DNA of 33,983 bases. Origin: a virus. Below the pieces are notes generated by a model. That model saw only the letters and a list, made by a program, of their open reading frames with translations. It ran no database searches and was not told where the DNA came from. The DNA lies in IMG/VR virus record IMGVR_UViG_3300050117_000051, positions 1-33,983 of that record. One strand, 5' to 3'. Made by a program: the position numbers and the translations under genes. Shown piece after piece: positions 1-33,983 of this stretch (within the stretch, counting starts at the first letter, position 1; each line of letters starts with the position of its first letter).

Positions 1-239
1 GCGTCACCCTCCGGCAGCGCAACGGCGGCGCGGCCTGCTATCGGCTTGCCAGTCTCCTCATCGAGCGCCTCGGTCCCGCGCGAAAAATCCGGTAGAAGCT
101 GCGGCTCGACCGCGCCGCCCAGCGGCTCGGCGTGAAGCTCGGCAGCGGCGGGTTTCGCGCCCGTCATCTTGTCCACCAACTCGCGCGCGTGCGTGTTTAC
201 GTCGGCCAGCGACGGCGGCCCGTTCCCAGTCTTTGCCAT
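1..239 (-). CDS. partial CDS, possible scaffolding or head-assembly protein
   Basis: The first 79 codons of a gene that runs off the left edge. The ATG at 239 has a strong AGGAGG ribosome site 8 bases upstream. The visible part starts MAKTGNGPPSLADVNTHA and is rich in Ala, Glu and Pro, with no membrane segment and no recognisable domain. It lies downstream of the portal and two small genes in the same late operon. In many phages the scaffolding protein and then the major capsid gene follow the portal, so a scaffolding role is possible, but only from position. The stop codon is outside the window. Confidence 0.7.
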   Translation of the reverse strand, partial: MAKTGNGPPSLADVNTHARELVDKMTGAKPAAAELHAEPLGGAVEPQLLPDFSRGTEALDEETGKPIAGRAAVALPEGD

Positions 240-306
240 TCGATTCCTCCTAAAAGAAGTGGAGGCGCCGCCTAACGGACGCCTCCACGGATTCCGTTAC
301 GACGGA

Positions 307-423
307 CTACTTGCGTCCCCGACGCGATGCTTTGCGACCACGCTTCGACTTCTTAAGCTCCTTCATGTGCTTGCCGAAGCCCTTGTGCTCTTTCTTTTCC
401 TTACCTTTACGTCTGCGAGCCAT
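307..423 (-). CDS. 38-residue Lys/Arg-rich basic protein
   Basis: A short gene starting MARRRKGKEKKEHKGFG and ending in KASRRGRK, with an AGGAGGGG ribosome site just upstream of the ATG at 423. About half of its residues are Lys or Arg, so it would bind nucleic acid non-specifically; DNA condensation or packaging in the head is a reasonable guess. It lies between the proline-rich 145-residue gene and the partial gene at the left edge. No family is recognised. The strong ribosome site and conserved spacing within the operon are the main support. Confidence 0.7.
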   Translation of the reverse strand: MARRRKGKEKKEHKGFGKHMKELKKSKRGRKASRRGRK

Positions 424-472
424 TCGATACTCCCCTCCTTTCTCGCCATATAGGCTCCATCTCGCGAGTCAC

Positions 473-910
473 CTAAGACCCGCTATCGGGTGCGGGCTGT
501 GCGTCGGTGTCTGCCGACGTGTAGTGCGCGTCCGAGTTTCCCCCATCGTCGCCTTCAGGCATGACACTGGTGGGCGTTCCACCCGAGTCGCCACCCTTCG
601 AGGCGTAATGGGAAAGGAGTTGATTTAATGATTCCAAGTGGGAGTATAACACTGCGACCACCTTGGGAGACTTTGCGAACGTTGGCATCTTAATCGCCAA
701 CTTGTACGAACGAGCGATGCCGTCGAGCATTTGGTAGCCTGGGGGTAACTCGCTCGGTAAATCCTGATAAGCGTCCGATTGTAAAGACGACGGGGGGCGA
801 GGCGCGATGCCCGCCGGAGGCGCTATCGGGGGCGGAGCCGCCGGGGGCACAGGTGGTGCAGGAGGCGGACCTCCCGCGCCTGCTCCCGGTGGTATCATGC
901 CAGCCGTCAT
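473..910 (-). CDS. proline-rich head-region protein of unknown function
   Basis: 145 residues. The first 45 are a Pro/Gly/Ala-rich low-complexity segment beginning MTAGMIPPGAG, followed by a compact region (about residues 50-100) with predicted helices and then an acidic, Gly/Ser-rich tail. A GTGAGG ribosome site precedes the ATG. It lies 46 bases downstream of the portal gene. The opening MTAGM-x-PP recurs near the N-terminus of the 822-residue virion protein at 29626-32094, which hints that both are virion-associated, but the similarity is confined to low-complexity sequence. Function unknown. Confidence 0.8.
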   Translation of the reverse strand: MTAGMIPPGAGAGGPPPAPPVPPAAPPPIAPPAGIAPRPPSSLQSDAYQDLPSELPPGYQMLDGIARSYKLAIKMPTFAKSPKVVAVLYSHLESLNQLLSHYASKGGDSGGTPTSVMPEGDDGGNSDAHYTSADTDAQPAPDSGS

Positions 911-956
911 GGCCTCACAAAATCCCCATCATCGGTTGAATCATAGCACACCTTTA

Positions 957-2951
957 TCAACCTTGCGGTTTCTTCCGCTTTCCGCCGGATTTGGACGGCG
1001 TCGAATTGTTCGGCCCCATCCCCGGCAAAACTCCGGTTACAAGCCAATTCTTGCTCGGGTTCTTTAGGTTGTCGAAGATGCGGCGTTCCATCTGCGTAGC
1101 CGAAGCAATGAGCCCCATCTCTTGGAGTTGGCTCCACATTTCAGGGATGTCGATTATCGGTTTGCCCGAGTTTAGCAGCCCTAAGAGCAGGTTGTACTTC
1201 TGGCTAGACGTACGCGCCGAACCAGGCTTCGCTTCAACCTTCAGCGGGGCTGTGAAATACGACCCAAGCAGCGGGACCGATTCGACAACGCCCGCGTCGT
1301 TCTTCAACTGAACGAGATGCGGTGTCGTGTAGAAGCGCGTCATCAACTCAAGGAACTGCGTTCCGAGGATAACCATTGCCGCTTCGATGCGGTGGAGCGA
1401 ATCATTGAAGCGCACGCCCGCGGCTTCTTGGTACATCGAAACGGTTTCGCTCGACTGCTGCCCCTTGAACTTCGCGGTGCCGCTCGAAATTTCGTTCAGC
1501 CCGGAAAGCTCCCGAATCTGCCCTTCGACGTACTGTAAAAGCTGCATGACGTATTGCGGCATTTCGGGGCCTTGCTCGCGCTTGCCGTACCGCAGGCTCA
1601 TTTGCGTTTCGCGCTGGATGGCGCCCGGCGCGTTGGTTATATCTTCGTCGGCCATCTCGTCCCCGAGCGGCAGGCGCCATATCGGGTTCGCCGTGAGGTT
1701 CGCGGCGTCGTACATCAGGCCAATGAGGCGAAGGTAGTACTCGTAGGCGTCCGCGATGAGGTCGAGGTCGGACAGGCCCCAGAAATTCTGCGGGTCGGGG
1801 TACGCTTCGATTTCGATGAGCGGGATGTAGCCTAGCGGGTTCATCCGGTCGTCGGCTTTGAAATCCTCGTCCACGATAATAACCAGCCGCCCATCGGGAT
1901 ACAGCGGGTAGTCCACTTTGTGGCAGATGACTTCGAGCGCGTCCATCTCGTCTATGATGCGTAGGCCGCCGTACATTTCGGCCTCGCGCACGATCGCAAC
2001 GTACTCTTCCGGCCATTCGTAGACGACGTTTCCTTCGGTTATAACGCGGCGCAGGCGTTGCTTGGTGCCATCGGTCAGCGTGACCCGCTTGTCGCGCGTG
2101 GCGGGCTCGCCAGCCACCGTAAACAGCACTTTGGAAACCTTAGTCGTCTTGCGTGGGCGCGTCCAGAACTCGCGCACGATCAGGCCGCTTGTGCCGCCGC
2201 TGTTGTCTGGCGGGTTGGCGGTTGCAGCGAAGGGCGGGTTGTTGAGCGTACCGCCATCCGGGAACGTCATCGAGGTCGGCGGCGAGAGCACATCGCCCTC
2301 GTCGGTGTTCTCGAAGCCGCGCTGCTCGGTGCGCTTAGAGATGATTTTCTCGCGCAAGTGCGGCCAACGGGCGAAGATTTTGTTCGGCGACTCGCGGTAC
2401 TCGTAGAGCAGCACTTCGGCGTCATCGACGCAGGTGGCGTTCGCGTCGGCGAAAACCTGCTCGCCGGTTACAACGGTCAGCGTGGCCTTCGTTTCGCCGC
2501 CAGGCCCGAACTGATCGGGAACCAGGCGCAGGAAGTATTTGATTTGGATACGCGAGCCGAGGATGGCGTTGCGAATCTTCTGCTGCCACTTGCCGCTTTC
2601 GTGCGCCTCTTTGAAGGCCGCCGTCGCAATGTCAGCGATGCGCTGGTCCCGCGCCTGATACGCGGAATAGGTGACGGTCGGCTTATTGTCGGAGAGAATC
2701 GACGCCCACTGAATTGGAATTGTCGAAACCTTTGGAAACTGCTTGCCGAGCTTCCACTTCGGCCGGTTGTGCCACCAAGGCGTCCCGCCGCGGTAGAGGC
2801 TCATCGCGCGGGTCATGCGTTCGGTGACGGGCTGCTTCTCGCGATGCAGCACCGCTGAAGCGTTCCGGCACCACGTTATTAGCGGGTCATCGTAGTCGTC
2901 GTCGGAGTTGTAGCGGGTGGTATCAGCCCACGGCTTCGAGGGAGCGGTCAC
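957..2951 (-). CDS. phage portal protein
   Basis: 664 residues with a GTG start at 2951. The length and architecture fit large portals of the P22/podovirus type: an N-terminal region with WWHNRPKWKLGKQFPKVS, a central wing rich in beta strands, and a C-terminal helical stem and crown, including a Gln-rich QMSLRYGKREQGPEMPQ stretch and a stem-like helix with SLHRIEAAM. Portals form a dodecameric ring at the capsid vertex, dock the terminase and let DNA in and out. Its place downstream of TerS and TerL and upstream of small head genes supports the call. The assignment rests on overall pattern, length and context, not a catalytic motif. Confidence 0.85.
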   Translation of the reverse strand: MTAPSKPWADTTRYNSDDDYDDPLITWCRNASAVLHREKQPVTERMTRAMSLYRGGTPWWHNRPKWKLGKQFPKVSTIPIQWASILSDNKPTVTYSAYQARDQRIADIATAAFKEAHESGKWQQKIRNAILGSRIQIKYFLRLVPDQFGPGGETKATLTVVTGEQVFADANATCVDDAEVLLYEYRESPNKIFARWPHLREKIISKRTEQRGFENTDEGDVLSPPTSMTFPDGGTLNNPPFAATANPPDNSGGTSGLIVREFWTRPRKTTKVSKVLFTVAGEPATRDKRVTLTDGTKQRLRRVITEGNVVYEWPEEYVAIVREAEMYGGLRIIDEMDALEVICHKVDYPLYPDGRLVIIVDEDFKADDRMNPLGYIPLIEIEAYPDPQNFWGLSDLDLIADAYEYYLRLIGLMYDAANLTANPIWRLPLGDEMADEDITNAPGAIQRETQMSLRYGKREQGPEMPQYVMQLLQYVEGQIRELSGLNEISSGTAKFKGQQSSETVSMYQEAAGVRFNDSLHRIEAAMVILGTQFLELMTRFYTTPHLVQLKNDAGVVESVPLLGSYFTAPLKVEAKPGSARTSSQKYNLLLGLLNSGKPIIDIPEMWSQLQEMGLIASATQMERRIFDNLKNPSKNWLVTGVLPGMGPNNSTPSKSGGKRKKPQG

Positions 2952-3018
2952 TAACCAGCCCCCCGGCGAGGGGCCTCCTAAGCCTCCAGAAGCGGCGCTC
3001 GGCCCAAATACTGAAATT

Positions 3019-3762
3019 CTAAATGTCTCCTGGGTGATCGCTAATCAAGCGGTGCGTTTTCCTTTCGATGGCCCGCGCCGTATCGGCCTTACGCTTCGAA
3101 TTTTCGTCTGCAAGCGCCTTTTCGACGCACTTTGGCGTGCCCTTGTCCCAAAAGACCATACCACGAGTCACGTCTCGATGGTGCCTGCGCGAGCGAACCT
3201 GGGTCCCGCCCGTCACCTTCATCCCGTCCACGATCGCCGTATCGTTGCCTTTGATCGTGATTGCGTACTGGTCGTAAATCGCGTCGTCCGGCGCCTTCTG
3301 GATGGTCAGCGCCTTCTCCATAAACTCGGCGTCGGAGAGCGGCTCTCGGCGGCGCCCGCAGGCCGCGTGGACCATTTCCCCGCCCTCCTTGGCGAACCGA
3401 GCCGTCGTGCAGTCGCAGAACTGCGAACGCGGCTCTTGAACAACGCGCCACCCGGTTATCTCCATCCCGGCCATGACTGGTTTATATCGCTCGATGATGT
3501 AGGGCGAGACGACGCGCTCGCGAGAGAACGGCACGTCGATCTCGCCCTTAGCGTAGTATCGTTCCGGCGCGCAGGCGCGTTCGACCTGAGCAGCGGGAAG
3601 CTGCGGCATCTCGGCGCGCTGGCGCAGACCGACACTAAAAGGCAACCCGCGGCCCGATTTGTAGATGTCGAACGGGGACGCGACCTCGCCAATCGGCCCG
3701 CGGGGGTCCGCTAGCTTTCGCAGCCAGTCACGGATTCGGGACATAATCCTCGGGTACGACAT
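3019..3762 (-). CDS. hypothetical late protein with a Cys-rich patch
   Basis: 247 residues, unrecognised. The N-terminus (MSYPRIMSRIRDWLRKLAD) is basic and amphipathic. Around residues 110-140 there is a CDC motif followed by His and another Cys before GRRREPL, which may bind a metal. The C-terminus is strongly basic. An alternative ATG at 3744 would shorten the overlap with the upstream gene and has a GAGG close by, so the start is uncertain. It lies immediately upstream of the portal, where some phages place neck, adaptor or head-completion genes, but nothing in the sequence identifies it as one. Confidence 0.75.
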   Translation of the reverse strand: MSYPRIMSRIRDWLRKLADPRGPIGEVASPFDIYKSGRGLPFSVGLRQRAEMPQLPAAQVERACAPERYYAKGEIDVPFSRERVVSPYIIERYKPVMAGMEITGWRVVQEPRSQFCDCTTARFAKEGGEMVHAACGRRREPLSDAEFMEKALTIQKAPDDAIYDQYAITIKGNDTAIVDGMKVTGGTQVRSRRHHRDVTRGMVFWDKGTPKCVEKALADENSKRKADTARAIERKTHRLISDHPGDI

Positions 3763-3916
3763 CGGACTGCCAGATATAAACCGGGTGTTCGCTTTGAATA
3801 TACACGGGTGCGGCCCACCCGGTTTGCATTCTCCGTGGCGTAGTGCAGTCCACTGGAGTCTTAACGGCTGGCAGCGAGGTCCCCGCGTGCGGAACTATTG
3901 GCTTTTGATCGAGCAT
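3728..3916 (-). CDS. small hypothetical late protein (62 aa)
   Basis: The ATG at 3916 is preceded by GGAGGAAGCACA, a good ribosome site. The protein has many Pro, Val and Tyr residues (for example WAAPVYIQSEHPVYIWQ), suggesting a small beta-rich fold. It overlaps the gene upstream by 22 bases and the gene downstream by 35, typical of coupled phage genes. No family recognised. Confidence 0.65.
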   Translation of the reverse strand: MLDQKPIVPHAGTSLPAVKTPVDCTTPRRMQTGWAAPVYIQSEHPVYIWQSDVVPEDYVPNP

Positions 3917-4104
3917 TGTGCTTCCTCCCGTATCACCTTGCAACTAATCACGCGGGCTTTGAAGTCCGGGCCAACGCCGCGCGGGGGTTGTGGCGCGCCG
4001 AAACCTTGGTACGTTTGCCACGGCGGATAGCCGGGACCCGGCTGCGCGTACTGGCCGTCGTTGAAGTCCACGAACAGGTCGAATGGCTTACGTTTCGCCG
4101 ACAT
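3895..4104 (-). CDS. small hypothetical late protein (69 aa)
   Basis: Starts MSAKRKPFDLFVDFNDG inside the last codons of the co-chaperonin gene (17-base overlap) and ends inside the next gene. The centre is rich in Gly, Pro, Gln and Tyr, the end is basic. No family recognised. The overlapping arrangement and normal codon use support it as a gene. Confidence 0.6.
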   Translation of the reverse strand: MSAKRKPFDLFVDFNDGQYAQPGPGYPPWQTYQGFGAPQPPRGVGPDFKARVISCKVIREEAQCSIKSQ

Positions 4105-4696
4105 ACGTTTCCGCCGTCGCCTCGCCGTTCACGGTCGGCGGCTTCGTAACCACCTTCAGCGGCAATAACCGTTCAGGCGGGGACTCTTCCAACGTCGCGC
4201 TTTCGAGGCCAACGTTCAGCCGCAGCTTCGTGAACACGCCGAGAACGTGAACCTGCGTTATCACCTTGTGCTCGATTCCGGCCAGGATGATGTCGCTTCC
4301 CGCGAACTTCGCCAGCATGATAACCATGCCGCGCGCGAACGGCATCGGCACGGTCGAGGGTATCATAAAGATGCCGTCGTGCGTTTCGTCGTCAAAGCTG
4401 CGAAGGTACGGCACGGTGGGGGCTTCCTCTTTCGTGATGACGGCCTTCATCCGCACGGCCTGGTCGGCTACGTCCATGCGGTGCCCGCTGCCGACGTTGA
4501 CCACGACGCCAGCGGTCCAGCCGACCTCGTGCTCCTTGCTCGCGTCGTCCATGCGCGGGAGTTCGATACCGCTTGGGGTCGTCTCGTCCACTTCGAGCAT
4601 CTCCACGAGGATGCGATCGCCGTGTGGGATGAAGGTGAGCGGGTCCTGTTCGCTCAGGCGAATCTTGCGTTTTGGAATAAGCGCGGCTACTGGCAA
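4088..4696 (-). CDS. enlarged GroES-like co-chaperonin
   Basis: 202 residues starting at a TTG at 4696, chosen because AGGAGG lies 6 bases upstream. The GroES pattern is visible in order: IPHGDRILVEMLE (about 23-35), a mobile-loop equivalent DETTPSGIELP (37-47), GWTAGVVVNVGSGHR (59-73), then GMVIMLAKFAGSDIILAG (123-140) and EHKVITQVHVLGVF (142-155). GroES caps the GroEL barrel, and phages such as T4 encode their own version (gp31) to fold the capsid protein. Here about 45 extra residues (75-120) separate the two halves, and a tail of about 45 residues follows the core, so it is roughly twice the usual length. Placement among head genes fits a capsid-folding role. Confidence 0.8.
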   Translation of the reverse strand: MPVAALIPKRKIRLSEQDPLTFIPHGDRILVEMLEVDETTPSGIELPRMDDASKEHEVGWTAGVVVNVGSGHRMDVADQAVRMKAVITKEEAPTVPYLRSFDDETHDGIFMIPSTVPMPFARGMVIMLAKFAGSDIILAGIEHKVITQVHVLGVFTKLRLNVGLESATLEESPPERLLPLKVVTKPPTVNGEATAETYVGET

Positions 4697-4706
4697 AGTA
4701 TTCCTC

Positions 4707-4790
4707 CTAGAAGTCGGGTGATTTGATTATACAGTACAGAATGAAACCGGCGAACGCAACGAATAGCGCAAGCCCCAGCCACCACATCAT
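4707..4790 (-). CDS. 27-residue single-pass membrane peptide
   Basis: Starts at an ATG that overlaps the glycosyltransferase stop codon (ATGA), and ends 11 bases before the TTG start of the co-chaperonin. The peptide is MMWWLGLALFVAFAGFIL followed by a short end KSPDF, so it is essentially one transmembrane helix. Its place between two late genes could fit a small holin-like or membrane-anchor role. There is no family evidence. Confidence 0.6.
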   Translation of the reverse strand: MMWWLGLALFVAFAGFILYCIIKSPDF

Positions 4791-5476
4791 CGCGGCAAGC
4801 CGTCCGCTCCGCCGAAGTACGCGTCAAAGTCACGCTGGCCGATGAGGGCCTGCACGACCTCAAACGGCACCTGCCAGTGGTCGCGCGCCTGCTCGCGGCT
4901 GGCGGTGTTCGTCCGGTGGATACGCCCCACCACGCAGCGGTAGTCCAGCGCCTCGATGACCGTCGCCCCGTGCTTGCGTTGGTTGGTGAGGAATCCGTTG
5001 TCCTCGCCGGTGGCAACGTCCTCGAACGGGCAGCGCTCCCATATCGCGCGCCGAAAGACCATCGTAGACGAGGCGACGTAGCCGCCGGGTGGGGTAACGT
5101 GCCAGGCCAGCTTGCGCTCCGCGTCGATCGACAGCGGGTTGCGAATAGCGCAGATGTCGTCGCCGTACTGTTCGAGCAGCCCAACTTGGTAGGCCAGGCG
5201 CCACGGCGCGTAGTAGTCGTCGTCGGCCCAGAGGGCGATGATGTCGCCGCGCGCGAGTTCGATGAGGCGGTTCCACTTCTCGCCAAGGCTTAGATTGGAC
5301 GGCTCATGGTAGTAACGAACTCTCGGTTCGTAAATCCACTGCTTGCGGTGAGGAGTATTCTGCCCATCATCGAGGATGACTAACTCCTTGTCAGTGTAGG
5401 TTTGTGCAAGGAACAAATTTACCGCCGAATGCAACAGCCACACGCGGTTCGCGGTCGGGAGAACGCAACTAACCAA
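4787..5476 (-). CDS. family 2 (GT-A fold) glycosyltransferase
   Basis: About 229 residues. The N-terminus LVSCVLPTANR is the first strand of a GT-A fold. TYTDKELVILDDGQN follows, then GEKWNRLIELARGDIIALWADDDYY, in which DDD is the metal- and nucleotide-sugar-binding DxD motif. Later come a mid-protein MVFRRAIWERCPFED and a GEDNGFL acidic catalytic-type motif. Such enzymes transfer a sugar from a nucleotide-activated donor. In a phage the acceptor could be host surface glycan, virion protein or DNA. The start is uncertain: TTG at 5476 fits the conserved first strand and overlaps the upstream gene by 8 bases, while the frame stays open further upstream. It lies inside the packaging operon. Confidence 0.85.
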   Translation of the reverse strand: MVSCVLPTANRVWLLHSAVNLFLAQTYTDKELVILDDGQNTPHRKQWIYEPRVRYYHEPSNLSLGEKWNRLIELARGDIIALWADDDYYAPWRLAYQVGLLEQYGDDICAIRNPLSIDAERKLAWHVTPPGGYVASSTMVFRRAIWERCPFEDVATGEDNGFLTNQRKHGATVIEALDYRCVVGRIHRTNTASREQARDHWQVPFEVVQALIGQRDFDAYFGGADGLPR

Positions 5477-5705
5477 GGGGAGACAATCCGCCGCTGTAGA
5501 TTCTGTTGCGGAGCGCCAGCACACGGATGCAAGCGCGGGATACCGCATCCCACCCCTTCACCATTTCGGCGCCAGGGACGCATCCTTCTTCTTCCAAGTA
5601 GCGCCTGAAAGCCTCGGCTATATCCTCGCATTTCACCATTGTTCCAGAAGGTGGGAAATCCGTATCGCCGATTCGCTTCAGGGATTCTTTGGTATCTTTG
5701 TCCAT
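5469..5705 (-). CDS. hypothetical late protein (78 aa)
   Basis: The ATG at 5705 has AGGAGG 7 bases upstream and lies 10 bases after the TerL stop. The protein MDKDTKESLKRIGDTDF... is soluble and mixed alpha/beta, with an acidic helix DIAEAFRRYLEEEG and one more helical stretch. No family recognised. Its position in the operon between TerL and the glycosyltransferase gives no functional clue. Confidence 0.75.
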   Translation of the reverse strand: MDKDTKESLKRIGDTDFPPSGTMVKCEDIAEAFRRYLEEEGCVPGAEMVKGWDAVSRACIRVLALRNRIYSGGLSPLG

Positions 5706-5715
5706 TCGTTTCCTC

Positions 5716-7734
5716 CTACAATTGGGCAAGGTCGGGGTGATTCCGGTCCCGCCGTTGCGCCGCGATCGCGCCAGGCGAACGCCAGCGCCGCGGCCCGAGC
5801 GCGTCGAAGTTGTCCATGCGCGCAGGCTTCGGTTCTTCCTTCGGCTTCCGGTTAATCCCGCTCCACGGGTCACTCGCCGCAATCATGGCAAGACACAACG
5901 CGTCAACGTGGTCGTCGTGTCCGTTGTCGTTCTTTATCGCGCCGCTGGTCGTGCGGCGCACGCTTTGCAACTCCGACAGCGTTTTGAGGTCCGGCACAAT
6001 CACGGTTGGCTCCGGTTTGCCGGTCATCGGGTCGCGGTGGCAGATAGTAGAGACGAGCCAGTCGTCCATAATCGGGCGCGTCTTGAACGTCGTTTCCCAG
6101 CCAGGGTATATCTTCTCGCCCGGTTCAGGGAAGTCCACGTCCAGGCGTTTCCACTGGTAGTAGTTACGCATCCCCGCATCCACGAGGCGTCGCACGACCG
6201 CGTAGCCGGACGCCTGCAGTTCGACGCAGGTGTAAGCGTAGCCGTACCACTTGTAGAGCAGCATCAACTGATCGCAGAAGGTAAACTCGTCCACGCGCGC
6301 TTCATACGTTGCGACCACCTTGAAGTCTCGCGCGCGAAGCACTTGGCACACCCACGCATCGGCGTCCAGCGAGCCGTACCGAATGCCGCCGGTGTCCACG
6401 CCAATCGCGTACTGTTCGCTGGTTTCCGGCGGTGCGTACAGGCGCAGTTCCTGCCAGTCGGAATGGAACGTGGTGTCGATACCGATGCGACCGCCTTCTT
6501 CGCGCAGGATACCGCGCGCAATCGGTTCCTGCCCGTGTTTTACGACGGCAGTGAGGCAGTCGCGATCGAACGGCGACTTCTCGTAGTTCACAAACGATTC
6601 GCTGACCGTCGTTGAATATTCCTGGTCGAACACCAGTAGCTTCAACTCTTGGCTGGCTTGCTGGAATGAGTCGATCTTCTTGCGGCGCCAGAACAGCCGA
6701 TATGGCGACACGCCCATTTCTTGCAGCCGCATCTCGCTCTCGCGCCCGTACTTCGGGTCGTCTCCAATCTGCGTTAGGAACTCCGCGAGTTGCGCCTTCG
6801 ATATGCGCTCGCACTCGCCGCGCGGGTTCTCGTTGCGCGTCGTGTATTCGTCGTGCTGAAAGAAGGGAGAGTACGCGAGAATCCAACCTGCATCGGGCCG
6901 TTCCGGTTCTCCGAGCTTGCCGGCGAATATCTCTTCGGGCGTAATGTTCACCGTCGTCTCAAGGCGGCGCACCCACTTTGGGTTCGCTTCGACCGCTTCC
7001 ATTACCAGCGTATGGTACTCGTCGCCCATCCCGTTCGGCGTTGTGTCGATAATCACGCACGACGCTTTCCGTAACCCCATCGCAGAGAGCAAGCCGGTGT
7101 TCACTTCTTCTTTGCGCGCATCGTCCATGAAGGCGTACTCAGAGATAATGACGAGGTGCGGCGTTGTGCCACGCATACCGGACGGCACGGTTATCTGTAT
7201 TTCGGAGTTTAATCCCGGGTCATACATACGCTGCTTGGGGTTGGGGTTATCGAAGAAGAGATGCTTGAGGTTTTGGATTCGGCGCTTCGGTTGCATGTGC
7301 ATCGGCAGGCTATTGACCATTCCTGCGAGCACAGTCGCCTTTGCCATCGCTACGTCCTCGTCGTTGACGAGAATCATCGACTTATGGTTGGGGTGCAGCG
7401 AGTTGTACAGCGCTTCGCCTAGGCACCACGTCGTGCCGCCGGTTTGGCGCGACTTATCTTCGAGCACGCGTTGCGCTAGTCCACGGCGGCGTTGGCTTTC
7501 GAGGCAGACGCTGAGGATAGCTTGGAATACGAACGGCTTGATGCGGACCAGTTCGCCGTCCTTGTCGGCAACCTTGAAATAGTTCGTGATCGCGAACGGC
7601 GCGGAGTTCATCATTTGCGTCGTCTCGGCCAGGCGCCAGGCGTTTACCTCATGCGGCTCGGGCGCAGCGCGACCGTACTTCTCATGGAAGAAGTCTCCCA
7701 CAGATAGCAACTCTGACGGAGCGATTAGACTCAT
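5716..7734 (-). CDS. terL: terminase large subunit (DNA-packaging ATPase/nuclease)
   Basis: 672 residues from the ATG at 7734, which overlaps the previous stop codon (ATGA). The ATPase domain shows a Walker A-like KSRQTGGTTW (94-103), a Walker B-like HLVIISEYAF (193-202) and a coupling motif DTTPNGMGDEY (230-240). The nuclease domain shows AIGVDTGG with the first acidic residue (D447), YTCVELQASGY (501-511), and a C-terminal GHDDHVDALCLAM (605-617) with the metal-binding Asp cluster. The enzyme cuts concatemers and pumps DNA into the prohead through the portal. The Walker B reads SE rather than DE, a tolerated variation. This is the most secure assignment in the window. Confidence 0.97.
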   Translation of the reverse strand: MSLIAPSELLSVGDFFHEKYGRAAPEPHEVNAWRLAETTQMMNSAPFAITNYFKVADKDGELVRIKPFVFQAILSVCLESQRRRGLAQRVLEDKSRQTGGTTWCLGEALYNSLHPNHKSMILVNDEDVAMAKATVLAGMVNSLPMHMQPKRRIQNLKHLFFDNPNPKQRMYDPGLNSEIQITVPSGMRGTTPHLVIISEYAFMDDARKEEVNTGLLSAMGLRKASCVIIDTTPNGMGDEYHTLVMEAVEANPKWVRRLETTVNITPEEIFAGKLGEPERPDAGWILAYSPFFQHDEYTTRNENPRGECERISKAQLAEFLTQIGDDPKYGRESEMRLQEMGVSPYRLFWRRKKIDSFQQASQELKLLVFDQEYSTTVSESFVNYEKSPFDRDCLTAVVKHGQEPIARGILREEGGRIGIDTTFHSDWQELRLYAPPETSEQYAIGVDTGGIRYGSLDADAWVCQVLRARDFKVVATYEARVDEFTFCDQLMLLYKWYGYAYTCVELQASGYAVVRRLVDAGMRNYYQWKRLDVDFPEPGEKIYPGWETTFKTRPIMDDWLVSTICHRDPMTGKPEPTVIVPDLKTLSELQSVRRTTSGAIKNDNGHDDHVDALCLAMIAASDPWSGINRKPKEEPKPARMDNFDALGPRRWRSPGAIAAQRRDRNHPDLAQL

Positions 7735-8057
7735 TCGCCGCTCGGGACTTCCGCTGGTATCACCTGCATATTCCAGTCCTGGTCGATAGCGTAACGCACC
7801 GACATAAACGCGAACTCGAACTTGCACCGGAGTAAGTCCAAAATCTGCTCGCCGCGCACCCTAATAAGTTCTTCGTATGTAACGTCAACGGGAGCCTGCC
7901 AGTTCTTTGGGTAGAACTCGTCAACCAGCACGCGCGTCTGATACGCCAAACGGTCGATGCATGCGAAAAAGTCGGGCACCTCGTGGTGCTGGGGCAAATG
8001 CTTCTTGCCAAGAATGACGAGCATCTCGTGAAACTTATACAGGTCTACGCCTTTCAC
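7731..8057 (-). CDS. hypothetical protein between terS and terL (108 aa)
   Basis: The GTG start at 8057 shares one base with the terS stop codon (TAGTG), and the stop overlaps the terL start, so the three genes are translationally coupled. It is a soluble helical protein, rich in Asp, Phe and Tyr, with no signal or membrane segment. The tight coupling suggests a role in packaging or in assembling the terminase, but no family is recognised. Confidence 0.75.
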   Translation of the reverse strand: MKGVDLYKFHEMLVILGKKHLPQHHEVPDFFACIDRLAYQTRVLVDEFYPKNWQAPVDVTYEELIRVRGEQILDLLRCKFEFAFMSVRYAIDQDWNMQVIPAEVPSGE

Positions 8058-8617
8058 TAGCGCTCCAGCAATGCCAGGCGCGCGTACTGCTCGAACGAGG
8101 ATTCCGAAGGGCCGTCGTCGCCGAGGTCCCGCAGCATATCTATTGCCTTCAGACTCGCGGCCGGGTTCCCGCAGTACGCCCACTTCCGCAGCAGCGATAG
8201 CAGCGCGCCGCGGCTTACGTCCCGCCGTTTGATTATCTCGCTAATCGAAGACGAGCCGATGCCGGTCTGCACATCGGTTAGCAGTTCGTCATGCCGTTCT
8301 GTCGCCTCGTCAACGCCGACTTGGTACACGATCGAAAGCGCTTTGTCGATATCGCCGTGGAAGTCTACGAGGTTGTCGAGGTAGCGGTCGTACCGTTCGA
8401 GTCGGCCGCGCTGGTCGGCCAGGTAGTTCGCGTTCTCGTCGTGCTGCCGCGCTTTGCGCTTGGGTGCGGCCTGCTGCTCGGGCACAGCGCCCGGAAGGGT
8501 TTTGTACGGGTCGATGTGGCGCTCGTGTTCGCGGTGCGCGGGCGCTGACGGAATCGCCAGCGGCGCTTCTTCTACGAAGTCAGGAATGAGCGGCGCGGGC
8601 TGCTTTTGGCGCGGCAC
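8057..8617 (-). CDS. terS: terminase small subunit
   Basis: 186 residues with a GTG start at 8617. The N-terminal 60 residues are Pro/Ala-rich and probably disordered. The middle (LADQRGRLERYDRYLDNL) is helical. The C-terminal half holds a helix-turn-helix-like SISEIIKRRDVSRGALLSLL, then AYCGNPAASLKAIDMLRDLG, a pattern common near the end of TerS-type proteins. TerS recognises the phage pac or cos site and brings DNA to TerL. The order TerS, small gene, TerL supports the call; it is pattern and context based. Confidence 0.7.
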   Translation of the reverse strand: MPRQKQPAPLIPDFVEEAPLAIPSAPAHREHERHIDPYKTLPGAVPEQQAAPKRKARQHDENANYLADQRGRLERYDRYLDNLVDFHGDIDKALSIVYQVGVDEATERHDELLTDVQTGIGSSSISEIIKRRDVSRGALLSLLRKWAYCGNPAASLKAIDMLRDLGDDGPSESSFEQYARLALLER

Positions 8618-8983
8618 CTACTCGACGCTCGTTAGCGGCTGTTCGTTCAGCGCGCCGATATCGAACGGGTCGTCGTCTCCTGGCATCGAGTCCGTCATTG
8701 AAAGGTTCTGACGGCGGCGCTCGCGTTCGGCTTCCGTCGCATCGTCTAAAACCACTGGCCCAGGTTTCTCGCCTGGTTCTTGCTTCGCGCGCTTCAACGA
8801 TTGGTAACGGGCGAGGACCTCGCTGACGCGCTTGTCGATTCGCTCGCTCACGCGCTCCTCAATGTCGAGAGCCTGTGCCTCCCTGAAGTGCCCCAGCGCT
8901 CGAGCGTAGGAGTTTAGCGCGTTCGTAGTTCCCCATCCGAGCAACGCAAGGAAGGCGAGGGCACCGAATAGGAAATCCGTCAC
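8618..8983 (-). CDS. membrane-anchored coiled-coil protein
   Basis: 121 residues. A GTG start at 8983 overlaps the stop of the upstream winged-helix gene (GTGA). An N-terminal transmembrane helix (LFGALAFLALLGWGTT, about 4-20) is followed by a long charged helix (about 30-75: IEERVSERIDKRVSEVLAR) predicted to form a coiled coil, then an acidic tail ending in PFDIGALNEQPL. One membrane anchor plus a coiled coil would fit a spanin-like or membrane-scaffold role, but no lipoprotein partner lies next to it. It is directly upstream of terS. Confidence 0.75.
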   Translation of the reverse strand: MTDFLFGALAFLALLGWGTTNALNSYARALGHFREAQALDIEERVSERIDKRVSEVLARYQSLKRAKQEPGEKPGPVVLDDATEAERERRRQNLSMTDSMPGDDDPFDIGALNEQPLTSVE

Positions 8984-9303
8984 GCTTGCGCCTTTAAAGC
9001 CCGCACTACGTCGCGCACCACCTTCTCGGCTATCCTTGCCCGCACGTCGGCGCTGGGCCTCCGGCGCCACGGGACGATCGGTTGCAACCCCAGCGACAGC
9101 CACCCGCGCGCAGTCAGCCGTCGCTCGAAGTTGGGCCGGTGCGAGTCGCCAAACGGCTCCATCAGCCCGCGCTCTTGGTTCTCGTGCGAAAACCACTGCA
9201 CCGCCGCCTTACTCGTCCCCAGCATCGTTGCCAGTTCCTGGGTATTGGGGCACCAGCCACGGCGAGAGAGAAATTCGGCTGCTCCGCGTAGAATGACTCT
9301 CAT
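8980..9303 (-). CDS. winged-helix DNA-binding protein (LexA-type N-terminal fold)
   Basis: 107 residues from the ATG at 9303. Residues 3-50 match the helix-turn-helix pattern of LexA-like wHTH domains: ILRGAAEFLSRRGWCPN, then TQELATMLGTSKAAVQWF as helices 2 and 3, then a wing with RRLTARGWLSLGL. No protease domain follows; the C-terminus is basic. A transcriptional regulator of the late genes or of the divergent gene is likely. Its start codon is 3 bases from the start codon of the divergent plus-strand gene, so control regions must overlap coding sequence. Confidence 0.8.
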   Translation of the reverse strand: MRVILRGAAEFLSRRGWCPNTQELATMLGTSKAAVQWFSHENQERGLMEPFGDSHRPNFERRLTARGWLSLGLQPIVPWRRRPSADVRARIAEKVVRDVVRALKAQA

Positions 9304-9306
9304 GCC

Positions 9307-9741
9307 ATGCTTGCGAGCCTTTTCCGGCCACAGCGTTGGGACGGTCGCAGACTTACCAGCCGAAAAGCTGCGCCGTGCCCCATCTGCGGCACTTCCATCG
9401 AGCCCCCCGCTAAGGGAGGTCGGGCGCGGGCGTTTTGCAGCCAAGCGTGCAAGAAGGTTTTCTTCGCTCGGCACGAGGTGCTCGCCGCTGCCGTCATGGA
9501 CGCGCTCGGCATGGAAGCCGGCACTCACGTTGCCAACCTCGACATCGAAGGGAAGCGGTGCAAGCGCTGCCGGTGCGCCTTGCCGGCGCTCTGGACCCTG
9601 GCGCGCTGCACTAAGTGCGAAGTCGATCGCCGAGTCGCCGCAGCGCTCGCTACCGAAGAACGCAAAGCGCGCAAGAAAGAACTCCTGGACCGCAGGCTGC
9701 TCACGCACGACCTCCTAGCGCCGCTTCCGGCGGTCGAATAG
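9307..9741 (+). CDS. zinc-ribbon protein, divergent inside the late operon
   Basis: 144 residues. Two metal-binding modules are visible: CPIC (24-27) with FCSQAC further on, and CKRC...C...CTKCE (about 84-103), followed by a long basic helix (EERKARKKELLDRR). Codon use matches neighbouring genes. It runs opposite to the surrounding late operon: its start is separated from that of the winged-helix gene by only 3 bases, and its end overlaps the end of the next minus-strand gene by 41 bases. No ribosome site is visible upstream. The tandem Cys pairs suggest nucleic-acid or protein binding. The reverse-strand reading frame here looks like a shadow. Confidence 0.7.
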   Translation: MLASLFRPQRWDGRRLTSRKAAPCPICGTSIEPPAKGGRARAFCSQACKKVFFARHEVLAAAVMDALGMEAGTHVANLDIEGKRCKRCRCALPALWTLARCTKCEVDRRVAAALATEERKARKKELLDRRLLTHDLLAPLPAVE

Positions 9742-10018
9742 CCATACAGGGCTCCGTGTGCGGCTCGTGGCTCAGCACCTCACCGCAAACCCCGCACGTC
9801 ACCACAACGGTCGATAGCTCCCGCAACCGCGACCGCGCCACCACCATCCGCACCCGAGCAATATCCGCCTTCACGCCGACACTGAGCCCCGACTCGTGCT
9901 CGGTCAAATACGCGCACTGCAAGCCCGAGCCGTTGCTGACGTAGTTTACCAGCGGATACCCAAAGTCGCACTCGCGCCACCCGCTCCACGTCTCAGCGCC
10001 ATCGAGGCTCTGCGGCAT
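9701..10018 (-). CDS. hypothetical protein with a CxxC...HxxxC site
   Basis: 105 residues from the ATG at 10018; a TTG at 10048 in the same frame is an alternative start. A beta-rich N-terminal half (ECDFGYPLVNYVSNG, LQCAYLTEHESGLSVGV) is followed by a helix and a putative zinc site: CGVCGE with HEPHTEPC about 10 residues on. No family recognised. It follows the 76-residue gene in the late operon, and its 3' end overlaps the 3' end of the plus-strand zinc-ribbon gene. Confidence 0.7.
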   Translation of the reverse strand: MPQSLDGAETWSGWRECDFGYPLVNYVSNGSGLQCAYLTEHESGLSVGVKADIARVRMVVARSRLRELSTVVVTCGVCGEVLSHEPHTEPCMAIRPPEAALGGRA

Positions 10019-10051
10019 CTTGAACCGCTTGTTCGGCAATGAAGGCAACGG

Positions 10052-10282
10052 CTACCAGGACGGAGAGGGCGTAATCTTCTCCGGCGAAGGCGGCAACATA
10101 ATGCCAAGCTCGCTCGCCATATAGGCGGTGAGGGCTTCCAACTGCGAGATTCGCTCCTGATGATTGTACCGCGCGCAGTTTAACTCGTGGATGCGTTCGG
10201 CGTGAGTCGGGGGCTTGTTGGTCGCCTGCGGGACCCCGTAAGCGAGCCCTTGACTTCCTACGCCACTCAGGCTGTTGTCCAT
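10052..10282 (-). CDS. first gene of the left late operon, hypothetical (76 aa)
   Basis: The ATG at 10282 follows an AGAGGAGGAATCT ribosome site. The protein starts MDNSLSGVGSQGLAYGVPQ and has a central helix that could coil (ERIHELNCARYNHQERISQ) and a Pro-rich tail. No family recognised. It is the first gene on this strand after the long intergenic region, so the late promoter for the packaging block should lie upstream, between about 10290 and 10560. Confidence 0.75.
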   Translation of the reverse strand: MDNSLSGVGSQGLAYGVPQATNKPPTHAERIHELNCARYNHQERISQLEALTAYMASELGIMLPPSPEKITPSPSW

Positions 10283-10399
10283 AGATTCCTCCTCTACAGC
10301 GCGGCGGCGGCGCGAACCTAGGAGCACCCAAAGCCCGCAACCACCGCCTGCACTAACAAACACTCTACGCCCGCAAACCACAGAAATCAACCCACCCAG

Positions 10400-10504
10400 C
10401 CCGCAGAAGTGAGATCACGCCAAGCACGGCGCAGCAACCCACGCCTCACTCTCGATTTTCTAAAAAATCGGCAACAACGCTTCGCCCGCGTAAGTGAGGT
10501 AACG
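10400..10504 (-). repeat. pair of 20-bp imperfect direct repeats upstream of the late operon
   Basis: Two copies at 10400-10419 and 10485-10504 match at 16 of 20 positions (plus-strand form CCCGC..AAGTGAG.T.ACG). A shorter related sequence in inverted orientation lies between them (about 10443-10454). A TTTATACG sequence that could be part of a -10 box adjoins the second copy on the minus strand. Repeated sites placed before an operon suggest binding of a regulator, for example a late activator or the winged-helix protein, but no binding data exist. Confidence 0.5.
10453..10470. other. AT-rich perfect hairpin
   Basis: CGATTTT and AAAATCG form a perfect 7-bp stem around CTAA. It stands out as AT-rich in a GC-rich intergenic region and lies between the two 20-bp repeats upstream of the late operon. 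It could be a terminator-like structure, a binding site or a DNA-unwinding element; the sequence does not decide. Confidence 0.45.
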
Positions 10505-11105
10505 TATAAACGGCGAAGCAACCAACCGCCAGTTTCAACGGCCTTTTAATAAAATTCCTCCCCTTCGCACCTCAGAAGCCCTCAACCCCCGGCGAGCCAT
10601 CAGGCGTGAGGAACGTTCGGTACCCAGCCCCCCCTATCGACCGGTCTGTTCGCCTGCCGAAGGACTCCTCGCGCAAGCCTGGAGGACCGCGCGGACGGTG
10701 GTGCGGGTTTGGGTGGGCCGTCTCGGCTTCTGTGAAGCCTCGTCTTGTGTCGTTTACGACGGTTGGCTTCGCGGTGCGGGGCGTTGGTGCAGCGCGCTTG
10801 CGCGCGCGGGGTTGGGTTTGTGGCTTGCGGCTTCGCCCTGTCGGGATGTCGCTCGTTCGCCCTGACCGCGCTGCGGTCTGTGTCGGGCGAAGTCGCTGGG
10901 TGCGTGTTGCCTTCGGCCATCCGTGCCGGATGCTCGGCTCCGCCTCGTATCGGTGCCCCGTTGGGGCAAAGAAAGCCCCCATCTCTCCCGTAGGGTTCTC
11001 CTCCCCGTTGGCCTTGGTGGTCGCTCGAGTTCGGCATCGCTCGAGCCGCCGCGTTGCTCCCGGGATTTTGAAGCGCCGGGATGGTCGCGGTATCTGCCTT
11101 TGCCG
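10505..11105. other. intergenic region without a convincing gene
   Basis: No reading frame here has a ribosome site, recognisable domain or gene-like composition. The plus strand is nearly free of A from about 10681 to 10960 (roughly 7% A against about 25% T over most of that stretch), so the minus strand lacks stop codons by composition alone; this explains the long open frames seen there. The left part (10530-10560) is AT-rich and may hold promoter sequence for the late operon. The hairpin array is listed separately. Confidence 0.6.
10725..10968. repeat. array of short perfect hairpins
   Basis: Within 245 bases there are at least six perfect hairpins with 5-6 bp stems and loops of 2-3 bases: GGCTTC-TGT-GAAGCC (10725-10739), GTCGT-TT-ACGAC (10749-10760), GCGCGC-TT-GCGCGC (10792-10805), GACCGC-GCT-GCGGTC (10864-10878), CATCCG-TGC-CGGATG (10918-10932) and TGCCCC-GTT-GGGGCA (10954-10968). 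Several 3-4 bp ones lie between, for example GCGA-AG-TCGC at 10887-10896. The stems differ from one another, so this is a repeated structure and not a repeated sequence. It lies between the late operon and the accessory region. Possible roles are a structured RNA, replication origin or terminator cluster. Confidence 0.6.
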
Positions 11106-11399
11106 TTAGCCTATGCGATAGTGCGGCTCCGGTAGCCCTTTGGGCGTCATGGCCTCGAGGAGAACGTCGATAGGCGTGATACGTTCTGGCGAGAAGCTCG
11201 CGATCGTGCCTGGCGGCCTGCGCCGGCCTCTGATGCCGGCTGCCGTCTTGGCGGTCGTGGCTGTCCCGCATTGAGAGCGATGGCGCTTGTACTCGGCCAT
11301 TTGCTTCTTGCTGCGGCGTTTGTGTCGGCGAACGACCTTGTTCGGCAGATCAACGAACTCGCGGCCGATGATTGAGTATTTGTGCTTGCGCCGGCTCAT
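11106..11399 (-). CDS. basic hypothetical protein (97 aa)
   Basis: The ATG at 11399 overlaps the stop of the 46-residue gene upstream (ATGA). The N-terminal 50 residues are strongly basic (VVRRHKRRSKKQMAEYKRHR), with Cys and several Thr/Ala residues after them; the end (ITPIDVLLEAMTPKGLPEPHY) looks like a folded helix segment. A nucleic-acid-binding role is likely from charge alone. No family recognised. It is the last gene before the hairpin region. Confidence 0.65.
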   Translation of the reverse strand: MSRRKHKYSIIGREFVDLPNKVVRRHKRRSKKQMAEYKRHRSQCGTATTAKTAAGIRGRRRPPGTIASFSPERITPIDVLLEAMTPKGLPEPHYRIG

Positions 11400-11536
11400 G
11401 CTTCGAGCGCCGCGATCGTCGCCTCGGTCTGAGGCGTCAGGGAATCGAACGGCTCATCTCGAGCCTCGAGCACGACCCATCGCCCTGAGCGGAGATGCTC
11501 GAGGATGCGATCGACCTGTGTCTCGGTAGTTCTCAT
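11396..11536 (-). CDS. small hypothetical protein (46 aa)
   Basis: Starts MRTTETQVDRILEHLRSG and ends in TEATIAALEA. It is acidic and helical with a short strand WVVLEA between helices. The stop overlaps the next start (ATGA). A weak GAGGG lies upstream of the ATG, within an inverted repeat. A dimeric helical regulator is possible; no family recognised. Confidence 0.6.
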   Translation of the reverse strand: MRTTETQVDRILEHLRSGRWVVLEARDEPFDSLTPQTEATIAALEA

Positions 11537-11538
11537 GG

Positions 11539-11609
11539 GTGATGGCCCTCAGTTCGGATGCTTTGTGCCGATAGAATACCACGGCTGTCAAATGCAAACG
11601 CCCGGAGCC
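11539..11609 (-). promoter_or_regulatory. inverted repeat in the leader of the small minus-strand operon
   Basis: GTGATGGC at 11539-11546 and GCCATCAC at 11602-11609 are perfect 8-bp inverted repeats. In the minus-strand transcript the downstream arm covers the GAGGG just before the ATG at 11536, so pairing could hide the ribosome site. This is inferred from position only. Confidence 0.35.
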
Positions 11610-11655
11610 ATCACTCTCCAGGCGTAAGCGGAAATGACCCGAACCGGCCGCGCCG

Positions 11656-11685
11656 AGCGTACCACAACGCACCGCGCTCCGTCAA
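11656..11685 (-). promoter_or_regulatory. candidate promoter for the 11536-11106 operon
   Basis: On the minus strand TTGACG (11685-11680) and TACGCT (11661-11656) are spaced by 18 bases. TACGCT preceded by TGG also occurs as the -10 box of the divergent promoter at 11744-11772. Transcription would begin near 11649, giving a leader of about 110 bases. Confidence 0.5.
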
Positions 11686-11700
11686 CTTTTCGCGGTCCCT

Positions 11701-11713
11701 CGGTAGTGGGTCA
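11701..11713 (+). repeat. 13-bp motif CGGTAGTGGGTCA, copy 1
   Basis: The same 13 bases occur on the opposite strand at 13355-13367. Each copy points toward the gene it precedes (11779 on plus, 13202 on minus). This suggests a shared operator or activator site. See the inverted repeat at 13359-13383. Confidence 0.5.
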
Positions 11714-11743
11714 TTTAGACTTTTGTCTGGTTGACTCAAAGCC

Positions 11744-11772
11744 TTGGCTCCGCCCCTCGGTTCTGGTACGCT
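11744..11772 (+). promoter_or_regulatory. promoter for a probable leaderless mRNA (11779 gene)
   Basis: TTGGCT (11744-11749), a 17-base spacer and TACGCT (11767-11772). Only 6 bases separate the -10 box from the ATG at 11779, so transcription would start at or within a base of the start codon. No ribosome site lies upstream, which agrees with leaderless translation. Confidence 0.6.
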
Positions 11773-11778
11773 TGAGCC

Positions 11779-12045
11779 ATGCCTAAACGCTCAAGGAAAG
11801 CTCCGGGCGATTACAATGTGAACGCCGCCCGCATCGTGGCGATCGCCACAGGCCAAGAACCCCCTAAGCCTACCAAACCCGTCAAGCCTCCCGGTCCCAA
11901 GAAGAACCCCCACGCGGTCGCGCTCGGTCGCAAGGGCGGTAAGGTTGGCGGCAAAGCTCGCGCCAAGGCGCTAACCGCTGAGGAGCGCCATTCGATCGCG
12001 GTTAAGGCTGCGAGGGCACGGTGGGGAATGGCGGACGATGAGTGA
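11779..12045 (+). CDS. small histone H1-like/KGG-type basic protein
   Basis: 88 residues, MPKRSRKAPGDYNVNAARI... with a Pro/Lys linker and then KNPHAVALGRKGGKVGGKARAK followed by LTAEERHSIAVKAARARWG. The GRxGGxxGGKARAxxL...R..IA.KAA.ARW pattern belongs to a widespread family of short bacterial proteins, often annotated as histone-like or RNA-binding, whose function is not settled. It probably binds nucleic acid. It is expressed from its own promoter, apparently without a leader, and overlaps the next gene by 8 bases. Confidence 0.8.
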   Translation: MPKRSRKAPGDYNVNAARIVAIATGQEPPKPTKPVKPPGPKKNPHAVALGRKGGKVGGKARAKALTAEERHSIAVKAARARWGMADDE

Positions 12046-12295
12046 CGACACCGAGGAATTGGCCGAGCAACCAAAGCCGAAGCCCAAGCCGCACGGGAAG
12101 CTTCCGTTGCCAAAGAAGCGCAAGAAGAAAGGCGCTAGCGGCGGGAAGCGGGGCGGCGGCCGGGGAGGGAGGCGTTCCGGCGGTGCTTCGGGCGCGGTTG
12201 AGGCGCTGAAGAAGCTTCGCAAAAAGACGAAAAAGGGGCTACGGAAAAAGTCCCGCAAGGCGCTACGGAAAAGCCGTCGCGGAGGGAGGCGCTAG
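12038..12295 (+). CDS. Lys/Arg-rich histone-tail-like protein
   Basis: 85 residues. A short acidic start (MSDDTEELAEQ) is followed by a very basic Pro/Lys segment, a Gly/Arg-rich RGG-like segment (KRGGGRGGRRSGG) and a helix of Lys repeats (EALKKLRKKTKKGLRKK). It would coat or condense nucleic acid. It overlaps the preceding gene (ATGAGTGA). Its 3' half is antisense to the end of the minus-strand gene at 12135-12554, which also reads as a real protein at its other end. Confidence 0.75.
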   Translation: MSDDTEELAEQPKPKPKPHGKLPLPKKRKKKGASGGKRGGGRGGRRSGGASGAVEALKKLRKKTKKGLRKKSRKALRKSRRGGRR

Positions 12296-12554
12296 AGACC
12301 TTTTCCAATTCGCGAGCCGCAAGGATCGCAAGCTTTGGTATCGTGAGAACCCCGCAGGCTTCCGAGTCATCTTCTTCGGGGTCGGTGATATGCGATGCGA
12401 GCGTTATGGATTCGCTGCCTTCGGATATGAGCCAACCGATCGAAACACAATCGAGCGAACCGCTCGGGTAATCCGCTAGCTGCTCAACGGAAACCCAATC
12501 GGAGCCGGGGTCCGCGCTATCGACCCATAAAACTTGAACGAGCGGCCAGCGCAT
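12135..12554 (-). CDS. hypothetical protein with a conserved phage-type fold of unknown function
   Basis: 139 residues from the ATG at 12554, chosen because GGGAGA lies just upstream; an upstream ATG at 12587 lacks a ribosome site. Residues 1-80 resemble a family of small phage proteins: MRWPLVQVLWVDSADPGSDW, then CVSIGWLISEGSESITLASH, then GVLTIPKLAILAARELEK. Several strands and a final helix are evident. Function unknown. The last 55 residues are low complexity and antisense to the Lys-rich plus-strand gene, so the original stop may have been lost. Confidence 0.65.
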   Translation of the reverse strand: MRWPLVQVLWVDSADPGSDWVSVEQLADYPSGSLDCVSIGWLISEGSESITLASHITDPEEDDSEACGVLTIPKLAILAARELEKVSSASLRDGFSVAPCGTFSVAPFSSFCEASSAPQPRPKHRRNASLPGRRPASRR

Positions 12555-12666
12555 TTGCGTCTCCCGTTTGGCGCGATATATGGTCATCGTAAGTTGACGG
12601 GTCCAGCGCTATATCCGCGAGAGCTAATACCAAAGCGGCGGAGTCCATATTCTCCAGCTTAGACAA
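12517..12666 (-). CDS. possible small ORF (49 aa)
   Basis: A frame starting at TTG 12666 (or ATG 12648) reads MDSAALVLALADIALDP..., which is helical and gene-like. It fills the gap between the two larger minus-strand genes and overlaps the start of the downstream one by 38 bases. There is no clear ribosome site, so this is a weak call. Confidence 0.3.
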   Translation of the reverse strand: MSKLENMDSAALVLALADIALDPSTYDDHISRQTGDANALAARSSFMGR

Positions 12667-12683
12667 TGCTGAGTCGGTTACGG

Positions 12684-13202
12684 CTAGGCGAAACGTTTCT
12701 TAAACTCGTCAACGGTGAAATACGTTACCTTGCCTAGCGCAGCTTCTCGTTTCCCTTGCTCATAATCTGCATCCGCTCGGAGCTGATACTCTTCCGATTT
12801 TAACGCTCCAAGCCTAATGTTTTCCTCATCTACAAGCGCGTAGACTTTTTGCATCAGGGCCATCGCTGCGCCAAAATAAAAAACAACGTTCTGCCTAAGA
12901 GGTATCAAGGTTTCGGAATCCAGCGAATCTATTAAACGGGCTACCGCTCTCATACCAATTGTCCCGCTCTCGAAAAACTGTGGGATAAGGTCGAGCAACT
13001 GCTTTCGCATCGCGACCGGAACCTCGAACCAAAGGTCGTCAATCCCGCCGGCAACCAAAAGAGCGCGGCTTGTCCAATCCGAAAATTGCTCTAGCCAACC
13101 TTCCAACTCGTCACGGTCGGCAACCTCACGCGCTTCGGCCCGCTGCCCCGCGCTCAGGAATTCAGGGAGGTCGCGAACGACTTCTTCGAGGAGCGTGGCC
13201 AC
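12684..13202 (-). CDS. hypothetical helical protein of lower GC (possible moron)
   Basis: 172 residues starting at GTG 13202. The protein is soluble, acidic and mostly helical (LLEEVVRDLPEFLSAGQ, MRKQLLDLIPQFFESG, AVARLIDSLDSETLIPL), with a hydrophobic patch VVFYFGAAMALM and ends in YFTVDEFKKRFA. No family recognised. The middle of the gene (12781-12900) is about 44% GC while neighbours are nearer 60-65%, which suggests recent acquisition. Own regulatory region upstream and isolated position fit a lysogenic or defence-type accessory gene, but there is no direct evidence for either. Confidence 0.7.
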   Translation of the reverse strand: MATLLEEVVRDLPEFLSAGQRAEAREVADRDELEGWLEQFSDWTSRALLVAGGIDDLWFEVPVAMRKQLLDLIPQFFESGTIGMRAVARLIDSLDSETLIPLRQNVVFYFGAAMALMQKVYALVDEENIRLGALKSEEYQLRADADYEQGKREAALGKVTYFTVDEFKKRFA

Positions 13203-13303
13203 GTTGATAACGTTTGGGCGGCGTTGGGGCTGCGGCCTGTAAGCGATCGCGACGGCTCCTCCATACAGCGGCTAGGTTGGCCCCGGCCTGAGTGAGACGC
13301 CGA

Positions 13304-13319
13304 GGGGCCTTTCGGCCCC
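13304..13319. other. strong GC hairpin, terminator or leader structure
   Basis: GGGGCC-TTTC-GGCCCC is a perfect 6-bp stem. Read on the minus strand the loop is GAAA, a stable GNRA tetraloop, in the leader of the 172-residue gene. No T-run follows on either strand, so a standard intrinsic terminator is not supported. Confidence 0.45.
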
Positions 13320-13358
13320 CCTAGTAGGCAGTTATCCGCTTGCTAGCTTCAAACTGAC

Positions 13359-13383
13359 CCACTACCGCCTCACCGGGTAGTGG
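13359..13383. promoter_or_regulatory. inverted repeat CCACTACC...GGTAGTGG (putative operator)
   Basis: Two perfect 8-bp arms (13359-13366 and 13376-13383) separated by 9 bases. The left arm is part of the 13-bp motif TGACCCACTACCG (13355-13367), whose reverse complement occurs at 11701-11713 before the leaderless gene. This makes a dimeric repressor or activator site plausible. Confidence 0.5.
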
Positions 13384-13603
13384 ACGGGGCTCGAAGTGCT
13401 TCTCGTCGGTTTCCGCGCCGATCGTACCACGCCGAGCTCGCCGACGCAATCCTAGGAGCGGTTTTGCCGCGAGCGGATGAGTGGTAGCCCTCGGCCTCGA
13501 TTCCTAGCGCGTCCTAGCGAGGCTGTGCCCCTCGTTTCGTCGCCGGGTTCCTCGCTTTGGGCCGAATTAGCGCCTGCGAGCCGAAAAATACCCGCTAAAC
13601 CCC

Positions 13604-13633
13604 TTGCGCTGATGTACAGGCGTGATGTACAAT
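13604..13633 (+). promoter_or_regulatory. early promoter
   Basis: TTGCGC (13604-13609), an 18-base spacer and TACAAT (13628-13633). The spacer contains a direct repeat TGATGTACA (13610-13618 and 13623-13631, period 13) that reaches into the -10 box and could bind a regulator. An AGGAGG ribosome site (13642-13647) follows, then the ATG at 13655. This is the likely start of early transcription. Confidence 0.6.
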
Positions 13634-13654
13634 GGATACACAGGAGGAAACCTA

Positions 13655-13804
13655 ATGACGCTTTCAGAGAAATCCGCTCTCGCTCGCCAAGAACTCGAAG
13701 CCGCTTGTGCCGCTTTGGCCGCGGCGCCTCAACAGGACGATCGCTGGCGCGCCCTTTGCACCGCTCGCGCCCGGTGCGTAGCTTACGCGAAGTGCGGTGC
13801 CTAA
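13655..13804 (+). CDS. first early gene, small helical protein (49 aa)
   Basis: MTLSEKSALARQELEAAC... is Ala-rich and almost entirely helical, with Cys residues at intervals. The ATG at 13655 is chosen for its AGGAGG site 7 bases upstream; an upstream ATG in the same frame lies inside the promoter. Its TAA shares a base with the next ATG (TAATG). Function unknown. Confidence 0.75.
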   Translation: MTLSEKSALARQELEAACAALAAAPQQDDRWRALCTARARCVAYAKCGA

Positions 13805-13974
13805 TGGCTCGCTGCAAAGAGTGCGGGCTACCGCAAGGAAAACACACCTCGGAATGGGGACGCATGACCTACCACACCGTGAGCGAGTGCGAGTTTCAGC
13901 AAAAGGTTAATGCCGGGATGCGCCCGGTTGATGCCTTCGCTGCGACGTGCGCCGCCGCAAAGGAGGGTGGCTAA
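13804..13974 (+). CDS. small putative zinc-binding protein (56 aa)
   Basis: MARCKECGLPQGKH has a CxxC pair with a His close by, and a second His/Cys pair in YHTVSECEF, enough to bind one zinc ion. Both ends are coupled to neighbours by TAATG overlaps. Function unknown. Confidence 0.7.
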   Translation: MARCKECGLPQGKHTSEWGRMTYHTVSECEFQQKVNAGMRPVDAFAATCAAAKEGG

Positions 13975-14138
13975 TGGCTCGCCCCGCTTACCAGTTGCGC
14001 CTCTCCGACACTGAGCGCGCCTCGTTTTTGGCGGTTCTCGGCCAGGACGAAACGATGGCCGCCTTCCTCCGCGCGGCAGGCGAGGCTCTCGCCAAACGCC
14101 GCCGCGCCACCGCCTCGAAAGGAGGACCCCCGAAATGA
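13974..14138 (+). CDS. small putative ribbon-helix-helix protein (54 aa)
   Basis: MARPAYQLRLSDTERASF gives a beta strand and helix typical of Arc/CopG-type DNA-binding proteins, followed by DETMAAFLRAAGEALAKRRR. The C-terminus is basic. If the fold is right it acts as a dimeric repressor. Its stop overlaps the next start (ATGA). Confidence 0.65.
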   Translation: MARPAYQLRLSDTERASFLAVLGQDETMAAFLRAAGEALAKRRRATASKGGPPK

Positions 14139-14458
14139 TTGCCGCCTCTCTTTCCCACGCGCTTGCGGTTGGCGCGGTTCTCGGCGGGGTTGCGGCGAGG
14201 TTCGGCGCGCACGGCTGCCCGGCGGCGCCCGTTGAGCGCGCACCTCACGCCGGCGCTCGCCCACGTTGCCGCCCTCTACGCCTCCGGCGCGGCGGTTGGC
14301 GTGGCGCTAGCGTTGGCGACGATCGCCTTGAAGGCGCGGAAGGCAGCGAAGCAATGACGTGCGAGAAATGCAAGCGCGAGTGCCGTCCGTGGCCGCTCCG
14401 CCGCCCCAACCGCTGCTCGCCGAAAGATTGGGCGATGTGCATCCGGTGGCCCGGATGA
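14135..14458 (+). CDS. small membrane-protein ORF, probably frameshifted near 14228
   Basis: The ATG at 14135 overlaps the previous stop. The first 32 codons read as a membrane helix (IAASLSHALAVGAVLGGV) with normal codon use. After about 14230 this frame becomes Arg-rich shadow sequence while another frame (TTG at 14232) becomes gene-like. A stop codon in the third frame at 14233-14235 overlaps that TTG exactly as seen at 18027. One lost C in the CCC at 14228-14230 would explain this: the original gene would end there as about 33 residues. The annotated span is therefore the open frame, not a confident protein. Confidence 0.4.
   Translation: MIAASLSHALAVGAVLGGVAARFGAHGCPAAPVERAPHAGARPRCRPLRLRRGGWRGASVGDDRLEGAEGSEAMTCEKCKRECRPWPLRRPNRCSPKDWAMCIRWPG
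14232..14357 (+). CDS. single-helix membrane protein with TTG start (41 aa)
   Basis: Begins TTGAGCGCGCAC, the same 12 bases that start another small membrane gene at 18027. It reads MSAHLTPALAHVAALYASG, then a hydrophobic helix AAVGVALALATIAL and a basic end KARKAAKQ, so the C-terminus should be cytoplasmic. The stop overlaps the next ATG (ATGA). Function unknown; a small holin-like or membrane-stress peptide is possible. Confidence 0.55.
   Translation: MSAHLTPALAHVAALYASGAAVGVALALATIALKARKAAKQ
14354..14458 (+). CDS. 34-residue Cys-rich ORF
   Basis: MTCEKCKRECRPWPLRR... with five Cys, including CEKC and CKREC spacing, so possible metal binding. ATGA overlaps join it to genes on both sides. 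An alternative frame (GTG 14359 or ATG 14368) is also open across this stretch and leads into the HNH-like ORF at 14455. Only one of the two frames may be real here. Confidence 0.45.
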   Translation: MTCEKCKRECRPWPLRRPNRCSPKDWAMCIRWPG

Positions 14459-14532
14459 CGCTCACTGTTAACCACGATTGCGGCGAGCCGCGATGCGTTA
14501 ATCCGGCGCACCTGAAAGTCCAGGCGCGATGA
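14455..14532 (+). CDS. mini-ORF with HNH core motif
   Basis: MTLTVNHDCGEPRCVNPAHL holds the H-x-C-x(5)-CVNP-x-HL signature of HNH_3-type homing endonucleases, matching HRCDNPTCVNPAHLF in the full HNH gene at 21023-21397. Only the last half of the domain is present in 25 codons. Read from GTG 14359 in the same frame it would have about 57 residues, still short. It may be a decayed HNH gene or a minimal metal-finger protein. ATGA overlaps on both sides suggest it is translated. Confidence 0.5.
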   Translation: MTLTVNHDCGEPRCVNPAHLKVQAR

Positions 14533-15053
14533 GCGAGGCTTATCGTTGCGTCGTTATAGACCCGCCCTGGCCGGAGCGTGGCGGCGGCAAAATAAAGCGT
14601 GGCGCCGACCGTCATTACCCGCTCTTGGATACCGACGCCATTACCGGGGTTCTGAAGTCCGATATTGAGCCCTCGCTATCGCCGGATTGTCACCTTTGGC
14701 TTTGGGTCACGAATAACCACCTCGAAGCCGGGCTGTGGGTCATCAAATACCTCGGCTTTCGTTACGTCACGAACCTTGCGTGGGTCAAGGACCGAATCGG
14801 GCTCGGTCAATACCTGCGCGGGCAGCACGAGCTTTGCCTTTTTGCGGTTCGCGGAGCAACGTCGTTGCCCGAGGTGCACGACGTGCCGAGCGTCGTCTTT
14901 TGCCCGAAGGGGGAGCATAGCCAGAAGCCGCAGTTAGCCTTCGACGCTATCGAGCGCGTGAGCCCCGGCCCGCGGCTCGAAGTATTCGCTCGCGACCGCC
15001 GCCCAGGTTGGGACGCTTGGGGCAACAACGTTCGCGCAGACCTTTTCTCTTGA
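14529..15053 (+). CDS. MT-A70 family adenine methyltransferase
   Basis: 174 residues. The catalytic motif DPPW (11-14) follows CVVI near the N-terminus. LWLWVTNNHLEAGLWVIK supplies the cofactor-site strand, and FRYVTNLAWVKDRIGLG with GQHELCLFAVRG are family-typical. The end ...PGPRLEVFARDRRPGWDAWG matches the C-terminal motif of the family. These enzymes transfer a methyl group from S-adenosylmethionine to N6 of adenine in DNA; in phages they usually protect against restriction. An ATGA overlap joins it to the HNH mini-ORF. A clear intrinsic terminator follows. Confidence 0.92.
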   Translation: MSEAYRCVVIDPPWPERGGGKIKRGADRHYPLLDTDAITGVLKSDIEPSLSPDCHLWLWVTNNHLEAGLWVIKYLGFRYVTNLAWVKDRIGLGQYLRGQHELCLFAVRGATSLPEVHDVPSVVFCPKGEHSQKPQLAFDAIERVSPGPRLEVFARDRRPGWDAWGNNVRADLFS

Positions 15054-15113
15054 AGGCGCGGCGAGGCCGATCGCGGAACGGGTAGGCTCCCGATCGTCGG
15101 GGGTAGGCAAACG

Positions 15114-15145
15114 GGCTCGCGCGAAAGCGACGAGCCTTTTTGTTT
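15114..15145 (+). terminator. intrinsic terminator after the MT-A70 gene
   Basis: GGCTCG (15114-15119) pairs with CGAGCC (15131-15136) around a short loop, followed directly by TTTTTGTTT. This is a textbook stem and T-run, and it ends the first early operon. A second hairpin (CCCGA-TCG-TCGGG) lies about 25 bases upstream. Confidence 0.85.
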
Positions 15146-15152
15146 CCCACCT

Positions 15153-15182
15153 CTTTACCACGCGGGAAGAAAGTGGTAAAGT
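15153..15182 (+). promoter_or_regulatory. leaderless promoter with palindromic operator
   Basis: TTTACC (15154-15159), a 17-base spacer and TAAAGT (15177-15182), with the ATG at 15189 only 6 bases further on. Arms CTTTACCAC (15153-15161) and GTGGTAAAG (15173-15181) form a perfect 9-bp inverted repeat covering both promoter boxes. A dimer bound here would block RNA polymerase. The gene directly downstream looks like a ribbon-helix-helix repressor, so autoregulation is likely. Confidence 0.7.
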
Positions 15183-15188
15183 GAGGCA

Positions 15189-15464
15189 ATGAAGCGAAGC
15201 CTCAACGATGTCACTGTTTCCGTCCGCTGCACCAAAGCAGAGCGCCGAGCGTTTAGGAAAGCTGCTAAGCTTACCAGGCGAACGCTCTCCGCGTTTATGT
15301 CGTGGGCGGCACGGCTGGCGATGGACACCTCGCCTTCGCTGCATGGCCGCGGTGCGTCTGAGTCACCGCAGAGCTCGCCGGATGCTCCGAAGTCCGAGCC
15401 GGGACGCGTGGAAGCTGCCGCGGTTCAAACGGCAGCTTCTCCCGAGATTGAAACGAAGGAATGA
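15189..15464 (+). CDS. ribbon-helix-helix regulator, probably autoregulated
   Basis: 91 residues. The N-terminus NDVTVSVRCTKAERRAF gives the beta ribbon and first helix, and KLTRRTLSAFMSWAARLAM the second helix of an Arc/MetJ-type DNA-binding dimer. The remaining 45 residues are Ser/Pro/Ala-rich and probably disordered. It starts a new transcription unit after the terminator, from a promoter covered by a 9-bp palindrome. No ribosome site precedes the ATG, consistent with a leaderless mRNA. Confidence 0.75.
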   Translation: MKRSLNDVTVSVRCTKAERRAFRKAAKLTRRTLSAFMSWAARLAMDTSPSLHGRGASESPQSSPDAPKSEPGRVEAAAVQTAASPEIETKE

Positions 15465-15471
15465 AGCTGAG

Positions 15472-15675
15472 ATGAACGATAGCACGCCCGCGGCCGAGCC
15501 GCAAGCCTGCCCCGATTGCGGGTGCGACGTTGGCAGACACGGAACCATGTTCGGCTGCCTAGCCATGGTTGGCGATGAGCCGAGCCCCAAAGGCGTACCG
15601 CGCTACAAGTCGTGCGCGTGCCCCAACCAGCGCGGTTGGCTCGAGGAATACTTCGATAAGGGAGGACCGAAATGA
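15472..15675 (+). CDS. Cys-rich putative zinc protein (67 aa)
   Basis: MNDSTPAAEPQACPDCGCD contains CPDCGC with HG nearby, and a second cluster CLAM...CACP, enough for one or two zinc sites. The ATG at 15472 is a few bases after the preceding gene and the stop overlaps the next start (ATGA). Function unknown. Confidence 0.7.
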   Translation: MNDSTPAAEPQACPDCGCDVGRHGTMFGCLAMVGDEPSPKGVPRYKSCACPNQRGWLEEYFDKGGPK

Positions 15676-15869
15676 GTCGCCTCGACCTCATGGGTTCCGG
15701 CTTAACCAGCCGCCACTCCGGGCAGGCGGTGAACGAACACCCCGCGGCGGACGTTTCGGAGGAGCAGGCTCGGGCTTGGATGCGCGCCGACGAGGAGCGC
15801 GCCCAGCGCAAGCTTAGAATCGCGCTCGACAACCTCGCGGCGTTCGGCTTCCCGGGGTTACCGACGTGA
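15672..15869 (+). CDS. hypothetical early protein (65 aa)
   Basis: MSRLDLMGSGLTSRHSG followed by a long acidic/basic helix (EEQARAWMRADEERAQRK). Overlaps both neighbours by four bases (ATGA before, GTGA after). It directly precedes the Cas4-like nuclease; no family recognised. Confidence 0.7.
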   Translation: MSRLDLMGSGLTSRHSGQAVNEHPAADVSEEQARAWMRADEERAQRKLRIALDNLAAFGFPGLPT

Positions 15870-16636
15870 TCGAGATCGAAGCGCGGATTCGCAACGCCGC
15901 AACCGATAAAACGCTGCGCGAGGCGGCACGCGTTATCTGGGCACGCGAGGCCGTGAAGCTGTTCGAGGACCAGCCGCGAACGGGGCTCCGCATTTCGGAC
16001 TCGGGGAATTGCGTGCGCCAGGTTTACGGCAAGCTCAACGGCAACCCCGAGGCGTTCGATTCGCACGTTCAGTTGTTCAACCTCGATGAGGGTACTCTGA
16101 CCGGCTGTTGGTGGGCGTGTCTACTCGCGGCCTCGCTCGAAGCGGATGGCTACGTTGTCGAGTTGGAGCCGGAAGTCACGCTTGACGGAATCCCCGGTCA
16201 CATCGACCTGTATTACACCTGGCCTAGCTATTTACAGGACGTTACCGGGAAAGCGTTTTTTGAAGATACCGGCGTTGTGGAGTTTAAGAAAACTGGCTCA
16301 TGGACCGCTAGCCCGCAACGCTGGCACGTTCTACAACTCGGTTCCTACCTCGCAGCGAAAGGCGTCGAAGATGGCGCGATCGTTAGCATCGCCCCCGCCG
16401 CGAAGGTGAACCAGATTGCCGTAACGTGGTACAAGCTGAGCGACTTGCAGTTCGACGTTGCCGTGGAGTGGGAGCGGCTTTCGGCGGCGCTCGGACCCGT
16501 CGAGCCGACCGAGGATGCCGTCGAGGCGTTTCGGTGCAAGGGCTGCCCCGTAGTCCGCTGCCAGCGCAACCCGGCCTTCGTCACTGATGGCCTACTAGAA
16601 AAGTTGGAGGAAAGCTATGCCGCAAGAAACGGTTGA
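15866..16636 (+). CDS. Cas4/RecB-like PD-(D/E)XK nuclease with putative Fe-S cysteines
   Basis: 256 residues from a GTG that overlaps the previous stop. The PD-(D/E)XK core is visible as IPGHIDLYY (D114), VVEFKK (E139, K141) and the QLGSYL helix (Q157, Y161). One Cys in GNCVRQVYG (C49) and three at the end in CKGCPVVRC (C224, C227, C232) match the four cysteines that hold an iron-sulfur cluster in Cas4 and AddB-type nucleases. Such enzymes trim DNA ends to make single strands for annealing. It overlaps the RecT-like gene by 20 bases, so the two probably form one recombination module. No Cas1 or CRISPR repeats are present. Confidence 0.85.
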   Translation: MIEIEARIRNAATDKTLREAARVIWAREAVKLFEDQPRTGLRISDSGNCVRQVYGKLNGNPEAFDSHVQLFNLDEGTLTGCWWACLLAASLEADGYVVELEPEVTLDGIPGHIDLYYTWPSYLQDVTGKAFFEDTGVVEFKKTGSWTASPQRWHVLQLGSYLAAKGVEDGAIVSIAPAAKVNQIAVTWYKLSDLQFDVAVEWERLSAALGPVEPTEDAVEAFRCKGCPVVRCQRNPAFVTDGLLEKLEESYAARNG

Positions 16637-17573
16637 GAGTCGCGCGCTAGCGATTCGCGAGGAACACGCTGGCGCTATCGCAATCGGCGAAAGCAGGCCG
16701 CTTAAATACTCGCTGCCAGAGCTAAAGCAAATCGGCGAAATGATGTTCGCCAGCGGAATGTTCCGCGACCTGAAATCCGTACCGCAAGCGATGGTGAAGA
16801 TTCTTGCCGGCGGCGAGTTAGGCTACGGCCCGTTTCATTCGCTGACCGCCTTCCACGTCATCGAGGGGAAGCCGGTCGAAACGAGCGGCGAGATTACTGC
16901 GCGCATTAAGCGTAGCGGGAAGTATCGCCTTGAGTCGTACTTCATCGACAAGAACGGGGAGCACCTCGACCCGGTAAAAACCAAGGCCACCGAAACGAAC
17001 GGCTGCGTCGTGGTTATCCACGAACGGCTCGACGGAACGTGGTTCGCGCTCGAACCGGTCGTCTTTACGAAGGAGGACGCGGCGACGGCGGGGCTTCTCG
17101 GGAAAGACGTTTGGAAGAAGTACCTTCGTAATATGCTGTTCGCTCGGGCGCTGACGAACGCCGCGCGCTTCCACTGCGCCGATATTTTTGGCGGGCCGAT
17201 CTATACGCCCGACGAGTTGGGCGCGGAGGTTACGATCGACAGCGAAGGCTTCGAGTCGCTCGTGCCGCCCCCGCAGGCGCGGGAAGCGCAGACGATCGAG
17301 CAGGCCCCGGCACCGCATGTGCCAATCGACGCTGATACGCCTGAAGCGCGGGCCGCCGGCATCAAAGCGGTTCATACGTTGGCGCGCAAGCACGGGGTCG
17401 ATCTCGATTCGCCCACCTCGCCGTATCGCAAAATCTTAATCGAACACTTCGACATCTTCTGCGACCCCGAAGTGGAGGTTTCCTCGAAGGCGCTGAGCGC
17501 GCCGGAACTGCGGGAGCTGTACCGGCTCGTGACGGAGCACATCCGCGAGCGCGACAAGGCTGGCGCCGCATGA
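16617..17573 (+). CDS. recT: RecT-like single-strand annealing protein
   Basis: 318 residues, with GGAGGAAAGCT before the ATG. The middle matches phage RecT-type proteins: MMFASGMFRD (about 42-51), QAMVKILAGGELGYGPFHSL, then FHVIEGKPVETSGEI, RSGKYRLESY and, later, KKYLRNMLFARALTNAAR. These proteins coat single-stranded DNA and anneal complementary strands, driving recombination-dependent replication and concatemer formation. The partner nuclease is encoded just upstream. The last 100 residues are specific to this protein and include an Ala/Pro linker and a helical end. Confidence 0.85.
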   Translation: MPQETVESRALAIREEHAGAIAIGESRPLKYSLPELKQIGEMMFASGMFRDLKSVPQAMVKILAGGELGYGPFHSLTAFHVIEGKPVETSGEITARIKRSGKYRLESYFIDKNGEHLDPVKTKATETNGCVVVIHERLDGTWFALEPVVFTKEDAATAGLLGKDVWKKYLRNMLFARALTNAARFHCADIFGGPIYTPDELGAEVTIDSEGFESLVPPPQAREAQTIEQAPAPHVPIDADTPEARAAGIKAVHTLARKHGVDLDSPTSPYRKILIEHFDIFCDPEVEVSSKALSAPELRELYRLVTEHIRERDKAGAA

Positions 17574-17854
17574 GCCGCTGGGAATGCGCTAAATGCGGGC
17601 ACGGCAAGGGCACCTTGCATGAACTAAAGACCTGGCCCCCGTTCTTCGGGGACATAATCGAGGGACGTAAATCTTTCGAGCTTCGACGCAACGACCGCAA
17701 CTTTGAGTGCGGCGACGATCTACGGCTACGAGAGTGGAATCCCGAGACAAAAGAGTACACCGGGCGCGAAACGATTCGTTACGTTGCGCTGATTCTCACG
17801 AAACACGAAGGGCTCGCGGAAGGCTTCGCTCTCATGGGCTTGGTGCCAGCATGA
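17570..17854 (+). CDS. DUF3850 (ASCH-like) protein with N-terminal Cys pair
   Basis: 94 residues. After a short MSRWECAKCGHGKG leader with a CxxC pair, residues 17-92 match the DUF3850 pattern: HELKTWPPFFGDIIEGRKSF, ELRRNDRNFECGDDLRLREW, TGRETIRYVALIL and GFALMGL. This family has a PUA/ASCH-like beta-barrel expected to bind RNA or modified nucleotides. Its role in phages is unknown. ATGA overlaps on both sides place it in the recombination operon. Confidence 0.8.
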   Translation: MSRWECAKCGHGKGTLHELKTWPPFFGDIIEGRKSFELRRNDRNFECGDDLRLREWNPETKEYTGRETIRYVALILTKHEGLAEGFALMGLVPA

Positions 17855-18030
17855 GCGAGGTGTACGCGCGCCAGCAGGAGCGGAAGCGCAACGCCCCGCC
17901 CGCTCGGGATTGGCCGACGACGCTCGCCGCGATACGGGCCGCGGGAGGCGCGCGCGAAAAGGCGTGCCCGGTACAGAAGGACCGCCAGGCGTTCGAGGAC
18001 CGCTTCGGCGGCGTTGGAGACGAGCGTTGA
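17851..18030 (+). CDS. hypothetical early protein (59 aa)
   Basis: MSEVYARQQERKRNAPPARD... is basic and helical with a conserved-looking WPTTLAAIRAAGG segment and ends in FEDRFGGVGDER. Coupled by ATGA to the gene before and by TTGA to the gene after. Function unknown. Confidence 0.7.
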   Translation: MSEVYARQQERKRNAPPARDWPTTLAAIRAAGGAREKACPVQKDRQAFEDRFGGVGDER

Positions 18031-18128
18031 GCGCGCACACTCTCCTGGTTGGCGGGCTGTGCGTGCTGGCGCTGGCGATCGTCGTGCTGGCGGTTCTGGA
18101 CGGCTTGCGCGCGTGGAGGAACCCGTGA
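18027..18128 (+). CDS. single-helix membrane peptide with TTG start (33 aa)
   Basis: MSAHTLLVGGLCVLALAIVV is almost entirely one membrane helix, then DGLRAWRNP outside it. It starts TTGAGCGCGCAC like the membrane gene at 14232, with the TTG overlapping the previous stop. Function unknown. Confidence 0.6.
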   Translation: MSAHTLLVGGLCVLALAIVVLAVLDGLRAWRNP

Positions 18129-18244
18129 ACCGCCGCGCTCGCTACCTACGCCGGGAGCGAATTTTGAACGCCTTCGCCATCCTAGCGTTGCTGGCGGTAT
18201 CAACGTTGGCCGCGCTCGTCTACAACAGCGCGAGCCTCCGATGA
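18125..18244 (+). CDS. single-helix membrane peptide with basic N-terminus (39 aa)
   Basis: GTG start overlapping the previous stop (GTGA). MNRRARYLRRERILN is strongly basic and should stay in the cytoplasm, followed by a helix AFAILALLAVSTLAALVY and a short polar end. It forms an adjacent pair with the membrane peptide before it; a two-component membrane function is possible but unproven. Confidence 0.6.
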   Translation: MNRRARYLRRERILNAFAILALLAVSTLAALVYNSASLR

Positions 18245-18441
18245 GCGACGAGATAGACCGGCCCGCGTTCGACGCCGTGGTTTGCGCCGAAGTTGACGGA
18301 GACTACCGCGACGTGGTGGTTCACCGCAACGCTACCGGGACGTTTGCGTTCCATTCGCCGCTCGTCAACGGCTCAATTCACTGCGATATTTGCGAGAAGC
18401 CCGGCACCAAGGTTTACCTCGAAGGCTGCAAGCATGACTAA
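18241..18441 (+). CDS. hypothetical early protein with CxxC (66 aa)
   Basis: MSDEIDRPAFDAVVCAEV... is beta-rich (DYRDVVVHRNATGTFAF) and ends with CDICEKPGTKVYLEGCKHD, a CxxC with a later C and H that could bind zinc. ATGA overlap with the preceding gene. No family recognised. Confidence 0.7.
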   Translation: MSDEIDRPAFDAVVCAEVDGDYRDVVVHRNATGTFAFHSPLVNGSIHCDICEKPGTKVYLEGCKHD

Positions 18442-18459
18442 CGACGAAGTGGGGCGAGC

Positions 18460-18657
18460 ATGATCGCCGGTTTCGCCCTGCCTGGCGGCTCGACGTGCTG
18501 CCGCCCATGCCAGCGCCGGAAACCGCGCGAGTGGAGTTCCGTCGTGCCGTCCGAGGTCGCCGCCGGCCTGGCCTGTAGTTTTTGCGGTTCGCCCTTGGTG
18601 GCACCGCTGGAGTTCGTCCCGCCTAAACGCGCCATTGAACCTTGGCTACTACGCTAA
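18460..18657 (+). CDS. zinc-finger-like small protein (65 aa)
   Basis: MIAGFALPGGSTCCRPCQRR with CCRPC, then ACSFCGSPLV about 25 residues on: two Cys pairs in zinc-ribbon spacing. A nine-codon ORF (18434-18463) links it to the preceding gene by ATGA overlap. Function unknown. Confidence 0.65.
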   Translation: MIAGFALPGGSTCCRPCQRRKPREWSSVVPSEVAAGLACSFCGSPLVAPLEFVPPKRAIEPWLLR

Positions 18658-18681
18658 CCACCACGCTATGAAAGGAACCCT

Positions 18682-18912
18682 ATGAAGCCGATTCTTCTTG
18701 CCTTCGCCGCCGCGCTTGCGATCGCAACAGCCGCCCCAGCACGAGCCGCCACCGAATACGTCCTAATTTGGACGAACTACAATCCATACACTACCGAGGT
18801 CGCGGGAGGACCGTTTGACTCATCCGCGGAGTGCTACGCCGTTCTGAACCAGGAAAGCTACGTCCCGGGCGGCGCTTATTCTTGCCGAATGATATACGTT
18901 CCGGGACAATGA
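18682..18912 (+). CDS. secreted small protein (76 aa)
   Basis: MKPILLAFAAALAIATAAP is a clear Sec signal peptide with a likely cleavage after ARA (around residue 24). The mature part of about 52 residues is Tyr-rich, with two Cys (SAECYAV and YSCRM) that could form one disulfide. A five-codon ORF at 18669 overlaps its start. A periplasmic or surface role, such as exclusion of other phages, is possible; nothing specific is recognised. Confidence 0.75.
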   Translation: MKPILLAFAAALAIATAAPARAATEYVLIWTNYNPYTTEVAGGPFDSSAECYAVLNQESYVPGGAYSCRMIYVPGQ

Positions 18913-18937
18913 GCGCCACTGAAGCTGGGTTCCGCTG

Positions 18938-19129
18938 GTGAAGCGCCAAAAGTTGCCGCGCACGCTAAAAGACGAGCAATTTACGAAGGTCGCCGCGCTT
19001 TTAGCCGACGCTTTCGGGATTCCCGCCAAGTGCCGACTTGACGAACGTAAAGGTAGACAATATAAAACCTTTGGCCGCCTACTGAATTCAGGTCGCGCAA
19101 CACCCGGTCTAAAAAAGGAGCCAGTATGA
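18938..19129 (+). CDS. hypothetical early protein (63 aa)
   Basis: GTG start at 18938, without a clear ribosome site. MKRQKLPRTLKDEQFTKVAA is basic, followed by a helix ALLADAFGIP and a basic end. Its stop overlaps the next ATG. It looks like a small nucleic-acid-binding protein by charge only. Confidence 0.55.
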   Translation: MKRQKLPRTLKDEQFTKVAALLADAFGIPAKCRLDERKGRQYKTFGRLLNSGRATPGLKKEPV

Positions 19130-19446
19130 CCTTAACGGGGCCGCTTTGGGCACTCTCTGCCTTTCCGTCTCCGAAGCAAGCGAGAGCGGCCAACTGCTTG
19201 CCGGTGAAGATAGGAAGTAAGAACCATTTGAACCTGCCGTGCTTCAGCGTCTGGAACGCACTCCCGAAGTCTACGGCAGCAAAAACCCATGCGGGGCGTA
19301 AAGCCCCTTTGACGGGCGACACTCGACATTCGGTCGAAGTTAGGGTACGCTTGGGTTCCAGAATCCGTTTCAGCGCGCCTATTCATCGCGCACCTACGCC
19401 GCGGCGAGAGCAATCTCCTGCGGCGTTTGTGTCTGGTTCGCCATGA
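19126..19446 (+). CDS. weakly supported ORF (106 aa)
   Basis: Joined to both neighbours by ATGA overlaps, which favours a real gene. The sequence is unusual: basic, low in acidic residues, with no recognisable fold (MTLTGPLWALSAFPSPKQ...). Composition is not clearly coding, and both strands are open here. It may be a real but fast-evolving gene or a non-coding stretch between operons. Confidence 0.4.
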   Translation: MTLTGPLWALSAFPSPKQARAANCLPVKIGSKNHLNLPCFSVWNALPKSTAAKTHAGRKAPLTGDTRHSVEVRVRLGSRIRFSAPIHRAPTPRREQSPAAFVSGSP

Positions 19447-19892
19447 GGCGGGACGATATTTCGTCCATCCAATCGTTGCTCGGCCCGCTGATGAAGCTCC
19501 CGAGCATCCGCAAGCCGCAGAGTTCCTTCGAGGACTGGGCGCGTTTTTTGACCGACTGCGACGAGGCCGGGCTTAGCGCCGTCTCGGACAAGGGGCAGTT
19601 CGCAACGGAGCTTGGGTTTGCACTGTATCGCCGGTGGCGCTGGCTGGCCTACGCGAAAGAGTTTGGCCTATCCTACGCCGCCGCCGAGGCCGCTTGGGAC
19701 CGTTACTCGGGCGCTTTACCGCGCCGTCGCCCTATCGTCGCGCCTGAGCCACGCCAAGGGGCAGAGAACGCACCTCAAACGCCGACTACGCCCGTCGCGT
19801 GGGTCGCCGACGCCCACGCCTTCTTCGAGGCCGCGCAACCCGTCGCCGAGGAAGCGTCGGAGGAATCCTTCGCCGATCTAAAGCTCCTCTGA
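19443..19892 (+). CDS. hypothetical early protein (149 aa)
   Basis: Starts MRRDDISSIQSLLGPLMK. Residues 25-85 form a helical domain with aromatic residues (FEDWARFLTDCDEAG, ALYRRWRWLAYAKEFG, EAAWDRYSG); the rest is a Pro/Ala-rich linker and an acidic helical end. No family recognised. It is the last gene before a new promoter. Confidence 0.7.
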   Translation: MRRDDISSIQSLLGPLMKLPSIRKPQSSFEDWARFLTDCDEAGLSAVSDKGQFATELGFALYRRWRWLAYAKEFGLSYAAAEAAWDRYSGALPRRRPIVAPEPRQGAENAPQTPTTPVAWVADAHAFFEAAQPVAEEASEESFADLKLL

Positions 19893-19917
19893 GCAACGAA
19901 AAACAACGCGGCGCGGG

Positions 19918-19946
19918 TTGACCCGGACTACCGCTAGGAGTATCGT
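19918..19946 (+). promoter_or_regulatory. early promoter with start codon 7 bases downstream
   Basis: TTGACC (19918-19923), a 17-base spacer and TATCGT (19941-19946). The first ATG follows at 19954, so the mRNA would begin at or one base before it. That ATG opens only a 10-codon frame; the real gene uses the ATG at 19973. Confidence 0.65.
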
Positions 19947-19949
19947 AGG

Positions 19950-19987
19950 AGCTATGCCAGCCACTAAAAGCTATGCCAGCCACTAAA
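19950..19987 (+). repeat. perfect 19-bp tandem duplication over a start codon
   Basis: The 19 bases at 19950-19968 (AGCTATGCCAGCCACTAAA) are repeated exactly at 19969-19987. Each copy carries an ATG in the same context. Because 19 is not a multiple of three, the first ATG opens a different frame that stops after 10 codons (19954-19986), making an upstream ORF. Confidence 0.9.
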
Positions 19988-20143
19988 CGCTATCCCGAGC
20001 AACTTCACGCGCTCGTCCCCGAGGGGACTTACGACCGCATGAGGCGCATCCTCGGCGCGACGGAAAGCTCGGCCGACTTCCTTCGGTCGGCTGTCGAGTC
20101 CGCGCTTCGCAGGGCGGAGCGGAAGGCCACCCAGGATGGCTAG
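19973..20143 (+). CDS. ribbon-helix-helix DNA-binding protein (56 aa)
   Basis: MPATKRYPEQLHALVPEGTY gives the beta strand and start of the first helix, then DRMRRILGATESSADFL and RSAVESALRRAERK: the size and pattern of Arc/CopG-type regulators. It is the first full gene after the promoter at 19918, so it may control this operon. Its start lies in the second copy of a 19-bp duplication. Confidence 0.75.
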   Translation: MPATKRYPEQLHALVPEGTYDRMRRILGATESSADFLRSAVESALRRAERKATQDG

Positions 20144-20216
20144 CGCGGAAGCCGCACGCTGGGAGGAGGGAATGCCTGCCTCCGCCACCACCGCTAAGGG
20201 GGAGACGGGGAAGTGA
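20136..20216 (+). CDS. small linking ORF (26 aa)
   Basis: Starts inside the end of the ribbon-helix-helix gene and ends in a GTGA overlap with the Dam-type gene. MASAEAARWEEGMPASATT... has no recognised fold. It may serve mainly to couple translation of the genes on either side. Confidence 0.4.
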   Translation: MASAEAARWEEGMPASATTAKGETGK

Positions 20217-20749
20217 GCGCCGTGAAAGGGCTCTCGCTGAAGGCGCGAACGGAAGCCGACCCCGAATCGAGTTGGCAGACGCCGCCGACGTTGTTACGCC
20301 GCGTTCGTGAAGCCTTCGGGGGAACGATAGACCTCGACCCATGCACGACACCTGACAATCCGTGCGAGGCAACGCGGTTCTGGACGCCGAGTGATGATGG
20401 TATTTTGCAAGCCTGGGTCGGTCCGAATATCTACGTCAATCCGCCCTACGGGTACACGATAAAACATTGGGTGGAAAAATCTATCGTCGCCTCAGTCGAA
20501 GGCAATCGCGTTATTTTGCTTGTTCCGGCGCGTACAAGTTCCGGGTGGTTCCGTGAAGCCGCGCTGAAGGCAAACGCCATCCTTTTTCTGTCGCGCCGGC
20601 TAGCTTTCAAGGGCGTCGAATCGAAGGGCACAGTCGGCCGCTTCGACAACGTGCTCCTCGGCTTAAACCACGACCTGGCCGCGCTCGCTGACCTTGGCCT
20701 TCGCATGACCCCCCGAGAGAGCGATGAGCGGGAAACGGGAGGCAAATGA
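20213..20749 (+). CDS. phage DNA N6-adenine methyltransferase (Dam family, PF05869 type)
   Basis: 178 residues from GTG 20213. SSWQTPPTLLRRVREAFGG (19-37) and IDLDPCTTPDNP (39-50) lead to RFWTPSDDGI, then the catalytic YVNPPYG (74-80), and LLVPARTSSGWFREA: the full order expected of phage Dam-type enzymes. It transfers methyl groups to adenine N6. This is the second adenine methyltransferase here, from a different family than the MT-A70 enzyme. ATGA overlap with the next gene. Confidence 0.92.
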   Translation: MSAVKGLSLKARTEADPESSWQTPPTLLRRVREAFGGTIDLDPCTTPDNPCEATRFWTPSDDGILQAWVGPNIYVNPPYGYTIKHWVEKSIVASVEGNRVILLVPARTSSGWFREAALKANAILFLSRRLAFKGVESKGTVGRFDNVLLGLNHDLAALADLGLRMTPRESDERETGGK

Positions 20750-20982
20750 AACGCATATTTTTCGGCGTCGCGCTTTGGTTCAGCGTGATGGTTGCGATGG
20801 GTTCGTGCGCCTACGACACAATGGAACGCAAGGCGTGGCCGGTTGGCCTAACTATAGGCGATTCCATCTTTACCGTTATCTTTTGGCCGTTTCAGATCGG
20901 TTGGGACTTCGCGCGGCCCGACAATTGCGGCATCAACCCGCCGCCGCCCCCAACGGCAGGCGATACGCGGTCGGCCAAATGA
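20746..20982 (+). CDS. putative small lipoprotein (78 aa)
   Basis: MKRIFFGVALWFSVMVAMGSC looks like a lipoprotein signal with the lipidated Cys at about 21 (MGSC is a weak lipobox). The mature part contains a hydrophobic segment IFTVIFWPFQIGW and a Pro-rich end. It would be anchored in the envelope. Possible roles include superinfection exclusion; none is shown. Confidence 0.7.
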   Translation: MKRIFFGVALWFSVMVAMGSCAYDTMERKAWPVGLTIGDSIFTVIFWPFQIGWDFARPDNCGINPPPPPTAGDTRSAK

Positions 20983-21023
20983 AGGGAACCTCCGCGGGGC
21001 ACCCGGGCGAGGGTGGACCGTGA
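20979..21023 (+). CDS. very short linking ORF (14 aa)
   Basis: ATGA overlap with the preceding lipoprotein gene and TGATG junction with the HNH gene. MKGTSAGHPGEGGP has no fold. It is probably a coupling element, if translated at all. Confidence 0.3.
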   Translation: MKGTSAGHPGEGGP

Positions 21024-21397
21024 TGGATAAGCCGAGCCTTACACCTGGCGCGAGGAAAAAACTTGCAGTAGAGCAACGCTTTTTGCAGTTATGCGAACCA
21101 ATCCCCGAAGGCTTCGGTTGCTGGGAATGGCTTGGCGTTGTTGGCCGAAAAGGCTACGGGAAAATAAGAATCGACCAGCGGATGGTCTCAGCGCACCGCG
21201 TCTCATGGAATCTACACTTTGGCGACCCCGGGGATTTATGGGTGCTTCATCGTTGCGATAATCCGACGTGCGTGAACCCGGCGCACCTATTTCTCGGAAC
21301 CCATGCCGACAATATGCAGGATATGGCGCGGAAGGGGCGTTCGACAAAGGGGCGCAAGATAGCGCAACCGCGACTCGCGCGGAAGCCTCGGCTATGA
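21023..21397 (+). CDS. HNH homing-type endonuclease (HNH_3)
   Basis: 124 residues from the ATG at 21023 (a GTG one codon earlier is possible). CWEWLGVVGRKGYGKIRI and the strand/His SAHRVSW are followed by the catalytic WVLHRCDNPTCVNPAHLFLG (H76, N85, H88, with Cys 78 and 83 placed to bind zinc). HNH enzymes nick or cut DNA; free-standing ones in phages often act as mobile homing endonucleases. The C-terminal 30 residues are basic. ATGA overlap with the following gene. Confidence 0.9.
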   Translation: MDKPSLTPGARKKLAVEQRFLQLCEPIPEGFGCWEWLGVVGRKGYGKIRIDQRMVSAHRVSWNLHFGDPGDLWVLHRCDNPTCVNPAHLFLGTHADNMQDMARKGRSTKGRKIAQPRLARKPRL

Positions 21398-21657
21398 GCG
21401 CGAAAGACGCGGCTGAGGCGTATTGCGACCGCAACTTCCCGAGCATTTCGTGGAGCTACGCAACGCGGCGCCAGGCCGAGGAGGCTTTCCGCGCTGGCGT
21501 AGAGTGGGCACTTTCTCCGCCGACACCGGAGGAGATTCGCGATGCTGGTCGAGCCGTGAACGCGACGAAAGCGCCGAGCGGGAAGTGGTCCGACGTATTC
21601 GCGGAAAAGATTGCCAGCGCTGCCATCCTCGCATTCTTAGAGGAGCGCAAGCGATGA
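21394..21657 (+). CDS. hypothetical early protein (87 aa)
   Basis: MSAKDAAEAYCDRNFPSISW, then a helical EEAFRAGVEWALSPPTPEE and a helical end ASAAILAFLEERKR. The AYCDR...W...R..EEAFRAGVEWA pattern is common among short uncharacterised phage proteins. Overlaps both neighbours by four bases. Confidence 0.7.
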   Translation: MSAKDAAEAYCDRNFPSISWSYATRRQAEEAFRAGVEWALSPPTPEEIRDAGRAVNATKAPSGKWSDVFAEKIASAAILAFLEERKR

Positions 21658-21809
21658 AACGCTTTGAGGTAATCTTCTTCGTGGACGCGCCGAATCTCCG
21701 AGAAGCGAAACGCGCGGCGCGCCAGCTAGTGAAGTACGGTACGACGCCAGCGGAGTTCGTGGACGATCTAATCAGCGGCTTACGCGAAGTTAAGCCGAGC
21801 AAACGCTAG
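21654..21809 (+). CDS. small hypothetical protein (51 aa)
   Basis: MKRFEVIFFVDAPNLREAKR gives one strand and a helix, then YGTTPAEFVDDLISGLREVK: a small alpha/beta fold. ATGA overlap with the preceding gene. No family recognised. Confidence 0.65.
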   Translation: MKRFEVIFFVDAPNLREAKRAARQLVKYGTTPAEFVDDLISGLREVKPSKR

Positions 21810-21822
21810 AAGGAGAGACAAG

Positions 21823-21993
21823 GTGACCCCATCTGAGAAACTTTACTACCGCCTTGCGCGGCTTCAACCGAACAAGGGTGATCCGCCGACGCTGCGCTTG
21901 CTGTTGTCGCGGGCCGAGATCGCGCTCATCCTTCCGGCGCTGAAAGCGCACTACGGCGTGTCGGAATACTTGGGAGTGCCGGAAAATGGCTAG
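21823..21993 (+). CDS. small helical protein with GTG start (56 aa)
   Basis: GTG at 21823 preceded by AAGGAGAGACAAG, a good ribosome site. MTPSEKLYYRLARLQPNKG, then RLLLSRAEIALILPALKAH, mostly helical. The stop overlaps the next start by 8 bases. Function unknown. Confidence 0.7.
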   Translation: MTPSEKLYYRLARLQPNKGDPPTLRLLLSRAEIALILPALKAHYGVSEYLGVPENG

Positions 21994-22288
21994 CACCCCT
22001 CCCACCCCCAACTCGTCGGAAAACAAGGCAGCGTCGGCATCAGAGGTCGCGCTGCTCAACGAGAAGCACGCGCTCTCTCCCAGCGCCAGCGAACCGACTC
22101 CCAAAGAGTGTAAGTGCCACAACACTTCCGCTGCGGAGCCGCCGTGGCACTACTCGACCTGCGAGCAGCGATGCCCCTCCGTCTATGACGGTCGGACGTA
22201 TTACCCTGGGCCGCAGCGTGGCTTTCACTGCATACTCAATCGCGGGCACAAAGGCTTGCATCAACATACGGGAGACGAATGGAAGTGA
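21986..22288 (+). CDS. Cys/His-rich hypothetical protein (100 aa)
   Basis: A disordered Ser/Pro/Ala N-terminal half leads to a Cys/His-rich end with CKCH, HYSTCEQRCPS, GFHC and HKGLHQH. These are enough ligands for two metal sites. No family recognised. It overlaps the preceding gene by 8 and the next by 10 bases. Confidence 0.7.
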   Translation: MASTPPTPNSSENKAASASEVALLNEKHALSPSASEPTPKECKCHNTSAAEPPWHYSTCEQRCPSVYDGRTYYPGPQRGFHCILNRGHKGLHQHTGDEWK

Positions 22289-22644
22289 GTAGCGAGGAGA
22301 TTTGCAAAGAGTTGCGCGGTCGGCTGGGTGTCTATTGCGCAGCGAATAAAGCGGCCGATCTTATCGAATCCCAAGCCTCGGAGCTTGCCGCCCTTCGTAG
22401 CAACGTCGCCGAGCTAGGGCGGGAGCTTTTCACGGGCGAGAAAGAGGCAGAGCTTGTACGGTTAAGGGGGCTCGAAAGCCGAGCGAAAGAATTGACCTCG
22501 ATAGAGTTCGCGTTGGAGGTCGCAGCAAAACTCACCTGGACGATTCGCGCAGGCCCGAAAGCGCCGCTCGAACCCGACCATCTTAGCAACGCGGAAGAGT
22601 TGCGAAACGCTATCCGCGCCATACTCTCGGAGGAAACCCAGTGA
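22279..22644 (+). CDS. coiled-coil hypothetical protein (121 aa)
   Basis: MEVSSEEICKELRGRLGVYC, then a long helical segment with coiled-coil spacing (ALRSNVAELGRELFTGEKEA) and a C-terminal helix ending RAILSEETQ. Two segments, 40 and 27 bp long, are repeated exactly in the next gene, so the two are paralogues. Confidence 0.7.
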   Translation: MEVSSEEICKELRGRLGVYCAANKAADLIESQASELAALRSNVAELGRELFTGEKEAELVRLRGLESRAKELTSIEFALEVAAKLTWTIRAGPKAPLEPDHLSNAEELRNAIRAILSEETQ

Positions 22645-22817
22645 ACATCGCCGAGCTGCTTTTCATGGGCGAGAAAGAGGCAGAGCTTGTACGGTTAAGG
22701 GGGCTCAAAACGAAGCTGCTCGCCTTTTCGATGACGCCGCCACCAAACGGGCACCCCGGTACGTTCGCTAAGTGGCGGAACCAACTGCGTGCCATACTCT
22801 CGGAGGAAACCCAGTGA
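22434..22817 (+). repeat. two exact direct repeats shared by adjacent paralogues
   Basis: 40 bp at 22434-22473 recur at 22667-22706, and 27 bp at 22618-22644 (including the stop codon) recur at 22791-22817. Order and orientation are the same, so one gene arose by duplication of the other with loss of intervening sequence. Confidence 0.9.
22641..22817 (+). CDS. shortened paralogue of the preceding gene (58 aa)
   Basis: GTG at 22641 overlaps the previous stop. It shares GEKEAELVRLRGL and RAILSEETQ with its neighbour at identical DNA sequence, but the region between is different and shorter (FSMTPPPNGHPGTFAKWRN). GTGA overlap with the next gene. Confidence 0.65.
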   Translation: MNIAELLFMGEKEAELVRLRGLKTKLLAFSMTPPPNGHPGTFAKWRNQLRAILSEETQ

Positions 22818-22930
22818 GTGTCACCGTTCAGCGAATCGAGGTCGGCTACGAGTACGGCTGCGCTAAGTGCGGGCGCTGGTTCAGAGTCTTTCAAAACTTT
22901 ATGCACCACGAATGCGTAGGCAACCCATGA
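22814..22930 (+). CDS. single zinc-finger peptide (38 aa)
   Basis: MSVTVQRIEVGYEYGCAKCG, then FMHHEC: a C-x2-C...H-x(2)-C arrangement suited to one zinc ion. GTG start overlapping the previous stop; the end overlaps the next ATG. Function unknown. Confidence 0.6.
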   Translation: MSVTVQRIEVGYEYGCAKCGRWFRVFQNFMHHECVGNP

Positions 22931-23157
22931 CTCGCCCCTCTGAAGCGGAAGTGAAGCCCGGCATGACCGTCACGCTTTACCGCGACGATAGTACGGCGCA
23001 GGTCGTCTACGAGAACTGCAAGACGTTCTTTTGGACGGCAGGTAATACGGTGCTAACCATTTCGCAGTACGTTGACGCCACCAAGACTGCACACCGTTAC
23101 ATTCATTGGCCTCGCGAGCGATTCTGCTGGTTCAAAGACGATGGAGTGAGAGCATGA
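22927..23157 (+). CDS. small beta-rich protein (76 aa)
   Basis: MTRPSEAEVKPGMTVTLYRD, then TAQVVYENCKTFFWTAG, NTVLTISQY and HRYIHWPRERFCWF: a run of strands that suggests a small barrel. Overlaps both neighbours by four bases. No family recognised. Confidence 0.7.
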   Translation: MTRPSEAEVKPGMTVTLYRDDSTAQVVYENCKTFFWTAGNTVLTISQYVDATKTAHRYIHWPRERFCWFKDDGVRA

Positions 23158-23876
23158 GTAAGGAAGCGGAAGTGAAGCCGATTGCCGAGGAGGCGATTCG
23201 CACCGCGATACGCTTACTACGCGACAACGCCGCACACTGCGGGGGCGATGGCAGCATAACCTGTAACTCGATGCGTTTGGCGGCGGATGGCCTTGCACGC
23301 GACGCCTTCCCCGCATTGGAGTCCCAGGCCGAGCGCATCGCAGAGTCGGAGGTGCACGTTACGCTGCTTGAAGGCGTCATCCACGAGCACGACCTTGAAC
23401 TCCGAGCACGCTGTCGCCAAGTCGCATCGCTAGAGTCCTCGCTTCAAAAAGTTCGGGCGCTGTGTGAGAAGCCGCTCGAGCCGACCCGAGAACGAGAGGA
23501 AAAGGATGAGCAGTCAGCCCCTACAGCCGAGAAAGGAAAGCCGATGCGCTGGACTATGACAACGCCGGGTTACGGTTACGCATACGCTTGGCGCAATGGA
23601 CCTCGATGGTCATTGGACCATCTGCGTCACGGGCGCATCCTCGGCTTTTTAAGAACGCTTTGGTTTACGCTCGTCCTTGGTCATATCAGCGAATCGTGCC
23701 AAGAATGTGGGCGACCGTATCTGCTGTGGTGGGCTGACAACGAGCTTTATGACGCCGTGACGGGGCTTGGCGCAAGAGGCGGATGCTCCCCTGGGCTTTT
23801 TTGTCTCGACTGTTTCGATCGTAAGGCTCGCAAGCAGGGTGTCACGTTTCGCTGGAAACCGGAGATTCACGAATGA
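23154..23876 (+). CDS. coiled-coil protein with a C-terminal zinc-binding module (240 aa)
   Basis: Residues 1-120 are helical, with an LESQAERIAESEVHVTLLEG coiled-coil stretch. The second half is aromatic, including a hydrophobic LGFLRTLWFTLVLGHI and the module CQECGRPYLLWWADNELYDA followed by GLFCLDCFDRKA. The C-x2-C...W.ad.eLy..v.G...lCl.CF pattern recurs in uncharacterised phage proteins. An internal ATG after GAGAAAGGAAAG (about 23544) could make the second half alone. Confidence 0.75.
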   Translation: MSKEAEVKPIAEEAIRTAIRLLRDNAAHCGGDGSITCNSMRLAADGLARDAFPALESQAERIAESEVHVTLLEGVIHEHDLELRARCRQVASLESSLQKVRALCEKPLEPTREREEKDEQSAPTAEKGKPMRWTMTTPGYGYAYAWRNGPRWSLDHLRHGRILGFLRTLWFTLVLGHISESCQECGRPYLLWWADNELYDAVTGLGARGGCSPGLFCLDCFDRKARKQGVTFRWKPEIHE

Positions 23877-23929
23877 GCGATTCCCCCCTATCCGCTACCG
23901 AGCTTGCCGCCAGAGGAGACACGAAGTGA
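23873..23929 (+). CDS. short ORF resembling the start of a downstream gene (18 aa)
   Basis: MSDSPLSATELAARGDTK resembles MGPLTATELAEIAKR at the start of the 24099 gene, and 16 bases (23894-23909) recur exactly at 24114-24129. It looks like the remnant of a truncated paralogue. ATGA before and GTGA after suggest it is still translated. Confidence 0.45.
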   Translation: MSDSPLSATELAARGDTK

Positions 23930-24111
23930 ATCCAGCGTCATTGTTAGGAATCGCTTTGTCCGTTCAATCGGCGTGGGCAGCGGTATACTTTGGGGTACTT
24001 GCGGCTCGCGAAGGCGGAATACCGCACGATTTTTGCCTCCATATTTCCATCGGTTATACTGTCGCGACATTCGTTTTCGCGGCCCTCGGGAAGTTATCAT
24101 GGGGCCTCTAA
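23926..24111 (+). CDS. small membrane protein with two helices (61 aa)
   Basis: MNPASLLGIALSVQSAWAAV and SIGYTVATFVFAALGKL give two hydrophobic segments separated by a short loop (REGGIPHDFC). Two helices with short ends would suit a holin-like or exclusion protein, but it sits in the early region. GTG start overlapping the previous stop. Confidence 0.65.
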   Translation: MNPASLLGIALSVQSAWAAVYFGVLAAREGGIPHDFCLHISIGYTVATFVFAALGKLSWGL

Positions 24112-24791
24112 CAGCTACCGAGCTTGCCGAGATTGCGAAGCGGGCCGAAGATGCTACTCCGACCGTCAAGCCGAGCGAAATGCGGTTCGCCGCCGCGAGC
24201 ATCGAGTGCGAAGAACTCGCCAACTGCGTAAAGTGCGTGCTGTGCAAAGCGGCGGACCTTCTTACGGACGGCGCGTTCGAGCTTGAGCTACTCTGCGAAG
24301 CCCGCACCGACATTCCTCGCCTTCTCGCAGACTTACGCGCCGCCCGCGAAACCTTGAAACGCCTTGCGGAGCCCGATGGGGCGGTGGTGGATGGTGGGCG
24401 TGTTCGGAAAACCATCGAAGCAATGAAAGCGTACCTTACCTTCTACGAAATGGACGACCCGCTCAACCCGCCAACACTACGGCAGCGGGCAGCGCGAGAG
24501 CAAGGTGCAACGCGGCTACGGCTTTGGATTTACGGGCTCGAAAGCGCGTTTCCGAACACCGAGCCGCGCACACCGGAAGAAGCGGAGGCCATCAAAGCAG
24601 CCGCAGCGATGGCAGGCGCGGAACACGCAAGCGCGGATGCACCACGGGCCGATAGTTCAACGGTAGAACAACCGACTCTTAATCGGGAAACGGGTAACGC
24701 TTCGGGTCGCGAACCGGAGCGTCGAGTGTTCGACTCACCCTCGGCCCCAAAGAAACACGCAAGCGCGGATGCCGCCGTGAGGGAGGAATGA
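24099..24791 (+). CDS. helical hypothetical protein whose 3' end contains a tRNA-like sequence (230 aa)
   Basis: MGPLTATELAEIAKRAEDAT starts a helical protein with two Cys pairs (CVKCVLC) and ALKRLAEPDG-type spacing; ATELAEIAKRA...LLADLRAARETL is seen in many uncharacterised phage proteins. Residues 1-175 look like normal coding sequence. From about residue 180 the frame reads through a tRNA-like element (24646-24748), giving SSTVEQPTLN, which is typical of a translated tRNA and not of a protein. A direct repeat encoding HASADA lies on each side. Removing the 132-bp unit would keep the frame and leave a short natural end. Confidence 0.7.
   Translation: MGPLTATELAEIAKRAEDATPTVKPSEMRFAAASIECEELANCVKCVLCKAADLLTDGAFELELLCEARTDIPRLLADLRAARETLKRLAEPDGAVVDGGRVRKTIEAMKAYLTFYEMDDPLNPPTLRQRAAREQGATRLRLWIYGLESAFPNTEPRTPEEAEAIKAAAAMAGAEHASADAPRADSSTVEQPTLNRETGNASGREPERRVFDSPSAPKKHASADAAVREE
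24622..24772 (+). repeat. 19-bp direct repeats flanking the tRNA-like element
   Basis: AACACGCAAGCGCGGATGC occurs at 24622-24640 and 24754-24772. The period is 132 bases, a multiple of three, so the protein frame is kept. Part of the repeat (GCGGATGCCGCC) occurs again near 25097. The arrangement suggests insertion or duplication by recombination between short repeats. Confidence 0.9.
24646..24748 (+). tRNA. tRNA-Lys(CUU)-like gene with an extra hairpin in the T-arm
   Basis: A perfect 7-bp acceptor stem (GGGCCGA 24646-24652 with TCGGCCC 24741-24747), TA at positions 8-9, D-arm GTTC/GAAC with GG in the loop, anticodon arm CCGA-CTCTTAA-TCGG with anticodon CTT (24678-24680), and a T-loop TTCGACT before CACCC. 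Between GGGT (24692-24695) and the G before the T-loop there are 32 extra bases that fold into a hairpin with a perfect ACGCT/AGCGT base. Without them the T-stem would be a perfect GGGTG/CACCC and the gene about 71 nt. As it stands, the 5' T-stem (GAGTG) has one mismatch. No CCA is encoded. It may be decayed, or processed in an unusual way. Confidence 0.65.
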
Positions 24792-25129
24792 AGGTGGATG
24801 GTTCGTGGCTCGCCGCGCTGGCGATTGGGCCGGATGAGCGTGACGACCCTTACGGGCCTTTCACGCCTGAGGAGTGCGCGCTCGGCGAAGCGTTGTACGA
24901 GCGCATCATGCACGAACGGCGCTGTGTCGCCGAGGACAGGCACAAGCCTGGCGCCTACTGCTCTCGCTGGCATGAAGTGCGCCGTCAATTCTCGTGGTAT
25001 GCAGACGCGCGCGAACTGCTGCGAGCGGCTCAGTTTTGCCTTCGAGATGCGGCCAAAAGCGGCGAAGCAACACCCTCGCCCATCGGAAACGTCGGAGCGG
25101 ATGCCGCCAGCGGGGAGAGGGAGGCGTGA
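24788..25129 (+). CDS. hypothetical early protein (113 aa)
   Basis: MKVDGSWLAALAIGPDERDD, then FTPEECALGEALYERIMHER and a helical YADARELLRAAQFCLRDA. Two Cys and several His lie in the middle (HERRCVAEDRH). The tail repeats the ADAA motif seen in the gene upstream. ATGA before and GTGA after. No family recognised. Confidence 0.7.
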   Translation: MKVDGSWLAALAIGPDERDDPYGPFTPEECALGEALYERIMHERRCVAEDRHKPGAYCSRWHEVRRQFSWYADARELLRAAQFCLRDAAKSGEATPSPIGNVGADAASGEREA

Positions 25130-25254
25130 GACACGCGCTCGCCACCTGCATCAGAGCGCCCGGCATCGCGTTCGGCCTGCTATGGGTCGGCCTGAGCTTT
25201 GCAACCGTGGTGCCGTGGCTGGTGCTGGCAAACTGGGTGGAACGTCCGCGGTGA
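25126..25254 (+). CDS. single-helix membrane peptide (42 aa)
   Basis: MRHALATCIRAPGIAFGLLW, then VGLSFATVVPWLVLANW: one or two short hydrophobic helices. GTG overlapping the previous stop; the end overlaps the RusA-like gene start. Function unknown. Confidence 0.6.
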   Translation: MRHALATCIRAPGIAFGLLWVGLSFATVVPWLVLANWVERPR

Positions 25255-25652
25255 AGGATAAGGAGGCGCGAACGCTACGGTTCTCGGTTCCGCGCGCGCC
25301 GGTGTCGACGAATGAAATGTACCTTCGGCGGAATCTTTCCGGCGGCGGCAAAGGCCTCATGCTTTCTGAAAAAGCCAAGACCTTCAAGGCGTCGGTGCGC
25401 GACCACGGAACGGCGGCTTACATCTCGGCACGACATTTTTTGCCGTTGCCAGAAAAGGTGAAGCAGGCGGAACTTTCGATTGTCGTTTGGAACACACGCC
25501 ACGACTGTTCAGCGGCCGAGAAGCTGGTAGCCGACGCCCTCGAGGGAATCTTTTACAAGAACGACCGCGCGGTTCACCCTCGGCACAACGATATAGGTAA
25601 CGACGGCGGGGAGCCGCGCGTGGAAATCACCCTGGAAATACTAAACCCTTGA
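25251..25652 (+). CDS. rusA: RusA-like Holliday junction resolvase
   Basis: 133 residues from GTG 25251. FSVPRAPVSTNEMY (11-24) and LSEKAKTFKASV are the N-terminal RusA motifs. The catalytic region RHDCSAAEKLVADALEGIFY followed by KNDRAV places Asp at 85, 95 and 105; the family's second Asp in D-x-D-N appears as Ser 87, a variation worth noting. NDGGEPRVEITLEI is the final strand. RusA enzymes cut four-way junctions, here resolving recombination intermediates before packaging. It is the third component of the recombination set with the Cas4-like and RecT-like genes. Confidence 0.85.
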   Translation: MKDKEARTLRFSVPRAPVSTNEMYLRRNLSGGGKGLMLSEKAKTFKASVRDHGTAAYISARHFLPLPEKVKQAELSIVVWNTRHDCSAAEKLVADALEGIFYKNDRAVHPRHNDIGNDGGEPRVEITLEILNP

Positions 25653-25693
25653 GCAACTCAAAACGACGCCTCGCGCGTCATGGAGGAATAGAA

Positions 25694-25936
25694 ATGAACG
25701 GACCCCCGGTAAACCAGCCCCCGATGACACCGCAGCGCCCACTGAGCGAACGCGAAGCTCGCGTCAACCTCGCGTTCGGCGTGCTTCAGGCCGTGAAGGT
25801 GGACGAGCACGAGGAGGAGGCGGAGGTGCTGGCGCTACGCGCGGCGTGCGCGAAAACCATCCGCGAATTTCTCGAATCGACGGCGCCGGACGCCGCAGTC
25901 GAAGCGGCGTGGAAGAACGCGGCGGCGACGAAATGA
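25694..25936 (+). CDS. hypothetical early protein (80 aa)
   Basis: The ATG at 25694 is chosen for its GGAGGAATAGAA ribosome site; an in-frame TTG at 25649 overlapping the rusA stop would add 15 residues. MNGPPVNQPPMTPQRPLSER is Pro-rich, then a long helix (VKVDEHEEEAEVLALRAAC). Function unknown. Confidence 0.7.
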   Translation: MNGPPVNQPPMTPQRPLSEREARVNLAFGVLQAVKVDEHEEEAEVLALRAACAKTIREFLESTAPDAAVEAAWKNAAATK

Positions 25937-26133
25937 GCGCCGAGATTTGCGAGCGCTGCGGTACGCCTCCCGCTAGCCACTCCCGCGCTATCGTGGCGAT
26001 CTACGAATCGCCGTTCAACCCGACGAAAACCGAGAGCGTGCTGGTGTGCCCGGACGCGCTCTACCTCGAAGCGGAGCCTTCGCCGCACCCAGCCGCGGAG
26101 AAGCCGCCGCGAAAGGCTACGGCGAAAGGGTGA
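25933..26133 (+). CDS. small CxxC protein (66 aa)
   Basis: MSAEICERCGTPPASHSRAI has a CERC pair with His nearby and a later Cys (VLVCPDAL), then an Ala/Pro/Lys tail. ATGA and GTGA overlaps on the two sides. Possible single zinc site; function unknown. Confidence 0.65.
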   Translation: MSAEICERCGTPPASHSRAIVAIYESPFNPTKTESVLVCPDALYLEAEPSPHPAAEKPPRKATAKG

Positions 26134-26330
26134 CTGTCGAGGAATACCGCAAACGGGTGATGGACCGGATGCTGCGCCGCGCAATCCGACGCCGCCCGCG
26201 TTCGCCGGGTAGCAGCAACGGGCACTTCGTTTGCGTGGATTGGTCGAAGCGCACGCGAGGTCCAGGCGCTATGGCTGCTGGTGCTGAAGCCCAATCGTTT
26301 GCCGCATCGCCTCGTTTGCCAGGCCTTTAA
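26130..26330 (+). CDS. last early gene, basic small protein (66 aa)
   Basis: MTVEEYRKRVMDRMLRRAIR is basic and helical, then GHFVCVDWSKRTRG. The end overlaps the 3' end of the 1118-residue minus-strand gene by 62 bases, so early and late transcripts converge here and could form antisense RNA. No terminator is visible between them. Confidence 0.6.
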   Translation: MTVEEYRKRVMDRMLRRAIRRRPRSPGSSNGHFVCVDWSKRTRGPGAMAAGAEAQSFAASPRLPGL

Positions 26331-29300
26331 ACTGGAAGTGCGAGAATCCCATCGCGGATAGCATAGCTTCGGCAAGCGGGGCTCCGGGCGCGCCACTCAA
26401 AGCGTACTGCGCTAGGGTTCCCGGGTCCCATTTGCCATCCGCCTTCTTGGTGGGGAAAGACTCTTCGCCGTAGGTCATCCACGGGTCCACGGCGCCGATA
26501 CCCGACTTCAAGGGCTCGCCAACTGTTGAGCGCATAAACTCAGCGGGTCCCGCGGCTAGCCTCTGCCCTGCGGTTCCCTTGTCGCCGATGGTGAGCGCAC
26601 GGCCAACGTCGGCAGTCGGTAGGAACGCCTCCCACCCTTCGTTGCCGGGCTGCGGTTTGTTGCCGTACATGACGCCACCCGTCGCGCGGTTGAGGAACGC
26701 GGCGCGCGGGAGATTGCGCGTAACGCCGCCTGCAACGGCTCCGGGGATGCCGCCGCGGAACGTACCGAATGGCGCGATATACCGAAGGTGCTTCTGGATT
26801 GGCGCGAGATGCTCGTAGTCTACGAGGCGCTTGGACGCCGTGCCGCCAGCGCGAAGGGTAGACGCCGTTTCGTCCGACATTCCCTCCGGTAGCTTGCCGA
26901 GTGCGCCAGCGGTTTCGCCGGACTCTTTCATCATGCGTCCGTAGATAATCTTGAAAGCCGCGTCGGATGCCCAAACTAGCTTGTTATTGAGGTACGCCCA
27001 CTTGGAAACCAGCGGGATTGACTTACCGCCGATGACCGGAACGTTCTTGCCGCCAATGCCGGGCATCCAGTTGGGAAACGTCTCAGCGAACTTTTGGAAG
27101 AACGGCTTCTTTTCGGCCGCGCCTCCGCCGATCGCGCTCGGCAAATCCTTGAGAAGTTCCGCGTACTCTCGCGGCTTCGCCACCATGAGCTTTGGTATCA
27201 ACTCCGTAGCCTCTTTGATGAACTGCGGATACTTTTCGGGCGGCACGGTGTTAATCGCGAGGTCGCCCATATTAAAGACGTGGCGAGGCGTGAGCGATAC
27301 GACGCCAGCGCGCGGGTAGCCGATAGCCCCAAGCCACGTTTCGCGAACGTAGTCCCGCAGTTGGCGCTTGTCGCCGGTTGGCGGCACAAACTCGGCAAAC
27401 ATCTTGTTCACGCGCGGGTCATCCAGCACGTTGCCTAGCAACTGATGAAGCACCTGAGCCGAACGTTGGCGACCGGCGTTTGAAGCCATCGCGGTAAAGC
27501 CGCGCTCTAAATCCTTGGGGTCGCTGACGTAGAAGTCCTTACGCTGCTGTGCGCGCGGGTCGCTCCACCTGGTCGGGTTGGAAGTAAACCCTTCGCGGCC
27601 CGCTTGTTCACCGATATGGGACGACGGCATATAGTTTTCGCGGTACGGAAACTTATCTTCGATCATCGCGCCGATTTTAGTGTGTAGCCGTTTGAGTTCG
27701 GTGGCGTGCTCAATCGCGGCTTGGTTCGCAGGCGGGTAGTGCGCGGCTTGCTTCGGCTCCAACTCTTGCACGTCGCCGACCATGCCGGGCGGCGAGAACT
27801 TCGCGTGCATGGCGTCGCGGATAGCTTGCGCCTTCGCTTGCAACTCCGGCGGTAGCGCCTTGAATCGCTCCGTATCGCCGGTCATCGCCTTGGAGAAGTT
27901 GTTCTTCTCGGGCGTAGCCATGTGCGTGGTCGCTTCCCTGTAGAGCGCCATGTAATCCGGCGGCAACTCTTGGTTCACCAGCCGCTGGCGGGGAAGCTCC
28001 GGCCCGTAGGGTTGCCGCACCCGCTGGAATTGTCCAGCTTCCCGGGTTGCCTCAGGGTGCAAGGCAAAGAATTCATTGCCATGCTGAATCGCGTCGTACC
28101 CCCGCTTCTTTGCCATTTCTGCTATTAACCTATCAGTAAACCTAGCATCGGCTTCATAGGGGTCATCCATTATCCAAGCTATATCCTTATCGTTTGCTCC
28201 CACGCTACGCAAAAACCGGGTCTTTTGCGTTGGTGTCCACTTTTCGGTAATCCGGTACATTTGGTCAAGAGACTTGTGGCTTAGTCCTTTCATGGCAGTA
28301 AAAACATCAACTTCAAGCCCAGTCACTTTAGGTACGATAAGCGGGTTCTTTGCTGCATTAACCCTAGAGACAAGATTTGGGCCGCCCATCTCGTCGGCAG
28401 GACCAGCATACACTTTGTCCGGCTTGTCCATATTGAAGAATGTTCCGCCGCGTGGCGACACTTCTGGCTCGCCAGCGGTTGCCTGATAACGGAAAAGGTT
28501 TGGCTGAACGGTTGTCGGCTCGGGAATCTGCGGGTCCTTGCCGCTGCGAAACGCTTGAGTGAGTTCGTCGTGGAACTCCGCCGGAGCGTTACCGTGGATA
28601 GCCGTCTCGGTGGCGTACTGCCGACGAAAGCGGTAGTCCAACTCGGTGAGCGCCCGGAGTTGACGGGTTGCGCTTTTCTCCTTCGGCGTGAGTACGCTCT
28701 CGGCAGGCTCGCCGTCGATCGCCTCGCCGTTAAGCGCCTTCTGCACGTTGACGCGCTCCTCGTCGTTCAGCATGGTACCAGGGCGAACTCGCCCCTGTAC
28801 CGTCTTGATGCTTTGCCCGTTGACGATGTTGTGAACGCGCTCCATGATGTGCTGCTGGAATCGCGAGCCTTTGAAGTCTGCCTTGTGCGCGGCTCCACGA
28901 ATCACTTCGGGGTCGAAGCCGGACTGCGCCGCCGGAGCGCTCCAATCGAAATAGGTGCTCGCCGCCTGCGTTGCGGGCTTGACTTGCTTCGCTGCTCCCT
29001 GGAGCGCTTGCGAGATACCGCGCGTTACGGCGGTGCGTTCCGCGCCGCGCGCCAGAATCCCAAGCAACGGCTTGCCTATCGTTTTGAGCGCGGCGCTTCC
29101 GCCATACGATTCGTAGGTGAGCGGGTCGAGCGCGCCTTCAATCCCCGCGTCGATAACGCCGCGCGCGAAGTGGTCGATACCGCGGCCCGCCGCCTGAATC
29201 GGCCCTTCGAGCGGACCCATATTCGGCCCGAGCGCGGGATTCTGCTGCGAGAGCACCTTGTCGTAGACGAAATCCATCCCGGGGATTTTGTGCCGTATCG

Positions 29301-29625
29301 CGGTCATTTGCTTGTCGGTGTCGCTCTCGCCGCCGGTGAGCGCCTTGCGCGCAAGCCACCCTTGGGCGTCGAGCGCCTTGCTAGCGCCGCTGGCGACCTG
29401 CCCCGTCTCAGCCAGTATATCGCCGAAGATGGAGTGCGTGGTTTGTCCGGCCTGCTGGTAGGCGGCGTTGGAGCCGAGCGGCGGAGCGGTTTGCGCTTGC
29501 GCCGGTTGGCCGCCGAAAATCGAGGAGCCGCTAGCGGGCGCGGCGTGTTGCGCGGGAGGCTGGGTCGGCGCGGCAGGAGGCGGCGTTGCGGCTTGCCCCC
29601 CGAAAATCGGGGTCGTGCCAGCCAC
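26269..29625 (-). CDS. very large virion/ejection protein with ART-like domain (1118 aa)
   Basis: GTG start at 29625, right after the stop of the 822-residue gene. It begins with Pro/Ala-rich repeats of an IFGGQ motif, then long helical regions. Around residues 375-525, NLFRYQATAG, GGTFFNMDKPDKVYAG, NAAKNPLIVP and KKRGYDAIQHGNEFFALHP follow the order of ADP-ribosyltransferase domains found in polyvalent phage proteins, with Glu in GNEFF as the likely catalytic residue. The C-terminal half has Gly-rich and hydrophobic segments. Size, position and low complexity fit an internal protein ejected with the DNA (compare T7 gp16). DNA at 28081-28380 is about 46% GC against 57-70% on either side. ART assignment is pattern-based. 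Confidence 0.85.
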   Translation of the reverse strand: MAGTTPIFGGQAATPPPAAPTQPPAQHAAPASGSSIFGGQPAQAQTAPPLGSNAAYQQAGQTTHSIFGDILAETGQVASGASKALDAQGWLARKALTGGESDTDKQMTAIRHKIPGMDFVYDKVLSQQNPALGPNMGPLEGPIQAAGRGIDHFARGVIDAGIEGALDPLTYESYGGSAALKTIGKPLLGILARGAERTAVTRGISQALQGAAKQVKPATQAASTYFDWSAPAAQSGFDPEVIRGAAHKADFKGSRFQQHIMERVHNIVNGQSIKTVQGRVRPGTMLNDEERVNVQKALNGEAIDGEPAESVLTPKEKSATRQLRALTELDYRFRRQYATETAIHGNAPAEFHDELTQAFRSGKDPQIPEPTTVQPNLFRYQATAGEPEVSPRGGTFFNMDKPDKVYAGPADEMGGPNLVSRVNAAKNPLIVPKVTGLEVDVFTAMKGLSHKSLDQMYRITEKWTPTQKTRFLRSVGANDKDIAWIMDDPYEADARFTDRLIAEMAKKRGYDAIQHGNEFFALHPEATREAGQFQRVRQPYGPELPRQRLVNQELPPDYMALYREATTHMATPEKNNFSKAMTGDTERFKALPPELQAKAQAIRDAMHAKFSPPGMVGDVQELEPKQAAHYPPANQAAIEHATELKRLHTKIGAMIEDKFPYRENYMPSSHIGEQAGREGFTSNPTRWSDPRAQQRKDFYVSDPKDLERGFTAMASNAGRQRSAQVLHQLLGNVLDDPRVNKMFAEFVPPTGDKRQLRDYVRETWLGAIGYPRAGVVSLTPRHVFNMGDLAINTVPPEKYPQFIKEATELIPKLMVAKPREYAELLKDLPSAIGGGAAEKKPFFQKFAETFPNWMPGIGGKNVPVIGGKSIPLVSKWAYLNNKLVWASDAAFKIIYGRMMKESGETAGALGKLPEGMSDETASTLRAGGTASKRLVDYEHLAPIQKHLRYIAPFGTFRGGIPGAVAGGVTRNLPRAAFLNRATGGVMYGNKPQPGNEGWEAFLPTADVGRALTIGDKGTAGQRLAAGPAEFMRSTVGEPLKSGIGAVDPWMTYGEESFPTKKADGKWDPGTLAQYALSGAPGAPLAEAMLSAMGFSHFQFKGLANEAMRQTIGLQHQQP

Positions 29626-32094
29626 CTAGAAAGACCCCGAAGCGCCGTGAGCCTGAAGCGGGTACTCTTGGAGCAGAGCCCTGTAATCCTTGAGTACGGC
29701 GGCGACATACGCGCGCGTCTCTGGAAACGGTGGGATGCCGCGGTGGTCTATTACCGCCTGCGGGCCGGCGTTGTAGGCGGCGATTCCGGCCGGGATGGAT
29801 TTGAAACGATGCAGTTGCTCGGCCAGGTAATGAATCCCGCCCATGACGTTCTCCACCGGGTTGTTCGGGTCCACTCCCAGCGCCTTGGCCGTGCCCGGCA
29901 TGAGTTGAAACATTCCGTGGGCGCCGACCGGGCTCGTCGCGTCGTTGTTAAAGCTGCTTTCGTTTTTGGCGATCGCGATGGCAAGCGCGACCGGGACGCC
30001 GTACTTTTGCGCCGCCTGCTGGATGACTTCACCCTTCGTCGGCGTAGCGTGGTGGATAGCGCCTTCGACCGCGCCGGCCACCCCTTTCACCGCGCCGGTG
30101 ACGGCGGAGTCCGGGAGGCCAGCAAACGAAGGTTTCGGAGGTGCCGTTTCCGGGGCAATAGCACCCGTCTGAGCCGCTCCAGCCGGTCCCGGAAGTCCAA
30201 GGCCGGGTTTCGTAATATCGAGGCTTGCAGGGCCGCTTCCGGGCACGACAGGGTGCGGCGGCGTCTGCCCCGGCGGGGGCGGTACGTCTACCGGCTTCCC
30301 TTGAGCGCGGCGCGTGTGCGCCCATAGCTCGATAAGTTGCCCGGCCTGCGGGTTGGACATCAACTTCGCGCCTGGCCCCGTCATCGACTGAATAAACGAT
30401 TGGAGCGTCGGATGGTCGGCGGCGTGCTGCGCCACGAACTCGCGCGCGGATTTGAGGTCCGGCTCGGAAACGCCAGCGCCGCCGCCGACGCCAGCCTTCT
30501 GCGCCATCGCTCCAAGGCCGAGAACGTAGTTGTCGGATTGCTGGGCGAGGTTGATGCCGTGCTGCTCGGCCGGGTTCGTCGCTTGCGGAGCTGCTGGCGG
30601 GTCGCCGCCAATCGGCGTGCCAGGTGCCCCGGCGCCAGTCGGCGTCCCCGGCCCCTGTTGCGGTGGCGGGTCGGAACCGTCGATCGGCGAGCCTAAAGCC
30701 TGGTAGCCCGGCGGATACATCTGCCCGGTCGCGGGGTCGGTCGAGTAGCCCTTCTGCTGAAGCTGAATCGCTTGCGCTTGCGTTTGCGGCGTTACGCCCT
30801 GCGGCGCGGAGTAACCCGAAGCGGCGCCGCTGTCGTAGCCGCCAGCCTGCGTGAGGTAGCCGTTCTGCGCCTGCTCCAAGTCCTCGGCCTGCGCGTGCTC
30901 GGCGTCAGTGTCCATCCCACTGGAAAGGGTTGAGAGGTTCGCCATATCGGAGCCCGGCGGCGCCTTGGCGAGTAACGCGCTGACGCCGCCGTTGAGCGTG
31001 GTGTAGGCCGAAGCGAGCGCCGCGCTCTGCTGGTCTGGCGTCATCTTGCTTTTGAGGATGAGTTGCTTCTGCGCCTCGAACTGCGACTCGAGCGTTTTGG
31101 CCTGCGCGGCAATACTCGTCGTCGCCAGCCGGGCCGAGATGTTTGCCTCGGTGCGAGCGCCCGCTGCTACGTCGCGAATGGCTTGGAGCTTGAACTGCGC
31201 GTTGATGGCGGTGAGCCGGTCGGCCGACGTGAGGTTCTGCCCGCGCATCGTGACGTTGGCCCGCTCGGTCGCCAGGTCGTAATCCTTCCGAAGCGTCTCC
31301 GGGAACTGCACGTTCTCTTTCCACCCCAGCGACTGCACCGATTCGTTGAACCGGCCGCGCGCAATGTCGATGCGCTGCTGCGTGTACTCGTTCCGAATTG
31401 CGTTCTGCTGGGCTGTCGCGTCGATCTTGGCTTGCGCGTCATAGAGTGTAGCGTCCAGCCCCATCGCCTTTTCATCGGCGGCCTGCTTCGCTTTCCACTG
31501 CTCCTCTTTGCGCGCGTAGGCGTTCTCGGCGCCTTCCGCGAGGCCGCCGCTCATGCCGGCCGCGAACTTTCCCAGGCCGCCCGCCGGGAAGGCAAGCCCC
31601 GCCAGCGCCGTCGCAATCTCGAGCCACTTATTCGGAGGCTTGTACTGCGGCGGGTTGCTCGAGTCGGCCTCATACCGCGCGCGGTCGGCCTGAAGCTGCG
31701 CCATCGCATCGCCAAGCGTTGACGGCGGTGGCGGAGGCTGCGGTCCTCCAGGCGCTGGTGGCCCGGTCGGCGGCGTCGAGGGGGTCGCCATCGGCCCGGT
31801 GAGCCCGGCCTTGCTGTCCGAGATGAGCTTCTGCATCATCGCCTGCGAAGGTGTTGGCGGCGCGCCCGGCACGACCGGCGGAATCTGCGGCGCGCTGACC
31901 GGCGGCACTTGCGCTGCGGGCGGCTGCTGCGCCGTCGCGGCGGTAGCGCCCTTCGTTGCGCCAGCGAACATCGCGCCCGCGAGCGAAGCCACCTGCGCGG
32001 CTTGCTGCGGCGTTGGCATGGACGGAGGAGCGGGAGGCTGAGGCGGCACGGGTGGCGCCATCCCTGCCGTCATCGTGGAGTTGAAGCCACCCAT
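29626..32094 (-). CDS. internal virion protein with C-terminal lytic transglycosylase domain (822 aa)
   Basis: Residues 1-130 are Pro/Ala/Gln-rich, including MTAGMAPPVPP; a start at that second Met is possible. Residues about 200-380 are long helices. Residues 687-800 form a soluble lytic transglycosylase (SLT) domain: AIAIAKNESSFNN with catalytic Glu near 712, VGAHGMFQLMPGTAKALGV and AGIAAYNAGPQAV. SLT domains cut the glycan strands of peptidoglycan. In podoviruses such as T7 and P22, an internal protein with this function opens a path through the wall during DNA entry. It lies directly upstream of the 1118-residue protein in one operon. Confidence 0.9.
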   Translation of the reverse strand: MGGFNSTMTAGMAPPVPPQPPAPPSMPTPQQAAQVASLAGAMFAGATKGATAATAQQPPAAQVPPVSAPQIPPVVPGAPPTPSQAMMQKLISDSKAGLTGPMATPSTPPTGPPAPGGPQPPPPPSTLGDAMAQLQADRARYEADSSNPPQYKPPNKWLEIATALAGLAFPAGGLGKFAAGMSGGLAEGAENAYARKEEQWKAKQAADEKAMGLDATLYDAQAKIDATAQQNAIRNEYTQQRIDIARGRFNESVQSLGWKENVQFPETLRKDYDLATERANVTMRGQNLTSADRLTAINAQFKLQAIRDVAAGARTEANISARLATTSIAAQAKTLESQFEAQKQLILKSKMTPDQQSAALASAYTTLNGGVSALLAKAPPGSDMANLSTLSSGMDTDAEHAQAEDLEQAQNGYLTQAGGYDSGAASGYSAPQGVTPQTQAQAIQLQQKGYSTDPATGQMYPPGYQALGSPIDGSDPPPQQGPGTPTGAGAPGTPIGGDPPAAPQATNPAEQHGINLAQQSDNYVLGLGAMAQKAGVGGGAGVSEPDLKSAREFVAQHAADHPTLQSFIQSMTGPGAKLMSNPQAGQLIELWAHTRRAQGKPVDVPPPPGQTPPHPVVPGSGPASLDITKPGLGLPGPAGAAQTGAIAPETAPPKPSFAGLPDSAVTGAVKGVAGAVEGAIHHATPTKGEVIQQAAQKYGVPVALAIAIAKNESSFNNDATSPVGAHGMFQLMPGTAKALGVDPNNPVENVMGGIHYLAEQLHRFKSIPAGIAAYNAGPQAVIDHRGIPPFPETRAYVAAVLKDYRALLQEYPLQAHGASGSF

Positions 32095-32232
32095 TTATTT
32101 ATGCTCGGCGAATGATGCGCCGCAACGGCGACAGCGTTCATTCATCAGTCCGCAGTGAAACGCACACGGCGGCGCTTCGGGCAAGAAGCGGCCCTCCCGG
32201 AGTGCGGCTTGGGCGGCTAAGTTGTTGCCCAC
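32095..32232 (-). CDS. small zinc-knuckle protein between virion genes (45 aa)
   Basis: GTG start right after the stop of the 271-residue gene; its TAA directly precedes the next ATG. MGNNLAAQAALREGRFLPEA is followed by CAFHCGLMNERCRRCGASF, giving C-x3-C and C-x2-C pairs in zinc-finger spacing. No family recognised. The tight packing with no gaps supports a real gene. Confidence 0.65.
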   Translation of the reverse strand: MGNNLAAQAALREGRFLPEAPPCAFHCGLMNERCRRCGASFAEHK

Positions 32233-33048
32233 TTAGAACCCGCCACCGCCGCCGCCGCTGCCACCGCCGCCGCCGCTACCGCCGCCCGCCGCCGCAAGCG
32301 CGGCAAAGTAGGCCCCGAGCCCCTGCCCCACGCCGCTTTCGCTTTGCCCTTGGCCTTGGAGAGCGGCGTCGTAAATGCCGCCGTAAGCGCTACTCTCGCC
32401 GGACAGTTCCGAACCCAAAGCGTTGGTCACGCCAGTCTGCGGCCCAAACGAATTGAGGTACGCGCTCAAAAGCGAGTTGTTTTGATTCGTCCCCGCACCA
32501 AAGAGCGAGTTCTGATACTGGTTATAGGCGTTCATATTGGCGGTCGTGGCCTGGTTGTAGTACGCCGCGTTCGCTCCGGCAGCCGTGTTCGATGCGTTGG
32601 CGTTGGTAGCGTTGGCCGCGTTCTGCGCCGCCTGATTCGCCATAATGTCCTGTTGCGTATAACCGAACGCCTGGCTCACCATCGGCGCCTCGCCCTGCGC
32701 GATTTGCCCGCCTTGCTGCGCGTACAGGTCGCCCATCGTATTCGACGCGGCGCTGCTATCGGTGATGCCGCGCGAAGCGAGGTCCTGAGACTGCGCGAGG
32801 TCCTGCTGATTGAACGTCGGCTGCAATCCGGCCGCGAAAATTTGGTCGTACTGCGAAAGGTATTTCTGCTGTTGAAACGGCGAAGCATTAACCGCGCTGT
32901 AGTACGAGGGGTCGATTTGCGGGATGCTACCGAATTGCTGATAGGGCGCAGGCGCGGTAGCGTTGATGTTTTGAGAATTAAGATTTTGAGGACCAGCCAG
33001 CGGCTGATACTTCGGCTGCTGTACGACGGGCTGCGCGGTTCCAGTCAT
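32233..33048 (-). CDS. Gln/Asn/Ala-rich virion-associated protein (271 aa)
   Basis: Low in charged residues, with many Gln, Asn, Ala, Ser and Tyr: PYQQFGSIPQIDPSYYSAV, QNAANATNANASNTAAGAN and a final Gly-rich GGGSGGGGGSGGGGGGF. Such composition is seen in short-tailed phage internal or tail-tip proteins; place and size resemble T7 gp14. Helical segments around 60-130 may enter membranes. ATG overlaps the previous stop (TGATG). Confidence 0.75.
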   Translation of the reverse strand: MTGTAQPVVQQPKYQPLAGPQNLNSQNINATAPAPYQQFGSIPQIDPSYYSAVNASPFQQQKYLSQYDQIFAAGLQPTFNQQDLAQSQDLASRGITDSSAASNTMGDLYAQQGGQIAQGEAPMVSQAFGYTQQDIMANQAAQNAANATNANASNTAAGANAAYYNQATTANMNAYNQYQNSLFGAGTNQNNSLLSAYLNSFGPQTGVTNALGSELSGESSAYGGIYDAALQGQGQSESGVGQGLGAYFAALAAAGGGSGGGGGSGGGGGGF

Positions 33049-33509
33049 CAGGCGGTCGTGTGCCCCCGGATGCCGCTATTCGCTGCCCAGCCGCCGTACT
33101 GTCCGCCACCGCCGGTGTTACTCGTAACGTTGAGCGGGAGCATCGCGCCGTTGTTGCCGCCTTTGCCGTTCCCGCCACCTGGCGCGGGGCCGAACGAGTC
33201 GCGCGGAATCGGTTGCCACGGCGGAGGCGCACCGCCCGCTGACTTCGAGGACAGGTTGGCGAGGTACGTCCCCGGCCCGCTCGCGCCGAACGTTTGCGTC
33301 TGCCCAGGGTTCACGCGGTACGGCGCGGGGCTCATCTCCTGCGCGGAGTTGAAGTAGGGATTCGGCACCCCAGCGATCGCGCCGCGTTCGGCTTGCTGTT
33401 GCTGGCCGGTATAGTTTTGCAATTCTGAAATAATCGGTTGGAGTTGCGAACCTAGACCACTCGCACCTTGCTGGGCCTCCTTACCTGGGCTCGAGAACAT
33501 GCTGCTCAC
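33048..33509 (-). CDS. Gly/Pro/Gln-rich virion-associated protein (153 aa)
   Basis: GTG start overlapping the acetyltransferase stop (GTGA). MSSMFSSPGKEAQQGASGLG then a helix SQLQPIISELQNYTGQQQQ and a disordered Gly/Asn/Pro region. No family recognised. It precedes the 271-residue protein and shares its low charge. Confidence 0.7.
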   Translation of the reverse strand: MSSMFSSPGKEAQQGASGLGSQLQPIISELQNYTGQQQQAERGAIAGVPNPYFNSAQEMSPAPYRVNPGQTQTFGASGPGTYLANLSSKSAGGAPPPWQPIPRDSFGPAPGGGNGKGGNNGAMLPLNVTSNTGGGGQYGGWAANSGIRGHTTA

Positions 33510-33913
33510 GGTTGAACCACCTTTCGCAAAACTTCCGCGTATGGTTCGTATCCGCGCGCGATGAGCGCGGCACGATGCCGAACGTTGCTTGGGAAAACGA
33601 CGCCACCGAGATTCACGGGGTGCCCGAGGTGCCGTGCTAACGTCGCCGTAGTTTCCTCAATCCATTCGGAAAGTTTCGCCAAGCCTCGGACGCCATCGCT
33701 TCCCGGAACCTGCCATAAATCTTCAATCACGATGCCGTTATTTACATCCCGGCCCGCGCAGAACGCAACGCACTCGTCATCGAGTAAAGCAAGCGCGCCC
33801 CACGCGCCACCCCACGGCCATTGGTAATTCGTGAGGCCATTCTGCGCGGCAATCTTTTGGCAGGCCGCCAAGTCCTCCGGTCGTGCGTCACGCACGCGCA
33901 TCGTCCGCGTCAT
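33506..33913 (-). CDS. GNAT-family acetyltransferase-like protein
   Basis: 135 residues from the ATG at 33913 (a GTG one codon upstream is possible). MRVRDARPEDLAACQKIAAQ matches the first strand and helix of the GNAT fold, ALALLDDECVAFCAG the central strands, GIVIEDLWQVPGSDGVRGLA the acetyl-CoA-binding region with a degenerate loop, and NVRHRAALIARGYEPYAE the last helix and strand. GNAT enzymes acetylate amines from acetyl-CoA. Copies within phage structural operons are known, and their target is not. The loop lacks the usual Gln/Arg-x-x-Gly-x-Gly/Ala exactly, so activity is uncertain. Confidence 0.75.
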   Translation of the reverse strand: MTRTMRVRDARPEDLAACQKIAAQNGLTNYQWPWGGAWGALALLDDECVAFCAGRDVNNGIVIEDLWQVPGSDGVRGLAKLSEWIEETTATLARHLGHPVNLGGVVFPSNVRHRAALIARGYEPYAEVLRKVVQP

Positions 33914-33983
33914 CACAGGATTAGCACGCTATACGTTCCGGCGACGGTAGCCTGAAGCACGATGCTGCTTGGCGTCCAATCGG
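33913..33983 (-). CDS. partial 3' end of a beta-rich virion gene
   Basis: The last 22 codons of a gene entering from the right edge, DWTPSSIVLQATVAGTYSVL, ending in a TGATG junction with the acetyltransferase. Alternating hydrophobic residues suggest a beta-barrel or beta-sandwich end as in tail or fibre proteins. Too little is visible for more. Confidence 0.55.
   Translation of the reverse strand, partial: DWTPSSIVLQATVAGTYSVLIL

Follow-up and report, generated by a model that had tools for sequence, protein, structure and literature searches.

Genomic setting of the element

The window examined here, the whole 33,983-nucleotide stretch of IMG/VR virus record IMGVR_UViG_3300050117_000051, is a tailed-phage record that encodes a portal protein, a terminase, a RecT-like annealing protein (positions 16617-17573), a RusA-like resolvase, an HNH endonuclease (21020-21397) and a DNA methyltransferase. 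The phage is described as a soil-type bacteriophage, and its gene content (portal, terminase, RecT and RusA-like proteins) points to a bacterial host. Its terminase has relatives only in distant phages, with less than 30% identity among the matches listed, and no relatives of the portal protein were found.

A 230-amino acid ORF occupies positions 24099-24791 of the plus strand, and its stop codon overlaps the start codon of the next gene at 24788 to form an ATGA junction. There is no PHROG or Pfam match for the product of this ORF, and no relatives of the downstream gene were found. The 3′ end of the ORF holds a tRNA-like element (24646-24748, plus strand) that is bounded by two exact 19-bp direct repeats, AACACGCAAGCGCGGATGC, located at 24622-24640 (R1) and 24754-24772 (R2) on the plus strand. 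The repeats are spaced by 132 bp, or 44 codons, and the reading frame stays open through the element. Thus, the in-frame position of the element and the exact repeats 132 bases apart, both reported in a first-pass annotation made from the sequence letters, are confirmed. In DNA with 61% G+C, an uninterrupted frame across the unit carries little weight as evidence.

There are additional direct repeats at gene ends in this mosaic early region, specifically at 22425-22826 and at 24765-24785 / 25097-25117 (53 bp at 96%, 56 bp at 79% and 21 bp at 81% identity). R1 and R2 are consistent with recombination at short homologies, the mosaic region around them having several similar repeats.

A nearly intact tRNA-Lys(CUU) core

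The tRNA model of Rfam, RF00005, matches positions 24646-24748 over its full length (model positions 1-71) with a score of 48.6 bits and an E-value of 1.3e-7, well above the gathering score of 29 bits for this family. It is the sole RNA-family match of the whole window; hits to frameshift-element families were rejected, having scores far under their respective thresholds. A full-length covariance match of this strength is not chance, and it answers the test that the first-pass annotation had named against its own proposal, namely a tRNA score no higher than background.

The 5′ part of the element (24646-24695, plus strand) comprises the 5′ strand of the acceptor stem, the D-arm, the anticodon arm, the sequence AAAC and a first T-stem strand, GGGT. 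The 3′ part (24728-24748, plus strand) carries G53, the T-loop TTCGACT, the sequence CACCC, the acceptor strand TCGGCCC and the discriminator C73, with no CCA encoded at the 3′ end. All seven acceptor pairs and all four D-stem pairs can form, as can four of the five pairs of the anticodon stem, wherein the exception is an A.G apposition at 27-43. Both the T-loop and the D-loop (AACGGTA) are canonical, and the anticodon CUU (CTT in DNA) sits in a canonical 7-nucleotide loop, CTCTTAA, flanked by CCGA and TCGG. The earlier description of a canonical acceptor stem, D-arm, anticodon arm and T-loop is therefore borne out, with the 27-43 position and C73 as the only exceptions to intact stems and invariant bases in the 71-nucleotide core. 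The lack of an encoded CCA is ordinary for tRNA genes of many bacteria. The discriminator is a point against an efficient lysine tRNA, because class II LysRS uses A73 (PMC9976931).

The 32-nucleotide segment and its predicted fold

Between the two parts of the tRNA lie 32 extra nucleotides (24696-24727, plus strand), the borders of which are ambiguous by two nucleotides (GT). This segment, AACGCTTCGGGTCGCGAACCGGAGCGTCGAGT, stands between the variable loop and the T-loop and contains a perfect 9-bp hairpin (ACGCTTCGG paired with CCGGAGCGT, closing the loop GTCGCGAA), followed by a C and then by GAGT, which can act as a substitute T-stem strand. The hairpin has a predicted energy of -15.8 kcal/mol, a value reached by only 147 of 20,000 shuffled sequences (0.7%) and by 92 of 11,317 32-mers drawn from the window (0.8%).

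This insert can be read in two ways. If it interrupts the T-stem (GGGT, the 32 nucleotides, then G), its removal restores a perfect tRNA. In default mode ARAGORN calls no tRNA in the whole window while the segment is present, and after its deletion reports a 71-nucleotide tRNA-Lys(ctt) with a perfect T-stem, GGGTG/CACCC. Alternatively, in the Infernal alignment the insert enlarges the variable region rather than the T-stem, and a substitute T-stem, GAGTG/CACCC, forms with four of five pairs. Thus, the first-pass annotation was correct that 32 extra bases fold into a hairpin and that the T-stem would be perfect without them. Its placement of these bases in the T-arm agrees with the deletion result but is at odds with the covariance model, which assigns them to the variable region. 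That alternative placement, the 2-nucleotide border ambiguity, C73 and the unencoded CCA did not figure in the annotation.

The minimum-energy fold predicted for the element (-43.5 kcal/mol) matches neither reading. In this structure, GGGT pairs with ACCC and GAGT pairs with ACTC around the hairpin, and the 7-nucleotide T-loop is abolished, so that an uninterrupted 5-bp T-stem with its 7-nucleotide loop is perfect only when the segment is absent. A cloverleaf with a long variable arm, as in class II tRNAs, includes the hairpin and four of the five pairs in its substitute T-stem, but it is predicted to be 6 kcal/mol less stable than the best fold. The predicted misfolding counts against function without settling the question, because the fold energies ignore contacts between the D-loop and the T-loop.

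Probable gain of the unit in a mosaic region

Three IMG/VR records (L005, L006 and L010) are true DNA relatives of this phage. They have blocks in common with the window in its mosaic region of small genes, with sharp borders and with many blocks 88-100% identical. DNA related to the host gene is present in L005 (matching 24359-24616 at 98%) and in L006 (24105-24321 at 90%). The comparison with relatives lacking the unit that the first-pass annotation had proposed is thus available, and none of the three records has a tRNA match. In L005, the gene homologous to the host gene terminates shortly before the start of the unit (MAGEAR*). Elsewhere in L005 there is one copy of the repeat module GCGATGGCAGGTGCGGAACACGCAAGCGC, with the 33 bp around R1 recurring once (6692-6724, 94%) and no tRNA. 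A search of viral contigs for the repeat motif yielded this one true relative (L005/L007); two further matches were rejected as chance. An empty site, where a single repeat would stand in the same surroundings, was not found.

Since the relatives are devoid of the tRNA, the L005 gene stops upstream of the unit and the repeat module is single in L005, the unit would most simply be a gain in the lineage of the window, within a region recombining at short homologies. By this comparison of sequences, the element is probably a captured tRNA cassette that is specific to this lineage and lodged at the hypervariable end of a gene. Of the suggested mobile or duplicated cassette, a tRNA-derived unit that lies between repeats and is missing from relatives is well supported, whereas no evidence was seen that the repeat-bounded unit moves by itself.

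Captured tRNA or decaying remnant

We consider the best explanation, with a probability of roughly one-half, to be that a tRNA-Lys(CUU) was captured by this phage lineage, that its variable/T region is enlarged by the 32-nucleotide hairpin segment and that it now lies within the variable 3′ portion of an early, accessory gene. Full function of the element is about an even matter. The unit may have entered by short-homology or illegitimate recombination that left the 19-bp duplication, within a mosaic region, the phage having its own RecT-like annealing protein. The element would then be transcribed with the early operon, RNase P and 3′ nucleases would excise it, and the CCA would come from the host. 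In the folded tRNA, GAGTG/CACCC would act as the T-stem and the hairpin would project as a long variable arm. If functional, the element would supply a tRNA that reads AAG, the lysine codon preferred by this phage (186 AAG versus 73 AAA in 13 main genes).

Several observations favour this account. The Rfam match is full length and the 71-nucleotide core is intact save for 27-43 and C73. In the covariance model the insert counts as an enlargement of the variable region, and the hairpin is matched in less than 1% of shuffled sequences or window 32-mers. Capture is favoured by the mosaic region of the relatives, which has no tRNA, and by the RecT-like protein, the HNH endonuclease and the short repeats nearby. 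A captured tRNA with a long arm is also in keeping with the preference for AAG, with the mycobacteriophage Fionnbharth and with phage tRNA-Lys(UUU) and tRNA-Ile(UAU) precedents that have long variable arms (see below). Against a functional tRNA stand the predicted loss of the T-loop, C73, the existence of a single sequence and the relatives without the element.

The same observations lend credence to a different outcome, which we regard as a tentative but serious alternative. A recently captured tRNA may have had its T-arm broken by the 32-nucleotide insertion and become an inert pseudo-tRNA, tolerated because the 132-bp unit preserves both the reading frame and the ATGA overlap. The misfolded T-loop, the discriminator C73, the absence of the element from three related records and the failure of pattern searches to find a second example of the insert are all compatible with such decay. 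However, no stem of the 71-nucleotide core has decayed, and the insert is well structured and supplies a nearly complete substitute T-stem. An expanded arm and a decayed tRNA, two of the three possibilities raised in the first-pass annotation, are inseparable on one sequence. The element is a real, one-off oddity: a long-armed tRNA of an unusual sort, or else one heading to decay.

The third possibility, wherein the segment is an intron excised from a precursor to yield a standard 71-nucleotide tRNA, draws on the perfect tRNA-Lys(CUU) that ARAGORN reports after deletion, and T-arm introns occur in tRNAs of archaea and of the red alga Cyanidioschyzon (PMC9602550). The minimum-energy fold nevertheless has no bulge-helix-bulge (a 4-bp helix with a 3-nucleotide bulge on either side) at the exon junctions, and 32 nucleotides is far below the size of a group I intron. 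In addition, the gene content indicates a bacterial host, and no splicing enzyme for such tRNA introns is known in bacteria. Removal of the segment is accordingly very unlikely. Equally improbable is that selection acts solely on a C-terminal peptide tail and that the tRNA likeness is an evolutionary leftover: the unit can be read through in frame, its 132 bp amounting to whole codons, but the tail is dispensable, as the L005 homologue ends upstream, and a 44-codon open frame is not rare at 61% G+C.

Searches for other copies

No second tRNA-Lys(CUU) bearing this insert was found by pattern in viral contigs or in 84,980 genomes, an absence that holds at the sensitivity of exact scans that may omit the nearest records of the window. 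The element is known from a single sequence. With the D-arm and the CUU anticodon fixed, no similarly enlarged tRNA was found in viral contigs. Three viral contigs match the exact 5′ half, and all three were rejected as a jumbo-phage tRNA with the same 5′ half and a GGC anticodon. In genome contigs, the two matches to long-insert tRNA-Lys patterns were ordinary tRNAs, each with a chance match behind it. Plasmids gave only short, weak tRNA-like matches, which were set aside. GenBank phages searched with the DNA around the element gave no match, and the element alone retrieved ordinary tRNA 5′ halves, one tRNA-like gene of a huge phage and nothing else.

When the D-arm was not fixed, the long-insert tRNA-Lys pattern gave 20 matches in viral contigs. 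Approximately 10 distinct sequences among them are tRNA-Lys(UUU) with long variable arms, and none of the 20 resembles the insert of the window.

Comparison with other enlarged phage tRNAs

The tRNA-Lys of Fionnbharth overlaps the 3′ end of gene 37, lengthens its protein product and supports a tRNA-dependent form of lysogeny (PMC10865867). As in Fionnbharth, a lone tRNA-Lys lies here over the 3′ end of a protein gene, the C-terminus of which is longer than in a relative without the tRNA. In Fionnbharth the tRNA, a tRNA-Lys(UUU) of standard form, lies on the strand opposite to the gene and is linked to an integrase and attP, whereas the element of the window is on the same strand as its gene and has an extra hairpin. 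There is no integrase among the approximately 28 window proteins scanned with PHROGs, which come from the larger ORFs of a record that may be incomplete, and thus a role in tRNA-dependent lysogeny is not supported.

The approximately 10 phage tRNA-Lys(UUU) genes are 88-94 nucleotides in length with variable arms like those of class II tRNAs, and several lie beside ordinary tRNA-Lys genes (L145 3518-3607, L146 8995-9088, L147 7400-7487, L148 14471-14561, L150 4273-4362, L151 2195-2285, L155 311-403, L156 2157-2248, L161 2241-2331 and L162 93-182). Viral tRNA-Ile(UAU) genes of 91-93 nucleotides have a hairpin in the variable region (L033, L034, L035, L050, L073, L099, L101 and L150), and tRNAs with a CUA anticodon and a long variable arm are found in L069 and L131. 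Like class II tRNAs, including these lysine and isoleucine examples, the element has a hairpin between the anticodon stem and the T-stem in an otherwise standard cloverleaf. It differs in having a standard D-arm, approximately 36 nucleotides in the variable region, clearly more than the phage examples have (103 nucleotides overall as opposed to 88-94), and an unpaired linker of 8-9 nucleotides that holds a second copy of the T-stem strand.

If expressed, the element would show what size of hairpin is tolerated at the tRNA elbow and how tRNAs are acquired one by one at gene ends. The amino acid carried by the long-armed lysine and isoleucine tRNAs would be the more testable question. A doubtful speculation is that phages of several lineages build long-armed lysine tRNAs on purpose (this CUU element as well as the UUU tRNAs of L145-L162), with the arm altering which synthetase charges them or shielding them from host defences that cut tRNAs, such that lysine codons would be read in a phage-specific manner.

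The huge-phage gene retrieved from GenBank (LR756511, a 595-kb genome; L165 145-265) resembles the element in having a full tRNA match (47.9 bits), a similar 5′ half and a large insert in the V/T region. Its insert of approximately 51 nucleotides is unrelated in sequence, its anticodon is AUU and its fold is less stable.

Other tRNA-like elements are repeated in Lactobacillus-type prophages (L025-L142, for example L040; L167 1501-1593 is from Lactobacillus phage Sha1). There are as many as three of them in 10 kb, and the Sha1 copy carries no annotated feature. Their acceptor, D-arm and T-arm are constant (GCGAGCGTAGTTCAACGGTAGAAC ... GCAGGTTCGACTCCTGCCGCTCGC), and these surround a variable middle of 35-50 nucleotides without a clear anticodon arm. 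Finally, three large phage contigs carry full tRNAs scoring 52-62 bits that have inserts of approximately 45 nucleotides in the anticodon loop (L083 4593-4709, L101 10933-11052 and L075 1599-1712), which are possibly small introns.
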